A stretch of DNA of 64,000 bases from Acidobacteriota bacterium. GTDB taxonomy: Bacteria; Acidobacteriota; Terriglobia; Bryobacterales; Bryobacteraceae. A program made the translations under genes and the position numbers. Position 1 is the stretch's first letter; each line of letters starts with the position of its first letter. Positions 1-64,000 of this stretch are shown one piece after another. The notes below the pieces were generated by a model. That model had not been told where the DNA came from. It did not search any database and saw only the letters and a program-made list of their open reading frames with translations. The DNA lies in the NCBI GenBank assembly GCA_016213775.1, contig JACQZR010000009.1:1-64000 (forward strand), read 5' to 3'.

Positions 1-116
1 AACGGGCCGCTCGAAGGGACCACCCTTAAGGGGGACGGCTGGAGCGCCACTCTGAACTCCGGGTGGGTGGTGCGGCCGGCGGCACGACCGGGCTCCTTTA
101 CCATCGTTCGCGAGAA

Positions 117-1046
117 CTAATATTGCTGCAGCCGCCGGAAGACCTCCATCAACACATCGCCCACCACCTGCAGACTGTTCGCGCTCAGCTTATCCATGGT
201 GTCCTGCGCCGTATGCCACCAGACATGTCCCGGCCCGTAATCGAAGTCGATCAGATCCACCGCGGGCACGCCCATCCGCACAAAAGGCATATGATCATCC
301 TCGATGGCCTGCTGCAGCGGCGGAAAGTATTTCCCATACCCTGTCTCCGTCGCCACCGTGCGGATCAACCGACGCAACGGAGCGGACGAACCGGACTCCT
401 CAATCACGCGCAAGTCTTTGTCGCCGATCATGTCCACATTGAACATCGCCTTAATCCGCGTCAACGTCCCATCGGCGCGCCACTTCTGCGCCAGATGCCT
501 GCTCCCGTAGACGCCATTGGTATCGGACCAATCGCCCCAAGCCTCTTCGCCATCGAAGAAGACGAGGCAAACATCATCCTTGCGCGGCACCGCCGCCAGG
601 GCCCGCGCGGCCTCCAGCAACCATCCCGTGGAAGCCCCGCCATCATTGGCTCCGACGAAGTTCACTCCGGGTATCGCCTTGGTATCATAGTGCCCGCTGA
701 ACACCACCATCTTCCCGCTCTGCCCCTTCAGCGTCGCAATGATATTTCGCATCGGCTTCTGTCCCGCGGGGGTCTGCGCAGTCCAGACATCCTCAGCCAC
801 CTGCCATCCCCGTGCCTTCAATTCCGCTCGAATCGTCTCCTGCAATTTTGCGATCGCTGGAGACCCCGCCGGCCGCTGACCCAACGCCACAGCCTTCCGC
901 GTCCACTCCAATGCGCGAGCGCCGCTAAAATCGGCGCACACTGCGGGCAAACCGCACATGGCAATCAGCAACGCGAGGCGCGCACAACGCCATTCCCGCT
1001 TCTGGCTTCTGGCTTCTGGCTTCTGGGTTCTGGCTTCTGGCTTCAT
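117..1046 (-). CDS. M28 family metallopeptidase, glutaminyl-cyclase-like
   Basis: Predicted exported zinc aminopeptidase or glutaminyl-peptide cyclotransferase relative of 309 aa. Metal-site motifs of the M28 fold are readable: GHYDTK, GANDGGAS, FFDGEEAW, a NVDMIGD segment and a late DLIDFDYGPGHVWWHT segment; the last resembles glutaminyl cyclases more than classical aminopeptidases. The start at 1046 is chosen because its ATG overlaps the stop of the upstream methyltransferase (ATGA). A hydrophobic signal peptide ending near AVCA follows. The first 18 codons are made of a 7-bp tandem repeat, an odd place for one. It is the last gene of a four-gene minus-strand operon. The substrate is unknown. 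Confidence 0.82.
   Translation of the reverse strand: MKPEARTQKPEARSQKREWRCARLALLIAMCGLPAVCADFSGARALEWTRKAVALGQRPAGSPAIAKLQETIRAELKARGWQVAEDVWTAQTPAGQKPMRNIIATLKGQSGKMVVFSGHYDTKAIPGVNFVGANDGGASTGWLLEAARALAAVPRKDDVCLVFFDGEEAWGDWSDTNGVYGSRHLAQKWRADGTLTRIKAMFNVDMIGDKDLRVIEESGSSAPLRRLIRTVATETGYGKYFPPLQQAIEDDHMPFVRMGVPAVDLIDFDYGPGHVWWHTAQDTMDKLSANSLQVVGDVLMEVFRRLQQY
998..1044. repeat. Heptamer tandem repeat (GCTTCTG)n at the 5' end of a gene
   Basis: Six full copies of GCTTCTG, the fifth being GGTTCTG, plus five bases. The array sits directly after the ATG of the M28 peptidase gene. Because 7 is not a multiple of 3, three copies encode a 7-residue period (PEARTQK, PEARSQK). Gain or loss of one or two copies would shift the reading frame. 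Confidence 0.95.
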
Positions 1047-1729
1047 TTCTTCGTTGCCGTGCATAAATATCCCAGCGTGAAATTCTTCTCCCGGTCCAAC
1101 CCGTCGAGCAACGGAAACAGCAGCCCTGGAGGGGCCAGCAACAACGCGGCCGGCGCCTTCCAAACCCCGCGGAAAAACTGGATCCCGTTCAACATCCGCC
1201 GCCCCATCAGACGGAAATAGCCACCGCCCGGCTGCAACTCAATCGACCCGAACCCGGCATCCTGCAACAGCGTCCGCAATCCATACCGCGTATACCGGAA
1301 GTAGTCGTTGGGAGATTGATGAACCTCCCAATCCTGCGGCACCGCCATCAGCAACCGACCCCCCGGCTTCAGAACCCGGGCCATCTCTCGAACCACCGCG
1401 CCCGGTTCGCGCACATGCTCCAGCGTCACTATGTTCAAGCACGCCTCAAAGGTCCCGTCCGCCATAGGCAGCGCCGAAAGGTCGCCGACGACATCCAAGC
1501 CCGAGTAGTCCCACGACATGTCGCCCACCGCTAGGTCGACGCCTGTGTACCGCGTATGCGCGAAGTGATGCCGGTACTTCCCCTCGCCAGATCCCGCATC
1601 CAACACCCGCGCTCCCCGCGGAAGCGACAGTGCAAACCGCCCCACCGCCTCCTCAATCGCATTCTCGAAAAACCAGAGATATCGTTCCAGCCATCGCGGC
1701 AGTTTCCTGCGGATCTCCTCGTGAGTCAC
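1043..1729 (-). CDS. Class I SAM-dependent methyltransferase
   Basis: A 228-aa Methyltransf_11-type enzyme. Motif I reads LDAGSGEG, followed by an acidic residue in GVDLAVGD, then DLSALPMADGTFE and the post-motif LEHVREP and LKPGGRLLMAVP. I prefer the GTG start at 1729: it forms a GTGA overlap with the preceding methyltransferase stop and has a GGAAGAGG purine stretch just upstream. An in-frame ATG at 1774 would overlap by 49 bp. It lies between a second methyltransferase and an M28 peptidase. Context with a glycosyltransferase suggests modification of a surface glycan or lipid-linked sugar, which is inference. Confidence 0.85.
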   Translation of the reverse strand: MTHEEIRRKLPRWLERYLWFFENAIEEAVGRFALSLPRGARVLDAGSGEGKYRHHFAHTRYTGVDLAVGDMSWDYSGLDVVGDLSALPMADGTFEACLNIVTLEHVREPGAVVREMARVLKPGGRLLMAVPQDWEVHQSPNDYFRYTRYGLRTLLQDAGFGSIELQPGGGYFRLMGRRMLNGIQFFRGVWKAPAALLLAPPGLLFPLLDGLDREKNFTLGYLCTATKK

Positions 1730-2691
1730 TGCCTCTTCCGGGCCTCCATCATAATCGTCGACCCGCGCCGGCACGCGGCTTCAAACAACGCCGCCGGCCA
1801 CGAGAGCGCCACCAGCCCCAGGTACATCGCGTCTTTGAAGAGCGTCATGCGCGGCGAATCCTCCACTCCGCGAATCCGCCGTGACATCGGGTCGAGCCAC
1901 GGCGCAATCGTCGTCGCCAAACCCGCCGGATTATCGCGCCAGGAAAAATGCTTTTCGCGCATTACTTCAAACCCGCAATCCTCCAAAAGGGTGCGCAGAT
2001 CGCGCGTCCGGAAATGAATCAAGTGCCGCGGGATGTCCACACCGTTCCAACGTTCCCCGAATACCAGAAACTGAAAGCAGTCCGCGTTTGGCACCTGCAC
2101 CACAAGGCGGCCATTCGCCTTCAACATCCGCCGTGCCGCTTCAATGTAGGCCGCCGGATCGTACAAGTGCTCCAGCACGTGAAACATCGTAACCGCCGCG
2201 CAGCTTCCATCGGCAATCGGCGAACTCCCCAAACTCCCGCAAACCGCGGGCACACCATTCACTTGCCAGGCAGCGCTCGCCGCCGAGAGCGCAAAGTCCA
2301 GCCCCGCCACCTTCAGCCCGCGCTCGGCCAGCATCGCCAGGAACAGGCCGCCTCCGCAACCCACATCCAGTACGACCCCGTCCTCGCCGGACGCTTGAAT
2401 CGCCTTCCACACAAACCGTACATGGTCCGAAAGGACAAACCGCCGGTACAGCTCCGCCGGCTTCCCCGACGGGTCCTGCTCCGGAACAAACCAATAGTCT
2501 TTCGGATAGTAGCTGTGCAGTTCCGCCGCTGAAGGCCACGGGTACATGCGCATCAGCCCGCACTTGGGACACTGCACCATGTAGAATTGCCGGTCAGTGG
2601 TTTGATAGAGAAGATCGCTTCCCCGCAACAGCGTTTGCACTTCCACGCATCCGCACGCCGGACATGCGTCCTGCCCGCTGGCGATCGCCAT
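1726..2691 (-). CDS. Class I SAM methyltransferase with N-terminal zinc-knuckle
   Basis: 321 aa. The N-terminus has a CPAC...CPKCG four-cysteine knuckle (about residues 8-43), typical of the methyltransferases linked to surface-sugar operons. A Rossmann SAM domain follows: LDVGCGGG, GLDFALSA, a GSLGSSPIADGS segment, FHVLEHLYDP and LKANGRLVVQVPN. The start is the ATG at 2691, which overlaps the glycosyltransferase stop in the arrangement TGATG. A longer in-frame extension upstream is low-complexity and lies inside the glycosyltransferase gene, so it is rejected. Substrate unknown. Confidence 0.88.
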   Translation of the reverse strand: MAIASGQDACPACGCVEVQTLLRGSDLLYQTTDRQFYMVQCPKCGLMRMYPWPSAAELHSYYPKDYWFVPEQDPSGKPAELYRRFVLSDHVRFVWKAIQASGEDGVVLDVGCGGGLFLAMLAERGLKVAGLDFALSAASAAWQVNGVPAVCGSLGSSPIADGSCAAVTMFHVLEHLYDPAAYIEAARRMLKANGRLVVQVPNADCFQFLVFGERWNGVDIPRHLIHFRTRDLRTLLEDCGFEVMREKHFSWRDNPAGLATTIAPWLDPMSRRIRGVEDSPRMTLFKDAMYLGLVALSWPAALFEAACRRGSTIMMEARKRQ

Positions 2692-3740
2692 CAGGTCGAC
2701 TGCTGGCTCAGCTCCTTCAGCCGGATCCTGTACTTCATCAGCAGCGCGATCACTTCCCGCGTATTCAACTTGCGCAGCCCGCGCAGATCCCGCCGCTTGC
2801 GCAGCATTTTGGGAATCATCCGCAGCGCCTCCAGGTCCGCCCTCATCAATGCCATCGCCACTCGTGATTTGTTCTTCAAACCCGGGAAGCGTGAGATTTC
2901 CCCCTTCCCCAGCAGACTCGCCCATGCGCCCGCCGCCAACCTTGCTCCGTAAAGAACGCCGTTTAGCCATATCAGGATCCAGGGAAACAACTTCGCCACT
3001 AATAAAACGCGGTTTCGCTCAATGAGTTCCACGCGCCGCATCGACTGCAATCCCAGCGTCGCTCCCCGATGATGCCGCACCACCGCGCCCGGCGCATATA
3101 CGCAACGCCATCCCGCGATTCGTGCTCGTAGTCCTAATTCCGCGTCATCGGCGTAGGCGAAGAAATCCTCGTCGAACCCTCCAATCTGCTCCAACATTTC
3201 ACGACGGTACAGCGCGGCGCAGCCGTCCGGCCACAGGGCCTCCTCCATGGTATCGTATTGCCCCGCGTCCAGTTCACCGGTTCCGCGCCCGCGGTTCTGA
3301 CCATCGAGAAAAATCAGGTGGCCCACCTTGTCAATCCGCCGCGGGTCCTCCCACACCAGCACCTTTGACGCCACCATCCCGTATTCCGGGTCAGCCAGCA
3401 CGGCCTCCCCCATCTTGGCCAACCACTTGGGGTGAGCCTCGGCGTCGTTGTTCAGGAGCGCCACAAACTCCCCTGCCGCCACCGCGATCCCCTGGTTGTT
3501 CGCCTCGCAAAATCCTTTGTTTGTCGTATTCCGTATTAGACGTACTGGGAAGCGGCAGCGGGAGTACTGGGCCTCCACCATCTCCACGCTCCCGTCGCTC
3601 GATCCGTTGTCTACAACGATGATCTCCACGCGTGTGACATCTTCTTGCTGCTCAAGCGACCGCAGGCAGGAATCCAACAATTGCTTGCGGTTGTAGTTGA
3701 CCACTACCACGGAATAGGACGTACTGAGGTAATTTTGCAC
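2691..3740 (-). CDS. GT2 family glycosyltransferase (rhamnosyltransferase-like)
   Basis: About 349 aa. GT-A fold family 2 features: VVVVNYNRKQLLDSCL at the N-terminus, VDNGSSDGS, NKGFCEANNQG, ALLNNDAE as the metal-binding NND/DxD equivalent, and GGFDEDFFAYADDAELGLRAR as the acceptor/catalytic region. This layout is that of WbbL-like O-antigen rhamnosyltransferases. It heads a coupled operon with two methyltransferases. The start is uncertain: no ATG is available, and GTG at 3740 or GTG at 3782 are possible. Neither has a clear Shine-Dalgarno. I chose 3740 because it leaves room for a promoter before the divergent gene. Confidence 0.85.
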   Translation of the reverse strand: MQNYLSTSYSVVVVNYNRKQLLDSCLRSLEQQEDVTRVEIIVVDNGSSDGSVEMVEAQYSRCRFPVRLIRNTTNKGFCEANNQGIAVAAGEFVALLNNDAEAHPKWLAKMGEAVLADPEYGMVASKVLVWEDPRRIDKVGHLIFLDGQNRGRGTGELDAGQYDTMEEALWPDGCAALYRREMLEQIGGFDEDFFAYADDAELGLRARIAGWRCVYAPGAVVRHHRGATLGLQSMRRVELIERNRVLLVAKLFPWILIWLNGVLYGARLAAGAWASLLGKGEISRFPGLKNKSRVAMALMRADLEALRMIPKMLRKRRDLRGLRKLNTREVIALLMKYRIRLKELSQQST

Positions 3741-3782
3741 CGGATGTTGTATTATAAACCTGAGGATAAGGCCTCCCCCCAC
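3741..3782. promoter_or_regulatory. Short divergent intergenic region with AT-rich core
   Basis: 42 bp separate the divergent glycosyltransferase and RodZ-like genes. It contains the only AT-rich stretch nearby (TGTATTATAAACC), which reads TATAAT on the minus strand and could be a -10 element. No matching -35 at proper spacing is clear, so this is a weak call. Confidence 0.3.
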
Positions 3783-4754
3783 ATGGCAACAGTTGGCGAG
3801 ATCCTACGCCGCGAAAGAGAACGACAGGGGTTGAGCTTGACGATTATCGCGAATGAGACGCGCATCAGGCTCCAGTACCTCGAGTTTTTGGAGCGTGACG
3901 ATTTTGAAAGTCTGCCCGGCAAATTCTTTGCCCGCAGCTTCACCAACCAATATGCGGACAGACTAGGAGCAAACAGTCCTGAACTGCAAGCTGCCTTACA
4001 AAGGCAGGTGGAGCCCCAGGATCTGTCGCCCACCTTCGGTCAGCCCACAAAGCCTCCGGCCAACCTGGTTGCCTGGAGCGACGACAAGTTCTCCGTGGAG
4101 CCTCTACCGGAAGGAACCGCCTCCGCGCTCAGTGCCCGCAAACTGACCGCTTCGGTGGTTGGTCTGGTCGCCGTCGTGATTGCTTGTGGAGCTATTTTCT
4201 GGCTCTGGCAGCGTTCCCAGCTCAGCACTACTTCGGCCCAGTCCGTGGCCGCGCCGCCAGTGCCGGTGGCCGCCCCCGCAGCCAAGACGATCGAACCTCC
4301 TCCGGTCACGCAACAGCAGGTCAGTCCTCCGTCCGCTCAGCCTCAGCAATCATCAGAATCCGCGCTCACCCCGGCGGGTGCAAACATCTCTTCCACTCCC
4401 GCTCCGGCTGGCACACAACCTCCTCCTACACCCACTTCCGGCAAGATCAGCCTCGAGGTCATCGCTAAGGAAACTGTCTGGATTCGCATAACGGTAGACG
4501 GAAAAGTGCAAGTCCAACGTGCACTCCAGGCGGGCGAGTCGAGCGTCGCTTTCGCGGAAGAGAGTGCCCGTATCCTGCTCGGCAACGCTGGTGGCGCCGA
4601 GATCCGTCTGAACGGGTCCAGCATCGGACCGGTCGGCCCGCGCGGCCAGGTCCGCACTGTGGACTTCACGCCCGGACGATTTAACATCATCGAGCCGCAG
4701 CCCAAGAAGACCGAGCCTGCCTCACCGCCCCAAGCCGTCGCCGGGTTCAACTAG
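3783..4754 (+). CDS. RodZ-like HTH membrane protein
   Basis: 323 aa with the RodZ layout. A Xre-type helix-turn-helix spans about residues 1-70 (GEILRRERERQGLSL, LEFLERDDFESLPGKFFARSF). A single transmembrane segment lies at about 121-143, a Pro/Ala/Gln-rich periplasmic linker at 150-220, and a DUF4115-like beta domain at about 225-300 (EVIAKETVWIRITVDGK). RodZ links MreB to the cell-elongation machinery, but such proteins also occur outside that role, and no mre genes are in view. The ATG at 3783 is the natural HTH start. The stop abuts the stop of a convergent gene with no gap. Confidence 0.8.
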   Translation: MATVGEILRRERERQGLSLTIIANETRIRLQYLEFLERDDFESLPGKFFARSFTNQYADRLGANSPELQAALQRQVEPQDLSPTFGQPTKPPANLVAWSDDKFSVEPLPEGTASALSARKLTASVVGLVAVVIACGAIFWLWQRSQLSTTSAQSVAAPPVPVAAPAAKTIEPPPVTQQQVSPPSAQPQQSSESALTPAGANISSTPAPAGTQPPPTPTSGKISLEVIAKETVWIRITVDGKVQVQRALQAGESSVAFAEESARILLGNAGGAEIRLNGSSIGPVGPRGQVRTVDFTPGRFNIIEPQPKKTEPASPPQAVAGFN

Positions 4755-5978
4755 TCAAAGTTCAGCGAACGGCAATGCGGCCACCTTCGGCGCCAGCGGC
4801 AGCCGGATCTCTCCCGGGTGAATGACAAACCCTCGCCCAGCCCTATCGCCGAGGTCCTCCTGGAAGGCCCGAATCCCACTCGCCATCGCCGGCCGCGGCG
4901 TCGCGGAAAGCTTCACCTCCATCGGAATGAGTTTTCCGCCGGCTTCCACCACAAGATCGACTTCCACTCCTGCCGAAGTGCGCCAGAAGTATACCTGCGG
5001 CTCTTCGCCGCGGTTGACGAAGGCTTTCGCGATTTGGAGAAGAACGGCGGTTTCAAAGATCGGACCGCCGAGCGGACCCGCGGCCGCGTGATCCGGAGCT
5101 TTCAAACCAGCCAGATAGCAAAGCATGCCGGTATCCGTGAAGTACACCTTCGGCGTTTTCACCAGGCGCTTGCCGACGTTGGCATGGTACGGCCGCAGCA
5201 CGATCACCTGGTAGGTGGCTTCAAGCACCGAGAGCCATGCTTTGGCAGTATTCACCGCGAACCCAAGGTCGCGCGCAACATCGGTGAGATTGAGCAGTTG
5301 GCCGGTCCGGGCGGCAAGTGCGCGCAGGAAACTCTGAAACGAGATCAAGTCGCCAACCTGTCGCAGCGAGCGGACGTCGCGCTCAAGATAGGTCTGAACA
5401 TAACTGGAATGCCAGAGCGAGATGTCTCGATCCGGTTCAGCGACAAGTTCCGGATATCCACCGCGTAGAAAGCTCTGCCACAGATCCCTCAGTGCCATAT
5501 GGGTCACGGCAGGATGTGTCTTCGGCCGTTCCCAGGGAAGCAGGCCTGGCGGCCTCCCGAATTCCTCGCGTTGTGAGACGGGCAATAGCCGTAACATTGC
5601 CGCCCTGCCGGCCAACGATTCAGTGATTTGTTCGGCGAGAAGCAGATTCTGCGATCCTGTCAGAAAATACTGACCGCGCCTGCTCCGGCGCTCATCGACA
5701 CGCTCCTTTCTGTACGGCAACAGATCTGGGGCGTACTGAACCTCGTCAAAGATGGCCGGCGGCGGGTGCAGTTCCAGGAAGCCACGCGGGTCGGCCGCAG
5801 CAGCAGCGCGCACGTCGGGCTGCTCCAGCGAAACGTAGCCGGACGTTTCACCGAAGACATGCTTCAACAATGTGGTTTTGCCCGATTGGCGCGGCCCCGT
5901 CAGGACCACCACAGGGAACTGGGCGGCAGCCTTTCGCAGGACCGGCTCCAATGCACGCGGAATGTATCTGCGGCGCAT
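4755..5978 (-). CDS. ATP-binding protein, AAA_14/DUF4143 family
   Basis: 407 aa. An N-terminal AAA-like ATPase has a Walker A LTGPRQSGKTTLL at about residues 26-38 and a Walker B AIFDEVQYAP near 75. A sensor-like YFLTGSQN follows. A C-terminal DUF4143 part has the nuclease-like core GVEVDLVVEAGGKLIPMEVKLS, with the D...E-x-K arrangement of PD-(D/E)XK folds. Family members are common in mobile or accessory gene pools; a precise role is not established. A GGAGG Shine-Dalgarno precedes the ATG at 5978, and a 13-bp inverted repeat lies just upstream. It converges on the RodZ-like gene. Confidence 0.88.
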   Translation of the reverse strand: MRRRYIPRALEPVLRKAAAQFPVVVLTGPRQSGKTTLLKHVFGETSGYVSLEQPDVRAAAAADPRGFLELHPPPAIFDEVQYAPDLLPYRKERVDERRSRRGQYFLTGSQNLLLAEQITESLAGRAAMLRLLPVSQREEFGRPPGLLPWERPKTHPAVTHMALRDLWQSFLRGGYPELVAEPDRDISLWHSSYVQTYLERDVRSLRQVGDLISFQSFLRALAARTGQLLNLTDVARDLGFAVNTAKAWLSVLEATYQVIVLRPYHANVGKRLVKTPKVYFTDTGMLCYLAGLKAPDHAAAGPLGGPIFETAVLLQIAKAFVNRGEEPQVYFWRTSAGVEVDLVVEAGGKLIPMEVKLSATPRPAMASGIRAFQEDLGDRAGRGFVIHPGEIRLPLAPKVAALPFAEL

Positions 5979-5989
5979 GGCACCTCCAC

Positions 5990-6022
5990 TTGCAATTATG
6001 CATTACAACTGCATATTTGCAA
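5990..6022. promoter_or_regulatory. Imperfect inverted repeat, probable operator of the ATPase gene
   Basis: Arms TTGCAATTATGCA (5990-6002) and TGCATATTTGCAA (6010-6022) pair with one mismatch over 13 bp, around a 7-bp spacer. It lies 12 bp upstream of the ATG at 5978 (minus strand) in an AT-rich pocket of otherwise GC-rich DNA. Position and symmetry suit a repressor-binding site for autoregulation; the binding protein is not known. Confidence 0.6.
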
Positions 6023-6048
6023 AGGCGGATCGGCGCCCCTAACCGGCG

Positions 6049-8634
6049 TCAGCGCCGGCCCCGTACTTCCCTCTCCTCATCCTCCAGATCCAGTGACAAC
6101 GGTGCGAACACCGCGTTCTTCGGTGCAGGATACGGCGTTTCCCAACCGCGAATCGCCCCCCACAGAATCCGGTTCAACCGCTCCGTCGGCGCCGCATCGG
6201 GCTTACTGAAATCCATTCGCGTCGAATCCCGCGCGGCCTTCTTCGCGGCCCCGCGCAGCGCACTCTGCGGCGGATTGATCTCGAACAGATCCTGCCGCGG
6301 CGGGACCGCTTCATACGGTGTCAAATCGGGTTCGTTCTGAAAACTGAGCCGCATGTCATGCGCGATCAAATCGAACAGCGACATCGTCGGCAATCCCAGA
6401 ATCAGTTCAATCGTCTTCAGTATGCTCTGGTGCGAATAGAAGGTCGAATCAATCGCCCCTCGGCGCGCATACGGACTTGCCAGGAATGCGGTCGTGCGGT
6501 GCCCGTCCACATGGTCCACTCCGTTTTGCGCGTCATCCTCCACCACAAAAATCGCCATCTTCGGCCAGAACTTCGACTTGCTCAGCGCCTCCACAATCTG
6601 CCCCACCGCCAGATCGTTGTCCGCCACCATCGCCTTAGCCGACGAGATCCCAGGAGTTGTTCCATTCGTGTGATTCGAAGGCAACTGCAACAGCACCAGG
6701 TTCGGGAACTTCCCTTCGGACTCCATCTTCTTCAGATCCGCAAGAAAGATCTGCGCACGCACGACATCGGGAACCATCGTCGTGTAGGCCGGAAAATTCG
6801 AAGCCAGAATCTTGTTCAGCGGCTCCAACGGCGCCCGCGTCTGAAACTCCTTCGTGAAGTCCGCTCCCTTCTTCCAGCGCTGCAGCATCTCGGTCCGTCC
6901 GCGCGCCGATCCCCCCATGCGGCCGGCATACTCGCCATACACCTTCACCGTCCGCCCGCGCGCCAGCGCGTAATCCCAAAGGAACCCGCCGGAGGAATAC
7001 GCCATCGGATCGGTCCCATCGAATGGATAGCTGCGCCCCTGATACCCGGGCCACAGGCAATACTCCACTTCGTTCGCCTGCGTCACCCATTGATGGCCAT
7101 CGGCGCTGTTGCCCCCGGTTGCGTACAGATTATCCAACACCACAAACTGATCGGCCAGCCGGTGCTGGTTGGGTGTCACTTCCTCACCGAACATCACCAG
7201 CGACGGATCGCCGTTGCCCTTCTTCAAATCACCCAGCACCTGATCGTAGGTCCGATTCTCCTTGATGATGTAGACGACGTGCTCGATCAGCGAAGGCTCG
7301 CCGGAACGCACCGGTATGGCCACTGGCTTCATTCCCGCGCGCGCCGTCAACCGGTCGGGGGCCGCGCCCGCAAGCCGCAAACGGTTGTTCTCCGCCACCG
7401 CCGTCGTGTAGCTCGCCAACTGCGCCGCATCCGGCATGGCAATCACGGCCACCGACCCGCGGTGGGCATGCACAAACCGTTTCGCCGGCGCATCGCGCCA
7501 CCCCGATCCAGGCCCCAGCAGCGACGTCACTGCCAGGTTCTTTCCGCCGGCATCGAGTGCAAGATGGTTCGGGTACCACCCCGTCGGAATCAACCCATCC
7601 ACCTTGCCCGTGGCCGTGTCGATCACCGCGACTGCATTGATACCGCCGCAGGCCACATACAACCGCTTGCCGTCTCCAGTCACGGCCAGTGCCGTCGGAG
7701 CAATCCCCTTCACCCGGTCGGCGAAAGGCTGCAGCGCAATACTCCGAAGCACCACGTTCTTTGCCGTGTCGATCACCGACACGCTCTCCGAATTCCCATT
7801 CGCCACATACAACCGCCCTCGCGCTTCATCCCAGGCGAGCGCCGTCGGATGCAGCCCTACGGGGATCGTGTGTGTCACCTTACCGCTGGCGGTATCGACG
7901 CGCATCACGGTGCCGGTGGACGCCACGCCTCGCGCATCCACAGTGATCTTCTCATCCGGCTTCTGCATCGGCGATCCGAACAGCTCATTCGCTTTCGGTG
8001 GACGCCCGCCGAGGTTGCTCACGTAGGCAGCGTCGCCCTTAGCGGAAATCACCGCTGCGAACGGCGCAATGCCTGTCTCTGCCTGCTGCAGCACCTTGCC
8101 GGCGGAGACGTCAATCACCGCGAGCTTGTTCTCATACACCAGGGGCACCGCGGCGAGCCGTCGCCCCGAAGCATCGCCCGATACTCCGATCGCGCCCGCC
8201 TGGAACTGTCCCAAGCCTGTCGCCACAGGTTTTGTGGAACGCCCGTCCGACAGCGCCAGCCCGGCCCGCGCCGTGTTTCCGCCATCGCGCGACGACCGTC
8301 CAACCAACACCGCATCGCCCACCGCGCGAATCGACTGGATGCCAGGCGTTCCTCCGTGAGCCACGCGCGACACCACCCGATTGGTCTTCCAGTCCAGGCG
8401 GTACACCTCGGTTGCGTGCAGCACCCACAGCTCATCCGCGCTGGCCCATGCGACGCCATACACGCGTCCCTGGAACACGGTGGGCACCCCCGCCGGCGTG
8501 ATCGCCTGCCGCGTGGTCACTACTCCAGGGTCCACCACGGCCCGTTGCGGCCGTTCCACCGTTTGTCCAAATCCAGCCGCGCTCAGCGACAGGCCGAACG
8601 CCGATACAATCACGAATCTGCTGCAGGTTGTCAT
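6049..8634 (-). CDS. Secreted YncE-type beta-propeller / phosphoesterase fusion protein
   Basis: 861 aa with a signal peptide ending near AAGFGQ. Residues of about 30-430 form a YncE-like seven-bladed propeller (repeats such as VSNLGGR, LYVANGNSESVSVIDT, LYVACGGINAVAVIDT). The second half is an alkaline-phosphatase-superfamily phosphoesterase related to acid phosphatase/phospholipase C: EHVVYIIKENRTYDQVLGD, then GNSADGHQW, VVEDDAQNGVDHVDGHRT and SPYARRGAIDSTFYSHQS, which carry the metal ligands. This is the common 'bifunctional YncE/alkaline phosphatase' architecture of Acidobacteriota. ATG 8634 is preferred over 8658, which would overlap the upstream gene by 4 bp. The large secreted CAP protein ends 20 bp upstream. 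Confidence 0.9.
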   Translation of the reverse strand: MTTCSRFVIVSAFGLSLSAAGFGQTVERPQRAVVDPGVVTTRQAITPAGVPTVFQGRVYGVAWASADELWVLHATEVYRLDWKTNRVVSRVAHGGTPGIQSIRAVGDAVLVGRSSRDGGNTARAGLALSDGRSTKPVATGLGQFQAGAIGVSGDASGRRLAAVPLVYENKLAVIDVSAGKVLQQAETGIAPFAAVISAKGDAAYVSNLGGRPPKANELFGSPMQKPDEKITVDARGVASTGTVMRVDTASGKVTHTIPVGLHPTALAWDEARGRLYVANGNSESVSVIDTAKNVVLRSIALQPFADRVKGIAPTALAVTGDGKRLYVACGGINAVAVIDTATGKVDGLIPTGWYPNHLALDAGGKNLAVTSLLGPGSGWRDAPAKRFVHAHRGSVAVIAMPDAAQLASYTTAVAENNRLRLAGAAPDRLTARAGMKPVAIPVRSGEPSLIEHVVYIIKENRTYDQVLGDLKKGNGDPSLVMFGEEVTPNQHRLADQFVVLDNLYATGGNSADGHQWVTQANEVEYCLWPGYQGRSYPFDGTDPMAYSSGGFLWDYALARGRTVKVYGEYAGRMGGSARGRTEMLQRWKKGADFTKEFQTRAPLEPLNKILASNFPAYTTMVPDVVRAQIFLADLKKMESEGKFPNLVLLQLPSNHTNGTTPGISSAKAMVADNDLAVGQIVEALSKSKFWPKMAIFVVEDDAQNGVDHVDGHRTTAFLASPYARRGAIDSTFYSHQSILKTIELILGLPTMSLFDLIAHDMRLSFQNEPDLTPYEAVPPRQDLFEINPPQSALRGAAKKAARDSTRMDFSKPDAAPTERLNRILWGAIRGWETPYPAPKNAVFAPLSLDLEDEEREVRGRR

Positions 8635-8654
8635 CGGGGCAATTGTATCGGAGA

Positions 8655-11600
8655 TCACCGCCCGAAGTATCCGCTCACCTCCAGCGTTCCGTTCGTCGTC
8701 CCCGCCACCCGTACATCAATCGAACCGTTCGACGAAGCCGGCACAATCCCCGAGTTCGCCAGCGTCTGACCTTGGAACGCGTTCAACTGCGATACGTTCG
8801 GCCACGCCGTCCCCGAAGGCCACATGCTCAAATACGGCATCGCATTCCCACCAGGCACAACGGACGCGTTCACCGCCCACGCTTTCGCAGTCGCAGGCAA
8901 TCCACCGCAACGGCCCGCCGTCACGTTCACCGTGCGGTCCGCCAACGCGTTCAACGCCGGCCCTCCGTACGGTCCCGTGAACACCGCATCCTGTGTGTTC
9001 ACCACCCGGCACTGCGTCGTTGGGAAGTAGAACAGCCCGCGCCCCGTCCCGTCATCGGGCGCGAAGTATCCATTCACGTCGATGATCAGATTCGTCGCGT
9101 CGTAAGCGAACACATCAATGCTCCCCGAACCATTCGCCGGCACGATCGCCGAATTGGCCACCGCATATCCGAATAGCGCGTTCATGTTGGAGATGTTCGG
9201 TTGCGCCACACCCGTCGGATACGCCGTGATGAAGGCTACCGGAGCCCCATTCGTCAACTCGCCCGGCGCAAGCGTCAACTGCATCGAGTAAGCCGCTGCC
9301 GCCGGAATACTGCACGCCGGCGATCCCGGCAGCCGGAAGCTTCGATTCTCCCGCGCCTGCATCCGGCTGTTTCCATACGGCGCCGGTAAGGAGCTGTACA
9401 CCGGACCGCGCGTATCCACCGCCCGGCACGGATTCACCGGATAGTAGAGCAGCCCGTTGCTAGCGGCGTCATCGGTGAAATAGCCGCTGATGTCGAGGAT
9501 GAAGTTCACATCGCTCGAAGCATACGCATTGATCGCGCCATTGGTCCCAGCCTTCACAATCGCCGCGTTCGCAATGTAACCGCCAGTAGTGGTGCGTGCC
9601 GTGTAGAAATCCGGCCGTGTCTCGCCGGCGGGCCACAGGGTCACAAAGTCCACCGGTCCGGTCGAATTCTCGTAAGTGTCCAGCGTCAGGTTCAGCACGT
9701 ATGCCTTGGCCGTTGGCGGCACGGTGCAGGTGGTGGAAGACAGGATGGGAATCGTCCGCGTCGTGCCACCTGTCAACAGCGGCGGTCCAAACGACCCGGT
9801 TCGTCCGCCGGCGTACGCCGTTCGCGTGTCCACCAGCCGGCACGGAGTCAAGGGAACAAACCGCAACCCCACCGCAGCCGTGCCGCTCGCCGCCGTCGCA
9901 AAGAAATACTGCCCTGACGAAGTTGCGCCGGAAGCATTCCGCGCCGCTATCTTCCAGTAGTATGTGTTCCCATACGCCAACCCTCCAGGCGAATACGTGA
10001 GTGCGGTTGTGTTTGTCACCAGCGGCGGCGGGTTCGCTGTCCCGAAGTAGACATCGTAGGAGGCCGCCCCGCTTACCGGTTGCCAGCTCAGCGCCGTAGT
10101 CAAGCCCATCCCGATCGACGTATTCATTGGCGACGTCAGTGTTGGCGCCGGCGGCCCGGCCGGTCCCGCCGTAAACGACCATGTCGGCGATGTCCTCGTT
10201 CCGCCCGTTCCATTCGCCAGCACGTACCAGTAATAGGTCGTGTTTGACACCAGCGTCCCCGGCATGGCAACACTCGTGCCGCCGGCATTCGAAGAAAACG
10301 GAGGCGGTTGCGTCGTTCCGAAGTACACAGCGTACGACGTCGCATCCGCCGCCGCGCTCCAATTCAACTGTCCTCCCGTCACGCCCGTTGCGGCATCAGC
10401 CGGCGACAACAACGTGAACGGCCCGGGAACCGTGCCGCCGCCAGTTGTGAAAGTCCATTGAGGCGACGCCGCCGTTCCGGTCGCGTTCTTCGCAATCACC
10501 TGCCAACTGTAACCAAGGTTCGATGCCAGCGGTCCGGCCATCGTATAGTTGGTTTGCGTCACGTTAGCGATTACCGCGGCTCCCAGATAGAAATCGTACG
10601 AGGTCGCGTTCGCCGATGCGGTCCATGTGAACGTCAGATTCGTGCGCGCCACGTTGGTCTGCCCGTTCGTGGGTGAGGACAAAGTGAACGGACCCGGTCC
10701 CGGCAGCGGTGCGGTTCCGAACGTCCACACCGCCGACGACGATGTCCCGTTCGCGTTCTTCGCCACAACCTGCCAGTAGTACAGCGTGCCTGCCGTGAGC
10801 GCCGCGCCAATGTTCCAATTCGTCGACGCCGTGTTGCCCACCAGTGGCGGAGGCGTCGTCGTACCGAGGAACACATCGTAGGACGTGGCCCCGCTCGCCC
10901 CGTTCCAGGTCAGAACCGAACCCGTCACCGGCACGCTTGACGCCTGGAACATAGGCGAGAGCAACGTTACTGCCCCAGGCCCGCCGCTAGCCGTCGTGAA
11001 TGACCAGACCGCCGACGTGGAACTTCCCGAAATGTTCTTCGCGACGATCTTCCAGTAGTAAGTGGTTGCCGCTGCCAGAGACGGCGCATAAGTCAGGGCG
11101 GAAGTATTCGCCACCATCGCCGGCGGATTCACTGCCCCAAAGTACACATCGTAAGAGGTCGCCCCCGGCACCGTGCTCCAAGCTAACAGGGACGATGTCG
11201 AGACCCCCGTCGCGCCGTCTCCTGGCGTGTTCAAGACGGGTGTGGCCAGCCCCGATGCAGCCGTTGTGAACGACCACGTCGCCGACGGAGTGCTCCCTGA
11301 AGCATTCTTGGCGACGACTTTCCAATAGTAAGTCGTCGACGAAGTAAGCGCCGGAGAGTAAGCAGTGTCCGTGGTATTAGTAAGTAATCCCGGCGGATTC
11401 ACTGTCCCCACATACACATCGTAAGAAGTGGCTCCCGAGGCCGCGTTCCATACCAGCGATGGATTCGCCGGCACCCCCGTCGCCGTGTTCGCGGGCGACA
11501 CCAGCACTGGCGCCGCAGGAGCCGTCCCCCCAGTCGTAAACGACCACACACCCGACGACGCCGTGGTCGCCCCGTCCTTCGCCGTTACCGACCAGTAGTA

Positions 11601-12845
11601 GGTCGTGTTCGTCTGCACACCGGACACCAACACACTCGTCGACGATGTGTTCCCCAGGAATGGCGGTGGGCTCGTCGTCCCGAGATAGATGTCGTACGAC
11701 GCCGCTCCGCTCGATTCATTCCAAGTCAGTTCCAATCCGCTCGTCGATACCCCAGTCGCTCCATTCGCCGGCGACAGCAGCACGGGAGCGGCTAACCCGG
11801 CATCCTGCGCAGGATTGAACACAATCACCGAGTACTGAATCGTGCTGCCACCGGGATATCCCGTCACGCCGGTCACCGTCACATTCACCGTCCTGTCAGG
11901 ACCCGGCCCCAACGAGATTGACGGCTCCCACACCAGCGTATTCTCTCCGATATAGAACGGTGGAGAAGGTTCCACGCCAAGCTGGCTCAACGAGACATTC
12001 ACGCCGTTGGAAGTCATCGTCACCGTTGCGTTGGTGAAATTGGCATTCGCATAGGACACTGACCAGCGCGCCGGCACCACCTGGTACGGCACATACCCTT
12101 TCGGCGGCCACGCGACAAACGTATCCCGCGTCGCCGGCCGCGGCGAGCCGAAGTGATCCTGCACCCACAGCGCATTCGCGCTCGGATAGCCAGGGCCGGA
12201 AGTTGTCACATCCCCCGTCCCGAACTGCTGCGCTTGCGGCACCAGAATCCACCGCCGGTGACCCACAGCAGCGTTGTTGCCGCCATTGTCATCTATGTAG
12301 CCTTTTACGCACCCGGGGTCGTTCGGAAGGAAACTGGCCGATGTTCCCATACACAGGTTCGACGCTCCCGCCGCATCGTAGCCATCCTGCGTCCAGTTCA
12401 ACCAGTCCGCTGGCGGCGTGTGGCTGAGCGCGTTGTTCGAACTCATGATCAACGCCGCTTTCTGCGCTTTCGAACTGTATGTCCCATTCCAGGTGATCGC
12501 CGCCGGCACCCCTGCCATCGCGCGAAACCAGTTCACCCGCGTCAGCGCCGCCTCGGTGTAAGCGAAGGACGTGGTTCCGGGGATGTTGCCTGCCACGCTT
12601 CCGGTCCACCCCACCGCCACCCCTACTGTCGGAACCAGGATGGTGTTGTAGGCTTCCCTCACCGCGTTCCGATCGCTCGTGTCGATCCACGACGTCGAAT
12701 ACGCTTCTCTCGGCTGCGGCCCAATCAGCGCCGCCCCAGGAGGTTCGGCCACAATCAACGGTGGCCCCAACTCCATTTGCGTGGCCATTTGACCCGGCAT
12801 CACGCAGATCATACCGATCAAGAAAACCAGTGCGAATGGCTTCAC
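8655..12845 (-). CDS. Giant secreted protein: CAP domain, seven Fn3-like repeats, three C-terminal 'PCRxxDTR' modules
   Basis: 1396 aa with a signal peptide. Residues of about 70-230 form a bacterial CAP/SCP domain (ALTRVNWFRAMAGVP, LSHTPP, VGHRRWIL). Seven Fn3-like repeats of about 90 aa follow, each with a core like GATSYDVYFGT and ending TYYWKVVAKN..WSFTT. The last 400 residues are three modules of about 130 aa that begin FVPLTPCRLVDTR, carry an ANAAIVKAG segment and end ILDISGYF. The same three modules in the same order end the protein at 48807-50747, and three relatives end the one at 45234-48746. Probably a cell-surface or matrix protein; the function of the C-terminal modules is unknown to me. 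Confidence 0.87.
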   Translation of the reverse strand: MKPFALVFLIGMICVMPGQMATQMELGPPLIVAEPPGAALIGPQPREAYSTSWIDTSDRNAVREAYNTILVPTVGVAVGWTGSVAGNIPGTTSFAYTEAALTRVNWFRAMAGVPAAITWNGTYSSKAQKAALIMSSNNALSHTPPADWLNWTQDGYDAAGASNLCMGTSASFLPNDPGCVKGYIDDNGGNNAAVGHRRWILVPQAQQFGTGDVTTSGPGYPSANALWVQDHFGSPRPATRDTFVAWPPKGYVPYQVVPARWSVSYANANFTNATVTMTSNGVNVSLSQLGVEPSPPFYIGENTLVWEPSISLGPGPDRTVNVTVTGVTGYPGGSTIQYSVIVFNPAQDAGLAAPVLLSPANGATGVSTSGLELTWNESSGAASYDIYLGTTSPPPFLGNTSSTSVLVSGVQTNTTYYWSVTAKDGATTASSGVWSFTTGGTAPAAPVLVSPANTATGVPANPSLVWNAASGATSYDVYVGTVNPPGLLTNTTDTAYSPALTSSTTYYWKVVAKNASGSTPSATWSFTTAASGLATPVLNTPGDGATGVSTSSLLAWSTVPGATSYDVYFGAVNPPAMVANTSALTYAPSLAAATTYYWKIVAKNISGSSTSAVWSFTTASGGPGAVTLLSPMFQASSVPVTGSVLTWNGASGATSYDVFLGTTTPPPLVGNTASTNWNIGAALTAGTLYYWQVVAKNANGTSSSAVWTFGTAPLPGPGPFTLSSPTNGQTNVARTNLTFTWTASANATSYDFYLGAAVIANVTQTNYTMAGPLASNLGYSWQVIAKNATGTAASPQWTFTTGGGTVPGPFTLLSPADAATGVTGGQLNWSAAADATSYAVYFGTTQPPPFSSNAGGTSVAMPGTLVSNTTYYWYVLANGTGGTRTSPTWSFTAGPAGPPAPTLTSPMNTSIGMGLTTALSWQPVSGAASYDVYFGTANPPPLVTNTTALTYSPGGLAYGNTYYWKIAARNASGATSSGQYFFATAASGTAAVGLRFVPLTPCRLVDTRTAYAGGRTGSFGPPLLTGGTTRTIPILSSTTCTVPPTAKAYVLNLTLDTYENSTGPVDFVTLWPAGETRPDFYTARTTTGGYIANAAIVKAGTNGAINAYASSDVNFILDISGYFTDDAASNGLLYYPVNPCRAVDTRGPVYSSLPAPYGNSRMQARENRSFRLPGSPACSIPAAAAYSMQLTLAPGELTNGAPVAFITAYPTGVAQPNISNMNALFGYAVANSAIVPANGSGSIDVFAYDATNLIIDVNGYFAPDDGTGRGLFYFPTTQCRVVNTQDAVFTGPYGGPALNALADRTVNVTAGRCGGLPATAKAWAVNASVVPGGNAMPYLSMWPSGTAWPNVSQLNAFQGQTLANSGIVPASSNGSIDVRVAGTTNGTLEVSGYFGR

Positions 12846-13011
12846 AATGCTCCGGCATCCGTGTGGGATGTGCTTCCACTATACGCTGTCCGTCCGCACC
12901 ACGAAATTGGTACTATGCGCTTGGTACTGGAACCATTTCCTCCGCGTTAGGGAACTAGATTCCCCTGAACTCTATGGGCTTTCGAATCCTAGTCCCGCAT
13001 ATTTAAGGTGC
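12846..13011. other. Intergenic region, divergent promoter space
   Basis: 166 bp between the CAP protein (minus) and a small membrane protein (plus). It is locally AT-richer than its surroundings and should hold promoters for both directions. No RNA gene or strong hairpin is seen. Confidence 0.35.
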
Positions 13012-13188
13012 ATGAGAGAGTCGGTTGTGCATGGGATTCTCCAAAGGCTCGGTGTCTATCGCGATTCCGACCGCCATTGGGCGGTGGAAATCCTCATCTT
13101 CACCCGGCACTGGATTCACTACGGCTGGATGGCCTTCGTGCTGATTCTGTCCCTCACCGCGGCCGCCGAAGGTCTCCTCGGCCGCTGA
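13012..13188 (+). CDS. Small membrane protein of unknown function
   Basis: 58 aa. The N-terminal half is charged and polar (HGILQRLGVYRDSDRHW); the C-terminal half has one hydrophobic helix at about residues 34-54 (HYGWMAFVLILSLTAAAEGLL). An AAGG motif four bases before the ATG at 13012 supports this start over a longer ORF from 12847 that would run through the promoter region. It lies 32 bp upstream of a GT21-like glycosyltransferase in the same direction and may be co-transcribed with it. No family recognised. Confidence 0.5.
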   Translation: MRESVVHGILQRLGVYRDSDRHWAVEILIFTRHWIHYGWMAFVLILSLTAAAEGLLGR

Positions 13189-13220
13189 TCCCGGTGCTAT
13201 GATCAAGTAACGAACCGCGC

Positions 13221-14357
13221 TTGCCCCTTCTCGCCTATCCTCTATTCGCTCTCGTCACCGGCTCCCTCGTTTTCTCGGTTCTGATGGTCATCGCCGCCCG
13301 CAAGTACGCCACAGTCCCCTCTCCGCCACCGCCTGCCGTCTGGCCTCCCATCAGCCTCCTGACTCCGCTTGCCGGCAAGGACCTCGGCCTCCAGGACAAC
13401 CTGCGCTCGTCATTCCTCCAGGACTATCCGGACTTCGAGCTCGTCTTCGGTGTCGGTCAGGAATCCGATCCCGCCGTAGCAGTCGTGCGGCAACTGATGC
13501 AGCAATACCCGCGGGTGCCGGCGCGCCTCATCATCGCCGGCGAACCCGATTGCCCGAACGCCAAGGTCCACAGCCTGAAAGCCATGACCGCGGCCGCGGC
13601 GCACGACCTCCTTGTCATGAACGACAGCGACATCCGCAGCGCGCCAAACTCGCTCCGCACCATAGCCGCTGAATTCGCCGGCCCCACTTTGGGACTTGCC
13701 ACCTGCCCCTCTATAGCCATTGCGGGACCCGGTCTCGCAGCCCGTCTCGAAGCCCTTCTCATGAACACGCAGTTCATGGGCGGCGTGCTGGTGGCCCGCA
13801 TGCTCGAAGGGGTCAAGTTCGCCCTCGGCCCGTCCGCGGTTGTCCAGCGCAAGGCGCTCGAAAGCATCGGCGGATGGGACGCCCTCGATGAATACCTCGC
13901 CGAGGATTTCATGCTCGGAAAACTGATCGCCGGTCAGGGAACCGGTGTCATCCTCTCCCAGGTTCGGGTGCAGCACCACATCGGCAACGCGGGCTGGGCT
14001 GCCACCCTGAACCACCGCCTGCGCTGGTGCCGCAGCACGCGCCGCTCGCGACCCTACGGCTACTTCGGCGAAGTGTTCACCAACCCCATCCCGCTCGCGC
14101 TGGCGCTCGTCATCGCGCTCCCCGCCTCGTGGCCGCTTCTGGCCGCCACCGTCATCATCCGCATCTGCTCGTGCTGGGCAGTCGCCCGCTGGGCCCTCCG
14201 TGACCCCGCCGCCCTCCGCGACTTTTGGGCCATTCCCTTCCAGGATCTGATCGCCTTCGCCGTCTGGACCGCGGGCTTCTACGGCAACACAGTGTCGTGG
14301 CGCGGCCGGACCTACGAACTCTCGTCTGATGGCAAATTCCGCCTCGTGCGATCATAA
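13221..14357 (+). CDS. Ceramide-glucosyltransferase-like / HpnI-like glycosyltransferase
   Basis: 378 aa membrane GT of the GT21/HpnI type. An N-terminal membrane anchor spans about residues 3-25. The catalytic domain shows SLLTPLAGKDLGL, MNDSDIRSAP (DxD), LAEDFMLGKLI (catalytic Asp) and NHRLRWCRSTR, the (Q/R)xxRW motif. C-terminal hydrophobic segments run from about 290 to 365. Relatives glycosylate hopanoid or sphingoid lipids; HpnI adds GlcNAc to bacteriohopanetetrol. No other hopanoid genes are in view, so the acceptor is unproven. The only reasonable start is the TTG at 13221. Confidence 0.8.
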   Translation: MPLLAYPLFALVTGSLVFSVLMVIAARKYATVPSPPPPAVWPPISLLTPLAGKDLGLQDNLRSSFLQDYPDFELVFGVGQESDPAVAVVRQLMQQYPRVPARLIIAGEPDCPNAKVHSLKAMTAAAAHDLLVMNDSDIRSAPNSLRTIAAEFAGPTLGLATCPSIAIAGPGLAARLEALLMNTQFMGGVLVARMLEGVKFALGPSAVVQRKALESIGGWDALDEYLAEDFMLGKLIAGQGTGVILSQVRVQHHIGNAGWAATLNHRLRWCRSTRRSRPYGYFGEVFTNPIPLALALVIALPASWPLLAATVIIRICSCWAVARWALRDPAALRDFWAIPFQDLIAFAVWTAGFYGNTVSWRGRTYELSSDGKFRLVRS

Positions 14358-14363
14358 AAACTC

Positions 14364-15581
14364 ATGCGTGTCCCGGGCCTTCTCTCGCGCTATCTCAATG
14401 GTGATCTCACTGCCGCCGATTTCCAAAAACGCATCGAGGCAAACGAACCCAAAATCCACGCCTGGGTCGAAACCCGGCTCGAACCGGCCAACGGCGATGG
14501 TCCCCTGCTCGGGGCGCCCTACGGCGTTAAGGACATCATCGAAACCGCGGGCTACACCTGCGCCTACGGCTCTCCTCTCTACGCCGGTAACGTAGCCTCG
14601 GCTGACGCCACCCTCGTGCAGCAACTCCGCCGGATCGGCGGACGCGTCATGGGAAAAACCCAAACCACTTCCTTCGCCTACTTCGATTCCGCCCCGACGC
14701 GCAACCCGCGCAAACACTCCCACACCCCGGGTGGCAGTTCCAGCGGATCGGCCGCCGCTGTCGCCGCCGGCATGGTTCCGTTCGCCATTGGATCGCAGAC
14801 GCAGGGCTCCATCATCCGCCCCGCTTCCTACTGTGGCGTTGTCGGACTCAAACCCACCTTCGGTGTCCTGCCACTCAACGGCTTCATGCCCTTCGCGCCC
14901 TCTCTCGATACCGCGGGCTTCTTCACTGAGACTGCGCTGGACATGCGCCTTCTGTGGCGCTTGCTCGGCCTCCCCGCCGACGCCGAGTTGCCCTTAACCT
15001 ACGGCATGGTGGAATTCGACGCCGAGCCGGAAATGCTCGAGACTTTTCGTGGCGCCGTGCAGACTCTCGGCCACTACGGGTGCAAAGTGAAACGCTTTCC
15101 AGCCCCCGACAGCTTCGCCCAATCCCTCGATGCGGTCCGCGCGGTGCAATGCTACGAAGGCGCGCGATCGCTTCGGGAACAATACGAGCGCCACGGCAAC
15201 GCCGTCGGCCGCAAACTGGCAGAATTGATTCGCAACGGGCTTGCGATGCCTGAAGAGCAATACCTGCAATCGCTCGCCACCCTCGATCACGCCCGCGCCG
15301 ACATGGCCTCCGTGTTCGCGGAATTCTCCGTCATCCTCTCCGCCGCCGCCGTCGGCCCGGCGCCGCAAGGCTTCAGCACCACCGGCGACCCTCGCAACAA
15401 CGCGCACTGGACCGGCCTCTATACGCCCGCCATCTCCATCCCCATGCCAGTGCCCGAGGGCCAACTACCAATGGGCCTTCAGATGTCCGCCGCCCCAGGC
15501 GCCGACGCTCTGCTCCTCCAGGCCGCCTGCCATTGCGAGGCGCTGTTCCATGCTGCTTCCGGTACGGGTGCCTCCCAATAG
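14364..15581 (+). CDS. Amidase signature family enzyme
   Basis: 405 aa amidohydrolase of the amidase signature family. The Ser-cisSer-Lys triad is readable: Lys in GAPYGVKDII (about residue 56), the cis-Ser in GGSSSGSAAAVAAG, and the nucleophile region TQGSIIRPASYCGVVGLKP. The glycine-rich motif before the nucleophile is TQTQGSI rather than the usual TDTGGSI. Lys and both serines are kept. It starts 6 bp after the glycosyltransferase stop, so the two are probably co-transcribed. GatA is unlikely because gatB/gatC are absent and the C-terminus is short. Substrate unknown. Confidence 0.85.
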   Translation: MRVPGLLSRYLNGDLTAADFQKRIEANEPKIHAWVETRLEPANGDGPLLGAPYGVKDIIETAGYTCAYGSPLYAGNVASADATLVQQLRRIGGRVMGKTQTTSFAYFDSAPTRNPRKHSHTPGGSSSGSAAAVAAGMVPFAIGSQTQGSIIRPASYCGVVGLKPTFGVLPLNGFMPFAPSLDTAGFFTETALDMRLLWRLLGLPADAELPLTYGMVEFDAEPEMLETFRGAVQTLGHYGCKVKRFPAPDSFAQSLDAVRAVQCYEGARSLREQYERHGNAVGRKLAELIRNGLAMPEEQYLQSLATLDHARADMASVFAEFSVILSAAAVGPAPQGFSTTGDPRNNAHWTGLYTPAISIPMPVPEGQLPMGLQMSAAPGADALLLQAACHCEALFHAASGTGASQ

Positions 15582-15583
15582 CA

Positions 15584-15616
15584 AACGGGCGACCCCGCTT
15601 CAGAGGGCCGCCCGTT
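15584..15616. terminator. Bidirectional hairpin between convergent genes
   Basis: Perfect 8-bp arms AACGGGCG and CGCCCGTT, extended by CCC/GGG across one mismatch, lie between the stops of the amidase and the convergent VWA protein. U-runs are short, so it is a plausible but not classical intrinsic terminator. Confidence 0.6.
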
Positions 15617-15638
15617 GGTAGACTCGCTCGGAACAGTT

Positions 15639-17054
15639 TTACTTTGCCAGTCGCAGAACTTCCGAAGCCACGCGCCGGAAGGCTGCCGCCAGGTCCGTGG
15701 TGTTTGCCGCGTACACGTAAAGCCCCGCTGGTTTATTCGGGTTGTAGATCGGGCTTTGCGGATCGTTCGCCACCCGCCGCAGGAACGTCGGGCTAGCGGG
15801 CAAGGTCGAGTTGCCCAGACCGATCGAATAGATGGTGATCCCGGACAGCCCGCGATTCCAGGCGGGGTCGACCGCCGCATTGCGAATGCGCTCGGCTGCG
15901 TCGTCAGCGGCGTTCAAAGTGGCGTTCTTCATGTTTGTCGTTGAGGTGACGACGATGTGCCCACTCGAACGGGTGATCGGGTTGTACCCGTTGTCCAGGT
16001 TGTTGCCGAAGATATCCCGGTCCGGCAGGTAACTGTAGTCGTTCAGGTTCGACATGTTGGATGCGAATGCACAACCGGTTGACGGTGATACCATGTTTAT
16101 GTCTCCGTTGGGAATCGGTTGCGGTCCGTATTGCCATTTCAGCATCCCGAAGTTCCCCGAATAATTTACATAGATACCATAGTGTCCGCGGATGATATGG
16201 TTCCCATTTGCATCCGTGGTGTATGTCGTCGCGGCGCAACCGCTGGTGGGTTTCAACACCATGTCCACTGCCAGACCGGTCGGCTGACCGTCGGTGAAGA
16301 GAAGGATCACGTTCATGGCGCCCGGCTGATTCAATCCCACAAGCTGCGAGTAACTCTGCCACATTGCCTGAGCGGTACTGGTGGAACCGGCGCACGACAA
16401 TCCTCCGATCACGTTCTTGGCCGTAGGGTTGAAGTTGTTCTGGAGAGCGAAATCCACCCACGAGGTTGTTGCAAAGGTGATGATTCCGACGTTGTCGCGC
16501 AAGTTCGCGAACTGGTCAATGAAATTCTTCGCCGCGCTCTTCAGCGCTTCGCACGATCCGCTCTGCTGCAGCGAACCGGAACGGTCAAACGCGATCACGA
16601 TATTGACGTCTTTGCGGGTTGCCGTGGCGCTCGCCTTCACCGTCGTGTTGGTGAAGCCAAGGATACGTTCGAACATCGCCGGCACCTGCACATCCGCGGT
16701 CACCACAACGCTGCGCTGGTACTGGACGCTCAGGTCGACCGTTGGCGTTGGGATAGTCAGCTCGGAACTGAAGAAGTATCCGTTGGGGAAATTGGTCTTC
16801 ACATAGGCGATGGCGGCATTCTGGGCACTGGCGATCTGCGCCGCCCCGTTGGTCCCCCGAGCCAGCGATTTCGCTCCCGCCAGCGCCGCCCCGTCCACTG
16901 CCCCCTGTAACCGGGTCTTTGAAATGAACAGCATGCTCACGTCAATCGCCAGCCCAACCATCGGCACGAGAATCATCAGAATGACGGCGGCAGCGACGAT
17001 TGCCATGCCTTTTTCCTGCTTCATTCGGCGGATGAGTGTTGATGACCTACGCAT
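15639..17054 (-). CDS. TadG-like pilus-associated protein with von Willebrand A domain
   Basis: 471 aa. The N-terminus has the Tad_N (TadE/G-type) anchor, KGMAIVAAAVILMILVPMVGLAIDVSMLF, then VDGAALAGAKSLA. A VWA domain starts at about residue 140 with a complete MIDAS (FDRSGSL; TDGQ as the later Asp element). The ATG at 17054 has AGGAGG seven bases upstream, which decides it over the longer ORF. It is the third of three minus-strand genes with TadE-like N-termini. Known family role: secreted or pseudopilin-like partner of Flp/Tad systems. No tad ATPase or platform gene is within view. Confidence 0.85.
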   Translation of the reverse strand: MRRSSTLIRRMKQEKGMAIVAAAVILMILVPMVGLAIDVSMLFISKTRLQGAVDGAALAGAKSLARGTNGAAQIASAQNAAIAYVKTNFPNGYFFSSELTIPTPTVDLSVQYQRSVVVTADVQVPAMFERILGFTNTTVKASATATRKDVNIVIAFDRSGSLQQSGSCEALKSAAKNFIDQFANLRDNVGIITFATTSWVDFALQNNFNPTAKNVIGGLSCAGSTSTAQAMWQSYSQLVGLNQPGAMNVILLFTDGQPTGLAVDMVLKPTSGCAATTYTTDANGNHIIRGHYGIYVNYSGNFGMLKWQYGPQPIPNGDINMVSPSTGCAFASNMSNLNDYSYLPDRDIFGNNLDNGYNPITRSSGHIVVTSTTNMKNATLNAADDAAERIRNAAVDPAWNRGLSGITIYSIGLGNSTLPASPTFLRRVANDPQSPIYNPNKPAGLYVYAANTTDLAAAFRRVASEVLRLAK

Positions 17055-17085
17055 AAACGTCCTCCTATAATTCCTTTTCACCCGC

Positions 17086-17733
17086 TTAGTAAACAAACCT
17101 CATGTAGACCCCGGCGGGGGTGCTGCCGCCAAGGAACGAGATGTCCGGATAGAGGAAATACAACTCCGTGATGTTCGCGACGTCTCCCTGAAGCTGTGCC
17201 GTCCCTGCCGCCGTCAGCAGCGTTGTTAATAGCGGCGCCCGTACCGAACTGTTCGCATTCAGGTAATTCGCCGCCGATATGTCCCCTTCGGCGTCCATGA
17301 TGCTGGATGGAGAGGGGGACGCAAACTGGCTGCTCAACAGCGCTGTGTTTCCCACCGTCTGACGGTTGAACACAACGGCCTGATTCTCATTGCCGCACGT
17401 CGACAATCCCGCCGCGTCACAATCGGACTCGAATACCGTGAGGACCTTGGAGAAGACCACTACTCCATTGCCGCCATTTGTTGTCATCCCGGTCCCTTCG
17501 GCCAGCTTCACGGCGATGTTCTTGTTCATGGTTTGCGTGAAATCCACCCCGTCGGCGTACATGTGCGCCAGATCGCGGCACACTTGCACCGCCTGCATGT
17601 AGCGGATCATCGTCACGCCCATACCCACCGATCCGAAGAAAGCCGCCACCATGAACGGAAAGACCACCGCGAACTCGGTAATGGTGCTTCCGCCTTGCCT
17701 GCGCCGCCGGCTTGGTTGGTTTGCTCGTTGCAT
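17086..17733 (-). CDS. TadE-like pseudopilin protein
   Basis: 215 aa. A short basic N-terminus (RRRRQGGSTITEF) precedes one hydrophobic helix with the TadE signature, GGSTITEFAVVFPFMVAAFF. The Glu at the TEF position matches pseudopilins processed at G^xxxxE. The rest is a soluble extracytoplasmic domain without recognised motifs. It follows the next TadE-like gene by 8 bp and precedes the TadG-like gene by 31 bp, so one operon is likely. Confidence 0.82.
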   Translation of the reverse strand: MQRANQPSRRRRQGGSTITEFAVVFPFMVAAFFGSVGMGVTMIRYMQAVQVCRDLAHMYADGVDFTQTMNKNIAVKLAEGTGMTTNGGNGVVVFSKVLTVFESDCDAAGLSTCGNENQAVVFNRQTVGNTALLSSQFASPSPSSIMDAEGDISAANYLNANSSVRAPLLTTLLTAAGTAQLQGDVANITELYFLYPDISFLGGSTPAGVYMRFVY

Positions 17734-17741
17734 TTTTTTGA

Positions 17742-18293
17742 TTACCTCGATGGCAAAACGTTACCAGGTGGAGCTTCCATCACATCGGAGGAAGACACCG
17801 AAAAAGAAAACGCGTTCCCTGGCCGCCAGACCGGCGCGAACCATGTCCAGGGATACCCAGTCACCGTCACCACGCAGATGTTTCCCGCGGCGTTCGAGCC
17901 CACCCCGTTTGCCTCGGTCATCGTACGCGGATCGTAATATCTGATCGTGACCAAACCGTTGTTGCTGTTGTTAAGAAACCCGAAGGAGTTGTCTTTCACC
18001 ACTTGTCGAATGGAGTTATCCTGCCCCCCGGCTGAAGTCTGCTGCGTAATGGCATACCGCACGCCTTCGCGAACGGAGTGCATCAGCACCGACTGCACAA
18101 AAATACCCATCGAATAGTCCATGATCGCGAACGCGATCGCCATGAACGGCAGAAAAACGAGCGCGCCTTCGAGAATGGCCGAACCCTTCTGCCCTTTGCG
18201 CCGCCAAGCCGCCCCCGCCGGACGAGGAATGGTAGCCAGCGCTTGTCCGGGCGTCTGCAATTCGTTCGGAATGTCTGTTGCTTCCATGTTCAT
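17742..18293 (-). CDS. TadE-like pseudopilin protein
   Basis: 183 aa. About 35 polar residues lead to the TadE-type segment KGSAILEGALVFLPFMAIAFAI (Glu at +5), with a small exported domain after it. The ATG at 18293 is preceded by GGAG at a spacing of nine bases; the longer ORF to 18419 has no supporting signal. First gene of the three-gene tad-like set. Confidence 0.82.
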   Translation of the reverse strand: MNMEATDIPNELQTPGQALATIPRPAGAAWRRKGQKGSAILEGALVFLPFMAIAFAIMDYSMGIFVQSVLMHSVREGVRYAITQQTSAGGQDNSIRQVVKDNSFGFLNNSNNGLVTIRYYDPRTMTEANGVGSNAAGNICVVTVTGYPWTWFAPVWRPGNAFSFSVSSSDVMEAPPGNVLPSR

Positions 18294-18552
18294 TTTTTTC
18301 GCTCCGCCTGCCGCTTTCCAACATCGGCCTCTCACGCGGGTAGGATTAGAAATTCGTCTATTTCTGATCCAGAATACGCTGCGATGTGGGGGTACGTATA
18401 TCAGGTGATCCAAAGCCATTGCTAGGGAAAAACACCGTAGTGTCTCCCGTTCCTTACCCTATGCCTCCCTTTTTCAGAGCACACTTGTTCCACTTCTCCT
18501 ATCGGCCGATTCCACCACTTTCTTCACTGCCGGCCTGCCGATTCGTTAAGCT
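18294..18552. other. Intergenic region between divergent genes
   Basis: 259 bp upstream of the tad-like operon (minus) and the DUF1080 protein (plus). AT content rises at 18340-18380. I see no RNA gene or clear repeat. Confidence 0.3.
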
Positions 18553-19701
18553 ATGTCCATGCGCCGGCGTGCTTTCCTCTCTTCCTCCCTCCTTGCTCCT
18601 CTTGCGGCTTCGGCCAGCTTCGCCCCCGAATCGGAGCCCGGCTTCACTTCCCTCTTTGATGGCAACAGCTTGACGGGCTGGTCCATCCGCGAAGGTCCCG
18701 AAACCGCGTTCTACGTCGATGACAACGCCATCGTGGTTCACCCTGGCGCCAACTTCCCCACCTGGCTGCGCTCCCAGCGCCAGTATGAGAACTTCGATTT
18801 CCGCGGCGAGTTCTTCCTTAAAGGATGGATGGACTCCGGCATCTTCCTCCACGCCCCCGAGCACGGCCGCAACGCCTGGTGCGGGCTCGAAATCAAACTC
18901 TTCCACCAGGAGCAGGCCAAGCCCGACGCGTTTGGCTGCGGCGCCATTTTCCCCCTGATCGCCCCCAAACTCGTCAAGCTCAACAATAAGGCCCAGTGGA
19001 ACAGCTTCCGCATCCTGATGGACTGGCCCCGGTTACAGGTATGGATGAACGACGCGCAGGTTCAGGATGCCGATCTGTCGTCGCACCCCGATCTGCGCTA
19101 CCGGCTCCGCAAGGGCTTCCTCGGCTTCGAGTCCCTCTCCTATCCCATCCGTTTCCGCAACCTGCGCATCCGCGAACTACCCTCCAAAGAGCAGTGGACT
19201 TCCCTCTACACCACCCCCACCGATCTGGATAAATGGACCGTCTCGGAAGGCAAACCGGTGTTCACTGCACTCGGCCGCGTACTGCGGCTCGAAGGTCTCG
19301 GCCACATCGCCACCAGGACCAAATACCGCGACTTTGAATTGATGGCCTACATCCGGCATTCCCGCTGGCACAACGGCGGAATCGTCTTCCGCAGCTCCGG
19401 CGGCGGTACCCGTGCCCAGCGGCACTACGAGATCCAGCTCCACGATGTGGAAGGTGCTCACTTTCCAACCGGCTCCCTCTATCACTTCAAACGAGCCTCC
19501 TATCCTCGCATCGAGGCGGAGAAATGGTGGCTCTACCAAATGGTGGTGAGGGACAGGAACGTCGTTGTTCGAATCAACGGAGAGAATGTGCTAGAGTACG
19601 ACCAGTTGGAGAATACGGAGGAAGGGGCCATCGAGCTTCAGGCGCACCAAACCGGCAGTTGGACCGAATTCAAGAATTTCCAGATAAAGGCGGCGCAGTA
19701 A
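18553..19701 (+). CDS. Secreted protein with two DUF1080 (3-keto-disaccharide hydrolase-like) domains
   Basis: 382 aa. The leader MSMRRRAFLSSSLLAPLAA is Tat-like (twin arginine). Two concanavalin-like DUF1080 domains follow: residues about 30-212 (FTSLFDGNSLTGWSI ... FLKGWMDSGIFLH ... GFLGFESLSYPIRFRNLRIRE) and about 215-380 (RHSRWHNGGIVFRS ... EGAIELQAHQTGSWTEFKNFQIK). Single-domain members are usually 200-280 aa, so this is a duplicated version. Some relatives hydrolyse 3-keto-glycosides; activity here is inferred only from the family. Confidence 0.85.
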   Translation: MSMRRRAFLSSSLLAPLAASASFAPESEPGFTSLFDGNSLTGWSIREGPETAFYVDDNAIVVHPGANFPTWLRSQRQYENFDFRGEFFLKGWMDSGIFLHAPEHGRNAWCGLEIKLFHQEQAKPDAFGCGAIFPLIAPKLVKLNNKAQWNSFRILMDWPRLQVWMNDAQVQDADLSSHPDLRYRLRKGFLGFESLSYPIRFRNLRIRELPSKEQWTSLYTTPTDLDKWTVSEGKPVFTALGRVLRLEGLGHIATRTKYRDFELMAYIRHSRWHNGGIVFRSSGGGTRAQRHYEIQLHDVEGAHFPTGSLYHFKRASYPRIEAEKWWLYQMVVRDRNVVVRINGENVLEYDQLENTEEGAIELQAHQTGSWTEFKNFQIKAAQ

Positions 19702-19819
19702 GCTCCTTCGTCTGATCTCCCCCTGCGTCCTGAAACCACGGCCCTTCGTGGAGCATCTGTGATAGTAGCTGCGGGTCTTTGCCCAGAAAGCACCGGAGGG
19801 GGAGCCGGTCTGATTTAGT

Positions 19820-22800
19820 ATGTTGACGAGATTGCGGGAGGCCGTACCGGGGGCTTGGCTTACCAAGAAAGTCCAGGGCGATGACGATTTCCGGGTCGTC
19901 CCTCCGGCTGACCGCCAGACGCCCGCCGAACCTTGGCCGGCCGCGGAAACACGCGATCCTTTTCGCTGGGTGACCCTGTTCATCATCTCTTTGACTGCTA
20001 TTGCGGCTGCCACCGCTCTTGCGTTCGAAATGCGGACCTCGTGGCTGCAGGCGCGTCTGATCCCGAAACTGCTCCAAGGTGCATCTTATAAGGTAGAGCC
20101 GGGCGAGTCCGGTGAGGAATTCCGGACCGGGCAGGGCCCCTACGACCAGCGCCTCGGCTACACCCGTCTCTCTGAAATGTCCCGCCGGCTGAAACAGAAC
20201 GGCTTCGTCGTCGAGGCCCAGGCGCGTTGGTCGGAGCGCTTGCGACAATTGGGCCATTACGGAATGTTCCCCATCTACCGGGAGAAGACCCGTGCCGGAC
20301 TGCGGCTGCTCGACCGCACCGGCGACCCGCTGCAAATGAGCATCTTTCCGGAGCGCGCTTTTACCGACTTCTCCGCCATCCCCCCTCTGGTCGTGCGTAC
20401 AGCCCTGTACATCGAAAACCGTGAGATTCTGGATGGCTGGTCGGTGCAGCGCAATCCCGCCATCGAATGGGACCGCCTCGGAAAAGCGGTTGTGGACTAT
20501 GGCGCCAAGAAGGTGACAGGCACTCACCAGATGTCCGGGGGCAGTACGCTGGCGACGCAGCTCGAAAAAGTCCGCCATTCTCCCGGCGGGCGCACCGAGA
20601 CAATCCGCGACAAACTGCGCCAGATGGCTTCAGCCTCCCTGCGTGCCTACTATGAAGGGCCCAACACGCTGCCCGCACGCCAGCGCATTGTCCTCGATTA
20701 CCTCAATTCCGTGCCACTTGCCGCCACCGCTGCCCATGGCGAAGTGATCGGACTCGCCGACGCACTCTACGATTGGTACGGCGCCGATTTCCAGGAGGTA
20801 TGCCGGCTGCTCAGCCTGCCAGAGGACGCGCTGACACGGCGCCAGGAGCGAGAGCGCGCGGCAGCCTACCGCCAGGTCCTGAGCCTGTTACTGGCGATTA
20901 ACAGGCCCACTTACTATCTCCGGCACCATGCATCCGACCTTGCCGAGCGCACCGACGGCTATTTGCGGCGACTGGCGGCCGACGGTTTTATCTCCGACCG
21001 TCTTCGCGACGTGGCGCTCGCGACGCCCGTCCGGCTGAAACCCAGCGAGGGGCTCCCTCCCCGCAGCATCGAGCTGGCGCGGAAGGCCTCCGACGCCGCC
21101 CGCTACAGCATGGTGGGCGCCCTCGGCCTGGACAGCCTGTACGAACTCGACCGTCTCGACCTGACCGTGGAAACCACGCTCCATGGCAAAGCTTCCCGCA
21201 TTGCCGCCGCGATTCTGTCGCAGCTTGACGATCCCGAGTTCGCGGAAAAGGCAGGTCTGGTCGGCGACAAGATGCTGTCGCCCGGTCAAGGCTCTCCCGT
21301 TGTCTATACGCTTTCCCTGTACGAACGCGACGGCAAAGGCAACCGCCTGGTTACACAGTTGGACAATACGCACAATGCTCTCAATCTGAATGAGGGCAGC
21401 AAACTCGAACTTGGATCCACGGCCAAGCTCCGTACACTCGCCACCTATCTCGAAATCATCACCGAACTGCGCGCGCAGCTTGTCGACGGCAAGGACCGCG
21501 ACAAACTGCCCATGCAGGAGCCCGACCGGCTGACCAGATGGGCGGCCGAATACCTGCTCCACGGCGGCGACCCCGAGCTGCCGGCAATGCTCGAAGCCGC
21601 CATGAACCGCGTCTATTCGGCCAGCCCCGGCGAAGCGTTCTTCACAGGAGGCGGGTTGCACGCCTTTGCTAACTTCGACGGACGCGACAACGGCCGTGAG
21701 ATGACCGTGCGCGAAGGCATCCGGCGCTCGGTGAACTTAGTGTTTATCCGCTTGATGCGCGACATTGTCGATTACTACCTGCGACGGACCCCCACTTACG
21801 ATCCAGCTATCTTCCACGACGAAACTCACCCGGCGCGCGCCAAATTACTCGCCCGTTTCGCCGACCGGGAAGGAACGGCCTTTCTGCGCAACTATTTCGA
21901 CCGCTACATGGAGATGACTCCGGACGAGCAACTGGAGACACTCTTTGCCCAGCGCGAGCTATCCCCAACGCGGTTTGCCGTCATGTACCGGTCCGTGCGT
22001 CCGGGCGCCTCGTTAGGTGAATTCCAGCTCGCCATGCAGGCCTACATCACTCAGGATGTGCCGGAGCGGCGCGTACTGGAGTTGTACGACCGCTACGGGC
22101 CGGGTAAATTCGATTGGAACGATCGCGGCTATGTCGCCGGCATCCATCCGCTGGAGCTCTGGCTCGTGTCCTTCCTCGGAGGCAACCCCGATGCCACCTG
22201 GGAGCAGGTGCGCGACGCGAGCGCATCCATGCGCCAGGAAGTCTACCGGTGGCTCATGAAGAGCCGCTACAAGCATGCCCAAGACACCCGCATCCGCACG
22301 GTGCTCGAAAGCGACGCCTTTCAGTTGGTGTACCTATCCTGGAAACGGCAGGGGTTTCCCTTCCGTTCGATGGTTCCGTCGCTTGCCTCCGCCATTGGCT
22401 CATCCGGCGATACACCCGCCGCACTGGCCGATCTGGCGGGGATCATCCTCAACGGCGGAGTGAAACTGCCCAACCGCCGCCTGGAACGCTACCGTTTCGC
22501 GGAGGGCACTCCGTTTGAAACTCGCCTCACCCGCAAGATGCAGGAGCCGTTAGTAGTGATGGACCCCGCGGTGGCAGAACAGCTTCATCGCGAGATGCTC
22601 GGTGTCGTGCAGTATGGCACCGCGGGCCGCGCGTTCCGCTCCGTTACAGGCGCCCGCAACCAGGTGCTGGACGTGGCGGGCAAGACCGGAACCGGCGACA
22701 ACCGGATCAAAACGCTACACGAAGTGGGCAAAGCCCGTAACCGCACGGCGGCATTTGTGTTCACCGTCGGCGACCGCTACTTCGGGAGTATCGTCGCCTA

Positions 22801-22921
22801 TGTGCCCGGAGAGCAGGCCGAAGCATACCGGTTTTCGAGCGCACTCCCGGTGGCAGTGTTCAAACTGATCGTGCCGAAGGTAGTAAAGGAACTCGAGCTC
22901 GAGCGCGCTGCCCGGAAATAG
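19820..22921 (+). CDS. Divergent class A penicillin-binding protein (GT51 + transpeptidase)
   Basis: 1033 aa, larger than typical PBP1 (about 800). One N-terminal transmembrane helix lies at about 50-70. The GT51 domain shows ALYIENREILDGWSVQ (catalytic Glu about 199) and MSGGSTLATQLEK (239-250). The transpeptidase has all three motifs: SxxK as GSTAK (Ser533, Lys536), SVN (637-639) and KTGTG near residue 955. The acidic motif is ENREILDGW rather than the usual EDxxFxxHxG, so this is an atypical subfamily. It should polymerise and cross-link peptidoglycan in the periplasm. Monocistronic by spacing. Confidence 0.83.
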   Translation: MLTRLREAVPGAWLTKKVQGDDDFRVVPPADRQTPAEPWPAAETRDPFRWVTLFIISLTAIAAATALAFEMRTSWLQARLIPKLLQGASYKVEPGESGEEFRTGQGPYDQRLGYTRLSEMSRRLKQNGFVVEAQARWSERLRQLGHYGMFPIYREKTRAGLRLLDRTGDPLQMSIFPERAFTDFSAIPPLVVRTALYIENREILDGWSVQRNPAIEWDRLGKAVVDYGAKKVTGTHQMSGGSTLATQLEKVRHSPGGRTETIRDKLRQMASASLRAYYEGPNTLPARQRIVLDYLNSVPLAATAAHGEVIGLADALYDWYGADFQEVCRLLSLPEDALTRRQERERAAAYRQVLSLLLAINRPTYYLRHHASDLAERTDGYLRRLAADGFISDRLRDVALATPVRLKPSEGLPPRSIELARKASDAARYSMVGALGLDSLYELDRLDLTVETTLHGKASRIAAAILSQLDDPEFAEKAGLVGDKMLSPGQGSPVVYTLSLYERDGKGNRLVTQLDNTHNALNLNEGSKLELGSTAKLRTLATYLEIITELRAQLVDGKDRDKLPMQEPDRLTRWAAEYLLHGGDPELPAMLEAAMNRVYSASPGEAFFTGGGLHAFANFDGRDNGREMTVREGIRRSVNLVFIRLMRDIVDYYLRRTPTYDPAIFHDETHPARAKLLARFADREGTAFLRNYFDRYMEMTPDEQLETLFAQRELSPTRFAVMYRSVRPGASLGEFQLAMQAYITQDVPERRVLELYDRYGPGKFDWNDRGYVAGIHPLELWLVSFLGGNPDATWEQVRDASASMRQEVYRWLMKSRYKHAQDTRIRTVLESDAFQLVYLSWKRQGFPFRSMVPSLASAIGSSGDTPAALADLAGIILNGGVKLPNRRLERYRFAEGTPFETRLTRKMQEPLVVMDPAVAEQLHREMLGVVQYGTAGRAFRSVTGARNQVLDVAGKTGTGDNRIKTLHEVGKARNRTAAFVFTVGDRYFGSIVAYVPGEQAEAYRFSSALPVAVFKLIVPKVVKELELERAARK

Positions 22922-23278
22922 TCACACGACATGGGTCTCGGCGCCGTGCGGTTCGGTCAGCCAGTGAATCAGGAACATTGCCCCGATCAGGACCGGCGGC
23001 CAGGCGATCACCCACGCGGCGTGAGGAAAGACGCTCCAGTAGAGCAGCCCCAGTAGGGCGAACAGGACGGCTCCCGGCAATTCCCAGCGCCACGCCACAT
23101 ACAGCACGCCCGCCACGATCGCTGTAGGGATCATGTGCATCACAAAAGCCACGAGGTTTTCAGCGATGCTTCGCTCCTGCGAGAAGGCATCGAGGGCGAA
23201 CACGCTGACGAACAGGGCAAACAGAATCGCAAACGCCCGTGGAGTCCAATAAAAAAGGCGTTCCGATTGATGACTCAT
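22922..23278 (-). CDS. Small integral membrane protein of unknown function
   Basis: 118 aa with about four hydrophobic helices (AFAILFALFVSVFALDAF; MIPTAIVAGVLYVAW; AVLFALLGLLYWSVF; PVLIGAMFLIHWL). The pattern ERLFYWTPRAFAI..FALFVSVFALD recurs in small uncharacterised membrane proteins that I recall from many soil bacteria. The ATG at 23278 has GGAGGG eight bases upstream. It is convergent with the PBP gene and abuts its stop. Confidence 0.7.
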   Translation of the reverse strand: MSHQSERLFYWTPRAFAILFALFVSVFALDAFSQERSIAENLVAFVMHMIPTAIVAGVLYVAWRWELPGAVLFALLGLLYWSVFPHAAWVIAWPPVLIGAMFLIHWLTEPHGAETHVV

Positions 23279-23339
23279 AGGGAGACCCTCCAGTCTCAAT
23301 GAACGCCGATTTTTTGCGGGAGTCAAGGGGTGCCGCCGC

Positions 23340-23603
23340 CTGCCGGAATCCAGCTCCTCACCATGCGCCGGCTAGCGGGGAAAGCCCGGAGCCCGGGCAG
23401 CGAGCTGTGGACTTTTCCCTGTTCAAGAATTTCCTTTTGCGGGAGCGCTACAACGTACAGTTTCGCGCCGAGGCATACAACCTGCTCTCCAGTTCGAATC
23501 GCGACGCAGACGAACTTCGCGGTCGCTTGTTCCGGCGGGCGGCGACAAGGGAAATCTCTTCAATCCGCGAATTTACCAGATGGCGCTGCGGTTCCGGTTT
23601 TAG
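23340..23603 (+). pseudogene. Decayed C-terminal remnant of a TonB-dependent receptor (Oar-like)
   Basis: Frame 1 encodes PGQRAVDFSLFKNFLLRER and YNVQFRAEAYNLLSSSN (about 23392-23505), the next-to-last strands of acidobacterial carboxypeptidase-regulatory-like TonB receptors. A different frame then gives GNLFNPRIYQMALRFRF and a TAG at 23601-23603, the canonical end of these barrels. At least one frameshift between about 23505 and 23535 separates them. The roughly 1000 N-terminal residues are absent. It lies between the membrane-protein gene and the sialidase-like gene. Confidence 0.75.
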
Positions 23604-23621
23604 TCCGGCGAGGATTGCCAT

Positions 23622-24752
23622 TTATGTTAGCCGCCAGCGGGCCAGCCGGAGTTGCGCGCGTGGGCTGGAGGCGGGTTTTTCGTACCAGAGGGTCAGGAGT
23701 TCGCCGCCCAGTGCCTCGACTGTGGAGGGATAGCCGAGGTCGCCGGATGCGCCGTCGGCGGAGATGGTAATGGGCTCGGACCAAGTCTTCCCATGGTCGG
23801 CGCTGACGCGCGCCTGATTGCCATGCGGCTTGCGGCGGTATCCGTAGGACATCAACAGGCGGCCATCGCCGAGCCGCAGCAGGTGCGACGGCAGCCCCCA
23901 AACGCCGATGGGATGCGGCACAGTCCAACTGCGCCCGCCGTCAGCGGATTCGCATTGCAGCGTCTCGCCCGCGTTCGCCGGGTTGTGATTGCGGATGTGC
24001 ACGATGATGCGTTTGTCAGCCGCCACCGCGTGCAGCTCGTGATACTGGGTTCCGTCATCGCCAGGGCGAGTCGGAATATCGGAGAGCCAGCGCCAGCTTA
24101 CTCCATCATCTGACGACACTGCGACGCCGTTCTTCTGCCCCGGCGACCATAGCTGTTTGCCGGCGTAAATGATGCGCCCATCGGAAAGTGATGTAGGGCC
24201 ATGCGGGCTGTTCACCGGCACGCGGTACAACTGCGACCACGTCATGCCCCCATCGGAGGAGCGCATCATCCACGTGCCAAGCATCTGCTTGCGCTGGCCG
24301 GGGCTGAGACGGTCATTCGCGCCGCGCCACATCGCCAGCCGCGCGGCGGGCCAATCGGTTGCCTTGGCGAGGACGGGTTCGTAGGCGAGCGACGTAAACG
24401 TGGTGACGAGCAGCGAGCCTTTCGCCGTTTCGCAGATCCCTGCATCACGATCGTCGATGGCGGTGTCGGCAAGAACCTCGGGCCACGTCCAGGTGCGTCC
24501 GTTGTCACGCGAACGCATCAGCTCGACTCGTCCAAAGGGACAGACGTGAGCCTCACGGCCTCCGGAACAGACCACCAGGAGTTCGCCGTTGGAGCGCCGC
24601 GCCATGGTGGGCCAGCCGGAGTACATCGCCGGATCCTGGCTGATGGTGACGATGGATTCCACACGCGCTTCAGCGCTAGCGGCGGAAGGCAGAGCGGAGT
24701 ATGCGGCCGCGGTGGCCAGTGTCTGATGCAGCTTGCGTCGGGTCAGGTACAT
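23622..24752 (-). CDS. Sialidase-like BNR-repeat exo-glycosidase, secreted
   Basis: 376 aa. The leader has a twin-arginine-like LTRRKLHQTLATAAAYSALP. The body is a six-bladed sialidase-type propeller with Asp-box motifs: SRDNGRTWTWPE, SSDGGMTWSQ, SSDDGVSWRW, SADGGRSWTV and SADHGKTWSE. A full set of sialidase arginine residues cannot be assigned by eye, so the substrate may not be sialic acid. It lies between a decayed receptor and the hybrid kinase gene (75 bp away). Confidence 0.82.
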   Translation of the reverse strand: MYLTRRKLHQTLATAAAYSALPSAASAEARVESIVTISQDPAMYSGWPTMARRSNGELLVVCSGGREAHVCPFGRVELMRSRDNGRTWTWPEVLADTAIDDRDAGICETAKGSLLVTTFTSLAYEPVLAKATDWPAARLAMWRGANDRLSPGQRKQMLGTWMMRSSDGGMTWSQLYRVPVNSPHGPTSLSDGRIIYAGKQLWSPGQKNGVAVSSDDGVSWRWLSDIPTRPGDDGTQYHELHAVAADKRIIVHIRNHNPANAGETLQCESADGGRSWTVPHPIGVWGLPSHLLRLGDGRLLMSYGYRRKPHGNQARVSADHGKTWSEPITISADGASGDLGYPSTVEALGGELLTLWYEKPASSPRAQLRLARWRLT

Positions 24753-24826
24753 TGCGAGGTAGCTTAGCAGGTTGCCGCCCTGTGGGGCTCATCTTCAGCC
24801 CGCGCGGGCCTTCAGTTCCGCCCGTT

Positions 24827-27274
24827 TCAGACGGTGACAGCAGGCGCGACGCCGCAGAACGCTTCGATCTTCTTCAGCAGCTCAGGCAGTTGAACTGGCT
24901 TGCTGATATGGTCGTCCATGCCGGCGGCGATGCAGCGTTCGCGGTCGCCTTGCATGACATTGGCGGTGAGGGCAAGGATGGGGACGCGGAGGCCGCGCCT
25001 TGCCTGGATGGCGCGAATGGCGGACGTTGCTTCATAGCCATCCATTTCCGGCATCTGCAAGTCCATGAGCACGAGATCGAAAACGCCACTCTCGTATTGC
25101 TGGATGGCCTGACGTCCATCATTGGCGCAGAGGATCTGATGGCCTTGCCGTTCCAGCAGGCGTGTCACCAGTTTGCGGTTCACGGCGTTGTCCTCGGCCA
25201 GGAGGATTCTCAACGGATGGAGAAGACTGTGCGGCTCTCGCCCATCGGACATGCTACTTCTGCGCGCTGTGCAATTGGCCGCGGTGGACGGTGGTTGCAA
25301 CGCCTCCGTCATCGCGCGTCCGAGCTCATGCGCGGAAACAGGAGTTCGCAGGCGAACGAAAATGCCCGCTGTGTTGGAGGCTCTTGCCGGAGAGGGATGC
25401 TCCATGGAACTCAACGCTACCACCGGAACCGATTGCAGCGCGGGTTGCTCCGAGCGCCATTGTTCGAAGCTCTCCAACCGGTCGTCGCACGAGTGCTGGC
25501 AATCCACCAGCATCAGGTCGACGGGGGCGAAGGAGCTTGCCATCCCTAAGCCAGCATCATCGAGCGAAGAGGCAATAAGAGCATCCACTGTCCAACGCCG
25601 CAGCATCCTGTCGAGGATGGACCGTTCCCTGGCGTTTGCCGCAACCACGAGCACTCGTTTGCCGGCAAGAGCTTCCGCGGCGCGAAGATCGTCCTGCCGC
25701 GGCCCCAGATCCACCGGATGAAAGGGAAGCTTCACGGTGAAGCAGCTACCGGCGCCGGGCTCGCTTTCCACCATAACCTCGCCTTCCATCAGGTGCACCA
25801 GTTGCGCGGTGATGGCGAGACCGAGGCCGGTGCCTCCGTAGCGGCGGCTGTGCGAACCATCGGCTTGCATAAAGGGCTCGAAGATGCTCCGTTGTTTCTC
25901 TGGAGGAATCCCAATTCCAGTATCTTCGACGGACAAAATGAGCCACGACCCATCGTCGTCCGTCTGGCGGCTCGCCTTGATGATCACCTCGCCGCTTTCG
26001 GTAAACTTCACGGCATTGCCGCACAGATTGAGCAGGATCTGGCGGAGACGGTGCGAGTCGCCGAACATGCCGGCAGGCAGGCCGGATTCGATGTCGACGC
26101 CGATATAGAGCCTCTTCTCGACAGCGGCAAACTTTACCGTACGTGCCGCCGAGTAGATGCATTCGTGGAGATCAAATGGCAAGTGTTCCAGCGAGAGCTT
26201 CCCGGCCTCGATTTTGGAGAAGTCAAGGATGTCATTGATGACGACGAGCAGAGCCTCGGCGGAACCCTTCGCCGTCTCCAGATAGTCACGTTGCTCATCC
26301 GAAAGGTCGGTTTCGAGAACAAGCTCCGTCATGCCGAGAACACCATTCATCGGGGTGCGAATCTCGTGACTCATGTTGGCGAGAAACTCCCCTTTCATGC
26401 GAACCGCATCCTCGGCCCGGTCCTTGGCCGAAAGCAGCTCCCGGTTGAGGCGTAGAAGATCACGCGTCCGTTCCTCCACCTGGTTCTCCAGGTGGTGGCG
26501 GTGCTGTTCCAGTTCTCGTCCACTCGACTGGATCTCGTCCAGCATCTCGTTAAAGGAGCGCGTGAGGTGCCCGATTTCATCCCCGCCGCCTTCGCCCGCA
26601 CGAAGCGAATAGTCCTTGCGAGTGGTAACCTCGCGAGCGAGACTGGCGAGCTGAAGCACCGGAGCGGAGACGATACGTTGCAGCCGGATGGAGAGTAGAA
26701 GAATCACGCACATGGTGGCGAAGAGAACCCCTCCGAGGATGAGTAGAAACTGCCTCAGGCGTTCGTTCAAGGCATCGCTGCTGGCACGGGCATAAATAGC
26801 GCCAATGTCCTCGCCCTGCACCACGATGGGGCGGTAGACCTCCAAGCCTTGCTCGTTCCACTTATCTGCCGGCAGTTTCCCGGAGAGTTGCGCTGGCGCG
26901 ATGGAGGCAGCTCCGGGACTCACGTAGCGCGCGAAAACCCTGCCGGAAGCGTCATACGCGGCGGATTCGCGAATGCAGTCATCGCTTCGCAAACTGAGCA
27001 GTGTTTCGGCGGCGGTCTTGGAATCTCCGAGCATGATGGCGGCACTGGAATTGTCGGCAACAACGGCTACCAGCGCGGCCAGTTCTCTGGAGGCCGATTT
27101 ACGGAAGGCGTAGCGTTCGTACCAGACCGAGGCGGCGGAGATGAACAGCAGTGCCGCCCCCGAAACAGCGAGCATTAGAATGGTGAGCTTCGAGCGCAGA
27201 GAAATGGCGTCAAACCAGCCCCAATAGCGCCGTTCGATGAGAGAATGTGGGGCGAGCAGGTCGCCGTGTCTCAT
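24827..27274 (-). CDS. Membrane hybrid sensor histidine kinase with two receiver-like domains
   Basis: 815 aa. TM1 is at about 29-49, a CHASE8-like periplasmic domain at 55-170, TM2 at about 176-196 and HAMP to about 250. A coiled coil leads to HisKA with [15 protein letters not shown] (His303), then HATPase_c with [26 protein letters not shown] and [10 protein letters not shown]. The first receiver-like domain (about 540-655) has lost the DD pocket (VVAANAR) but keeps LMLVDCQ. The second (about 690-805) is complete: [20 protein letters not shown] and a SKPV lysine. The ATG overlaps the yfiR-like stop as ATGA. Last gene of the receptor-YfiR-kinase operon. Confidence 0.92.
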
Positions 27275-27828
27275 CGCAGTTTCCCTTTCACCACCTGGCC
27301 AAGGCGCAGCAACCTCGCGCTGACACTCACCCGCGAGCGGGCAAGAGCGTCGAGATGGACGGCGAACCTCATTTTGCCGTCTTCTTCAAAAAACTGAACG
27401 ATGCCTCCAGCCGCGAAGATCGCCTCGGAGTCGCCAATCGTAAGGACGGGTATTTGCTGCACGGCGCCAAGCAGTTCCGTAAGCTGGCGCTGGTTGTCCG
27501 ATGACACAAAAAGAACCTGGCACAGAGCGGCTTCGGCGGCCGTCTTTACTTCTCGCGCCACAAGCTGCCGTCCGGAAATGGACTTCCCGGCGAAGGTGCG
27601 CGTCAGCGCCCGGACCAGCGACGGACGCCCGTTTGCGCAGACGGCGATTGACGCCGAAGGATCTGTTGGGCTTGCCCCTGGCGGCCATTCCGCATAGCGC
27701 ACAAAACCGAGAATCAGCGCCGACATGACTTCGTCTTCCGGACCGGAAACGTACGCCGATCCCACCACCGGTGCAATCCATGCCACCAGTAGCAGAACGA
27801 GAGTCAACGCCACAACAGTGCGAAGCAT
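27271..27828 (-). CDS. YfiR family periplasmic protein (DUF4154)
   Basis: 185 aa. A signal peptide ([17 protein letters not shown]) precedes a YfiR domain: [68 protein letters not shown]. Two cysteines are kept, as in redox-sensitive YfiR, which in Pseudomonas restrains a diguanylate cyclase through its periplasmic domain. Here the likely partner is the hybrid kinase encoded next. The start overlaps the receptor stop (TAATG) and the stop overlaps the kinase start (ATGA). Confidence 0.9.
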
Positions 27829-29861
27829 TAGAATCTATAGACCCATTTCAGTTGCCACATGCGCCTCATCTGCCCGGAGAGAGCGGGCCCCTCGGGAGGG
27901 CCTTCCAGGGCCGGACCCTCGGTAGCGTCGAACAAACCTGCGCTCCATTCCTGCTTTCGCGTGGGCCGCCAGCTCACCCGAACGTCGAGTCTGGGATGAG
28001 CAGCGATCTTATGCATGGGGAAGGCGCTGGTGTAATAGAAGGCCGTATCAAGCTGCCAGGTGGACGTCAGATCCAACAGTGAGCGGAAGCGGACCTGATG
28101 GGCCGGCTCCTCTCCGCTGACCAGAAAGCGCTTCAGCGTGTTGAGCCCCTCCAACTCGTAGGCATTCCTGCGAAGCCAGGAATAGGAGGGCATCAGCTTC
28201 CATTTCGGAAGAGGACTCCACGCTCCCCAGACCTCCCCGCCGTAGATGGTCTCGTTGCGCGCGTTCCATACCTTTGTCTGCCCGTAAACGTACGGAGTAG
28301 GCGTGTATTGCACCGAAAAGCCAGACGGAAGATAGGACCTGACGTCGGTGTAACGGTTGTAGAAAAGGGCCGCGGATGCGGTCCAGTTCTTGCTCTCGTG
28401 CCGGTACCCACCTTCGTGAGCGTAGAGTTTTTCCGAACGAAAGGCCTCGTTTGCGGTAGCGCCATAGACAACCGGCAGCCCCTGCGCGACACCGGCAAAG
28501 CCGTTGTAAGTGATATTATGCTCTGCCATTGTCGGTGTGCGCACCGCACGGGACCAGGCGGCCCAATACGAATCCTTCCGCGAAGGCGTGTGCAGCACCC
28601 GGATGCTGGGTTGAAACTCGAATCCGGTAAAGTTGTTGTGTTCCAATCGCGCCCCAAGCGAGAGATACCAGCGGTTGGGAGTAAGTTCCAGATCGTGCTG
28701 CAGCACGCCGCTGAATAGCGGATCCGATCGAACAGGACGAGCAGACTGCGCACCAAAAGCCGGCCTTAGGGCAGCGCGGCTCTGGCGGAAGTTGAAACTC
28801 CACATAAGCTCGTTGGACTCGTTGAGCGGTCGTGCCTGCTGTAGATCCAGATTGAAGACCGTGCTGTCATAGGAGTAGGGGAATTGCCCCTGGAACCGGT
28901 CAAAGTACACTTGGGCGCTGGTTTCTCCACCGCTGGCCGCGGTACGCGTCCAGCGGCCCAATACATTGCCGCCAGCCGGCCTGTCCTCGACGGTGCCCAG
29001 CACTCCGTACGGCGGAAAGGGCTGGACCGCGGCCATGCTGTTGCGCCACGCCCCGCCGTACACATCACCGGACAAGGAAAACTGATCTCTTTCGTGCCTG
29101 TCCCAGTCCACCCGGAACCCTCCATGCATGGTAAAGCCGGAACCATCGGGAGGGTTCACCCGCGTCCGGCTCATCTGGACGGATGCCATGGAGTAATCCT
29201 GGCGGTAAACAGCATCCGTCCCTCCAAACAGGGTCCGTTCGCTGGATTTCCCCCACACGCGGTAGGCGCCCGATTTGAACCTCGCCCCGTGACGGACCGC
29301 GACGACGCCATGTTCCTGGTTACCGCCCGTAACGCTTATGAGATTCCCCACGGTCTGGCGGGCCGAACGGGTAATCACATTGACGACGCCGTTCACGGCA
29401 TTCGCGCCCCACATCACGCCGCCAGGTCCGCGAATCACCTCAATACGGTCAATGTCTTCCATCAACAGGTCGAGGTACTCCCAGAACACGCCGCCATAGA
29501 AAGTGCTGTAGACCGAGCGGCCATCCACCATCACCAGCATCTTGTTCGCATAACGAGCAGCGCCGCCGCGAGCCGAGATCGCCCACGCGCCGCCGTTGAG
29601 TCTGCCCACATGCATCCCCGGAACCAGCCGCAACGCTTCGGCAATGGAAGTCACTCCGCTCCGCCGCAGTTCTTCCTGCGTGATGACGTAGACCGCAGCG
29701 GGGGCACGGGCCAACCGCTGCGCCTTGCGGCTGACGCTGGTCACCTGAACATCGAGCAACTCCTCAACACTCATGTCCGCCACAGGCAACTGTGCAAACG
29801 CGGACTCGAATGACAGGACCAGGCTGACAAGGAGAACTGGGACGATACTGCGTAGGCTCAT
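27828..29861 (-). CDS. TonB-dependent outer-membrane receptor
   Basis: 677 aa. A signal peptide (IVPVLLVSLVLSFESAFA) leads to a short DMSVEELLDVQVTSVSRKAQR segment, the plug domain (VITQEELRRSGVTSIAEALRLVPG; DIDRIEVIRGPGGVMWGANAVNGVVNVIT) and a 22-strand barrel ending in the aromatic RMWQLKWVYRF. The DMSVEELLDVQVTSVSRK start is typical of receptors paired with YfiR and a signalling kinase or cyclase. Ligand unknown. ATG 29861 is preferred over 29882 because the signal peptide then has a normal length. First gene of the coupled operon. Confidence 0.9.
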   Translation of the reverse strand: MSLRSIVPVLLVSLVLSFESAFAQLPVADMSVEELLDVQVTSVSRKAQRLARAPAAVYVITQEELRRSGVTSIAEALRLVPGMHVGRLNGGAWAISARGGAARYANKMLVMVDGRSVYSTFYGGVFWEYLDLLMEDIDRIEVIRGPGGVMWGANAVNGVVNVITRSARQTVGNLISVTGGNQEHGVVAVRHGARFKSGAYRVWGKSSERTLFGGTDAVYRQDYSMASVQMSRTRVNPPDGSGFTMHGGFRVDWDRHERDQFSLSGDVYGGAWRNSMAAVQPFPPYGVLGTVEDRPAGGNVLGRWTRTAASGGETSAQVYFDRFQGQFPYSYDSTVFNLDLQQARPLNESNELMWSFNFRQSRAALRPAFGAQSARPVRSDPLFSGVLQHDLELTPNRWYLSLGARLEHNNFTGFEFQPSIRVLHTPSRKDSYWAAWSRAVRTPTMAEHNITYNGFAGVAQGLPVVYGATANEAFRSEKLYAHEGGYRHESKNWTASAALFYNRYTDVRSYLPSGFSVQYTPTPYVYGQTKVWNARNETIYGGEVWGAWSPLPKWKLMPSYSWLRRNAYELEGLNTLKRFLVSGEEPAHQVRFRSLLDLTSTWQLDTAFYYTSAFPMHKIAAHPRLDVRVSWRPTRKQEWSAGLFDATEGPALEGPPEGPALSGQMRRMWQLKWVYRF

Positions 29862-29971
29862 CACGGTGGTCTTATCGGCCAAATGCGAGTGGAATGAGCG
29901 TCAGACGCATCCGGACAGAAACAACCGCCAGGATTTTGCCGCGGCGACAGTGGCGCGGCGACAATAGAGAG

Positions 29972-30634
29972 ATGTCTTTTCAACACATCGAAGTCACTCC
30001 GCCACTGCTGGACTACATCCGCTCAGTATCCGCTCCCGAACCGGAGTTCCTGCAACGGCTGCGTGAGGAAACGGCGAGCGATCCGCTGGCGAGGATGCAG
30101 ATCACGGTGGAGCAGGGCGCTCTCATGGGCATGCTGGTACGGATCAGCGGTGCCCGCCGTGCGCTGGAAATCGGTGTGTTTACAGGTTACTCGTCGATTT
30201 CAGTGGCTTTGGCGCTACCTTCGGACGGCAGTCTGATCGCCTGCGACGTGAGCGAGCATTGGACGTCGGTGGCGCGGCGCTATTGGAAGGAAGCTGGAGT
30301 GGAGAACAAGATTACCCTGCACCTGCGTCCGGCCCTGGAAACGTTGGATGAGCTGATCGGAAAGGGCCAAGCCGGGAGTTTCGACTTCGCGTTCATCGAC
30401 GCGGATAAGGTCAATTACGACCACTACTACGAGCGCGCGCTTATCCTGTTGCGTCAGGGTGGGCTGATGGCCATCGACAATGTGCTCTGGCATGGGCGCG
30501 TCATCGACCCATCGGTTCAGGACGAGGACACGGTGGCGCTGCGGGCCCTCAATGCCAAACTCCACAACGACCCCCGCGTTCACGTGTGCATGCTGCCGAT
30601 GGGTGATGGGATCACGCTCGCCTGCAAGGTTTAA
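29972..30634 (+). CDS. O-methyltransferase, class I (catechol/caffeoyl-CoA-type)
   Basis: 220 aa, normal length for the Methyltransf_3 family. Motifs: ALEIGVFTGYSSISVALALP (SAM loop), DFAFIDADKVNYDHYY (metal site), MAIDNVLWHGRVIDP and an ending DGITLACKV. Probably a soluble cation-dependent O-methyltransferase acting on a small molecule. It is divergent from the TonB receptor operon and seems monocistronic. The ATG at 29972 is preferred because the family begins just there; the upstream ORF extension overlaps the promoter region. Confidence 0.88.
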   Translation: MSFQHIEVTPPLLDYIRSVSAPEPEFLQRLREETASDPLARMQITVEQGALMGMLVRISGARRALEIGVFTGYSSISVALALPSDGSLIACDVSEHWTSVARRYWKEAGVENKITLHLRPALETLDELIGKGQAGSFDFAFIDADKVNYDHYYERALILLRQGGLMAIDNVLWHGRVIDPSVQDEDTVALRALNAKLHNDPRVHVCMLPMGDGITLACKV

Positions 30635-30717
30635 CAGAGCGTTCTTGGCGTCTTCGCGAGCACCTCACCTCTGCCCCAACGCGCACCACCAGAAGATAAG
30701 GAAACACTGCTTGCGCC

Positions 30718-31020
30718 CTACTGGGGTTTGTCGCCTTGGATCGCGTCAAGGCGTTCTTCGGGAATGCCTGCGATGCGTCCAAGAATGTCGATGGAGTCAC
30801 CTTGACGCTGAATGGCTTGCGCTTGGCTCTCCACGATGCGGGCGAGTTGGCGGATGTTCTCCGCGTCCTTGTCGCGTTCCTCCTTGGAAGCTCTGGACTG
30901 TTCGATCAGGGCTTCAATGTCGGCACTTCGGGTCTTGGAATCCTCCAAGAGCATGGCAAGGTGTTCTCCCTGCAACGCGAGGTTGCGCTCGATGCGTTCG
31001 AACCGTTCTTCCGGCGTCAT
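30718..31020 (-). CDS. Small coiled-coil protein of unknown function
   Basis: 100 aa, largely helical and heptad-rich (RFERIERNLALQGEHLAM; ASKEERDKDAENIRQLARI). No catalytic motif. A GGAAG seven bases before the ATG at 31020 supports this start; upstream in-frame codons to 31245 look non-coding. Such short coiled-coil ORFs are frequent in Acidobacteriota, but the function is unknown. Confidence 0.6.
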   Translation of the reverse strand: MTPEERFERIERNLALQGEHLAMLLEDSKTRSADIEALIEQSRASKEERDKDAENIRQLARIVESQAQAIQRQGDSIDILGRIAGIPEERLDAIQGDKPQ

Positions 31021-31254
31021 ACGGTTACTTCCTTTCTCGCCCATCTGGCTGCTGCTTTTGCCGCGATGACTCGACGTCGCGACGGGCTGAGCGAGGCGGT
31101 GCGCGCTTTCCCGCCGATGATGCTGGCGTGACGGCAACTCTCCTGCCGTTCCTCGGCTCTCCTCTCCTAAGATATCGTGCTCGGGCACGTCAAGCATTAA
31201 GGGTGTCGCGAAACTGTGCCTGCGCGTCATCGCTGTAAGCTGCAAACAAAAGCA
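31021..31254. other. Intergenic region
   Basis: 234 bp between the coiled-coil protein and the MgtC-like gene, both minus strand. It is open in one frame, but codon content is not convincing. No RNA gene recognised. Confidence 0.3.
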
Positions 31255-31722
31255 TCAAATATCCTTGGGCTCCGCCGGCCGTGGCGGTTCCACTTTCAGA
31301 GGAGCGAGAAGTTTAAGCGTCAGGAAGTTGATGAGCGTGAGCGCCGCCGCGATGTGGTACATGCCGAATCCGACCGCGGCGCCGACGATTCCGATGCTCC
31401 ATACGCTGGCGGCAGTGGCCGTGCCGCTGACGGAACCATGCTCCTTCAGGATCGCCCCGCCGCCGATGAACCCGATGCCGGTGACAAGGCCCTGCAGGAT
31501 GCGCGAGTAGGTTTCCGGAGTCGCGCCCTCGATGCTGGTGCCCACCATGGCGAGTCCGCAACTGGCAACGGCGACGATAGGGAATGTGCGAATCCCCGCG
31601 GTGTGCGCCTCATGCTCGCGATTCCATCCGATGGGGAGTGCCAGGAGGTAGGCGATGGCAATGCGCATCAAGTCGATCAGCATCGCGTCGTAGGGAATCG
31701 TGAACATCTGCAACCGGTTCAT
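31255..31722 (-). CDS. MgtC/SapB family membrane protein
   Basis: 155 aa. Four to five helices carry the family core: RIAIAYLLALPIGWNREH, AGIRTFPIVAVASCGLAMVG, QGLVTGIGFIGGGAILKEH, GTATAASVWSIGIVGAAVGFG. The length is that of the short form lacking the C-terminal ACT-like domain. MgtC proteins are linked to magnesium limitation and, in pathogens, to ATP synthase inhibition. Standalone by spacing. Confidence 0.9.
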   Translation of the reverse strand: MNRLQMFTIPYDAMLIDLMRIAIAYLLALPIGWNREHEAHTAGIRTFPIVAVASCGLAMVGTSIEGATPETYSRILQGLVTGIGFIGGGAILKEHGSVSGTATAASVWSIGIVGAAVGFGMYHIAAALTLINFLTLKLLAPLKVEPPRPAEPKDI

Positions 31723-31820
31723 GGCTGAATTCTAGCGCCACGCTGTCCACGGCGAATATTCCCTCCAACGTGAGCCTTTCCAGCCGCGCATTGCGAGTTC
31801 TCAGCAGGAGGAGCTGAAAC

Positions 31821-32819
31821 ATGGTTGGTTTGATTTGCCTGGAAGGACTTGGGCCCTCGTACCCGGAAAGCTTCATGAGAAAGCTTGCGAGGGAATGGGC
31901 CTACGGGCCCGCGGAGTATGTGGACAACGAGGATGGCTTGAACATCGACCGCAAAGCCTCGTGGGCGATGTACCACACCTTGAAGTATTTTGAGTCGTAT
32001 CCGGATCTGAACGGACTCATTGTGGCGGGCTACAGCCAGGGCGGCGCGGCCGCCATCAAGTATGCACACGAACTGAAGAAGTACGGCTGGCGCCTCGACC
32101 TGCTGGCATTGTTCGACGCCGTATCCCGCGACCCCTACGGCGGAAACGGCGTCTGGTTCGATCCCCTCATCCCGGACAATGTGAAGGCCACCGTCCATGC
32201 GATGCGGAACCCCGCCACCCTCTCGCGTCCGGCTTGGGGGAACTGCGGACGCAGCGCGCCGAACGACTACTGGAGCAAGTATTTCTGGGTGACTCACGGC
32301 GGAGCCAGCGGCTGCGACTACCTCGCCTACCCAAGCGGTCCTCCGAATCCCGACAAGATCGTCTGGGAGACTCTGATGGGCGGGCGCGGATGGGGCAAGG
32401 AACACTACACGCTCGTCACCGAAGGCCAGGACTGGAGGGGAGCCGGCGAGCTCTGGCAGTGGATGTACCCCACCATCAAGACCTTTGGCCAGCACCTGAA
32501 TCTCAGCGGCGAATCGCCCTGGGTCGAGGATGCGCCCAAGGGCAACTCGACACCCAAACCCGCCAACGGCGGCAACGGCAAACCTCCAACCACCGGCGGC
32601 AATACATACCAGGTGGTCAAGGGGGACAGCCTGTCGCTCATCTCCGGAAGATTCTATGGCGACGTCCTGCTCTGGCCCGTGATCTGGGACCGCAATAAGG
32701 CCGTGGTGGGCAACAACCCCAACCTCATTTATCCGGGCCAACGGCTGACCATCCCTTCGATTAGCGCCTACAACCAAAGCCAGCTCTCCTCCATCCGCCA
32801 GCGCGGACGAAACTGCTGA
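31821..32819 (+). CDS. Alpha/beta-hydrolase-like protein with C-terminal LysM, no signal peptide
   Basis: 332 aa. The N-terminal 230 residues look like a cutinase-like alpha/beta hydrolase: nucleophile elbow GYSQGGAAA (Ser72), Asp99 in LLALFDAVSRD and a candidate His159 in WVTHGGAS. A low-complexity G/N/P/T linker (about 238-261) leads to a LysM domain at 262-312 (TYQVVKGDSLSLISGRFYG ... NLIYPGQRLTIPS), then a conserved tail ending RQRGRN. There is no signal peptide or membrane segment. A paralogue follows 71 bp downstream. It could act on an acyl or peptidoglycan-linked ester after non-Sec export or lysis; this is inference. Confidence 0.75.
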   Translation: MVGLICLEGLGPSYPESFMRKLAREWAYGPAEYVDNEDGLNIDRKASWAMYHTLKYFESYPDLNGLIVAGYSQGGAAAIKYAHELKKYGWRLDLLALFDAVSRDPYGGNGVWFDPLIPDNVKATVHAMRNPATLSRPAWGNCGRSAPNDYWSKYFWVTHGGASGCDYLAYPSGPPNPDKIVWETLMGGRGWGKEHYTLVTEGQDWRGAGELWQWMYPTIKTFGQHLNLSGESPWVEDAPKGNSTPKPANGGNGKPPTTGGNTYQVVKGDSLSLISGRFYGDVLLWPVIWDRNKAVVGNNPNLIYPGQRLTIPSISAYNQSQLSSIRQRGRNC

Positions 32820-32890
32820 CCCACCCGCTACGAATTCGTGAGCCTTCCGCCGCCGGCTTTACGAGTTCCCTGGTGAGGAGCAATGAAACA

Positions 32891-33910
32891 ATGAGTTCAA
32901 TCATCTACGCGGGGGTCGGAGGGACGTTCAGCGATTTCCTGGGCGGAATCGGCTGGGGAAACAACAACGGTTACATCGCCGAAAACGGGCCGGACACCTT
33001 CGTCAAGAATCTCGCCATCGAGTGGCCGTACGGCCCCGGCAAACTCTATTACCGCGGCCCTGGCGTGGACGGCGTCGGCACCAACACCACCATCGTCCAC
33101 AGGCTCGTCTCCGAAGTCATGGAACTGCGTGGCAAGATGAGCGACTGCAAGGGCGTTGTCCTCTGCGGGCACAGCCGTGGTGGGGCCGCGGTGGTGGTGG
33201 CCGCCCGGCGCCTCATGATGCGCGGTGTGGACGTGGACGCGCTCATCCTCCTCGATCCCGTCAACTGCACCCCCTGGCCGGAATCCCACGCTATCCCCAG
33301 CAACGTGAAACACGTCATCAAAGCCATGCGTAACCCCTTCACCAAGTCCCGCCCCCTGTGGGGCAACTGTGGCACCATCTGGAACCCCTTCACCACCTCC
33401 TGCGATTGGGATCACTTCTACGGCACGCACGCCGCCATGGGCGGCCAGGAATGGAAAGCGGACAGCCTCGTCGGCGGCTATATCTACGAACTGCCGGAAA
33501 TCGGCCCCACCATGGTTACACTTTCCGACGACGTCGCCGCGCGCGCCGATGTCTGGAACTTTTTTTACCCTAGGATGAGGAAGATCTGCGATGCGCTGAT
33601 CGCTTCGGGACAGGGCGCGGGTCCTCGACACAGTGGGAAGCCCGTCACCGGCCAACCCGTGGGTGGCGGCATACCGGTCCTCAACGGCCAGAAGCATACC
33701 GTGGTGAGCGGCGAGAGCCTGTCGCTCATCTCCGGGAAATACTGGAAAGATGTTCTTCTCTGGCCGATCCTCTACAATGCCAATAAGGCAGTCGTGGGCT
33801 CTGACCCGAACAAGATCTTTCCCGGTCAGAAACTGACTGTTCCCAGCATCGCCGCCTACAGCCAGCAGCAATTGAGCCAAGCCCGTACACAGGGACGTAA
33901 CTGGCACTAA
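32891..33910 (+). CDS. Paralogous alpha/beta-hydrolase-LysM protein, no signal peptide
   Basis: 339 aa. Same layout as the preceding gene: GHSRGGAAV elbow (Ser95), Asp122 in LILLDPVN and His180 in YGTHAAMGG at the position equivalent to His159 of the paralogue. The signature AMRNPFTKSRPLWGNCG is shared with it (AMRNPATLSRPAWGNCG). LysM lies at about 270-323, with the tail QLSQARTQGRNWH. ATG at 32891 follows a GGTGAGGAG stretch 13-21 bases upstream. Start MSSIIYAGVGGTFSDFLG is not a signal peptide. The two genes are a tandem duplication with diverged catalytic halves. Confidence 0.75.
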   Translation: MSSIIYAGVGGTFSDFLGGIGWGNNNGYIAENGPDTFVKNLAIEWPYGPGKLYYRGPGVDGVGTNTTIVHRLVSEVMELRGKMSDCKGVVLCGHSRGGAAVVVAARRLMMRGVDVDALILLDPVNCTPWPESHAIPSNVKHVIKAMRNPFTKSRPLWGNCGTIWNPFTTSCDWDHFYGTHAAMGGQEWKADSLVGGYIYELPEIGPTMVTLSDDVAARADVWNFFYPRMRKICDALIASGQGAGPRHSGKPVTGQPVGGGIPVLNGQKHTVVSGESLSLISGKYWKDVLLWPILYNANKAVVGSDPNKIFPGQKLTVPSIAAYSQQQLSQARTQGRNWH

Positions 33911-33951
33911 TCACCACCTGGTCAAAGCCGGTGCTGGTGGCCCGCGCACTC

Positions 33952-34335
33952 TCAGGACTTCTTCACGCTGATGGTGAACTGATCTCGGCAGTGCGGACAG
34001 GTGACGCGAATCGCGTTGTCCACCTTGATCGGGACACGCATCTTCCCGGAACAACTCGGACATTCCATCACGGTCTTGCCGGATTCGAAGTACTCGCTCG
34101 GCGGCTCCGAAGCGCCGCGATGGTTCGCCGGGCACGATCCGCCACATCGATTACAGGTGATGACTTGGCTGGACCTCGATATCGGCACTACGGGCACAAA
34201 GTACAGCGTGAAGTACTGCCGGACGCTCTGGTGTCGAAAGTCCGAGATCATGCCGCAGTGAGGGCAGTGTAAACGCTCGGGTATCCTGTCCTTGATATCC
34301 CGCCGGACAGCCCGGGTTCCAAACAGCACGAACAT
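33952..34335 (-). CDS. Double zinc-ribbon protein
   Basis: 127 aa. The N-terminal ribbon has CPHCG ... CNRCGG flanking a hydrophobic YFTLYFVPVVPISR insert. The C-terminal ribbon has CPSCSGKMRVP ... CPHCRDQF. The first half resembles the zinc_ribbon_15 type seen in small bacterial proteins. Probably metal-binding and structural; function unknown. Divergent from the fatty-acid hydroxylase operon with under 50 bp between starts. Confidence 0.75.
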   Translation of the reverse strand: MFVLFGTRAVRRDIKDRIPERLHCPHCGMISDFRHQSVRQYFTLYFVPVVPISRSSQVITCNRCGGSCPANHRGASEPPSEYFESGKTVMECPSCSGKMRVPIKVDNAIRVTCPHCRDQFTISVKKS

Positions 34336-34382
34336 GCGAACTCATGATAGCCGATGTGGCGGTTCCGGCTTACCATGGAACA

Positions 34383-35108
34383 ATGCACTTCGCCGAGGAG
34401 ATTCTGTTCGCAGCCGGCCGCCGTGGACCGTGGGCCATGTTCTTCGCCTCGCTGATTTACTTCGGGCTGATGTATGCGAGCTTCGCCGGGCTGGGATGGC
34501 TGCTGTTCCGCCGCCTGCTGCCCGCGTTGCGGATCGGGCGTCCGATCGATGGGCGTCCTTTGAAGGACGGGCAGATCGAGAATGAGATCCGCCGCTCGCT
34601 GGGGAGTATTTTTGTATTCTCCTGCTATGCGCCACTCACCGAATACGCCTATCGACATGGGTACATACACGTGAGCTGGGACTATCAGTGGCCTTTGGCG
34701 ATCTTCCAGTTGATCCTGCTGTTCGCCTGGAACGAGGTGCATTTCTACGTGTGCCACCGGCTGCTGCACACGCGCTGGCTGTACCGCCATGTGCACCGCA
34801 TCCATCACGAATCCGTCGTCGCCACCCCATTGGCCATTTACAGCTTCCACTGGTTTGAGGCGCTGCTGTTGGGGAGCGTCATTTTCCTGCCGCTGTTCGC
34901 CTGGCCGTTCGAATTCCCTGCCCTCGTCCTTCTACCTGTCATGAGTCTCATCTTCAACACCATTGGCCACTCGAACTACGATGTCTTCGCGGGCACCCGC
35001 TACTCAGCGAGCGTCGAGCACAGCGCGCATCACCACCGCGTGGCTGGAAACTACGGCTTCTATCTGCCGTTTCTCGACGACTGGTTCGGTACGAGGCTAT
35101 CGCAATGA
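34383..35108 (+). CDS. Membrane fatty-acid hydroxylase / sterol desaturase superfamily protein
   Basis: 241 aa. Four or more helices and the histidine clusters of the diiron membrane hydroxylase superfamily: HFYVCHRLLH (His120, 125, 129), HRIHH (138-142) and HSAHHH (213-218). Family enzymes hydroxylate or desaturate acyl chains or sterols at the membrane. The ATG at 34383 leaves 47 bp to the divergent gene; an in-frame ATG at 34344 is also possible. The stop overlaps the next start (ATGA), so it is translationally coupled to the ketosynthase-oxidase fusion. Substrate is likely an acyl chain made or altered by that partner; this is inference. Confidence 0.85.
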   Translation: MHFAEEILFAAGRRGPWAMFFASLIYFGLMYASFAGLGWLLFRRLLPALRIGRPIDGRPLKDGQIENEIRRSLGSIFVFSCYAPLTEYAYRHGYIHVSWDYQWPLAIFQLILLFAWNEVHFYVCHRLLHTRWLYRHVHRIHHESVVATPLAIYSFHWFEALLLGSVIFLPLFAWPFEFPALVLLPVMSLIFNTIGHSNYDVFAGTRYSASVEHSAHHHRVAGNYGFYLPFLDDWFGTRLSQ

Positions 35109-36958
35109 AGGCTTATTTGACGGGGTTGGGGAGCTTCCTTCCGGGACCGCCGGTGACCAACGATGAGATGGAAGACTACCTCGGGCGGATCCACGGAAAA
35201 CCGTCGCGGGCGCGGCTTCGCATCCTCAAACAGAACGGTATTCAATCGCGCCACTACGCCATCGACAAGCAGCAGCGGACACTCTATTCGAATGCGCAGA
35301 TGGCGGCATTGGCGATTCGCAATGCGCTCGAAAACAGCAGCGTGAACGCTGAGTCTGTCGATTTCCTCGCGGCAGCCACGGCGCAAGGGGATCTGCCGCT
35401 ACCCGGGTTCGCCAGCATGGTGCATGGCGAGTTGCAGACGCCACCGTGCGAAATCGCGTCACTGCATGGCGTGTGCGCCAGTGGCATGATGGCCCTGCGG
35501 GCGGCAGCCCTGCAAGTGGAGGCGGGACACAAACGCGTGGCGGTGTCCTGCGCCAGCGAGTTTCCCAGCCGCCTGTTCAAATCGACACGCTTTGAAGCGC
35601 AGGGGGAGCACAGCCCCGAATTCGACACGGAGTTCCTTCGCTGGATGCTCTCCGATGGGGCCGGCGCCGCCATTGTCGAGCCGGAACCACGCGGCTTGTC
35701 ACTGGAAATCGAGTGGATGGAACTTCGCTCCTTCGCCAACCGCTATTCACCCTGCATGTACGTGGGCCCATCAAAGAACGGCCACCCGATGCCATCGTGG
35801 CTCGACTACGAAAGCTTCCACGAGGCGGCCAATCAAGGCGCAATCAACCTGCGCCAGGATATCCGCATGCTGGACGACGTGGTGCGCTGTGCTGTCGATG
35901 GTGCGCTGCGGCTGATGGAACAGGGCCGTCTCGATCCGAATCAGATTGACTGGCTGCTGGCCCACTACTCCTCGCACGTCTTCCGCCAGCAATCGTATGA
36001 GCTCGCATGGCGCGGCGGTCTTCAGATTCCCTACGAACGCTGGTTCACCAACCTTTACACGAAAGGCAACGTGGGGTCGGCCTCATTGTACGTGTTGCTC
36101 GACGAGCTGTACCACAGCGGAAAGCTACAGCCCGGACAGCGTATCTTCTGCCTCATCCCCGAGAGCGGCCGGTTCCTGTTCGCTTACATGTTGCTGAAGG
36201 TAGTGGAAGGCCCGAAGGCCGCGGCGGGACCTCGCAAAACCACCAGCATTCCAATGCCCCGCAGCGAGTCACCCTCCATCCAGGTCTCCTCTGACCCGCA
36301 GCAACAGCGGCTGGTACGTGAGCTGGCCCGCGTGTGGATCGACTTTGAAGACCGCCTCGCGCGCGTGCCCGCAATCGCCCGCCTCTACAACGGCGACTTC
36401 ACCGTGGATGACTACCGGCGGCTGTTGTTCAATCTGCGCCAGCAGGTGATCGACGGGTCACGCTGGATTGCGCGCGCGGCATCCAACATCACGGCCGAGT
36501 ACTTCCCCGTCCGCAGCGCGTTCATCTCGCACACCAGCGACGAGCATCGCGACTACGAAATGATCGAACGCGATTTCGTATCCGTGGGTGGAACGCTGGA
36601 GGAGATTCGCGGCGGCCGCAAGAACATCGGCAGCGAGGCGCTGTCGTCTTACGTGCTGCAACGCGCCAGCCGCGAGAATCCCTTCGATCTGATCGGCGCC
36701 ATGTTCATCGTCGAAGGCCTCGGACAGCGCGTCGCGCGCGGTTGGGGGGAGCGCATCCGCGAGGTGCTCGATCTGCGTCCGCAACAGGTCTCGTTCCTGC
36801 TCTATCATTCCGTCAGCGATGTGAAGCATTTTGAGCGCCTCGATCTCGCCGTGGCCCAAGGAATGCTCACTGCCGCGATGGTGGATGAAATTGTGAAGTG
36901 CGCCAAAGTCACCGCGCGCCTTTACGCGCTGCAACTGGAAGAACTGGACCAATTCTGA
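35105..36958 (+). CDS. Beta-ketoacyl-ACP synthase III fused to a haem-oxygenase-like diiron oxidase domain
   Basis: 617 aa. Residues 1-370 are a KAS III/thiolase-fold enzyme with a full triad: Cys124 in HGVCASGMMA, His287 in LLAHYSSH and Asn322 in KGNVGSAS. A linker of about 30 residues leads to a helical domain (400-617) of the haem-oxygenase-like diiron oxidase type. Its helix-3 motif YHSVSDVKHF (His568-x3-Asp572-x2-His575) has the ligand spacing known in SznF-type enzymes; HTSDEHRDYE (476-485) and Glu537 are candidate further ligands. The fusion suggests that the acyl condensation product is oxidised by the attached domain. Coupled to both neighbours by stop/start overlaps. Product unknown. 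Confidence 0.82.
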   Translation: MKAYLTGLGSFLPGPPVTNDEMEDYLGRIHGKPSRARLRILKQNGIQSRHYAIDKQQRTLYSNAQMAALAIRNALENSSVNAESVDFLAAATAQGDLPLPGFASMVHGELQTPPCEIASLHGVCASGMMALRAAALQVEAGHKRVAVSCASEFPSRLFKSTRFEAQGEHSPEFDTEFLRWMLSDGAGAAIVEPEPRGLSLEIEWMELRSFANRYSPCMYVGPSKNGHPMPSWLDYESFHEAANQGAINLRQDIRMLDDVVRCAVDGALRLMEQGRLDPNQIDWLLAHYSSHVFRQQSYELAWRGGLQIPYERWFTNLYTKGNVGSASLYVLLDELYHSGKLQPGQRIFCLIPESGRFLFAYMLLKVVEGPKAAAGPRKTTSIPMPRSESPSIQVSSDPQQQRLVRELARVWIDFEDRLARVPAIARLYNGDFTVDDYRRLLFNLRQQVIDGSRWIARAASNITAEYFPVRSAFISHTSDEHRDYEMIERDFVSVGGTLEEIRGGRKNIGSEALSSYVLQRASRENPFDLIGAMFIVEGLGQRVARGWGERIREVLDLRPQQVSFLLYHSVSDVKHFERLDLAVAQGMLTAAMVDEIVKCAKVTARLYALQLEELDQF

Positions 36959-37845
36959 TGAACGTCACTGAACCATTCGATAAGGCGCCATACGACCCAA
37001 ACGATCCGAATCCGTGGCTGGCGCTGTACCTCGACATGAGCCTGCCGCTGCCGGATGAAGTGAAGGCGGCATTGCTGGCCAACTGTAGTTCGCGCTCGCG
37101 CCAGTTCCTGCTGCCGCTGATCCGGCCGATGGCGAAGATGAGCATCATGGCGTTCCAGGTGCTCAAGATCTTCATTCCCAACTGGCTCACCTCATCGCGC
37201 ATTCTGCACTACACCATCTACCTCGGCTTGAAGTGGTTCGTGCGGCCGGATGCGAATTACCTCATCCTGCGACATTTCCACCTGGGCTCGGAGATTCTGC
37301 AATTCGTGGCGTCCAACGTCTGCCCGGAGATTCCGCTGCGGCCGCTGCGCCCACGCGATCTGCGCGGTCTGATCGACAACACGTTCCTCCAGCACGATCT
37401 CAACATCTACAATTTCATCATCCGGCTCAACCTCGAGTTGAAGGCCCGGGGCAAGCAGATTGAACCGAAGACGCACATGCGGTTCGACATGGTGACCTCG
37501 GGGCCGTTCGATATCGACGTGGCCAGCCTGCCGGACGGTCCCCTGAATATTCTCGATCTGGAGACGGCGATCGAAATCTACACGCCGCTCTACCAACTGC
37601 TGCTCACCGACAGTGACTTCTGGCGTGCCTGCAATTCGCTGCAATTGGACGAGACCGTAGCCATCTACTGCGCCCGGCTGTTGAACGATCCGAGTTACGT
37701 GAGCCTGGTGAACAACAAGCACCCTCTCGTTCCGCTGTCGACACTGCAGGCGGGCTACCGTCTGCTGCTGCACGGTCTTGCGGCTGAATGCCTGCATGCC
37801 ACGCTCGTGCGCCACAAACTCGCGGCGAACATGCATTCGACCTGA
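36958..37845 (+). CDS. Protein of unknown function in the ketosynthase-oxidase operon
   Basis: 295 aa, mainly helical, no signal peptide. A hydrophobic stretch lies at about 50-95 (RQFLLPLIRPMAKMSIMAF; ILHYTIYLGLKWFV). His/Glu-rich helices follow (LRHFHLGSEILQFV, NTFLQHDLNIYNFI, HGLAAECLHATLVRH), reminiscent of metal-binding helical bundles, but I cannot assign a family. The ATG at 36958 overlaps the preceding stop as TGATG, which fixes the start and argues for equimolar production with the fusion enzyme. It could be a membrane-associated partner, acyl acceptor protein or second oxidase. Confidence 0.75.
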   Translation: MNVTEPFDKAPYDPNDPNPWLALYLDMSLPLPDEVKAALLANCSSRSRQFLLPLIRPMAKMSIMAFQVLKIFIPNWLTSSRILHYTIYLGLKWFVRPDANYLILRHFHLGSEILQFVASNVCPEIPLRPLRPRDLRGLIDNTFLQHDLNIYNFIIRLNLELKARGKQIEPKTHMRFDMVTSGPFDIDVASLPDGPLNILDLETAIEIYTPLYQLLLTDSDFWRACNSLQLDETVAIYCARLLNDPSYVSLVNNKHPLVPLSTLQAGYRLLLHGLAAECLHATLVRHKLAANMHST

Positions 37846-37895
37846 GAGAAACCGCCCCGGTTTTGCGCCTGGAATAGATAGAGGAGCAAGAATCG

Positions 37896-38624
37896 ATGGC
37901 GAAACCAGCAGTCACCAACAAGCCGATGTTCTGGGTGGAAAAGCAAGCCTGGGACTTTCCCACCATCTGGGAGGCGATTGGGCGCAACAACAAGTCCAAA
38001 GTGCCCAACGAGATGATCGCGGTGATCTTCTTCGAGGAGACCTCGTTCGTAAACACCCAGCAGGCGGGCAAGAACGGCCCCGCAGTAGGGTTCGGTCAGA
38101 TCGAGGTCGGCAATCGCGACAAGGTGCCGTTCTACCGCTGGCTATGTGAAAAGAAAGGCGAAACCGCCTGGACGGTCTCCGACCTGCTGATGAGCGAACT
38201 GACCAAAGTGAACCTCAGCGGACCGGCGCTGGTGGAAAAGCGCAACCTTCAGGAGAAGGTGCGAACAAAGATACTCGGATCGAATGAATACTCCGTCCAG
38301 ATCATGTGCTACTACTACGAATGGCTCGGAACAGCGGCCAGTAAGGACTTGAGCGGCATCATCAGCGCCCAGATCGGCTCGCATCTGGAATACCGCACGC
38401 GGTTCCAGCTCGGTTACGACGCTTTGAAGGCCGCACGAACCGCCACCGGCGCCGAACGGGCCAAACTTCGAACACAGTACATTGACGCCTTGAACCTCGC
38501 CAAACGCCGCCAGTCGAGCGAGCCCAAGACCAACAAACAGAACCCTATACCGGAAAAGGACTATACGGTATTTTGGGACTGGGTCCTGCCGGAAGAGTTT
38601 CTGCGCAAGCAGTCCGTCAATTAA
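37896..38624 (+). CDS. Lysozyme-like (SLT-type) protein without signal peptide
   Basis: 242 aa. Residues about 35-75 look like the catalytic core of a soluble lytic transglycosylase: AVIFFEETSF (Glu48) and AVGFGQIEV, matching the ES-x-F and GxxQ motifs. The remainder is helical (SVQIMCYYYEWLG ... SHLEYRTRFQLGYDALKAAR). No leader peptide. GAGGAG nine bases upstream of the ATG at 37896 supports the start. It follows the acyl operon by 50 bp with its own ribosome-binding site. Like the LysM hydrolases upstream, it looks like a wall-targeting enzyme released without Sec. The family assignment rests on short motifs. Confidence 0.6.
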   Translation: MAKPAVTNKPMFWVEKQAWDFPTIWEAIGRNNKSKVPNEMIAVIFFEETSFVNTQQAGKNGPAVGFGQIEVGNRDKVPFYRWLCEKKGETAWTVSDLLMSELTKVNLSGPALVEKRNLQEKVRTKILGSNEYSVQIMCYYYEWLGTAASKDLSGIISAQIGSHLEYRTRFQLGYDALKAARTATGAERAKLRTQYIDALNLAKRRQSSEPKTNKQNPIPEKDYTVFWDWVLPEEFLRKQSVN

Positions 38625-38687
38625 GGTTTACAATAAAGGGAACGCGCGTCCGCACTGGATTCGTCCAGAACTAGTAGGGGTGTTTTT

Positions 38688-39899
38688 GTGCAAATCATCT
38701 TGCGGATTTCGTTGTTGTTCCTGATTACCGTTTCGCTCTACGGAGGTGAGGCCGAGGCGCTGGCCATCGACCGCAATATCCAGGCGCGCCATCTTCCCTT
38801 CTCCACCATCCTCGATCCGTTTCTTGACGAGAATGACTTTATAACCGGCTATACCCGTTGCGGCGATTCGGCCATCTGGACCGGGCATTACCTCGCCGCG
38901 CTGGCGTTCCGATATAAAGTAACTCAATCGCCGGAGGCCCTCGACAATGCTCGCCGCCTGGTCATCGCCCTGCAATACCTGATGAATGTCACTGGACGCA
39001 AGCTGCTTTCGCGATGTGCGGTTCGCGCGGATTCGCCAATCGCACCTGGAATCATTCAGGAAGAGGCGCATCATGGCGCATACATCGGCAGCTACGCCGG
39101 CGACGACTTCTACTGGGTCGGCAACACATCGCGGGACCAGTATGTCGGCGTGTTCTGGGGACTCGGCGTCGCTAACGAACTGATTGACGACCCGGAGATT
39201 CGCGCCTATTGCGCTGATGTCGTCACGCGGCTGCTGGACGGATTATTAGAAAACGGCTGGAACATTGTCATGCCGGACGGAAGAGCGGTGACGACGTTCA
39301 CCATCCGGCCCGATCAGCAACTCTCCCTACTCCTTGTGGGCCAGCGGGTCAACCCGAATCGCTTTCGCGGTGAGTACAGCAGGATGAAGGGGCTTGCGCC
39401 GACGGTTCCGGTACCGGTCGGCGTCGAAGCCCTGGATACCCGCAATTCTTACTTCAAATTCAATCTGGATGCATTGACCTTCTATAACCTCTTGAGCTAC
39501 GAAGGCGGGGCGTTCTACCGTTTCTGGTACAACCGCGGATACGACATCCTGCACGACACGGTGAAGGACCACCAGAATGCACATTTCAACATGATTGACC
39601 GGGCGCTGCACGGCCCGGATGAGTCACGCGATGAGGAAACGCGGCGCTTGCTGGACCAATGGCTGCTGCGCCAGCGCCGCGACCACATCGTCGACCTGCG
39701 AGGGATATATCCATCCTGCGGCAGTCCGGATGATGCCTGCGATCCTGTACCGGTTGCCGAGCGTCCTCCGACGGATTTCCTGTGGCAGCGCAATCCGTTC
39801 CAGTTGTGGGGCGGGTTGTACGGGACGATTGAAGGCGCAGGTATCGACTACATTCTGCCGTATTGGATGGCCAGATATTACGGCGTGTTGAGCGAGTAG
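38688..39899 (+). CDS. Secreted protein of unknown function, (alpha/alpha) barrel-like
   Basis: 403 aa with a signal peptide (ILRISLLFLITVSLYGGEA). Sequence is rich in helices with aromatic/acidic motifs suggestive of a glycoside-processing (alpha/alpha) toroid: TRCGDSAIWTGHYLAAL, GSYAGDDFYWVGNTSRDQY, WNRGYDILHDTVKDHQNAHF-like segment near 280-300 and FQLWGGLYGTIEGAGIDY at the end. I cannot name a family. The GTG start at 38688 is supported by AGGGG eight to twelve bases upstream. Its stop lies 2 bp from that of the convergent RDD gene. Confidence 0.7.
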   Translation: MQIILRISLLFLITVSLYGGEAEALAIDRNIQARHLPFSTILDPFLDENDFITGYTRCGDSAIWTGHYLAALAFRYKVTQSPEALDNARRLVIALQYLMNVTGRKLLSRCAVRADSPIAPGIIQEEAHHGAYIGSYAGDDFYWVGNTSRDQYVGVFWGLGVANELIDDPEIRAYCADVVTRLLDGLLENGWNIVMPDGRAVTTFTIRPDQQLSLLLVGQRVNPNRFRGEYSRMKGLAPTVPVPVGVEALDTRNSYFKFNLDALTFYNLLSYEGGAFYRFWYNRGYDILHDTVKDHQNAHFNMIDRALHGPDESRDEETRRLLDQWLLRQRRDHIVDLRGIYPSCGSPDDACDPVPVAERPPTDFLWQRNPFQLWGGLYGTIEGAGIDYILPYWMARYYGVLSE

Positions 39900-39901
39900 G
39901 T

Positions 39902-40699
39902 TCAGCGGCCGTAGTAAGTGAGGACCCGATCTCGCGGCGTTGGGAAGGTCTTGGACATATGGTCGTGCCAGGTGAGCTTTTCCTCGTCGGCCAAGGCCCA
40001 GACCAGACCAAGCCCTCCAGCCATCCAACTGATATAGGTAGCGAGCATGCGGCCGAGGCGCTGCCGGCGGTCGGGCTCCACGCCATCGAAGGTAATGACC
40101 CGCAACCCGGCCCAGCGCGTTCCTACACTGTCGGTGCCGGCAAGGCACCACATCAACCGGTAGAGCACGACACTGAGGAACAACATGACGCCATACACCG
40201 GCATCGTGGTCTTGTTGAGGACGATCTGCGCGTCGGCGAGTTGGAAGATCGCAAGGAAGATGCCGAGCCCGATGAGCAACATGCTCGTGTCAAGGGCACC
40301 CGCCATCATGCGATGCACGGGCAAGGCCACAGGAGCGTTGGTGTAAATTGTGTCGGACTGCTTGTACTCAACAGGTGAGGGGAACTGGATGCGCTGCTGC
40401 TGGCGCTCCTGGGCGGAACGTGCGGATACGGTGTTGGTTCTGGAGGCAATCTCCCGATGCTTGGAAACCTGCGGCATTTGCACGACGCGCATCGGCTCGC
40501 GGGGGAATAGGGTCCCCTGAAACAGATCACCTTGCCCGGCCGGAACGGCAGGCTGCTTTTTGGGAGCGGGAACCCGTGCCAGGGAACCACGCACCGGCGG
40601 CATGTTCCTCGGATCCGGACGGACGGATTCCAACGGACGGCCGCATCGTTCGCAGCGATGGTCGTAGAGCGAGTTTTCCTCTCCGCATTGACAGGTCAT
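39902..40699 (-). CDS. RDD family membrane protein with N-terminal zinc ribbon
   Basis: 265 aa. A four-cysteine ribbon (CQCGEENSLYDHRCERCG) is at residues 3-20. A polar linker rich in Pro, Gln and Arg runs to about 125. The RDD domain follows with HRMMAGALDTSMLLIGLGIF, a second helix MPVYGVMLFLSVVLYRLMW, SVGTRWAGLRVI and TWHDHMSKT near the end. RDD proteins are small transport- or tether-like membrane proteins with little-defined roles. Divergent from lptD with 46 bp between. Confidence 0.85.
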   Translation of the reverse strand: MTCQCGEENSLYDHRCERCGRPLESVRPDPRNMPPVRGSLARVPAPKKQPAVPAGQGDLFQGTLFPREPMRVVQMPQVSKHREIASRTNTVSARSAQERQQQRIQFPSPVEYKQSDTIYTNAPVALPVHRMMAGALDTSMLLIGLGIFLAIFQLADAQIVLNKTTMPVYGVMLFLSVVLYRLMWCLAGTDSVGTRWAGLRVITFDGVEPDRRQRLGRMLATYISWMAGGLGLVWALADEEKLTWHDHMSKTFPTPRDRVLTYYGR

Positions 40700-40745
40700 A
40701 GGTAGCTGCTTGCAATGGCCGGGATTCCCATGCTAGGGTTGCGGT

Positions 40746-43163
40746 TTGAGCCTTCCCTCGCACGATTCCCAGCTCTCCCTTCTACTTAGTAACACAAAAA
40801 CCTTCACGTGTCACTTCTTTTTTGTTTGTAACTTGTTGTTTCCAATCTCTCTACCCGTTTCTGCTCAAATTCTTCGCCCAGGACAGCCAGGAATGGGGCG
40901 GCCGATTGGCCCGTCACCCGCCGTACTCGACCCCAACATCAAGGCGAACAAGTCGCATCCGGATTGCCCGCAACTAAGCTCCGATTTGGAGCGGCCGACG
41001 GCGGAATACGTCTCCATCTTCGCTATCAGCAAAGAGAGCATGAAGGGCGTCACGACGCTTCGCGGCAGCGCCTGCATCCAAACCACGGACATGCTGTTGG
41101 AAGCGGACGAGGTCGTTTACGACGAGAATAGCGGGCAGGCGCGGGCCAACGGCAATGTGCACTTCCACCACTTTGAAGGCGGCGAGGAAATCTGGGCTTC
41201 GCGGGTGGAATACGACGTCGAGGAGCAATCGGGCAAGTTCTACGATGTCCGGGGAAGGGCGCCCACCAAGATCGACCCAAGGCCCGGCATCCTCAGCACC
41301 ACCAATCCGTTCACGTTCCAGGGCGAGTGGGCCGAGCGAATGGATGGGCACTACTCGCTGCATAACGGCTTTGTCACCAACTGCCGCGTACCGGGCCCTA
41401 TCTGGATGCTGCGCTCCCCAAAGATCGACATCTATCCCAAAGACCATGCGATGGCCCGCAATGCCTGGTTCAAAGTACTGAATGTTCCGATCTTCTACTC
41501 GCCGGCGTTCTACAAGTCGCTCAAGAGGCAGCCTCGTAAAAGCGGGTTCCTCACTCCGAACGCGGGCAACAGTTCGCGGCGAGGCAAGATGGTGGGCGCG
41601 GGATACTATTGGGCGATCAACCGCAGCTACGACGCCATGTACCGCGGGCAACTCTTCACGCAACGCGGCTTCGCGCACACGATGGACTTCCGCGGCAAAC
41701 CCACTCAGAACTCCGATTTCAACCTCTATGTGTATGGCGTGAACGATCGCGGCCTTCTGCTTGACGATGGAGAACGGCGCAAAGAAGGTGGATTCCTGGT
41801 GGCCTTTGACGGGCGTATTGACCTTGGCAGGGGCTTCTATGCGCGCGGGCTCGTGAACTATCTCTCGAGCTTCCGCTTCCGGCAGGCCTTCACCGAAAGC
41901 TTCAATGAAGCAGTATTCGCCGAGGTGCAGTCGGTGGGGTTCGTGACCAAGGACTGGTCGGATTTCGGCTTCACGGTTTCGGCCTCGCGCAAGGAGAACT
42001 ACCAGAGCACCGCGGACGACGACGTGATCAGTGTCCGCCGGCTGCCACAGGCGGAGTTCACTGTGCGTGACCGCATCGTCAGCGAGAAGGTACTGCCGGT
42101 GTGGGTCTCGCTCGAATCCACGGCGGGTTTCTTGAGCCGCACGCAGCCGGAGTATCAGACCCGCGCTTACGTCCAGCGGGCCGATTTTCAGCCGCGCATC
42201 ATGACGGCGCTTCGCTGGAAGGACTTCCACATCATCCCGGCGTTCTCGATTCGAGAGACGTTCGTGGCGTCGCGCTTCGATCCGCAGATCAACACCGTTT
42301 CGGGGGAGAACATCGTGCGCAGCGCTCGCGAGTTCACCATCGACGTCATTCCCCCGTCGCTGGCTAAAGTCTTTGATGCGCCGGAATGGATGGGCACGCG
42401 GATGAAGCACGTCATCGAGCCGCATTTGAGTTTTCGATACACGGGCGGCATCGAGGATTTCCGCCAGTTGATCCGTTTTGACGAGACCGAGCTGATGTCG
42501 AACACTCGCGAGGCCGAGGTCTCGCTGGCCAACCGGTTCTTTGTGAAGCGGCGCAGCGGTGAAGTGTTGGAGGCGTTCTCGTGGGTGGTGAGACAAAAGA
42601 GATATTTCGACCCGACCTTTGGCGGTGCGCTCTCGGCGGATTCGCGTAATGTGCTCTCCACATCGCTGGATATCACCGGGTACAGTTTTCTCGCCGGCCC
42701 GCGGAACTACTCGCCGGTCATCTCGCAGATGCGGGTGAATCCTGTATCGAGCGCGGGCATTGAATGGCGCACCGATTATGACCCGCTGTTGAAACGGTTT
42801 TCCAATTCGAGCATCACGGCGGACGCGCGCCTCTCGCGCTACTTCGTATCGCTTGGCCATGCGTATGTGCGGAACGATCCGCGGATTTCGCCGCCGTTCA
42901 ACCAGTTCCGCGGGCTGTTTGCGATCGGTCAGGAAAACCGGCGCGGCTGGAACGCCGCGTTCTCGGCGTTCTACGATTTCCGCGAGGGGATCATGCAGTT
43001 CGCCACAACGCAGGTAACGTACAACTACGATTGCTGCGGGCTCAGTTTTCAATACCGCCGCTTCAGCTTCGGCACGCGTAACGAGAACCAGTTCCGGGTG
43101 GCGTTTGCGATCGCGAATATCGGAAGCTTCGGGACCCTGAAGCGGCAGGAGCGGATCTTCTGA
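40746..43163 (+). CDS. lptD: LPS-assembly protein LptD
   Basis: About 805 aa. A leader FFFVCNLLFPISLPVSA ends near residue 40. An OstA/LptA-like beta-jellyroll spans about 90-190 (VTTLRGSACIQTTDMLLEADEVVYD; EQSGKFYDVRGRA). The C-terminal barrel (about 220-805) shows the LptD motifs (WMLRSPKIDIYPKDHAM, PIFYSPAFYKSLKRQPRKSGFLTP) and ends with strands rich in aromatic residues. It inserts LPS into the outer membrane, partnered by LptE (not seen here). Only weak starts exist; TTG 40746 gives a long basic n-region, so the true start may be slightly downstream. Confidence 0.87.
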   Translation: MSLPSHDSQLSLLLSNTKTFTCHFFFVCNLLFPISLPVSAQILRPGQPGMGRPIGPSPAVLDPNIKANKSHPDCPQLSSDLERPTAEYVSIFAISKESMKGVTTLRGSACIQTTDMLLEADEVVYDENSGQARANGNVHFHHFEGGEEIWASRVEYDVEEQSGKFYDVRGRAPTKIDPRPGILSTTNPFTFQGEWAERMDGHYSLHNGFVTNCRVPGPIWMLRSPKIDIYPKDHAMARNAWFKVLNVPIFYSPAFYKSLKRQPRKSGFLTPNAGNSSRRGKMVGAGYYWAINRSYDAMYRGQLFTQRGFAHTMDFRGKPTQNSDFNLYVYGVNDRGLLLDDGERRKEGGFLVAFDGRIDLGRGFYARGLVNYLSSFRFRQAFTESFNEAVFAEVQSVGFVTKDWSDFGFTVSASRKENYQSTADDDVISVRRLPQAEFTVRDRIVSEKVLPVWVSLESTAGFLSRTQPEYQTRAYVQRADFQPRIMTALRWKDFHIIPAFSIRETFVASRFDPQINTVSGENIVRSAREFTIDVIPPSLAKVFDAPEWMGTRMKHVIEPHLSFRYTGGIEDFRQLIRFDETELMSNTREAEVSLANRFFVKRRSGEVLEAFSWVVRQKRYFDPTFGGALSADSRNVLSTSLDITGYSFLAGPRNYSPVISQMRVNPVSSAGIEWRTDYDPLLKRFSNSSITADARLSRYFVSLGHAYVRNDPRISPPFNQFRGLFAIGQENRRGWNAAFSAFYDFREGIMQFATTQVTYNYDCCGLSFQYRRFSFGTRNENQFRVAFAIANIGSFGTLKRQERIF

Positions 43164-43170
43164 TCTTTGG

Positions 43171-44457
43171 TCAATCGAAGAAGGCGCGATCTTCCGGCGA
43201 GAGTCGCGCTTTGGCTGCGGGAACGTTGAACGTGACTCCGAGACCGGGCTTGTTCCAAACGTCGATGAAGCCGTTCTTGACGATGGGGTTGGGGAGGCCT
43301 TCGACGATCTCGTACCACCAATCGGGCTGACCGAAGGGATACTCGAAGGCGATGTAGTTCTGGCCGATGGACGCGGCGAGATGGACGTGAGCCGCAAGTC
43401 CGATGAGGCCGTCGAAGATGCCATGCGGGGCCACCATGATGTTGTGCAGGTCCGCGTAGTCGGCCACCCACTTGAACTCGGCGATGCCTCCGATGTCTTC
43501 CGGGTCGGGGCCGATGACGTCGACGGCATCCTTCTCGATGAGGTCCTTGAAATTCTCGCGCAGGTAGATCTGCTCGCCGGTATGGATGTGGGCCGAGGTG
43601 GAACGGGTGAGCTCGCGGTAAAGCTCGGCGTTGGGGTGGGGCGAGTAGTCGCCGGTGAGGAGGTCTTCGAGCCAGGTGAGGTGAAGCGGCTCCATGGCGC
43701 GGCAGAAAGTGATGGCGTCTTTGAGGGTGAAGCCGGGGCCGCAGTCGAGAGCGAGGCCGATCCCATCGCCGAGCACGTTCTTCATGGCTTCGACACAGGC
43801 GATGACGTGCTTGAGTCCGCGCTCGGTCATCAGGCCGCGGTCGGGATGGGGAGCGCCGCGCCGGGCATCGTCGTACCAGGCGTTGGGGATGGCACGCATC
43901 ATCGCGCCGTTGTGAAAGCCGACGGCCATTTTGATCAGAGTGAAACCCTCTTTGGCGGCTTTCATCTGGGCGACGTTATCGGCGTAGTCCTTGGGAGTCT
44001 GGCCGCGCAGAGGGGGTCGAAAGCCGCCGTTGTAGACGCGGACGCGGTCGCGCATCTTGCCGCCAAGCAGCTTGTAGACGGGCACTCCGGCAACCTGTCC
44101 CGCGATGTCCCAGAGAGCGATCTCGATGGCGCTCACGGCGGCGCCCCAAGGCTTGCTGGCGCCTAGCCGGCGGATCTTGAGCATGACGCGCTGGACGTCG
44201 GTGGGGTCGTCGCCCATGATGTAGTTCTTGTAGAAGAGGACCATGGGTTTGAGATAGGCCTTGGTGGATTCTGCCTGTCCGTAGCCGGAGATGCCCTGGT
44301 CGGTGACGATACGCACAACCGGGTTTCGGCCGATGATGGCGCAACGAAGATCGGTGATTTTGATAGGGCCGGGCGCCGTACGGCGGTCAGTGCTTCTCTG
44401 CGCCAGGAGCGGCGCGGCGGCAAGAGCGGCGAAGCTTCTACGCGTCCAGGTGGTCAT
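43171..44457 (-). CDS. Enolase-superfamily (mandelate racemase/muconate lactonising) enzyme, Tat-type leader
   Basis: 428 aa. The leader MTTWTRRSFAALAAAPLLAQ is Tat-like. The capping domain (GISGYGQAESTKAYLKPM) and a TIM barrel follow. Metal ligands read as LALDCGPG, TWLEDLL and HIHTGEQIY. General-base candidates are Lys in FTLIKMAVG and the Asp/His pair in VDVIGPDPEDIGG and MVAPHGIFDG, as in galactonate/gluconate dehydratase-type members. An acid-sugar dehydratase is likely; the export signal is unusual for this superfamily but recurrent in Acidobacteriota. ATG 44457 replaces the longer ORF start at 44502. Confidence 0.85.
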   Translation of the reverse strand: MTTWTRRSFAALAAAPLLAQRSTDRRTAPGPIKITDLRCAIIGRNPVVRIVTDQGISGYGQAESTKAYLKPMVLFYKNYIMGDDPTDVQRVMLKIRRLGASKPWGAAVSAIEIALWDIAGQVAGVPVYKLLGGKMRDRVRVYNGGFRPPLRGQTPKDYADNVAQMKAAKEGFTLIKMAVGFHNGAMMRAIPNAWYDDARRGAPHPDRGLMTERGLKHVIACVEAMKNVLGDGIGLALDCGPGFTLKDAITFCRAMEPLHLTWLEDLLTGDYSPHPNAELYRELTRSTSAHIHTGEQIYLRENFKDLIEKDAVDVIGPDPEDIGGIAEFKWVADYADLHNIMVAPHGIFDGLIGLAAHVHLAASIGQNYIAFEYPFGQPDWWYEIVEGLPNPIVKNGFIDVWNKPGLGVTFNVPAAKARLSPEDRAFFD

Positions 44458-44577
44458 GAGTGAGTCCTTCCCTGACAGCATACAGCTATTAGGAGGCGGC
44501 AATTTCGACGTGGCGATCCCAATTCCGGGCGTCGGCAGATGGCCACGCTTTAGAATGAGCCCCGGCCTGTTGACGAT

Positions 44578-44991
44578 TCAGATGAAAACGTCCGCCGAGA
44601 CCTTGAAAAAATCGGCAAGTTCCTTGGCATGCGCCTTACTGATGGCGCGTTTCCCGTTGATCACGTCGGACACGTAACCTCTAGACTGGAAGATGGGAAC
44701 GAGATCAGCTTGCTTCAAACCGCGTTTTTCCATGAGATACGCCAACATCTCATGGGGACTCGGATCGGGCAGCGGATGATGCTCCTCCTCATAATCCTTG
44801 ATAAGCCGGACCATCAGGTCAAGGGCCGCATCTTCTTCCTTACTGCGGTGGTCGCCCTTATCCATCAGCTTCTCGGCCTCGGTCAGCAACCGCTCGTGCT
44901 CCCCGGCGGTTGCAATCACCCTTGGCAGAACTTTCGCCAACACGCGAGCGTACTTCTTATCATCGATGGCTAGCGCGCCCATTTCTTCCAA
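44578..44991 (-). CDS. higA: HigA-type HTH antitoxin
   Basis: 137 aa. The family core is clear: LMVRLIKDYEEEHHPLPDPSP, then the HTH LAYLMEKRGLKQADLVPIF, GYVSDVINGKRAISKAH and LADFFKVSADVFI. This is the HigA form that accompanies HigB_toxin-type RelE-fold RNases. It overlaps the upstream toxin remnant by 22 bp. Typically it autorepresses the operon and neutralises the toxin; here the toxin is broken, so it may be an orphan repressor. Confidence 0.87.
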   Translation of the reverse strand: MEEMGALAIDDKKYARVLAKVLPRVIATAGEHERLLTEAEKLMDKGDHRSKEEDAALDLMVRLIKDYEEEHHPLPDPSPHEMLAYLMEKRGLKQADLVPIFQSRGYVSDVINGKRAISKAHAKELADFFKVSADVFI

Positions 44992-45134
44992 CCTCCTCGC
45001 ATGTACTCGTTGTGGGTGAGGAATTCCTTAACCATCAGGAGCCTTGCCCGGTAGTCAACCTTCACAATCAAGCGGTAGTAGTCGGCGTGAAGAGCCGCGT
45101 ACCTTTTGATGGCCGTCGTGCTGATCACGTTCAC
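44970..45134 (-). pseudogene. higB: Internally deleted HigB-type toxin
   Basis: 54 aa from the GTG at 45134. The N-terminus VNVISTTAIKRYAALHAD matches the start of HigB_toxin proteins, and YYRLIVKVDYRARLLMV plus EFLTHNEYMRGGWKKW matches their end. The roughly 40-residue middle, including the WY...W core and the FNIxGN strand before YRL, is missing. Normal members are about 95-100 aa. The deletion is in frame. Toxin activity is unlikely. It overlaps the intact antitoxin gene. Confidence 0.72.
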
Positions 45135-45233
45135 CTTTTGATGTTCGCGTAACGCCAGCATATAGTTCAACGAGCTCGCGTTCGAGGTCGGAGGAGTACC
45201 CAGTCTCGAGGTGGCTGAACAGCATGGCCCCAG

Positions 45234-48200
45234 TCAGTTACCCGGTGCGAAGTAGCCGTTGATGTCCAGGATGAGATGCGTGACGTTGGAGACGTAGGCG
45301 GTCACGACGCCGCCTGCGCCGCGGGCCGGAACGAGCGCGGCATTGGCGGCCACTTGCCCTTCCCAGGCGTTGAGTGTTGAGGCAAAGGGGCGGGCAGGAC
45401 CGGGGAACAGCGTCACAAAACCGAGATAGGCCGGAGGCACAACGGTGGCGTTGAGCGAGTAGGCCTGCGCTGTGTTGGGCACGCCGCATCGTCCGCTGAT
45501 GAGGTAGTCGCGCGTTTCGCGCTCCTGGAGGATGGGCGGGCCGTTGGGGGCATAGGCGGCATCGCGAGTATCCGCCAGACGGCAGGGGGTGAGCGGGAAG
45601 AAGCGCAGTCCGCCGGAACCGCTGGACGCGGGCGCGAAGTAGCCTGTGATGTCCACCACGGCGTCGGTGCTCTGCGGTGCGTAGAGACTGATGGCTCCGT
45701 TGGTACCGGCGGGGACGAGCGCCATGTTGGCCAGCACGTAGCCGCTGGGGGAGTTCTGCGTGGAGACGAAGGGCACCGTAATCTGTGTGGGGAAGACGGT
45801 GATGTAGTCGAGCGGGCGCGACGGCACCACCGTCACGTTGAGCGCATAGGCGCGTGCCGCCGTGGGCACGTTGCAGTTGCCGGACTGGATGGGGAAGCTA
45901 CGTGGGACGCCACCCACAAGAGATGGCGGCCCGAATTGACCGCCCGGACCACCGGCGTCCGTCCTGGTGTCGATGACGCGGCAGGGCGTGAGCGGGAAGA
46001 ATGACAGCGGCTCGGGAGAGGCCACGTCGGTGAAGTAACCGTTGATGTCCATGACGAGATCGGTGTCGTCGGTGACAAAGGCCGTAATGGAGCCACCCGT
46101 GCCGGCGGGTACGATAGCGGCGTTGGCGATGATCTGCCCCTGGTACGCGTTGAGCGTCGAGACGAGCAGGCGTAGCTGTCCGGTTGGGTACAGCGTGAGA
46201 AAAGAAAGCGGGCGGTGCGGCACAACAGTGGCATTCAAGGAGTACGCGCGCGCCGTCGTGGGAATGCCGCACGTACCTTGTGTGACTGCGATTTCGCGCG
46301 TGGTGTTGCCTGCAATGAATTGTCCGTTACGGGTGTCGAGGAGGCGGCAGGGCGTGACAGGTACGAAACCCAATCCCGAGGTGGAAGCGGCAGTGGAGAA
46401 GTTCGCGAGCACGGTGATTGCCGCTTGATTGGGCGGCGCGATGATTGTGAGAGTTTGGGTTGCTGGGAGGCCGCTGAGGGCTCCTGTGTATCCAATGAAG
46501 GACGCGGAGGGTGTTGCGGTGATACTGACCTGCGTTCCGACCGCATAGAAGCCATCGGTGGAAGGAGGCGCCACGGTGACGGCGCCACTGCCTGTGGGGA
46601 AGACATCGGTCTCTAAGCGGACTTCAGTGGCAAAAGCGGCCGTGTAGGTGATCTGCGATTGCGGAGTGATGATTGTCTGGTTGAGCGTCGAACCAGTTGA
46701 CCACGTTTGAAACCGGTAGCGGCGATTGCCGGACCCTTGCGTCGCCGAGGTGGAGAAGGTATGAACGCTGCCGGTGATCCAATGCGCGTTGAATGGAGCG
46801 GTGGTGGCCACGCCATCCACCGTGAGGGACAAACCGGGAGGGTTGGTGGTAATCGAGACTGGAACGATTGTGGTGTCTGGGGTGTCGACGATCTTTGCAA
46901 CAAAGCCATCCAGTCCTGTGAGGCCGCGCCCGTTTTGGGCGGCGGGATTGACGAGCGGCAGATCGAGTGTGTTGCAGTAACCGCCGATGTAGGCCGCGCC
47001 AACAGGGTCCACGGCGAGGGCATAAGCCTCCGTATCGCCCGATCCACCAAGGTACGTTCCGTATTGAATCGTCCCGGAAGGAGTAATTCTCGCCAAATAG
47101 GCCTTTAGACCAGCGGAGGTTTGCAGAGAGCGAACCGCGGGTAGCGAACCTGTGGAGCCGGCGGCCACATAGATGTTTCCAGCGGCGTCGGTGGCCATGT
47201 CGTAGAGGTTGGTTCCGGCGGCTGCGCCAAGATTGAGAACGATCTCATAGTTTGCCGTCCCGGCGGCAAACCTTGCGACGCCAACGTTGTTTGCGGCCCC
47301 GGGCACCAGCAGCATAGGGCCCGCAACATAGACATTGCCTGCGCTATCCACGGCCGCGGGGCCGCCTCCCATGGGAAGCCACGTGGACTGTTCGATTACG
47401 CCGAGAGTGCTGAGGCGGATCATGTAGAGACCACTCGATGCGGTGAGGATCGGGTTCAGGAGGGGCAGAGTTCCATTGCCGGTGGCCGAAACGACGACAC
47501 CGCCAGTGGGTAGTATGCCGAGTCCGAGTTTGCCCAAGGCGCCGTGGGTGCCCGTGCGTGTGGCAGGCAAGCCGAGCGGGGTGGAGAAGATGACGTTGCT
47601 GCCGGTGTCGGTGAACTTCACCAGGCCGAGACCGCCGGATGAGTAGGCGGCGCTGCGTTGCGGGAAGTCAGAGGAAGCGGTGGAACCGAGTACATAGATT
47701 GCGCCGGTGGCATCGAGCTTCACTTTGAGGCCGTCGTCGGCAGCAGAACCGCCGTAGTAGGTGGCGAACTCCACGTCGGTTCCCGCCGGGGTGAACTTAA
47801 GCAGGAACATATCGCTCTCGCCCTTCAGTTGACTCTGATAGGCGTTCTTCACCGGAAGATCGGAGCCCGCATTTCCCGTAACGATTGCGGCACCCGCGGA
47901 GGTGACTGCTACGGACTTGGGGTTCGCCGTGTTCAACACATTGATGTATTCGTAGGCATTGCCGCTGGGGTTCAGCTTCATGACAAATCCGGCTCCGGTG
48001 AGGGCCAGCCCTTGTATCGCGGCGAACCGTCCGCAGAGATAGGCTGCGCCGTTGGAGCCAACGGCAATGCCATACACCCAACCGAACTGGCTGCCGACGT
48101 AGGTGGAATAGACGACGGTGGGGTCGATGACCAGAGGCAGGCGGTGGTCATAGCTGCCGAGGTCGAAGCTGACTTCACGATGTTTGACGCGGAAATTCGC

Positions 48201-48746
48201 GGCTACTGGGATGCGCTTCCCTTCCCGCGTTTGCCAGGCGACAGGCTTGCGGTGGCGGATGACACCGTCGGGTGTGGTGAGGACGAGGTCGCCGGAGGAA
48301 TCCACGCTTGCGTCGCCAAAGCGGAAGCGAATCCGGGCGGGGTCGGCACCAGGGGAAACGACGAAATCGTATTCGACGCGCCCCTTGTCGCCGTAGCAGA
48401 TCAGATCCACACCAGGGTAGACGCCACCGAGCCGTACGCGGGCAAAATGCGGGACGCCGCGCAACCATCGCGAAGGTTGGCCCTGGAAGTAGTTGGTGAC
48501 GCCGGTTTGCCGGTCCAACCCGGTGACGGCCGCCGGCTTTGCGCCGAGCAGTTCCATGAGCACGCCGCTGTTGGCGAAGCGGAAGTCGAGGCCGTTGTCC
48601 TGGACCAGGAGGCCATACTCGCCCGTGCGCGCGAAGTAGCGCACGTGGGCGGGGGCCTGACCGCGATTCTGTTCAAAGGAGAAAGGCAGTTCGCCGTAGG
48701 GAGCGGCTTGAAGAAATGACGCCGCGAAGAAACACAACAATCTCAT
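45234..48746 (-). CDS. Secreted SBBP-repeat beta-propeller protein with three C-terminal 'PCRxxDTR' modules
   Basis: 1170 aa. A leader (LLCFFAASFLQAAP) precedes an N-terminal domain typical of SBBP-repeat proteins (FSFEQNRGQAPAHVRYFAR ... VYPGVDLICYGDKGRVEYDFVV ... PLVIDPTVVYSTYVGS). SBBP-type propeller blades follow (YATYYGGSAADDGLKV-like units; YGTYLGGSGDTEAYALAVD). An Ig-like stretch is near residues 650-800. Three modules of about 120 aa, each starting FxPxTPCRxxDTR and ending MDINGYF or similar, form the C-terminus. They are cousins of the modules in the proteins at 8655-12845 and 48807-50747. Surface or matrix role is likely. Confidence 0.87.
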   Translation of the reverse strand: MRLLCFFAASFLQAAPYGELPFSFEQNRGQAPAHVRYFARTGEYGLLVQDNGLDFRFANSGVLMELLGAKPAAVTGLDRQTGVTNYFQGQPSRWLRGVPHFARVRLGGVYPGVDLICYGDKGRVEYDFVVSPGADPARIRFRFGDASVDSSGDLVLTTPDGVIRHRKPVAWQTREGKRIPVAANFRVKHREVSFDLGSYDHRLPLVIDPTVVYSTYVGSQFGWVYGIAVGSNGAAYLCGRFAAIQGLALTGAGFVMKLNPSGNAYEYINVLNTANPKSVAVTSAGAAIVTGNAGSDLPVKNAYQSQLKGESDMFLLKFTPAGTDVEFATYYGGSAADDGLKVKLDATGAIYVLGSTASSDFPQRSAAYSSGGLGLVKFTDTGSNVIFSTPLGLPATRTGTHGALGKLGLGILPTGGVVVSATGNGTLPLLNPILTASSGLYMIRLSTLGVIEQSTWLPMGGGPAAVDSAGNVYVAGPMLLVPGAANNVGVARFAAGTANYEIVLNLGAAAGTNLYDMATDAAGNIYVAAGSTGSLPAVRSLQTSAGLKAYLARITPSGTIQYGTYLGGSGDTEAYALAVDPVGAAYIGGYCNTLDLPLVNPAAQNGRGLTGLDGFVAKIVDTPDTTIVPVSITTNPPGLSLTVDGVATTAPFNAHWITGSVHTFSTSATQGSGNRRYRFQTWSTGSTLNQTIITPQSQITYTAAFATEVRLETDVFPTGSGAVTVAPPSTDGFYAVGTQVSITATPSASFIGYTGALSGLPATQTLTIIAPPNQAAITVLANFSTAASTSGLGFVPVTPCRLLDTRNGQFIAGNTTREIAVTQGTCGIPTTARAYSLNATVVPHRPLSFLTLYPTGQLRLLVSTLNAYQGQIIANAAIVPAGTGGSITAFVTDDTDLVMDINGYFTDVASPEPLSFFPLTPCRVIDTRTDAGGPGGQFGPPSLVGGVPRSFPIQSGNCNVPTAARAYALNVTVVPSRPLDYITVFPTQITVPFVSTQNSPSGYVLANMALVPAGTNGAISLYAPQSTDAVVDITGYFAPASSGSGGLRFFPLTPCRLADTRDAAYAPNGPPILQERETRDYLISGRCGVPNTAQAYSLNATVVPPAYLGFVTLFPGPARPFASTLNAWEGQVAANAALVPARGAGGVVTAYVSNVTHLILDINGYFAPGN

Positions 48747-48806
48747 CAGTCTCTCCTGAATGGGGACAGTCTGGCGCGGGTGGCTTCAGTTTAGCAGTTG
48801 GGCGAT

Positions 48807-50747
48807 TTACCGGCTGAAGTATCCGGCCACCTCAACGGCCGTGTGGGTAGGTGCGGCAACACGCACGTCTATCGAGCCGCTGCCCGAGGCAGGGACGATA
48901 CAGGAATTGGCCACCGTCTGTCCCTGAAACGCGTTCAACTGCGAGATGTTGGGCCAAGCGGTTCCCGTAGGCCACAGACTGAGATACGGCATCGCCACGC
49001 CACCGGGCACGACCCAGGTGTTCAGCGCCCACGCGCGCGCGGTGGTGGGCAAACCTGTGCAATGCCCCGAAGGTATAGGCACAGTGCGATCGGCCAGGTT
49101 GCTGAGTGCCGGTGGACCGAAGGAACCGTTGTACGTAGCGTCCTGCGTGTTCACGACGCGGCATTGAGTCACCGGGAAGTAGAACAGGCCGCGCCCGGTT
49201 CCGTCATCGGGCGCGAAGTAGCCATTGACGTCGATGATGAGGTTGGTGGCATCGTAGGCATACACATCGACGCTGCCATTGGCGCTGGCAGGCACGATCG
49301 CACTATTGGCCACCGCGTAGCCGAAGAAGGCGTTCATGTTTGAGATGTTCGGCTGGGCAACGCCTGTGGGGTACGCGGTGATGAACGCCACGGGGTTGCC
49401 GTTAGTCAACTCCCCTGGGGCCAACGTCAATTGAAGCGAGTACGCAGAAGCCACCGGTATCTGGCATGCGGGCGAGCCCGGAAGCCGAAATGTACGGTTC
49501 TCCCTTGCCTGAAACCGCTGGTTTCCATAGGGCGAAGGCAGCGAGCTATACACCGGGCCGCGTGTATCCACGGCGCGGCACGGGCTGATCGGATAGTAGA
49601 GCAAGCCCGCGCTACCCTCATCGGTGAAGTAACCGTTGATATCGAGTATGAGATTGACGTCGTTCGAGGTGTGGACGTTGACAGCCCCGCCCGTCCCGGC
49701 TTTCACGATCGCGGCATTGGCGATATAGCCGCCGGTTGTGGTCCGAGCAGTGAAGAACTCGGGCCGCGTTTCCCCGGTAGGCCAGATGGTGAGGAAATCC
49801 ACCGGGTCGGTTTGATTCTCCATTGTGTCCAGGGTGACGTTGAACACGTAGGCCTTTGCCGATGGTGGAACCGAACAGGTAGTCGACGCCGTAATAGGGA
49901 TGGTCCGGGTAACACCGGCACTCAATAGTGGCGGGCCGAACGAACCGGTTCGGGGACCTGCGTAAGCGGCTCGCGTATCCACGAGGCGGCACGGCGTCAA
50001 GGGGACGAATCGTAACCCTCCGCCAGTTGGTGGGGCTGTCACGCCAGACTGTGTTACCGTCACCGGCTGCCCGGCAATTGTCAGAGTTGCGGAGCGCTGC
50101 GAGGTGGAAGTATTCGCCAGAGCGGAGAAACTCACTGTCCCCGAACCTGTCCCTCCCGCGCCTCCCGCCGTGATCTGAATCCAGCTCGCGGGGTTCGCTG
50201 TCGACCAGGAGCAGCCACTCCCCGCCGTGTTGTTCACCGACACGTTCCTGGACCCACCATCCGCCGGGATGGTGAAAGCGGTCTGCGAAAGTTGAAACGT
50301 GCACGCCGGCGCGGACCCGTTGGTTGCGGTCCAGGTGGTTGTGGCTGTTGCGGGGCAGCCGGGCACGCCGAAGATCGTCGTGTATTTGCCTTGCAGCGTG
50401 CCGTTGGCGGTGCTGCCGGAGGTGAAGGTTCCGGCGACCGCAAAACCCCAGTTGCCAGTCACGTTGAGATTGCTATAGGAAAAGGTGTTGCCCGAAAACG
50501 ACCATCCGCTCTGGAACGAGAGAGTGGATTGTACGCTTGAGGTGCAGCCCGCCGCCGACCCTTCCAGATCGATCGTGAAGCTCATGATCTTGCTGTTCTG
50601 CACGACGAAAGAGAAAGGCCTTCCCTGGCCAGTTGTACCCGTCCAGGTGCCGTCGTAGGATTGAGCGCTCAAGTTGACGGCGAAGATCACAATGGCGATC
50701 AGGGCCATAAACAGCGCCGAGCGAAGGAGAGGAGTGAGAGCCGTCAT
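48807..50747 (-). CDS. Secreted BACON-domain protein with three C-terminal 'PCRxxDTR' modules
   Basis: 646 aa. A leader (FMALIAIVIFAVNLSAQ) precedes a lipocalin/beta-sandwich-like part at about 30-145 (YDGTWTGTTGQGRPFSFVVQ). A BACON domain follows at about 150-235 (GCSWSTANPASWIQITAGG; RSATLTIAGQPVTVTQSG). The last 410 residues are three modules close in sequence and identical in order to the end of the CAP/Fn3 protein at 8655-12845, for example AYPTGVAQPNISNMNAFFGY. This points to relatively recent duplication of the array. It lies 60 bp upstream of the SBBP protein, same strand. Confidence 0.87.
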   Translation of the reverse strand: MTALTPLLRSALFMALIAIVIFAVNLSAQSYDGTWTGTTGQGRPFSFVVQNSKIMSFTIDLEGSAAGCTSSVQSTLSFQSGWSFSGNTFSYSNLNVTGNWGFAVAGTFTSGSTANGTLQGKYTTIFGVPGCPATATTTWTATNGSAPACTFQLSQTAFTIPADGGSRNVSVNNTAGSGCSWSTANPASWIQITAGGAGGTGSGTVSFSALANTSTSQRSATLTIAGQPVTVTQSGVTAPPTGGGLRFVPLTPCRLVDTRAAYAGPRTGSFGPPLLSAGVTRTIPITASTTCSVPPSAKAYVFNVTLDTMENQTDPVDFLTIWPTGETRPEFFTARTTTGGYIANAAIVKAGTGGAVNVHTSNDVNLILDINGYFTDEGSAGLLYYPISPCRAVDTRGPVYSSLPSPYGNQRFQARENRTFRLPGSPACQIPVASAYSLQLTLAPGELTNGNPVAFITAYPTGVAQPNISNMNAFFGYAVANSAIVPASANGSVDVYAYDATNLIIDVNGYFAPDDGTGRGLFYFPVTQCRVVNTQDATYNGSFGPPALSNLADRTVPIPSGHCTGLPTTARAWALNTWVVPGGVAMPYLSLWPTGTAWPNISQLNAFQGQTVANSCIVPASGSGSIDVRVAAPTHTAVEVAGYFSR

Positions 50748-50807
50748 AACGCTCTCATAGTAGGCCTCTCGTCCGTGGTGCGCAATAGTCCAGGATCGCG
50801 GCCAGCT

Positions 50808-51116
50808 CTACTTCGACTCGGTCTTAGTGGTCTTGGATTCGGTCTTCGTTTCGGACTTGGTTGCGGTGGTGGTGTCAGCCTTCGTATCGGACTTGCTCTC
50901 GCCGGAGGAAGCTGGCGCGGGAGGTTTCGACCCGCCCGAGCGGGCATAGTCGGTGATGTACCAACCGCTTCCTTTGAAGTGGAGACCGGGGGCGGAGATC
51001 AGGCGTTCCAATGCCCCGCCGCAGTCTTCATGAACGGTGAGTTCGGCGTCGGAGAACTTCTGCATTTTCTCAAAGACCGTGCCGCAGGACTGGCACTTGT
51101 ATTCATACAAAGGCAT
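50808..51116 (-). CDS. FmdB family zinc-ribbon protein
   Basis: 102 aa. The start MPLYEYKCQSCGTVFEKMQKF is the FmdB signature. The second knuckle reads VHEDCGG, where one of the usual two Cys is replaced by His or Glu, so metal binding may be CCHC-like. A GSGWYITDYAR segment is followed by a Ser/Lys/Thr-rich tail to the end. Small putative regulatory or folding protein of undefined role, 25 bp upstream of the S41-like gene on the same strand. Confidence 0.87.
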   Translation of the reverse strand: MPLYEYKCQSCGTVFEKMQKFSDAELTVHEDCGGALERLISAPGLHFKGSGWYITDYARSGGSKPPAPASSGESKSDTKADTTTATKSETKTESKTTKTESK

Positions 51117-51141
51117 AGGGTCGATTCTGTTGTTGATGAGA

Positions 51142-52407
51142 CTACGCTGCGACGCGAGCCGGGCGTTTCGGCTTGGGCATCACTTCCGCGGCGGCATTCT
51201 TGCCGCTCAAAACTTCCAGGGCTTTCTTGAGCAGGTTATCCTCGCCAGGCTTGGCTGGGGAGGGAGCAGGCTGCGGGTCGACAACGGGGTTGCCATCGTC
51301 GTCCACTTCCGGCGGCGCTTCCACTTCCACTACTGGTACGGAGGGAGTGACGCCGGTATCCTGCAGCGCTTTTCCGCCGGGCGAATAAAACTTGGCGACA
51401 GAGAGGATGACGGCGCTACCGTCATCCATGAGGATAGCCTTGCGCACAGCGGCGTCTCCGTAGGAACGTTCGCCGACGACTTCGGCACGCTTGTTGTCGA
51501 GCAGTGCGGCGGCGCAGATTTCGGCGCCGTTGGCGGTGCCGCGATTGGTGATGACGGCGAGAGGTCCCTTCCAGATTTGCTTCGAGGCTTGGGCTTCAAA
51601 ATCCTGTTTGGCGATCTTCTGGCCCTTGAGCGATGCGATGACGCCCTTTTCAAGGAAGAGGTTGGCGACTGCGATGCCCTCCTCGGGAGTACCTGTGGAA
51701 GCGCTGCGCAAATCGAGGATGATCTTTTTGGCGCCCTGCTTTTCGAGATCCTTCACCGCGTTGGCAATATCCTTTGCCTTGCCCGCGTCCATGCCGGGTG
51801 AAATGATGTGGCCCACCTGATCGGCGGCCATTTTGGTGGTGACGGAGGGGATTTTCACGGCAGCACGGACGAGACCCACTTTCTGGGGGTCAGTACCGCG
51901 GCGAACGCGGAGGACGGTGAGCTCGACGCTGGTTCCGGCGTCGCCATGCAGGAGAAGTTCGGCATAGGCAAGCGGCATGTCGCGGGTGGAAACGCCGCCG
52001 ATGGCTTCGAGCACATCGCCGGTTGCCAGGCCCGCTTTGTCAGCGGGCGAACCGGGGACAGAATCGACGATATTGAGATAGCCGAATTTCTTGGAGAGGA
52101 CGAGGCCGACGTCGGCCTTGCGGTTGTCCTTGAACTTCAGGTACTGCTTGTATTGATCGGCGTTGAGGAAGCTGGCGTAGGGGTCGAGGGACTCGAGCAG
52201 ACCGTTGAGGGCGCCGAGGGTGACGGCCTTCATATCGGGCTCTTCGACGTAGTCGCTCTTGATGCGTGAGAGCACTTCGGTATAGACCGCGAGGTGCTTG
52301 TAGGCGTCTTCCGGTGAAGCACTGTGCCCCATGTAGGCGCCCGCTGTGAGCAGAACAACCAGGCACATCGAGCTTGTGACAATAAACAACTTGAAACGGC
52401 TATTCAT
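51142..52407 (-). CDS. S41 family C-terminal-processing protease homologue, probably inactive
   Basis: 421 aa. A single N-terminal anchor (LFIVTSSMCLVVLLTAGAYMG), a helical cap, a PDZ domain at about 95-175 (GSPADKAGLATGDVLEAIGGV), then the S41 core (IILDLRSASTGTPEEGIAVANLF). The nucleophile loop reads NRGTANGAE where CtpA has GTASASE, so Asn293 replaces the catalytic Ser. The later SYGDAAV (Asp318) replaces the catalytic Lys of FGKG. Both catalytic residues are missing, so this is likely a pseudoprotease or scaffold. ATG 52407 is chosen because the anchor then starts at residue 7. Confidence 0.85.
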   Translation of the reverse strand: MNSRFKLFIVTSSMCLVVLLTAGAYMGHSASPEDAYKHLAVYTEVLSRIKSDYVEEPDMKAVTLGALNGLLESLDPYASFLNADQYKQYLKFKDNRKADVGLVLSKKFGYLNIVDSVPGSPADKAGLATGDVLEAIGGVSTRDMPLAYAELLLHGDAGTSVELTVLRVRRGTDPQKVGLVRAAVKIPSVTTKMAADQVGHIISPGMDAGKAKDIANAVKDLEKQGAKKIILDLRSASTGTPEEGIAVANLFLEKGVIASLKGQKIAKQDFEAQASKQIWKGPLAVITNRGTANGAEICAAALLDNKRAEVVGERSYGDAAVRKAILMDDGSAVILSVAKFYSPGGKALQDTGVTPSVPVVEVEAPPEVDDDGNPVVDPQPAPSPAKPGEDNLLKKALEVLSGKNAAAEVMPKPKRPARVAA

Positions 52408-52501
52408 GGGTCGTGAGCCTTTCGGGATCGGCAGACACGCCACCCAGCGCGGACGGGCGCATCTGATCCTAATTATAACAACGTGGTGAGCAGAGTTGTG
52501 G

Positions 52502-55500
52502 TTACAGTTGGGGGATGCGACCAGGCGTGTGCGGAACGCCGGCGGCATCGAGATCCTTCTCGAGCTTTTTGATGTCGGCCTCAAGGAGCGGTTTCAGCGC
52601 ATCCAATTGCTCGCGTAGTTCTCCCTGGGCAATCTGCAATTGATCCTGATCTGCCTTGCGAGGGGCGGCGGTAGACATGCGGTAGTTGCCGGCCATCTTC
52701 TGGATGCGCCCGCCGATGCTGACGGGAAGGTTTTCCCATCGCCGCGCGAGTGCAGTTTCGCCTTGCAGGGCCACCTGGATGTCTTTCAACTTGCGGTCAA
52801 TACGTAGCGCTTCTTCGCGCAGTTTGAGATCGGCTGTCGATTCCTGGATGGCGCGGAGAACCGTGGCCATCCTGGCTCGCGCGGAGGTTACATTCTCGTT
52901 CGCTCCGCTGACCGCGCGCTGGAGTTTGCTCACCTCACTAAGGAAGTCAGTGAGGGTGGTGACGGATGCCGGGCCTTCCACCTGGAAGGTCTGCGCTGTG
53001 GCGAGAGGCGTGACGACGCCGTTCACTCGCTTGGCGATGGAGACTTTGTAGGAGCCCGGTTTCACGAACGGGCCGGTGGGAACGAAGCGGTCTTCATCTT
53101 CGTCGCCCTCCTCATTGCGGCGTGGAGCAGTGACGATGGGAGCGGGGCCGCGGAGATTCCAGACAACACGCTGCATGCCTTTGGCGACCGGGCCGTTGAA
53201 ACGCCGGACAGTTTTTCCCCCCGCATCTGTAATCGTGATGATGATGGCTGGCGCTTCCTCGTCTTCTTCTTTGACGAGTTGCTCTTTGGAAGGATAGGGC
53301 GCGGCTGCATTTTCGCGAGAGGCTTTGCGCTCGGCCTCGTGGCGTTGCTGCCTGGCGGTGCGGTAGCCGTCCTTGAGGTAGTAGGTGAAGACTGCGCCGA
53401 AGGGCGGGTTGGGGGCCGTGTAGAAGGCTTCGCCCTGATTGCTTTTGCCGCGCCCGCCGATGGGCTGCGATTCGACGTAGATCTGCGCTTTTTTGACGCT
53501 GAAGAGTACGGCTTCGGGATCGAGCGAATCGGGCTTGAGGGCACGCAGCGGAGAGTAGTCGTCGAGAACATAGAAGCCGCGGCCAAAGGTGGCGAGGACG
53601 AGGTCGACTTCGCGCTTTTGAATGGCGAGATCGCGGACAGCGATGGTAGGCAGGCCGCCACGAAGGCGAATCCATTTCTTGCCGCCGTCGATGGTGAAGA
53701 AGAGGCCGTACTCAGTGCCCGTGAAGAGGAGGTTTGAGTTGACGGGATCTTCCGCGATGGCCCAGAGCGGTCCGTTCTCGGGGAGGCCGGCGGAGATGGA
53801 AGTCCAGGTTGCGCCTTTATCAGCGGACTTCATCAAGTAGGGTTTGAAGTCGGCGTTCTTGTGGTTGTTGAATACGGCGTAGACGGTGCCATCCGCGTGC
53901 TGGGACGCGAAGAGGCGGGTGACGTAGGTACGCTCCGGCACACCCGGGAATGTTTCGATTTTGCGCCAGACGCCGCCGGCGTTTTCGCTGACCTGGATGA
54001 GGCCATCATCGGTACCTGCATAGAGGAGGCCCTCCTTGCGCGGGGATTCGCTTAGCGCAGTGATGTTGCCGTAGAAGGACGTGGATTGGTGCTTGGCAAC
54101 GGAGTCGGCATTCTGGATCTTGCCCATGACGGGGAGTTTGTCGCGGTCGAGCTGACGGGTGAGGTCGCCGGAGACCGCGCGCCAGGAGTTGCCGCGATCG
54201 TCGCTGCGAAAGAGCTTGTTGGCGGCGAAGTACAAACGTGGCGCGCTATGCGGACTGATCATGAGCGGGGAATCCCAGTTCCAGCGAAGGGGCGGCTCCC
54301 CCTTGCCTGCCATCGGCTGGAGGCCGACACGCTCGCCGGTGCGGCGGTCGAGACGGCTGAGTACGCCGTACTGGAGCGTGGAATAAACAATGTTTGGGTC
54401 GGTGGGGTCGACGCGCGAGTGGAAGCCGTCGCCACCGAGAGTGACGAACCAATCCTGATTGGTGATGCCGCTGGCACTGCGGGTCCGTGAGGGTCCGCCG
54501 ATGGACCAGTTGTCCTGGGTGCCGCCGTAAATGTTGTAGTGCGGGAGCGCGTTGTCCACGGTGACGTCGTAGAACTGGAGGGTAGGAATGTTGGCTTTGA
54601 ACTGCCAAGTCTGGGCGCGGTCCCAGGTCTCATAGACGCCGCCATCACAGCCGGTGAGCAAGTGCATGGTGTTCTTCGGGTCGATCCAGAAAGTGTGGGT
54701 GTCGACGTGTTTGGAACGGTCGCCTACGGGGCGGGTGGTGCGTCCGCCATCTTCGCTGACCTGCGCGAAGACGTTGCCGAGGTAAATGCGGTTGGGATCG
54801 AGGGGATCGGCGATGATCTGTCCGTAGTACATGCCCTGGCTGTCATACGGACCGCGGCGCTCCCAGGATTCGCCGCAATCGGTGGAGCGGTAGATGCCGG
54901 TGGTTTGGCGGTTGGCTGTTTCGACGCGGGCGTAGGCAAGGCACTTCCCGGCGGGGGAGAAGGTGACGCCAATGCGACCGATGTCTTCGGCGGGAAGGCC
55001 ACGAACCTTCGACCACGTGTTGCCGCCGTCGCGCGATATGTAGAGCGCGGTTTCGGGACCGCCGTTGATCAAGGTGTAGACATGGCGGCGGCGCTGCCAG
55101 GTGGCGGCAAGCATCATGTCGGGATTGTGCGGGGACTGCGCGACGTCTGTGGCGCCGGTGTGCTCGCTGACGGTGAGGACGGTTTTCCATGTCTTACCGC
55201 CGTCGGCGGATTTGTAGAGGCCGCGGTCGCCACCGGGCCCCCAGAGTGGACCTTGCGCGGCGACGAAGATGACGTTGGAATCGCGCGAGTCGACGAGTAC
55301 GCGGCCAATGTGCTCGCTCTGTTTGAGTCCCATGTTGCGCCAGGATTTGCCGCCGTCATCGGAACGGTAGATGCCGTCGCCATAGGCAACGCTGCGCTGC
55401 GAGTTGTTCTCCCCGGTGCCGACCCAGACGGTGGAGGGATTGCGTGAGTCGATGACGATGTGGCCGATGGAGTAGGAGCCTTCATTGTCGAAGACAGGTG

Positions 55501-55744
55501 TGTAGGTGACCCCTGCGTTGGTGGTCTTCCAAACGCCTCCGCTGGCGACGCCGACGAAGTAGGTGGAAGGCGTGTTGGGATCGACGGCAAAGGATGTCAC
55601 GCGGCCGGAGGAGATGGCTGGTCCGACGGAGCGGAGCTTAAGGCCGGCGAAGGTGGCAGTGGAGAGCGGACCTTCGTCGGGACGTTGGGAGGACTGCTGG
55701 CAGAGGGCGGCAGCGGCGAGAGCGAACGCGAGGAGGTAACGCAT
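52502..55744 (-). CDS. Large secreted VPS10/sortilin-type BNR beta-propeller protein
   Basis: 1080 aa. A leader (YLLAFALAAAALCQQ) precedes two consecutive propellers with many Asp-box motifs (SDDGGKSWRN, SADGGKTWKT, SRDGGNTWSK, STDCGESWER, SDDRGNSWRA, SADKGATWTS). A C-terminal part (about 780-1080) has beta (AKRVNGVVTPLATAQTFQV) and coiled-coil segments. This is the common acidobacterial 'glycosyl hydrolase, BNR repeat' protein; enzymatic activity is not shown by sequence. ATG 55744 is chosen over 56053 because the leader starts there. A 14-bp palindrome lies directly upstream. Confidence 0.9.
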   Translation of the reverse strand: MRYLLAFALAAAALCQQSSQRPDEGPLSTATFAGLKLRSVGPAISSGRVTSFAVDPNTPSTYFVGVASGGVWKTTNAGVTYTPVFDNEGSYSIGHIVIDSRNPSTVWVGTGENNSQRSVAYGDGIYRSDDGGKSWRNMGLKQSEHIGRVLVDSRDSNVIFVAAQGPLWGPGGDRGLYKSADGGKTWKTVLTVSEHTGATDVAQSPHNPDMMLAATWQRRRHVYTLINGGPETALYISRDGGNTWSKVRGLPAEDIGRIGVTFSPAGKCLAYARVETANRQTTGIYRSTDCGESWERRGPYDSQGMYYGQIIADPLDPNRIYLGNVFAQVSEDGGRTTRPVGDRSKHVDTHTFWIDPKNTMHLLTGCDGGVYETWDRAQTWQFKANIPTLQFYDVTVDNALPHYNIYGGTQDNWSIGGPSRTRSASGITNQDWFVTLGGDGFHSRVDPTDPNIVYSTLQYGVLSRLDRRTGERVGLQPMAGKGEPPLRWNWDSPLMISPHSAPRLYFAANKLFRSDDRGNSWRAVSGDLTRQLDRDKLPVMGKIQNADSVAKHQSTSFYGNITALSESPRKEGLLYAGTDDGLIQVSENAGGVWRKIETFPGVPERTYVTRLFASQHADGTVYAVFNNHKNADFKPYLMKSADKGATWTSISAGLPENGPLWAIAEDPVNSNLLFTGTEYGLFFTIDGGKKWIRLRGGLPTIAVRDLAIQKREVDLVLATFGRGFYVLDDYSPLRALKPDSLDPEAVLFSVKKAQIYVESQPIGGRGKSNQGEAFYTAPNPPFGAVFTYYLKDGYRTARQQRHEAERKASRENAAAPYPSKEQLVKEEDEEAPAIIITITDAGGKTVRRFNGPVAKGMQRVVWNLRGPAPIVTAPRRNEEGDEDEDRFVPTGPFVKPGSYKVSIAKRVNGVVTPLATAQTFQVEGPASVTTLTDFLSEVSKLQRAVSGANENVTSARARMATVLRAIQESTADLKLREEALRIDRKLKDIQVALQGETALARRWENLPVSIGGRIQKMAGNYRMSTAAPRKADQDQLQIAQGELREQLDALKPLLEADIKKLEKDLDAAGVPHTPGRIPQL

Positions 55745-55746
55745 AG

Positions 55747-55760
55747 GGTTTCCGGAAACC
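55747..55760. promoter_or_regulatory. 14-bp perfect palindrome at the start of the BNR gene
   Basis: GGTTTCCGGAAACC lies 3-16 bases before the ATG at 55744 (minus strand), where a Shine-Dalgarno would be expected. It could be an operator or a translation-blocking hairpin. No partner is known. Confidence 0.45.
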
Positions 55761-56013
55761 TCGCAGTATAGCGCGGCGCGGAGTGACGGATTGCCGGTGG
55801 GAAGGCTAGGCGGCGCGGCAAAAGTCGTGATATTGCGAAAACGCAGACGAAACCGGGTGCGCCACCAGGACGATGTTGGAACCGGCGGCGAATTCGGTGT
55901 GGTGCTTTCCTCGGACAGCGGCGGAGAAATCATACTCCGGTCGTAGTTCGTCAGTAGAAGTTGGTTTACCGCGATCCATCTGTTCTCCCGTTCAGTATGC
56001 GCCACACCGCCTT
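55761..56013. other. Intergenic region
   Basis: About 250 bp between the BNR propeller gene and the SEC-C gene, both minus strand. I see no RNA gene or repeat. The region probably holds the propeller-gene promoter. Confidence 0.3.
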
Positions 56014-56625
56014 TCAGGCCGCGACGGCGCGGTGTGGTTTGTTGAGGCAGCAACGCTTGAACTTGAGGCCGGAACCGCAGGGGCAGGTTTCGTTGCGGCC
56101 GATTTTGCTGGTGTTGACGAAGGGTTGGGTGTTGGTCTGGGGCTCCGCGCGGATCGGTTCTGGTTCGGTTGGAGGATCCGGGGATTCCTGTTCGAAAGTG
56201 TCCGATTTTGTCTGATAGCAGGCGGATTTCTCTTCGAAGGAGAGGGTTTTGTCTTCCTGGCTCTGGGGGGATTCGAGAGGGACGGGGAGCTGCCAGCCGG
56301 CGTCGGGGGCGTGGGGGCGTTTGAGGACGGCGAGGGCGGCTTTGAGGCGGACGCCGGAAGGAGCCACGGGGTCATCGAGAATGGCGATTATCGTGTTGAG
56401 AGCCTTCTGGCTGGCTTCGCGGAGTTGGTCGCGAAGGTTTTCAATGAACTCCTGTTTGGCTTCTTCGACGATGTTGGCGAAATCGATGTTCTTGAGCCAG
56501 AGATTGAGAGTGGAACGAACGACACCGGCCGAATGCGCGGCGTGAGAGATAGAAGCTCCCGAGGCGAGGGAGAGGGCGGCCTGGGCCTGAGCAGGGGTAA
56601 GGCTACCGAGATCGCAATGAGACAT
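56014..56625 (-). CDS. HTH and SEC-C motif protein
   Basis: 203 aa. N-terminal HTH-like helices (LTPAQAQAALSLASGASISH; GVVRSTLNLWLKN) resemble terminase-small or resolvase-type DNA binders. A helical segment follows, then an acidic, proline-rich linker at about 120-170, ending in a SEC-C zinc motif (CPCGSGLKFKRCC). The SEC-C motif is shared with SecA and many small proteins. ATG at 56625 fits this domain layout; the longer ORF upstream has no homology-like content. Role unknown, possibly DNA-linked. Confidence 0.72.
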   Translation of the reverse strand: MSHCDLGSLTPAQAQAALSLASGASISHAAHSAGVVRSTLNLWLKNIDFANIVEEAKQEFIENLRDQLREASQKALNTIIAILDDPVAPSGVRLKAALAVLKRPHAPDAGWQLPVPLESPQSQEDKTLSFEEKSACYQTKSDTFEQESPDPPTEPEPIRAEPQTNTQPFVNTSKIGRNETCPCGSGLKFKRCCLNKPHRAVAA

Positions 56626-56815
56626 AAGGGACCTCGATGTGGGAATTATAGCAGGGATTGTGACAAATGGGAAGGATTTTCTTGGCGAGAACTGCGATTC
56701 AGACAGTAGAGATGTGCCGGGGACTGGCATATCCTTTTCTGACGTGAAAGAAACGGAGATCCGATGGTGGGATGAACCCGATGGGGTGGAAGGGGATGGG
56801 ATGCGGCGAACGAGA

Positions 56816-57070
56816 TCAGAACTGCAGCGGCATAGAAGGACCAGCGAGATCAAGAGTGCCGCCTATCCGCTGGTAGAAATAGCGGCCGCGAATGCTCTGG
56901 TTAAAGTAAACGCCTTTTGAGGGTGCCTCCAACAGGCGCTGATAAACGGCGACAGGCACGTCGTAGTAGCGGTAAACGGCCCCACTGCGGAATTGCAGCT
57001 CTAATATCGCCGACTTGGCATCATGGCCGGCAGACGCCAGCGTCGTGGAGCCGACAAGGACACGTTGCAT
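56816..57070 (-). CDS. KTSC domain protein
   Basis: 84 aa, nearly all domain: FRSGAVYRYYDVPVAVYQR LL, then SKGVYFNQSIRGRYFYQRI. The conserved order 'xGxVYxYxxVPxxVYxxLxxAxSxGxYFNxxIR' of KTSC domains is clear. These domains are linked to RNA or lysyl-tRNA-like contexts but have no firm function. A GGAGG six bases before the ATG at 57070 fixes the start. Confidence 0.85.
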   Translation of the reverse strand: MQRVLVGSTTLASAGHDAKSAILELQFRSGAVYRYYDVPVAVYQRLLEAPSKGVYFNQSIRGRYFYQRIGGTLDLAGPSMPLQF

Positions 57071-57079
57071 AGACACCTC

Positions 57080-57099
57080 CAGTTGACTGCAGTTGACTG
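57080..57099. repeat. Tandem 10-bp duplication (CAGTTGACTG x2)
   Basis: Two perfect copies of CAGTTGACTG abut between the KTSC gene start and the transposase gene end. They may be a footprint of an insertion or a binding site. Confidence 0.6.
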
Positions 57100-57120
57100 A
57101 GGAGGAAGAGACATAGGCGG

Positions 57121-58803
57121 CTACGGAGCGCGGGCGGTATCCAACAGAGAGTATTGTTCGTTTTCGATCCGCCGGAGTTGCTCCCGCAGCTTGCTCCGCG
57201 CGGGCTCTTCGATATCCAGCAGGATTCTGCCGTACTCGGCAAGCGTGAGCAAGCAGAAGCGCTGGCGATAGTACACCGCCACGACTTCCAGAGTGGGCGA
57301 GAGAAGTAGCCGCGTGCGATCCCAAACATTGTGCGTCAAAGCTTTCCGCTGCCGCAGGACCAAGTGTGCTTGTACCAGAGTGTAGGCAAGGAGCACGAAC
57401 AGCGCTTGGTTGACGACCAATGCGAAGGCACAGGAGTGCATCCGGGTTAAATCCCAGAAACACTTGTACTGGCGGTGTCGCTCTTCGATGGCCGGACGTA
57501 GTTCGTAGGTGGAACGGATGAAGGAGGCGCTGAAGCGATCGGAAGTGCTGACCAGTACCCAATCATGAGTGCGTCCCTGCGCATCGCATTCCCGGTTCAC
57601 TACGGCCGTTAACGGCACCGGACACTGGCTCCAACTGAGCAGTCCGCGGCCGACCCCCAGCAGGGTCTGCCCCACAAGTGGAGGGGCAGTGGGAGCGGGA
57701 GCGGGAGCGGGAGCCGGCGCGGACTTTCGCTGCGCCAACGTCCGCCGGCGTTGCTCTTCCCGCTTCTGTACTGCCGCAGGCCGCGGAGAAGCGGTCGCCT
57801 CCGGCGGTGCGGCAGTCGGCGGCACATAGGGCTCCCAAACGAAGTCGCGCAGCCGAGTCAACCCGATGGCATCGGCATAGAGATCCATGTTGGTGCGCAG
57901 TGGAACGATGGTGTCGATCCCCCACTTCTGTTTGAGGTGTCCCATCCGTTCACCATCGAGCAGCCCGCGGTCCACAATCAGAACCTTGATAAAACCTTTG
58001 TGCACGGCCGCCGCCGCCTCTTCCACCAGCTCATACAAGATGGGGCATTCATGCCGCCGGCCGGGAACCACGCGGGCCGCCACCACAAAGAAAAAGTCCT
58101 GCTGGCGGTTGACATGAATCAGGCTCACCAGTTTGTAGCAGCGGTGCTGCTGATAACGCTTGTCGCGAAGATCGACTTGGTCGGGGTTGACCGGGTGGTT
58201 GTGCTCATCGAACCAAAGCAGGTCGGACTGCTCGTAGTGTTCATTGTCGGGGACGAACAAATAGGAAGCATCTCCGATGAAAAGACCTTCGGGATCGAAC
58301 AGGCCGAGGGAGCGCAAGCAGAGCGGCACTTGGCGATTAAACCAGGCGTGCAGGGGATCGGTCTTGGTGTCATGAGCGAACTTGCGCAGGAAGTCCTGAT
58401 CGCAGGGAGTCTGCCGATCATATTCGTTCTTGTCGTTGAACCCCGGGCATGCCAGGGTGACATCGCCGGTTTCCGGGTGGCGGGTCTTACGGCCGCCCAT
58501 CTCCGGTCCGAGGGCTTCGATGAGGCCGCCGCAACGGAGGATGCGGGGAAAGGCGTGATAGCTCTGCGAGCCGTGAAGCTTGAGAGTGATCTCGCTGGAC
58601 AAATAGATCCAGACGGGCACTTCCTCTTTTTTGCGGGGTGAGGGATAGGACTCGGCCAAACGTTGGATGAGTTGCCGCCGGAACAGGTGACGGAACAGGT
58701 CGGCCTCGGCGGCTTCCGAGACGTGCTCCAGGTAATCGATGTCCCCGTGGCGCAGTGCGTCCAGCACAAAGGATCGATCGAACTGGAAGGTGACCAGATC
58801 CAT
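57121..58803 (-). CDS. DDE transposase (IS4-like)
   Basis: 560 aa from ATG 58803. DDE-type residues are plausible as Asp in FIGDASYLF, Asp in VLIVDRGLLDG and Glu in LRPAIEERHRQYKCF. Between Asp2 and Glu lies a large insert with an APAPAPAPAP hexamer-coded linker. The start is fixed by its position 1 bp after the stop of the upstream gene. Family label is uncertain, because I cannot see the terminal repeats. It forms a two-gene unit with the small DUF6788-like protein and appears intact. Confidence 0.72.
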   Translation of the reverse strand: MDLVTFQFDRSFVLDALRHGDIDYLEHVSEAAEADLFRHLFRRQLIQRLAESYPSPRKKEEVPVWIYLSSEITLKLHGSQSYHAFPRILRCGGLIEALGPEMGGRKTRHPETGDVTLACPGFNDKNEYDRQTPCDQDFLRKFAHDTKTDPLHAWFNRQVPLCLRSLGLFDPEGLFIGDASYLFVPDNEHYEQSDLLWFDEHNHPVNPDQVDLRDKRYQQHRCYKLVSLIHVNRQQDFFFVVAARVVPGRRHECPILYELVEEAAAAVHKGFIKVLIVDRGLLDGERMGHLKQKWGIDTIVPLRTNMDLYADAIGLTRLRDFVWEPYVPPTAAPPEATASPRPAAVQKREEQRRRTLAQRKSAPAPAPAPAPTAPPLVGQTLLGVGRGLLSWSQCPVPLTAVVNRECDAQGRTHDWVLVSTSDRFSASFIRSTYELRPAIEERHRQYKCFWDLTRMHSCAFALVVNQALFVLLAYTLVQAHLVLRQRKALTHNVWDRTRLLLSPTLEVVAVYYRQRFCLLTLAEYGRILLDIEEPARSKLREQLRRIENEQYSLLDTARAP

Positions 58804-58804
58804 C

Positions 58805-59218
58805 TCATTTCTTCCGTCGGCGCGCGGCCGGTTGGGGAGGCGGCAGGAGGAGGGCAGCCTCCAGGCGATCGATGTGGGCAACGATGCGCAGGTGGAGTTT
58901 AACGAGAGCGGCGCGGGCGCGGCGGAAGCGTCGATAGTTTTCGGCCAACTGGCGAAAATGCACGCGTTCGCCTGGGGGCAAGGTGCGGAGGCGAGTTTTG
59001 CCGTGGTCGGACCAGGAGATCACCGGTGAGGTGTGGAGCGGGCCGTCGGCAGAGGCGCAGTGACAGGATGGTTTGCCACAGCGGGTGTGGAGGTCATAGA
59101 CGGAACCTTTGAGGAGTTGGCGCAGGGGGAGCAGGATGTCGAGCTGGCGCTGGTACTGGTCGAGCAAGGACTTGAGGGTGAGGCGAAGGCGGCTGGCGCG
59201 ATCCGCCGAAGTGGTCAT
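58805..59218 (-). CDS. Small accessory protein of the transposase unit (DUF6788-like)
   Basis: 137 aa. Helix-rich, with a cysteine/histidine cluster HTRCGKPSCHC near residue 45 and a basic C-terminus (PQPAARRRKK). Such proteins commonly precede IS4-like transposases of this kind in soil bacteria, and the two genes are spaced by 1 bp. A GAGGAG Shine-Dalgarno precedes the ATG at 59218. Possibly a DNA-binding regulator of transposition. The family name is from memory and not verified. Confidence 0.68.
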   Translation of the reverse strand: MTTSADRASRLRLTLKSLLDQYQRQLDILLPLRQLLKGSVYDLHTRCGKPSCHCASADGPLHTSPVISWSDHGKTRLRTLPPGERVHFRQLAENYRRFRRARAALVKLHLRIVAHIDRLEAALLLPPPQPAARRRKK

Positions 59219-59228
59219 GGGGTCTCCT

Positions 59229-59265
59229 CTTTATGTTATATATCATAAAAACATAAAGATCGCAA
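59229..59265 (-). promoter_or_regulatory. Promoter and operator-like hairpin of the transposase unit
   Basis: On the minus strand, TTGCGA (59265-59260) and TATATA (59242-59237) are 17 bp apart, a good sigma-70 promoter. Arms CTTTATGTT (59229-59237) and AACATAAAG (59250-59258) form a 9-bp inverted repeat that brackets the -10 element, as expected for a repressor site or an attenuating hairpin. Confidence 0.6.
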
Positions 59266-59414
59266 GATGTTTTATTGAAAAAATGAGGGTGGTGGAACAT
59301 TTTTTGGCCTGGGAGGAGAAACACTCGATGGAGCACTCGCCAGGAAGAGCGCCATGGAGGCGGCGAAGCCCCGCCAGCAGCGTATTCCGACCAGTATGCC
59401 CAGCCGGAGGGATC
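59266..59414. other. Intergenic region upstream of the transposase unit
   Basis: About 150 bp. AT-rich up to 59310, then GC-rich with broken-looking coding content. I could not identify a terminal inverted repeat here or on the other side of the transposase. Confidence 0.3.
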
Positions 59415-60188
59415 CTACCGGCGGGAACGCGCTAATCTACTGTCTGAATCACAGTTGGCGAGAATTCTTATATGGCACGGTCGGGAGTTTTCTGAGGCTT
59501 GCAGACACCGGCGAGAACAACGAGTTTGCCGTCCGCCATTGCTCGTAGTTGTTCTACGGGGATCCAGTGGCCTTTGGCTCACGTCCTCACGGAAGAAGGT
59601 CACGGACTGGACGCTGGTAAGCTCATCGCCGCCATTCAGGAGCGGGACCGACTCGGCTTCGGCGAAAATCCGGCACTGCTGGTAGTCATCAGCAGAAGGG
59701 CGTGAGTAGACTTCGAGCTGGCGGCTCTTCAGGTCGAGTAGCCAATAGGTCTCTATGGCCGCCCGGGCGTAAAGGCGGCGCTTGAGCACTCGATCCCGAT
59801 CGAGAGTGGCTTCGGCAATCTCCACAACGAGCATCAAATCCGGCGGGGTAGGATGACCCTTGACATAATCCTTCGTATCCCCGCGGATGACAGCCACGTC
59901 AGGCTCGGGCTCACTGTCGGCCAGCGTGATGGGCTCCTGAGCATCGACATACCACCCTGCGGGAATCACCTTTTCCAGGGCCTGCCGCGTGCAACGTGTG
60001 GCGATGCGGTGCGATGGGTTCTTCGACGTTTTGCGGACAAGCAACCCTTCCAAGAGCTCAATCGGATCGTCCGGGGCGAGAATTCCTCCGTCGATCATCC
60101 CGTGGTACTGCCTCACAGTAAGGCGCCACAGAGAGCCATTGACCGGCTCCGGCGTGTCGCTCGCTGGGAGAATCGGAATTGCGGACAT
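59415..60188 (-). CDS. Uma2 family (DUF820) endonuclease, C-terminus possibly frameshifted
   Basis: 257 aa. Residues 1-195 carry the Uma2 restriction-endonuclease-like fold: EPEPDVAVIRGD (Asp97), PDLMLVVEIAEATLDRDRV (Glu123) and Lys136 in KRRLYARAAIETYWLLDL. Typical members are about 190-200 aa and end with a short VxDLL-type strand. Here about 55 residues of Arg/Ser/Thr-rich sequence extend beyond it. In another frame the same DNA reads WIPVEQLRAMADGKLVVLAG, which suggests a possible late frameshift. These proteins are abundant in accessory DNA and in cyanobacteria and Acidobacteriota, with unclear targets. Confidence 0.75.
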   Translation of the reverse strand: MSAIPILPASDTPEPVNGSLWRLTVRQYHGMIDGGILAPDDPIELLEGLLVRKTSKNPSHRIATRCTRQALEKVIPAGWYVDAQEPITLADSEPEPDVAVIRGDTKDYVKGHPTPPDLMLVVEIAEATLDRDRVLKRRLYARAAIETYWLLDLKSRQLEVYSRPSADDYQQCRIFAEAESVPLLNGGDELTSVQSVTFFREDVSQRPLDPRRTTTSNGGRQTRCSRRCLQASENSRPCHIRILANCDSDSRLARSRR

Positions 60189-60300
60189 AGCTCTGGGGCT
60201 TCTACCTTCATTGTGGGCATTCGGCCAGGGGACGTCGGCCTGGATGCCATCTGCCCACGCTTGCCGGGGATGCTTTGCATTTGAAGGAGGGCGGGGCCCC

Positions 60301-60329
60301 TTGACCGGCTTGTACGCATCGCGTAATAT
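60301..60329 (+). promoter_or_regulatory. Promoter with overlapping palindrome, higBA module
   Basis: TTGACC (60301-60306) and TAATAT (60324-60329) are separated by exactly 17 bp. A palindrome TACGC-ATC-GCGTA (60313-60325) overlaps the spacer and -10. The expected start of transcription is about 60336, only three bases before the toxin ATG at 60339, so the mRNA may be nearly leaderless. Confidence 0.7.
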
Positions 60330-60338
60330 GGCTTTCGT

Positions 60339-60614
60339 ATGATCAGGTCCTGCCGCCAGAAGGATGTGCAGACATTGCTGGACAGGATGTTCAGCCGGAA
60401 GTTCCGGAACATCGAAAGAGCAGCGCGAGTGCGGCTGGAACTGTTGGATGCGGCGACGTCGTTACGGGATCTCGAACTGCCAGGATTCATGTTGGAAGCG
60501 TTGAAGGGAGACCGGAAGGGACAGCACCGCATCCGGATCAACGATCCATACCGGATCTGTTTCGAATGGCGGGGCGGAGACGCGCATCAAGTTGAGATCG
60601 TGGACTATCACTGA
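60339..60614 (+). CDS. higB: RelE/HigB-type mRNA interferase toxin
   Basis: 91 aa, normal length for the HigB-1/GraT group. The start MIRSCRQKDVQTLLDRM, the central helix AARVRLELLDAATSLRDLELPG, LEALKGDRKGQHRIRINDPYRICF and the end HQVEIVDYH are all family features. The YRICFEW strand carries the conserved Arg. Family role: ribosome-dependent mRNA cleavage, neutralised by HigA. Toxin first and antitoxin 14 bp later is the typical order. Appears complete. Confidence 0.92.
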   Translation: MIRSCRQKDVQTLLDRMFSRKFRNIERAARVRLELLDAATSLRDLELPGFMLEALKGDRKGQHRIRINDPYRICFEWRGGDAHQVEIVDYH

Positions 60615-60628
60615 AGGAGTACCGTGCA

Positions 60629-60937
60629 ATGGCAGCGAGGCAGAATAAGCGACTGGCGCCAATTCATCCGGGGGAAGTGCTCGCGGAGGTCTTGCGGGAG
60701 GCGGGGTTGACAGCGAATGCGCTGGCAATGGCGCTGCGGGTGCCTGCGAACCGGATTGGAGGGATCATCAAGGGACAGCGAGGGATCACAGCGGATACGG
60801 CATTGCGGCTGGCGCGGTATTTTGGCACGTCGGCACAAATGTGGGTGAATCTGCAGGCGAAGTACGACTTAGCGTTTGCGGAGGATACCTTGAGCGGGCG
60901 GATTGAGCGGGAGGTGGCGCCGCGTTCGGCGGCCTGA
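60629..60937 (+). CDS. higA: HigA family antitoxin (Xre HTH)
   Basis: 102 aa. Signature IHPGEVLAEVLREAGLTANALAMALRVPANRIGGIIKGQRGITADTALR-type HTH, followed by LARYFGTSAQMWVNLQAKYDL. This is the standard HigA sequence for the HigB-1 toxins. It should bind the palindrome upstream of higB and repress the operon as well as block the toxin. Start 14 bp after the toxin stop. Confidence 0.93.
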   Translation: MAARQNKRLAPIHPGEVLAEVLREAGLTANALAMALRVPANRIGGIIKGQRGITADTALRLARYFGTSAQMWVNLQAKYDLAFAEDTLSGRIEREVAPRSAA

Positions 60938-61244
60938 GGTGCGTATTGGTGGAGGGCGGCGCAGGAACATGACAAACCGGCTGAAGAAGGTGGGTGGATT
61001 GGATCATCCACCGACATTCCAGGCGCGCGGCATAGCCTGTGGCAGAAGTCCCCAAAGACCGCTTGCTGGCGCGCGCGGCTCTGTAGAGTCAGTGCGTTAC
61101 CGAGGGTCTATCGCGAGCGACCGACTATTGCCACGGGCTGATAGGCTATCAAGGTAACGTGGGCTTCATCAACGGCGGCGTTGCAATCTGGAATCTTTTG
61201 CCAGGGGTGTCCAGCAACGTCTGGCTGGTATTGTCACCTGCGGC
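60938..61244. other. Gene-free stretch with imperfect stem
   Basis: 307 bp between higA and the STAND gene. No coding content is convincing. The segment at about 61057-61085 (AGACCGCTTGCTGGC...GCGCGGCTCTG) forms an imperfect stem through AGACCGC and GCGGCTCT, reminiscent of REP-like elements I associate with acidobacterial/planctomycete intergenic DNA. The resemblance is from memory. Confidence 0.35.
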
Positions 61245-63755
61245 CTATTCCGACGGTTCCCCGTGCTCGCCCAGATCACGGAGGATGGCCGCGAGATTGG
61301 AGCGGTAAGTAGCGACGTTGGGATGATCGGGGCCGAACCGCCGCAGAGCCGCATCGAGGGCGAGCTCGATCTGCCGGCGCGCTTCCGCGTGCTCGCCGAG
61401 ATCACCGAAGATGTTCGCGAGACTGGAGCGATGAATCGCGACGTTGGGATGATCGGGGCCGAACAGCCGCAGATCCGCATCGAGGGCGAGTTCGATCTGC
61501 CGGCGAGCTTCCGCGTGCTCGCCCAGATTGCGGAGGATGGCCGCGAGATTGGAGCGATCAATAGCGACGTTGGGATGATCGGGGCCGAACAGCCGCAGAT
61601 CCGCATCGAGGGCGAGTTGGATCTGCTTGCGCGCTTCCGCGTGCTCGCCGAGATCACGGAGTATGTTCGCGAGATTGGAGCGATCAATAGCGACGGTGGG
61701 ATGATCGGGGCCGAACAGCCGCAGATCCGCATCGAGGGCGAGCTCGATCTGGTTGCGCGCTTCCGCGTGCTCGCCGAGAGCACGGAGTATGTTCGCGAGA
61801 TTGGAGCGGGAAACAGCGACGTCGGCATGATCGGGGCCGAACAGCCGCAGATCCGCATCGAGGGCGAGCTTCAGGAAGGAAGACGCATCCGCCGGAAGGC
61901 CACGGCTTTTCAGATAATTCCCGGCGTGATTCAAAAGGCGCCCTGCCGATGAGGGAGCCGTTTCCGGCACGACCCGCGACTTGATTTCCGCCGCATGGGG
62001 CAGAAGCTGTTGCGCGAGCTGCCAGGACTGTGGTTCGTGTGCGTCCCGCGGAAATGATTCGTCCACCAGATCGCAGGCGGCGGTGAACCACTTTACGGCC
62101 TCTCCCTGCTCATTCAGCCGGCTGCGGATTACCTCCCGGACCACGCGATGCAACTCGTAGACGGTTTCTCCGCTTCGTGGCTCATCGCGGCGTAGCAGGG
62201 CGTATTCGGAAAGCACGTCCTCTACCTCCATCCAGGCATCGCGATCGGACATGGCCGTGGCGAGCGAAGGTGGCAGCTTGGCGCGGCCGGCGAGCAACAG
62301 CTCCTTGTACGGAATCGGATCGGGCGAAAGCCATGCCAGGAGGCAGAGGAGGTGGTAAGCGGCTTCGGACTGCTTGAGAACCCGGTCGAGGGAGAGGCTG
62401 ATTGCTGCCGACACAGAATCCGGGTAATCATGGCGTTTCGGGACGCGGCTCAGTTTTTCCTTCCAGATGGCATGGTAATCGGCGAGCGGCACGTGGCCGG
62501 CGGCCATGTAATCGGCTGCGTGTTCGAGAGAGAGGACCAAACCATCGAGATCACGGGCCAGCGCCCTGGCCGCTGCCGGATCGCTCTGACCAGTACGCTC
62601 GAGCAGATACGACACTGCCTCGTCTTGATTCCACTTGGACACTTCCACCTGGCGGGCGAGTCCGTCCCAATGCGAACTGCGCGACGTGATGAGCACGTGG
62701 CCGCCATGGATCCATTGGAGATGGTCTCGCACAAGCTGCGGGGATTCGGCATTGTCGAAAACAAGCAGCCATGGCTGGAGGTTGTGCAACGCGTTGCGGA
62801 CGCCGGCCACCGTATCGGCCGGATCCTTCTCGATGGGGACGCCCAGGAGACGGCCGAGCCTTTCGAAGCTGCCAAGAATGGCCAGGGGTGTTTCGGCGTT
62901 GATCCAGGCGCCGCAGCGATAGCGGGCCTGATACGATTCGGCATAATAGCGCGCGAGCTGGCTCTTGCCGATTCCCGGAAGGCCGTGCATGGCGGTGAGG
63001 GCGGTTGTCTCTCCTTGCGCCAACGCGGCTTCGATCTTTTTCAGCAAGTGAGGACGCGTGCGAAAGTGCTGCGTCGGGCGAGGAAACTCCCATACCTTTT
63101 CGATTGCGCGCTTGCCTTTGAGGATGGCCAGAGTCTCATCGGTGGTTTGCCGGATATGGTGGAGCTGATTGGCGACATCCCGCAGCACATGCTGCTGAAA
63201 CGCGATCCAGCTTCCGGTCATTTGCTGCTCGCGCAGTACCGTGTCATGGGAATCGCGCAGCGCTTGCGGAAGGCGAAGGCGAAGGAAGTCGCTGAGCTCG
63301 AGCGGCAGGCGGCGAGGGGTGTCGAGATTGAGGCGTTGCAGGGGATCCGCCGCATCGTAGCGCCAGCGGACGAGCTTCGGCTCCATCTGACTCCACCAGT
63401 GTTCGCGGAAGGGAGCCTCGTCGAGTTGGAGGAGGGTTGGGTCGGCGTCCCCCGTTCCACGAAACACTTCCTCGGGGCGACGGGCGGCAAGAAGGGCGTT
63501 CCAGGCTTCGAACCATTGCCCGAATTCCTCATTGAGCTGCACCGCCTCCGGCTGGAGATGTTGCAAGGCCTGTGAGACCAGTTCCGTCAACACATCGGCG
63601 CCAGCCTTGCCCCAATCGGTGCCGGTGACTTCCGCGAGAACCTTCGCGCCGGCAGCGCCCGCGGCGAGAAGGAAGCCACCGCCGACGCATCCGAAGTTCG
63701 CCAACGCCGCGAAGCGCAGCACGCGAGCAGCACTCGATGTGATGGAATCGCTCAC
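61245..63755 (-). CDS. NB-ARC-TPR STAND ATPase, possible antiviral sensor
   Basis: 836 aa. Residues 1-210 form an N-terminal region of no family I recognise, with a hydrophobic stretch at 12-40 (FAALANFGCVGGGFLLAAGAAG). The NB-ARC core has a Walker A GLPGIGKSQLARYY (258-271), Walker B LLVFDNAES (330-338) and a HVLITSRS sensor. A winged-helix-like part is at about 440-560. The C-terminus has five 42-residue TPR units with the motif ALDADLRLFGPDHPNVAI. STAND proteins of this layout sense a ligand through repeats and activate the N-terminal effector; several are antiphage systems. Neighbours are toxin-antitoxin, Uma2 and a transposase. No separate effector gene is seen. Confidence 0.85.
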   Translation of the reverse strand: MSDSITSSAARVLRFAALANFGCVGGGFLLAAGAAGAKVLAEVTGTDWGKAGADVLTELVSQALQHLQPEAVQLNEEFGQWFEAWNALLAARRPEEVFRGTGDADPTLLQLDEAPFREHWWSQMEPKLVRWRYDAADPLQRLNLDTPRRLPLELSDFLRLRLPQALRDSHDTVLREQQMTGSWIAFQQHVLRDVANQLHHIRQTTDETLAILKGKRAIEKVWEFPRPTQHFRTRPHLLKKIEAALAQGETTALTAMHGLPGIGKSQLARYYAESYQARYRCGAWINAETPLAILGSFERLGRLLGVPIEKDPADTVAGVRNALHNLQPWLLVFDNAESPQLVRDHLQWIHGGHVLITSRSSHWDGLARQVEVSKWNQDEAVSYLLERTGQSDPAAARALARDLDGLVLSLEHAADYMAAGHVPLADYHAIWKEKLSRVPKRHDYPDSVSAAISLSLDRVLKQSEAAYHLLCLLAWLSPDPIPYKELLLAGRAKLPPSLATAMSDRDAWMEVEDVLSEYALLRRDEPRSGETVYELHRVVREVIRSRLNEQGEAVKWFTAACDLVDESFPRDAHEPQSWQLAQQLLPHAAEIKSRVVPETAPSSAGRLLNHAGNYLKSRGLPADASSFLKLALDADLRLFGPDHADVAVSRSNLANILRALGEHAEARNQIELALDADLRLFGPDHPTVAIDRSNLANILRDLGEHAEARKQIQLALDADLRLFGPDHPNVAIDRSNLAAILRNLGEHAEARRQIELALDADLRLFGPDHPNVAIHRSSLANIFGDLGEHAEARRQIELALDAALRRFGPDHPNVATYRSNLAAILRDLGEHGEPSE
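61263..61892 (-). repeat. Five tandem 126-bp repeats encoding TPR units
   Basis: The marker GATGATCGGGGCCGAAC recurs at about 61321, 61447, 61573, 61699 and (variant) 61825, an exact 126-bp period equal to 42 codons. Near-identity at DNA level means recombination can easily change the unit number. The repeat stays open in several frames, which explains spurious antisense ORFs here. Confidence 0.9.
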
Positions 63756-64000
63756 CGGTTCTTACACTGTTACAGGCCAACCGAGCGGTGGTCAACCTGC
63801 AAACATTGAGGTGAGATGGCGCTTCAAAGTTGAAGCGGATGAGTTGCTGCACATCCATCGGAAATTGTCCGGCTACCGACGGCCATGTGTCTGTACGCGC
63901 CCCACCGTTCTTGCCGCCGACATAGAGGGGGGCACTGTCGTCAGGACGGTAGTCCTCGCGAAGCGGGTTACCAGGAGGTTTTTCTTTTGCTGTAGGCATC
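63756..64000 (-). other. Upstream region of the STAND gene, possible partial or small ORF
   Basis: 245 bp before the STAND start. One minus frame is open from ATG 63999 (MPTAKEKPPGNPLREDYRPD ...) into the STAND gene, but its sequence after about residue 60 looks like out-of-frame STAND coding. A short leader protein of about 60-80 aa coupled to the STAND gene is possible; the window edge prevents a decision. Confidence 0.3.

Follow-up and report, generated by a model that had tools for sequence, protein, structure and literature searches.

A StlD/DarB-type ketosynthase fused to a haem-oxygenase-like domain and paired with DUF6999: a possible bacterial route to oxidised lipid rings

The closest described relatives of the gene analysed here belong to two families. 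In the dialkylresorcinol (darAB) pathway, DarB is tabulated as the DAR-cyclase and DarA as the DAR-aromatase (excerpt of PMC3949708), and the product reported for DarB is 4-carboxy-2,5-dialkylcyclohexane-1,3-dione (excerpt of PMC5515871). The second family is that of the haem-oxygenase-like dimetal oxidases (HDOs; PF14518), such as UndA, SznF, CADD, BesC and FlcD, which share with the domain described below their fold, the Glu of helix alpha-2 and the H-x3-D-x2-H triad of helix alpha-3. According to the excerpted text of PMC11363339, an E-H-X-H-D/E-H motif is found in about 85% of HDO groups, about 9% of the groups, for which no strong prediction was obtained, may rely on different motifs, and the ligand set of FlcD departs from the canonical one. 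The excerpt of PMC13232832 newly reports a role for Acinetobacter DtpC, which contains an HDO domain; the main text of that paper contains none of the terms ketosynthase, ketoacyl, StlD or resorcinol.

In the window (the whole stretch of 64,000 nucleotides of acidobacterial DNA that was analysed), a single gene joins these two families and is flanked by genes for a membrane hydroxylase and a DUF6999 protein:

34344..35108, plus strand: membrane fatty acid hydroxylase, PF04116 (Pfam 80.9 bits, cut-off 31; hydrophobic segments)
35105..36958, plus strand: fusion gene, StlD/DarB-type ketosynthase plus haem-oxygenase-like domain, 617 aa (ORF, Pfam, NCBIfam, PDB match, AlphaFold2)
35111..36205, plus strand: ketosynthase domain, residues 3-367, with C124, H287, N322 and the conserved E152 (NF005293, StlD 5gk0, invariance)
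36206..36295, plus strand: inter-domain linker, residues 368-397, low confidence at 374-379 (AlphaFold2 model)
36296..36940, plus strand: haem-oxygenase-like helical domain, residues 398-612 (PF14518 35.0 bits, 3dde profile match, hhalign, model)
36958..37845, plus strand: DUF6999 (PF22523) protein (Pfam 385.7 bits; model pLDDT 93.0)

The reading preferred here, to which we assign a probability of roughly 0.4, is that the fusion protein would make cyclohexanediones and carry an O2-dependent oxidase of its own, the likely outcome being a dialkylresorcinol formed by oxidative decarboxylation, perhaps with the fused domain replacing DarA.

That a ketosynthase and an oxidase-type domain are fused at 35105-36958, as the original prediction had it, is confirmed by an open frame of 617 aa (from the ATG at 35105 to the TGA at 36958) in which both Pfam domains score above their cut-offs (ACP_syn_III_C, 35.7 bits, cut-off 26.6; Haem_oxygenas_2, PF14518, 35.0 bits, cut-off 28.9). 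The AlphaFold2 model (82 sequences, mean pLDDT 91.2, pTM 0.70) consists of an alpha/beta ketosynthase half, the low-confidence linker and an all-helical half; at this pTM the placement of the ketosynthase relative to the helical domain is uncertain. Among viral models, Foldseek matched the fusion to a type III PKS (E 1.6e-13) and to a phage "Haem oxygenase-like" protein (E 1.3e-3, probability 1.00, TMt 0.63), assigned by the nature and length of the matches to the ketosynthase half and the C-terminal half, respectively. Together with the PF14518 score and the profile match given below, the model and these hits uphold the haem-oxygenase-like fold of residues 398-612. The protein has no hydrophobic segment of membrane-spanning strength. 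When the fusion was searched across genomes, both domains were found in a single ORF in 85 of 86 loci (the best 80 of 487 relatives in genome contigs plus 6 others), which rules out a chance or assembly fusion. In the frame-broken MAG of locus L024, part of the ketosynthase lies in a second ORF, leaving 84 intact fusions. Two pairs of loci (L013/L069 and L014/L102) are apparently the same contigs; dropping these two duplicates and a plasmid leaves 83. The 82-row alignment used for residue counts includes the window and leaves out L024, L022 (the plasmid) and P0002 and P0003, whose genes are repeated by L069 and L102.

The ketosynthase half was originally taken for a complete KAS III. Its completeness stands, since C124, H287 and N322 are present and, like E152, invariant in all 82 aligned sequences; the type does not. 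The top NCBIfam model is that of the StlD/DarB subfamily (NF005293, 408.9 bits over positions 1-378 of 378, below the curated cut-off of 450), followed by DarB itself (NF053539, 358.4 bits, below the curated 550), with the next model at 80.7 bits and fabH at 72.3 bits; for comparison, a stand-alone Chitinophaga DarB scores 593.8 bits against NF005293. The best PDB match is StlD (5gk0, E 1.7e-85, about 290 bits over the whole ketosynthase), with the Cys, His, Asn and Glu kept in the alignment. We take E152 to correspond to E154 of StlD, a Glu presumably important in that enzyme. In a tree of 61 ketosynthases (38 fused, 6 split, 12 stand-alone and 5 FabH rows), the FabH rows separate at 100/100, and the ketosynthases of this system form one clade (100/99) within StlD/DarB, which also takes in a stand-alone, long-branched Streptomyces ketosynthase. 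An ordinary FabH-type KAS III is ruled out by these scores and by the tree placement: judged by sequence, the fusion carries a ketosynthase of the StlD/DarB type, predicted to be cyclising. It differs from described StlD/DarB enzymes in being fused to a haem-oxygenase-like domain, in forming a clade of its own, in falling below both curated cut-offs and in usually occurring without DarA.

This assignment bears on the product. The original prediction envisaged condensation and then oxidation of an acyl intermediate, perhaps to an alkene, aldehyde or ketone; in such a scheme a simple Claisen condensation would give a linear beta-keto acid or ketone for the oxidase to act on. This scheme is compatible with the intact Cys-His-Asn set (82/82) and draws on UndA, a fatty acid decarboxylase of the same superfamily (as described in the excerpted literature) that yields 1-alkenes. 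It is nevertheless quite improbable, given how much better the ketosynthase scores for StlD/DarB than for FabH and its place among the cyclases in the tree; with an StlD/DarB-type enzyme the expected intermediate is a ring, and an oxidised or aromatised ring is a likelier product than a linear one. The more general part of the prediction, that one chain first condenses and then oxidises, is reasonable for a ketosynthase joined to a haem-oxygenase-like domain with a plausible set of metal ligands.

The candidate ligands of that domain are distributed as follows:

36452..36454, plus strand: residue 450, always acidic, D in 60 and E in 22 of 82 sequences (82-row alignment)
36530..36568, plus strand: alpha-1 motif H476-x3-E480-H481-x-D483-x4-E488, replacing the canonical Glu-xn-His (alignment; 3dde and hhalign register)
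36713..36715, plus strand: E537, at the canonical alpha-2 Glu position (82/82; aligns with the AYE motif of ordinary PF14518 proteins)
36806..36829, plus strand: H568-x3-D572-x2-H575, the canonical alpha-3 metal triad (82/82; alignment)

A profile built from 41 of these domains matches one PDB sequence, the HO-fold protein 3dde (E 1.8e-8), and aligns over 191 columns, with an hhalign probability of 96.8%, to 25 ordinary PF14518 proteins of the phylum (25 of the 30 PF14518 loci fetched). The proposed assignment to the UndA/SznF class thus agrees with the fold, with the Glu of alpha-2 and with the triad of alpha-3 at residues 568-575, and fails for helix alpha-1, where the canonical Glu-xn-His pair was not found in its usual form in the 3dde profile match, the hhalign register or the 82-row alignment. 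In this respect, and in its fused ketosynthase, the protein is unlike UndA, SznF, CADD and BesC. Within the alpha-1 motif, H476, E480 and E488 are kept in all 82 sequences, D483 in 81 and H481 in 80; E480 aligns with the canonical Glu, and the position of the canonical His is taken by D483 (3dde) or Y484 (hhalign). Both H476 and H481 are candidate substitutes for the missing His, and H476, E480 and D483, spaced i, i+4, i+7 on the helix formed by residues 464-493, can share one face. The metal site therefore appears to be rearranged relative to that of canonical HDOs, and with the alpha-1 pair altered, diiron binding is a guess. The HDO groups that may use other motifs count against the uniqueness of such a site, and FlcD is also non-canonical, though at its last two ligands (PMC11363339, in the excerpted text).

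The same alteration could mean that the C-terminal half is not an oxidase and serves instead as a docking, cofactor-binding or metal-free catalytic domain, in the manner of PqqC, a member of the wider superfamily that has no metal cofactor (PMC11363339, excerpt). This is very unlikely in view of the conservation of H476, E480, E537, H568, D572 and H575 in 82 of 82 fusions and in all six split-off HDO proteins checked (see below), as expected of a metal site.

In the preferred reading, that of a dione synthase with a built-in oxidase, the fusion would act as a bifunctional lipid-ring synthase. Judging from its family, the ketosynthase would take two thioesters supplied by fatty acid synthesis, one beta-ketoacyl and one 2-enoyl, and join them into the 4-carboxy-2,5-dialkylcyclohexane-1,3-dione reported for DarB. 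The fused domain may then bind a metal, probably two irons, through its altered ligand set, activate O2 and oxidise the nascent ring before release, most likely to a 2,5-dialkylresorcinol, whether by oxidative decarboxylation or by dehydrogenation, in which case DarA would not be needed; oxidative decarboxylation would be an UndA-like step carried out on a ring. DUF6999 might act next on the same intermediate, and in some lineages the membrane hydroxylase, a desaturase or a similar enzyme would modify the acyl chains.

The overall step proposed for the fused domain is that of the dialkylresorcinol aromatase DarA, which looks flavodoxin-like, in contrast to the haem-oxygenase-like fold seen here. 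The DarA query was a gene adjacent to DarB in a single Chitinophaga genome, named by its position and matching no Pfam or NCBIfam model; being a single Bacteroidota sequence, it may miss divergent DarA proteins. In a sample of the Chitinophaga family, an StlD/DarB ketosynthase (E 1e-50 or better) was found in 48 of 147 genomes and DarA in 47 of these 48, the exception having its ketosynthase at a contig edge. Among fusion genomes (62 of the 83 were searched), DarA was found in 3, at least one of which carries a separate DarB, and not found in 59. The genome of the window is among these 59 and, unlike the darAB pathway, has no DarA beside the ketosynthase. The contrast between 47/48 and 3/62 would be expected if the fused domain replaces DarA, and just as much if the product does not undergo aromatisation.

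In the latter case the ketosynthase would still make the dione, and the oxidase would act on the ring or on one of its side chains by hydroxylation, dehydrogenation or cleavage; the lipid formed would not be a resorcinol but, for example, a hydroxylated dione, a quinol or a ring-opened acid. HDO chemistry is varied and includes C-C cleavage and N-oxygenation (excerpt of PMC13108848), an altered ligand set may mean altered chemistry, and the presence of DUF6999, and in some loci of a hydroxylase or desaturase, suggests more than aromatisation. Such a lipid makes less direct use of the 4-carboxylate, and no specific reaction is singled out, which leaves it a possible outcome, on the doubtful side. 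The resorcinol reading, for its part, is supported by the domain identities, the invariant residues, the conserved gene pair, the fused and split forms, the tight link to DUF6999 in genome occurrence and the fact that DarA is usually missing; it is weakened by the ketosynthase score below the curated cut-off, the equal fit of missing DarA to a non-aromatised product, the single-sequence DarA query, the altered alpha-1 pair, the possibility that DUF6999 is the aromatase and the lack of a recognised carrier-protein cluster.

The three genes of the window look translationally coupled, as the stop codon of the hydroxylase gene overlaps the start of the fusion gene (ATGA, 35105-35108) and the stop of the latter overlaps the start of the DUF6999 gene (TGATG, 36956-36960). 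The position of the fusion gene between these two, like the cyclising type of its ketosynthase, had been missed by the original prediction. In 81 of the 86 loci (best 80 of 487 plus 6), a DUF6999 gene lies on the same strand, its ORF starting at most 120 nt after the fusion in 72. Of the five remaining loci, three (L014, L070 and L074) have their sequence run out no more than 0.7 kb from the fusion, and in L102, which apparently shares its contig with L014, DUF6999 lies 3 kb downstream; in L096 and L101, which have longer sequence, DUF6999 was not found.

The DUF6999 protein has a confident helical model (L022 was left out of its sequences) and no hydrophobic segment of membrane-spanning strength. 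Its Foldseek search against the PDB gave 202 matches up to E 10, none at or below 0.001 (best E 0.23), and nothing on DUF6999 was found in the open-access papers searched. Six residues, H107, H147, D148, D201, D232 and E233 (numbered from 36955), are invariant in 58 sequences and would suit a metal or acid-base site. DUF6999 might accordingly be regarded as the aromatase or main oxidase, with the fused domain performing another step: it tracks the fusion closely, and the invariant His, Asp and Glu residues and the confident helical model are in keeping with an enzyme of this kind. This arrangement has a low probability, as no fold or family ties the protein to known chemistry.

The 86 loci (best 80 of 487 plus 6) span at least seven phyla, and the system was found in Acidobacteriota, Planctomycetota, Verrucomicrobiota, Bacillota, Myxococcota, Cyanobacteriota, Bacteroidota and proteobacteria. 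Within this range the fusion is patchy: among 61 genomes (that of the window and its relatives), a full-length match was found only in the genome of the window, and the phylum sample had it in 5 of 396 genomes, which rules out a lineage-wide housekeeping gene. Full-length DUF6999 was found in exactly the same 5 of the 396 genomes, and a sixth genome has a 40-residue fragment. Two genomes, G062 and G351 (the latter on a contig of 3.1 kb), carry an StlD/DarB-type ketosynthase for which no fused domain was found; DUF6999 was not found in either genome, so it follows the fusion, not the ketosynthase.

The same three components also exist in a split form. Ketosynthase, HDO and DUF6999 are encoded by separate adjacent genes, in the same order, in five proteobacterial genomes and on a Pseudoalteromonas plasmid. 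The split genomes came from the class of locus L041, a Rickettsiales MAG (probably Alphaproteobacteria), of which 289 genomes were searched and 6 had DUF6999, the sixth being L041 itself, with ketosynthase and HDO fused. In the 61-row tree the split ketosynthases nest among the fused ones, and an early fusion, later undone, would be easiest to reconcile with this; repeated fusion is the alternative account.

The original prediction knew of no characterised example of the fusion, and neither such an example nor any paper joining an StlD/DarB-type ketosynthase with an HDO was found in the open-access literature searched, most subscription papers lying outside that scope. Each half comes from a known superfamily, and the joining of the two, the altered ligand motif and the pairing of the fusion with DUF6999 appear to be undescribed so far. 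Two enzyme families for which no link was found in print are thereby linked, DUF6999 is attached to a pathway, and an orphan oxidase is given a definite substrate that can be tested, namely the ring expected from the ketosynthase to which it is fused. Aromatisation of that ring by the domain would amount to a second way of carrying out the DarA step, unrelated to the first; otherwise the system points to a new lipid class across many phyla. The broadest claim, that of a new and widely shared route to cyclic lipids in which a dione synthase with a built-in oxidase, its metal site rearranged relative to UndA, CADD, SznF and BesC, works with a DUF6999 protein of possibly unseen fold across many phyla, is put forward tentatively and is somewhat unlikely to hold in full; were it true, a widespread bacterial metabolite would have gone unrecognised so far. 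Genetic work may be feasible in the laboratory organism Caulobacter vibrioides, a control genome with matches to all three families in a genome-level search.

The hydroxylase of the window, whose histidine boxes look intact, is one of several optional neighbours: among the 86 loci (best 80 of 487 plus 6), a hydroxylase was found in 15, a fatty acid desaturase in 7 (PF00487 was confirmed for one locus) and an uncharacterised His-rich membrane protein in 6. At least one of these is present in 25 loci; in the other 61, the examined stretch contains none. Among the neighbouring ORFs of at least 80 aa, a size to which carrier proteins come near, no cluster of such proteins was recognised. A promoter scan gave 0 promoter-like sites, with 1.4 expected, and a terminator scan 6 terminator-like sites, with 3.7 expected. 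A cluster of ABC ATPases, seen in 13 loci and on the opposite strand in 11 of them, was read as background.

The ketosynthase (KS), haem-oxygenase-like (HDO) and DUF6999 genes, which are separate on a Pseudoalteromonas plasmid (L022), have the following gene nearby:

L022, 7442-7999: uncharacterized membrane protein of ~190 amino acids

Such proteins are also encoded near the KS-HDO-DUF6999 genes of loci L029, L030, L031, L041 and L044, and all of them, including the L022 protein, share the conserved motifs HE-x3-H and WE-x-H-x-H. The one member checked had no match in Pfam or NCBIfam; this protein could possibly be a new membrane metalloenzyme.

StlD/DarB-like KSs are found on other plasmids as well, including one from Streptomyces:

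L117, 5712-13119: gene cluster encoding an StlD/DarB-like KS, acyl carrier proteins, an FAD monooxygenase, FabF and a P450

This is possibly an undescribed biosynthetic cluster. On the Bacteroidales plasmids L118 and L103, the KS gene, here of StlD/DarB type, stands alone, immediately 3' of a TetR regulator gene, and the stretch inspected around it contains no gene annotated as the aromatase DarA.

In one genome of the phylum sample (G069), where the fusion was not found at an E value of 1e-20, there is a short DUF6999 sequence, perhaps a remnant:

G069, C9, 214439-214558 (L130): C-terminal DUF6999 fragment of 40 residues

In the window, the operon has these neighbors:

31821-32819, +: protein with a C-terminal LysM domain (Pfam)
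32873-33910, +: protein with a C-terminal LysM domain and a weak alpha/beta-hydrolase match (Pfam)
33952-34335, -: small zinc-ribbon protein, PF17032 (Pfam)
37896-38624, +: 242-aa ORF downstream of the DUF6999 gene
38688-39899, +: 403-aa ORF downstream of the DUF6999 gene
40746-43163, +: long ORF

The LysM proteins, adjacent and similar in appearance, are probably a duplicated pair. The zinc-ribbon gene lies immediately ahead of the operon, on the opposite strand. Neither the 242-aa nor the 403-aa ORF had a match in Pfam or NCBIfam at an E value of 0.1. Judging from its sequence, the product of the long ORF seems to be an outer membrane protein of the LptD type.
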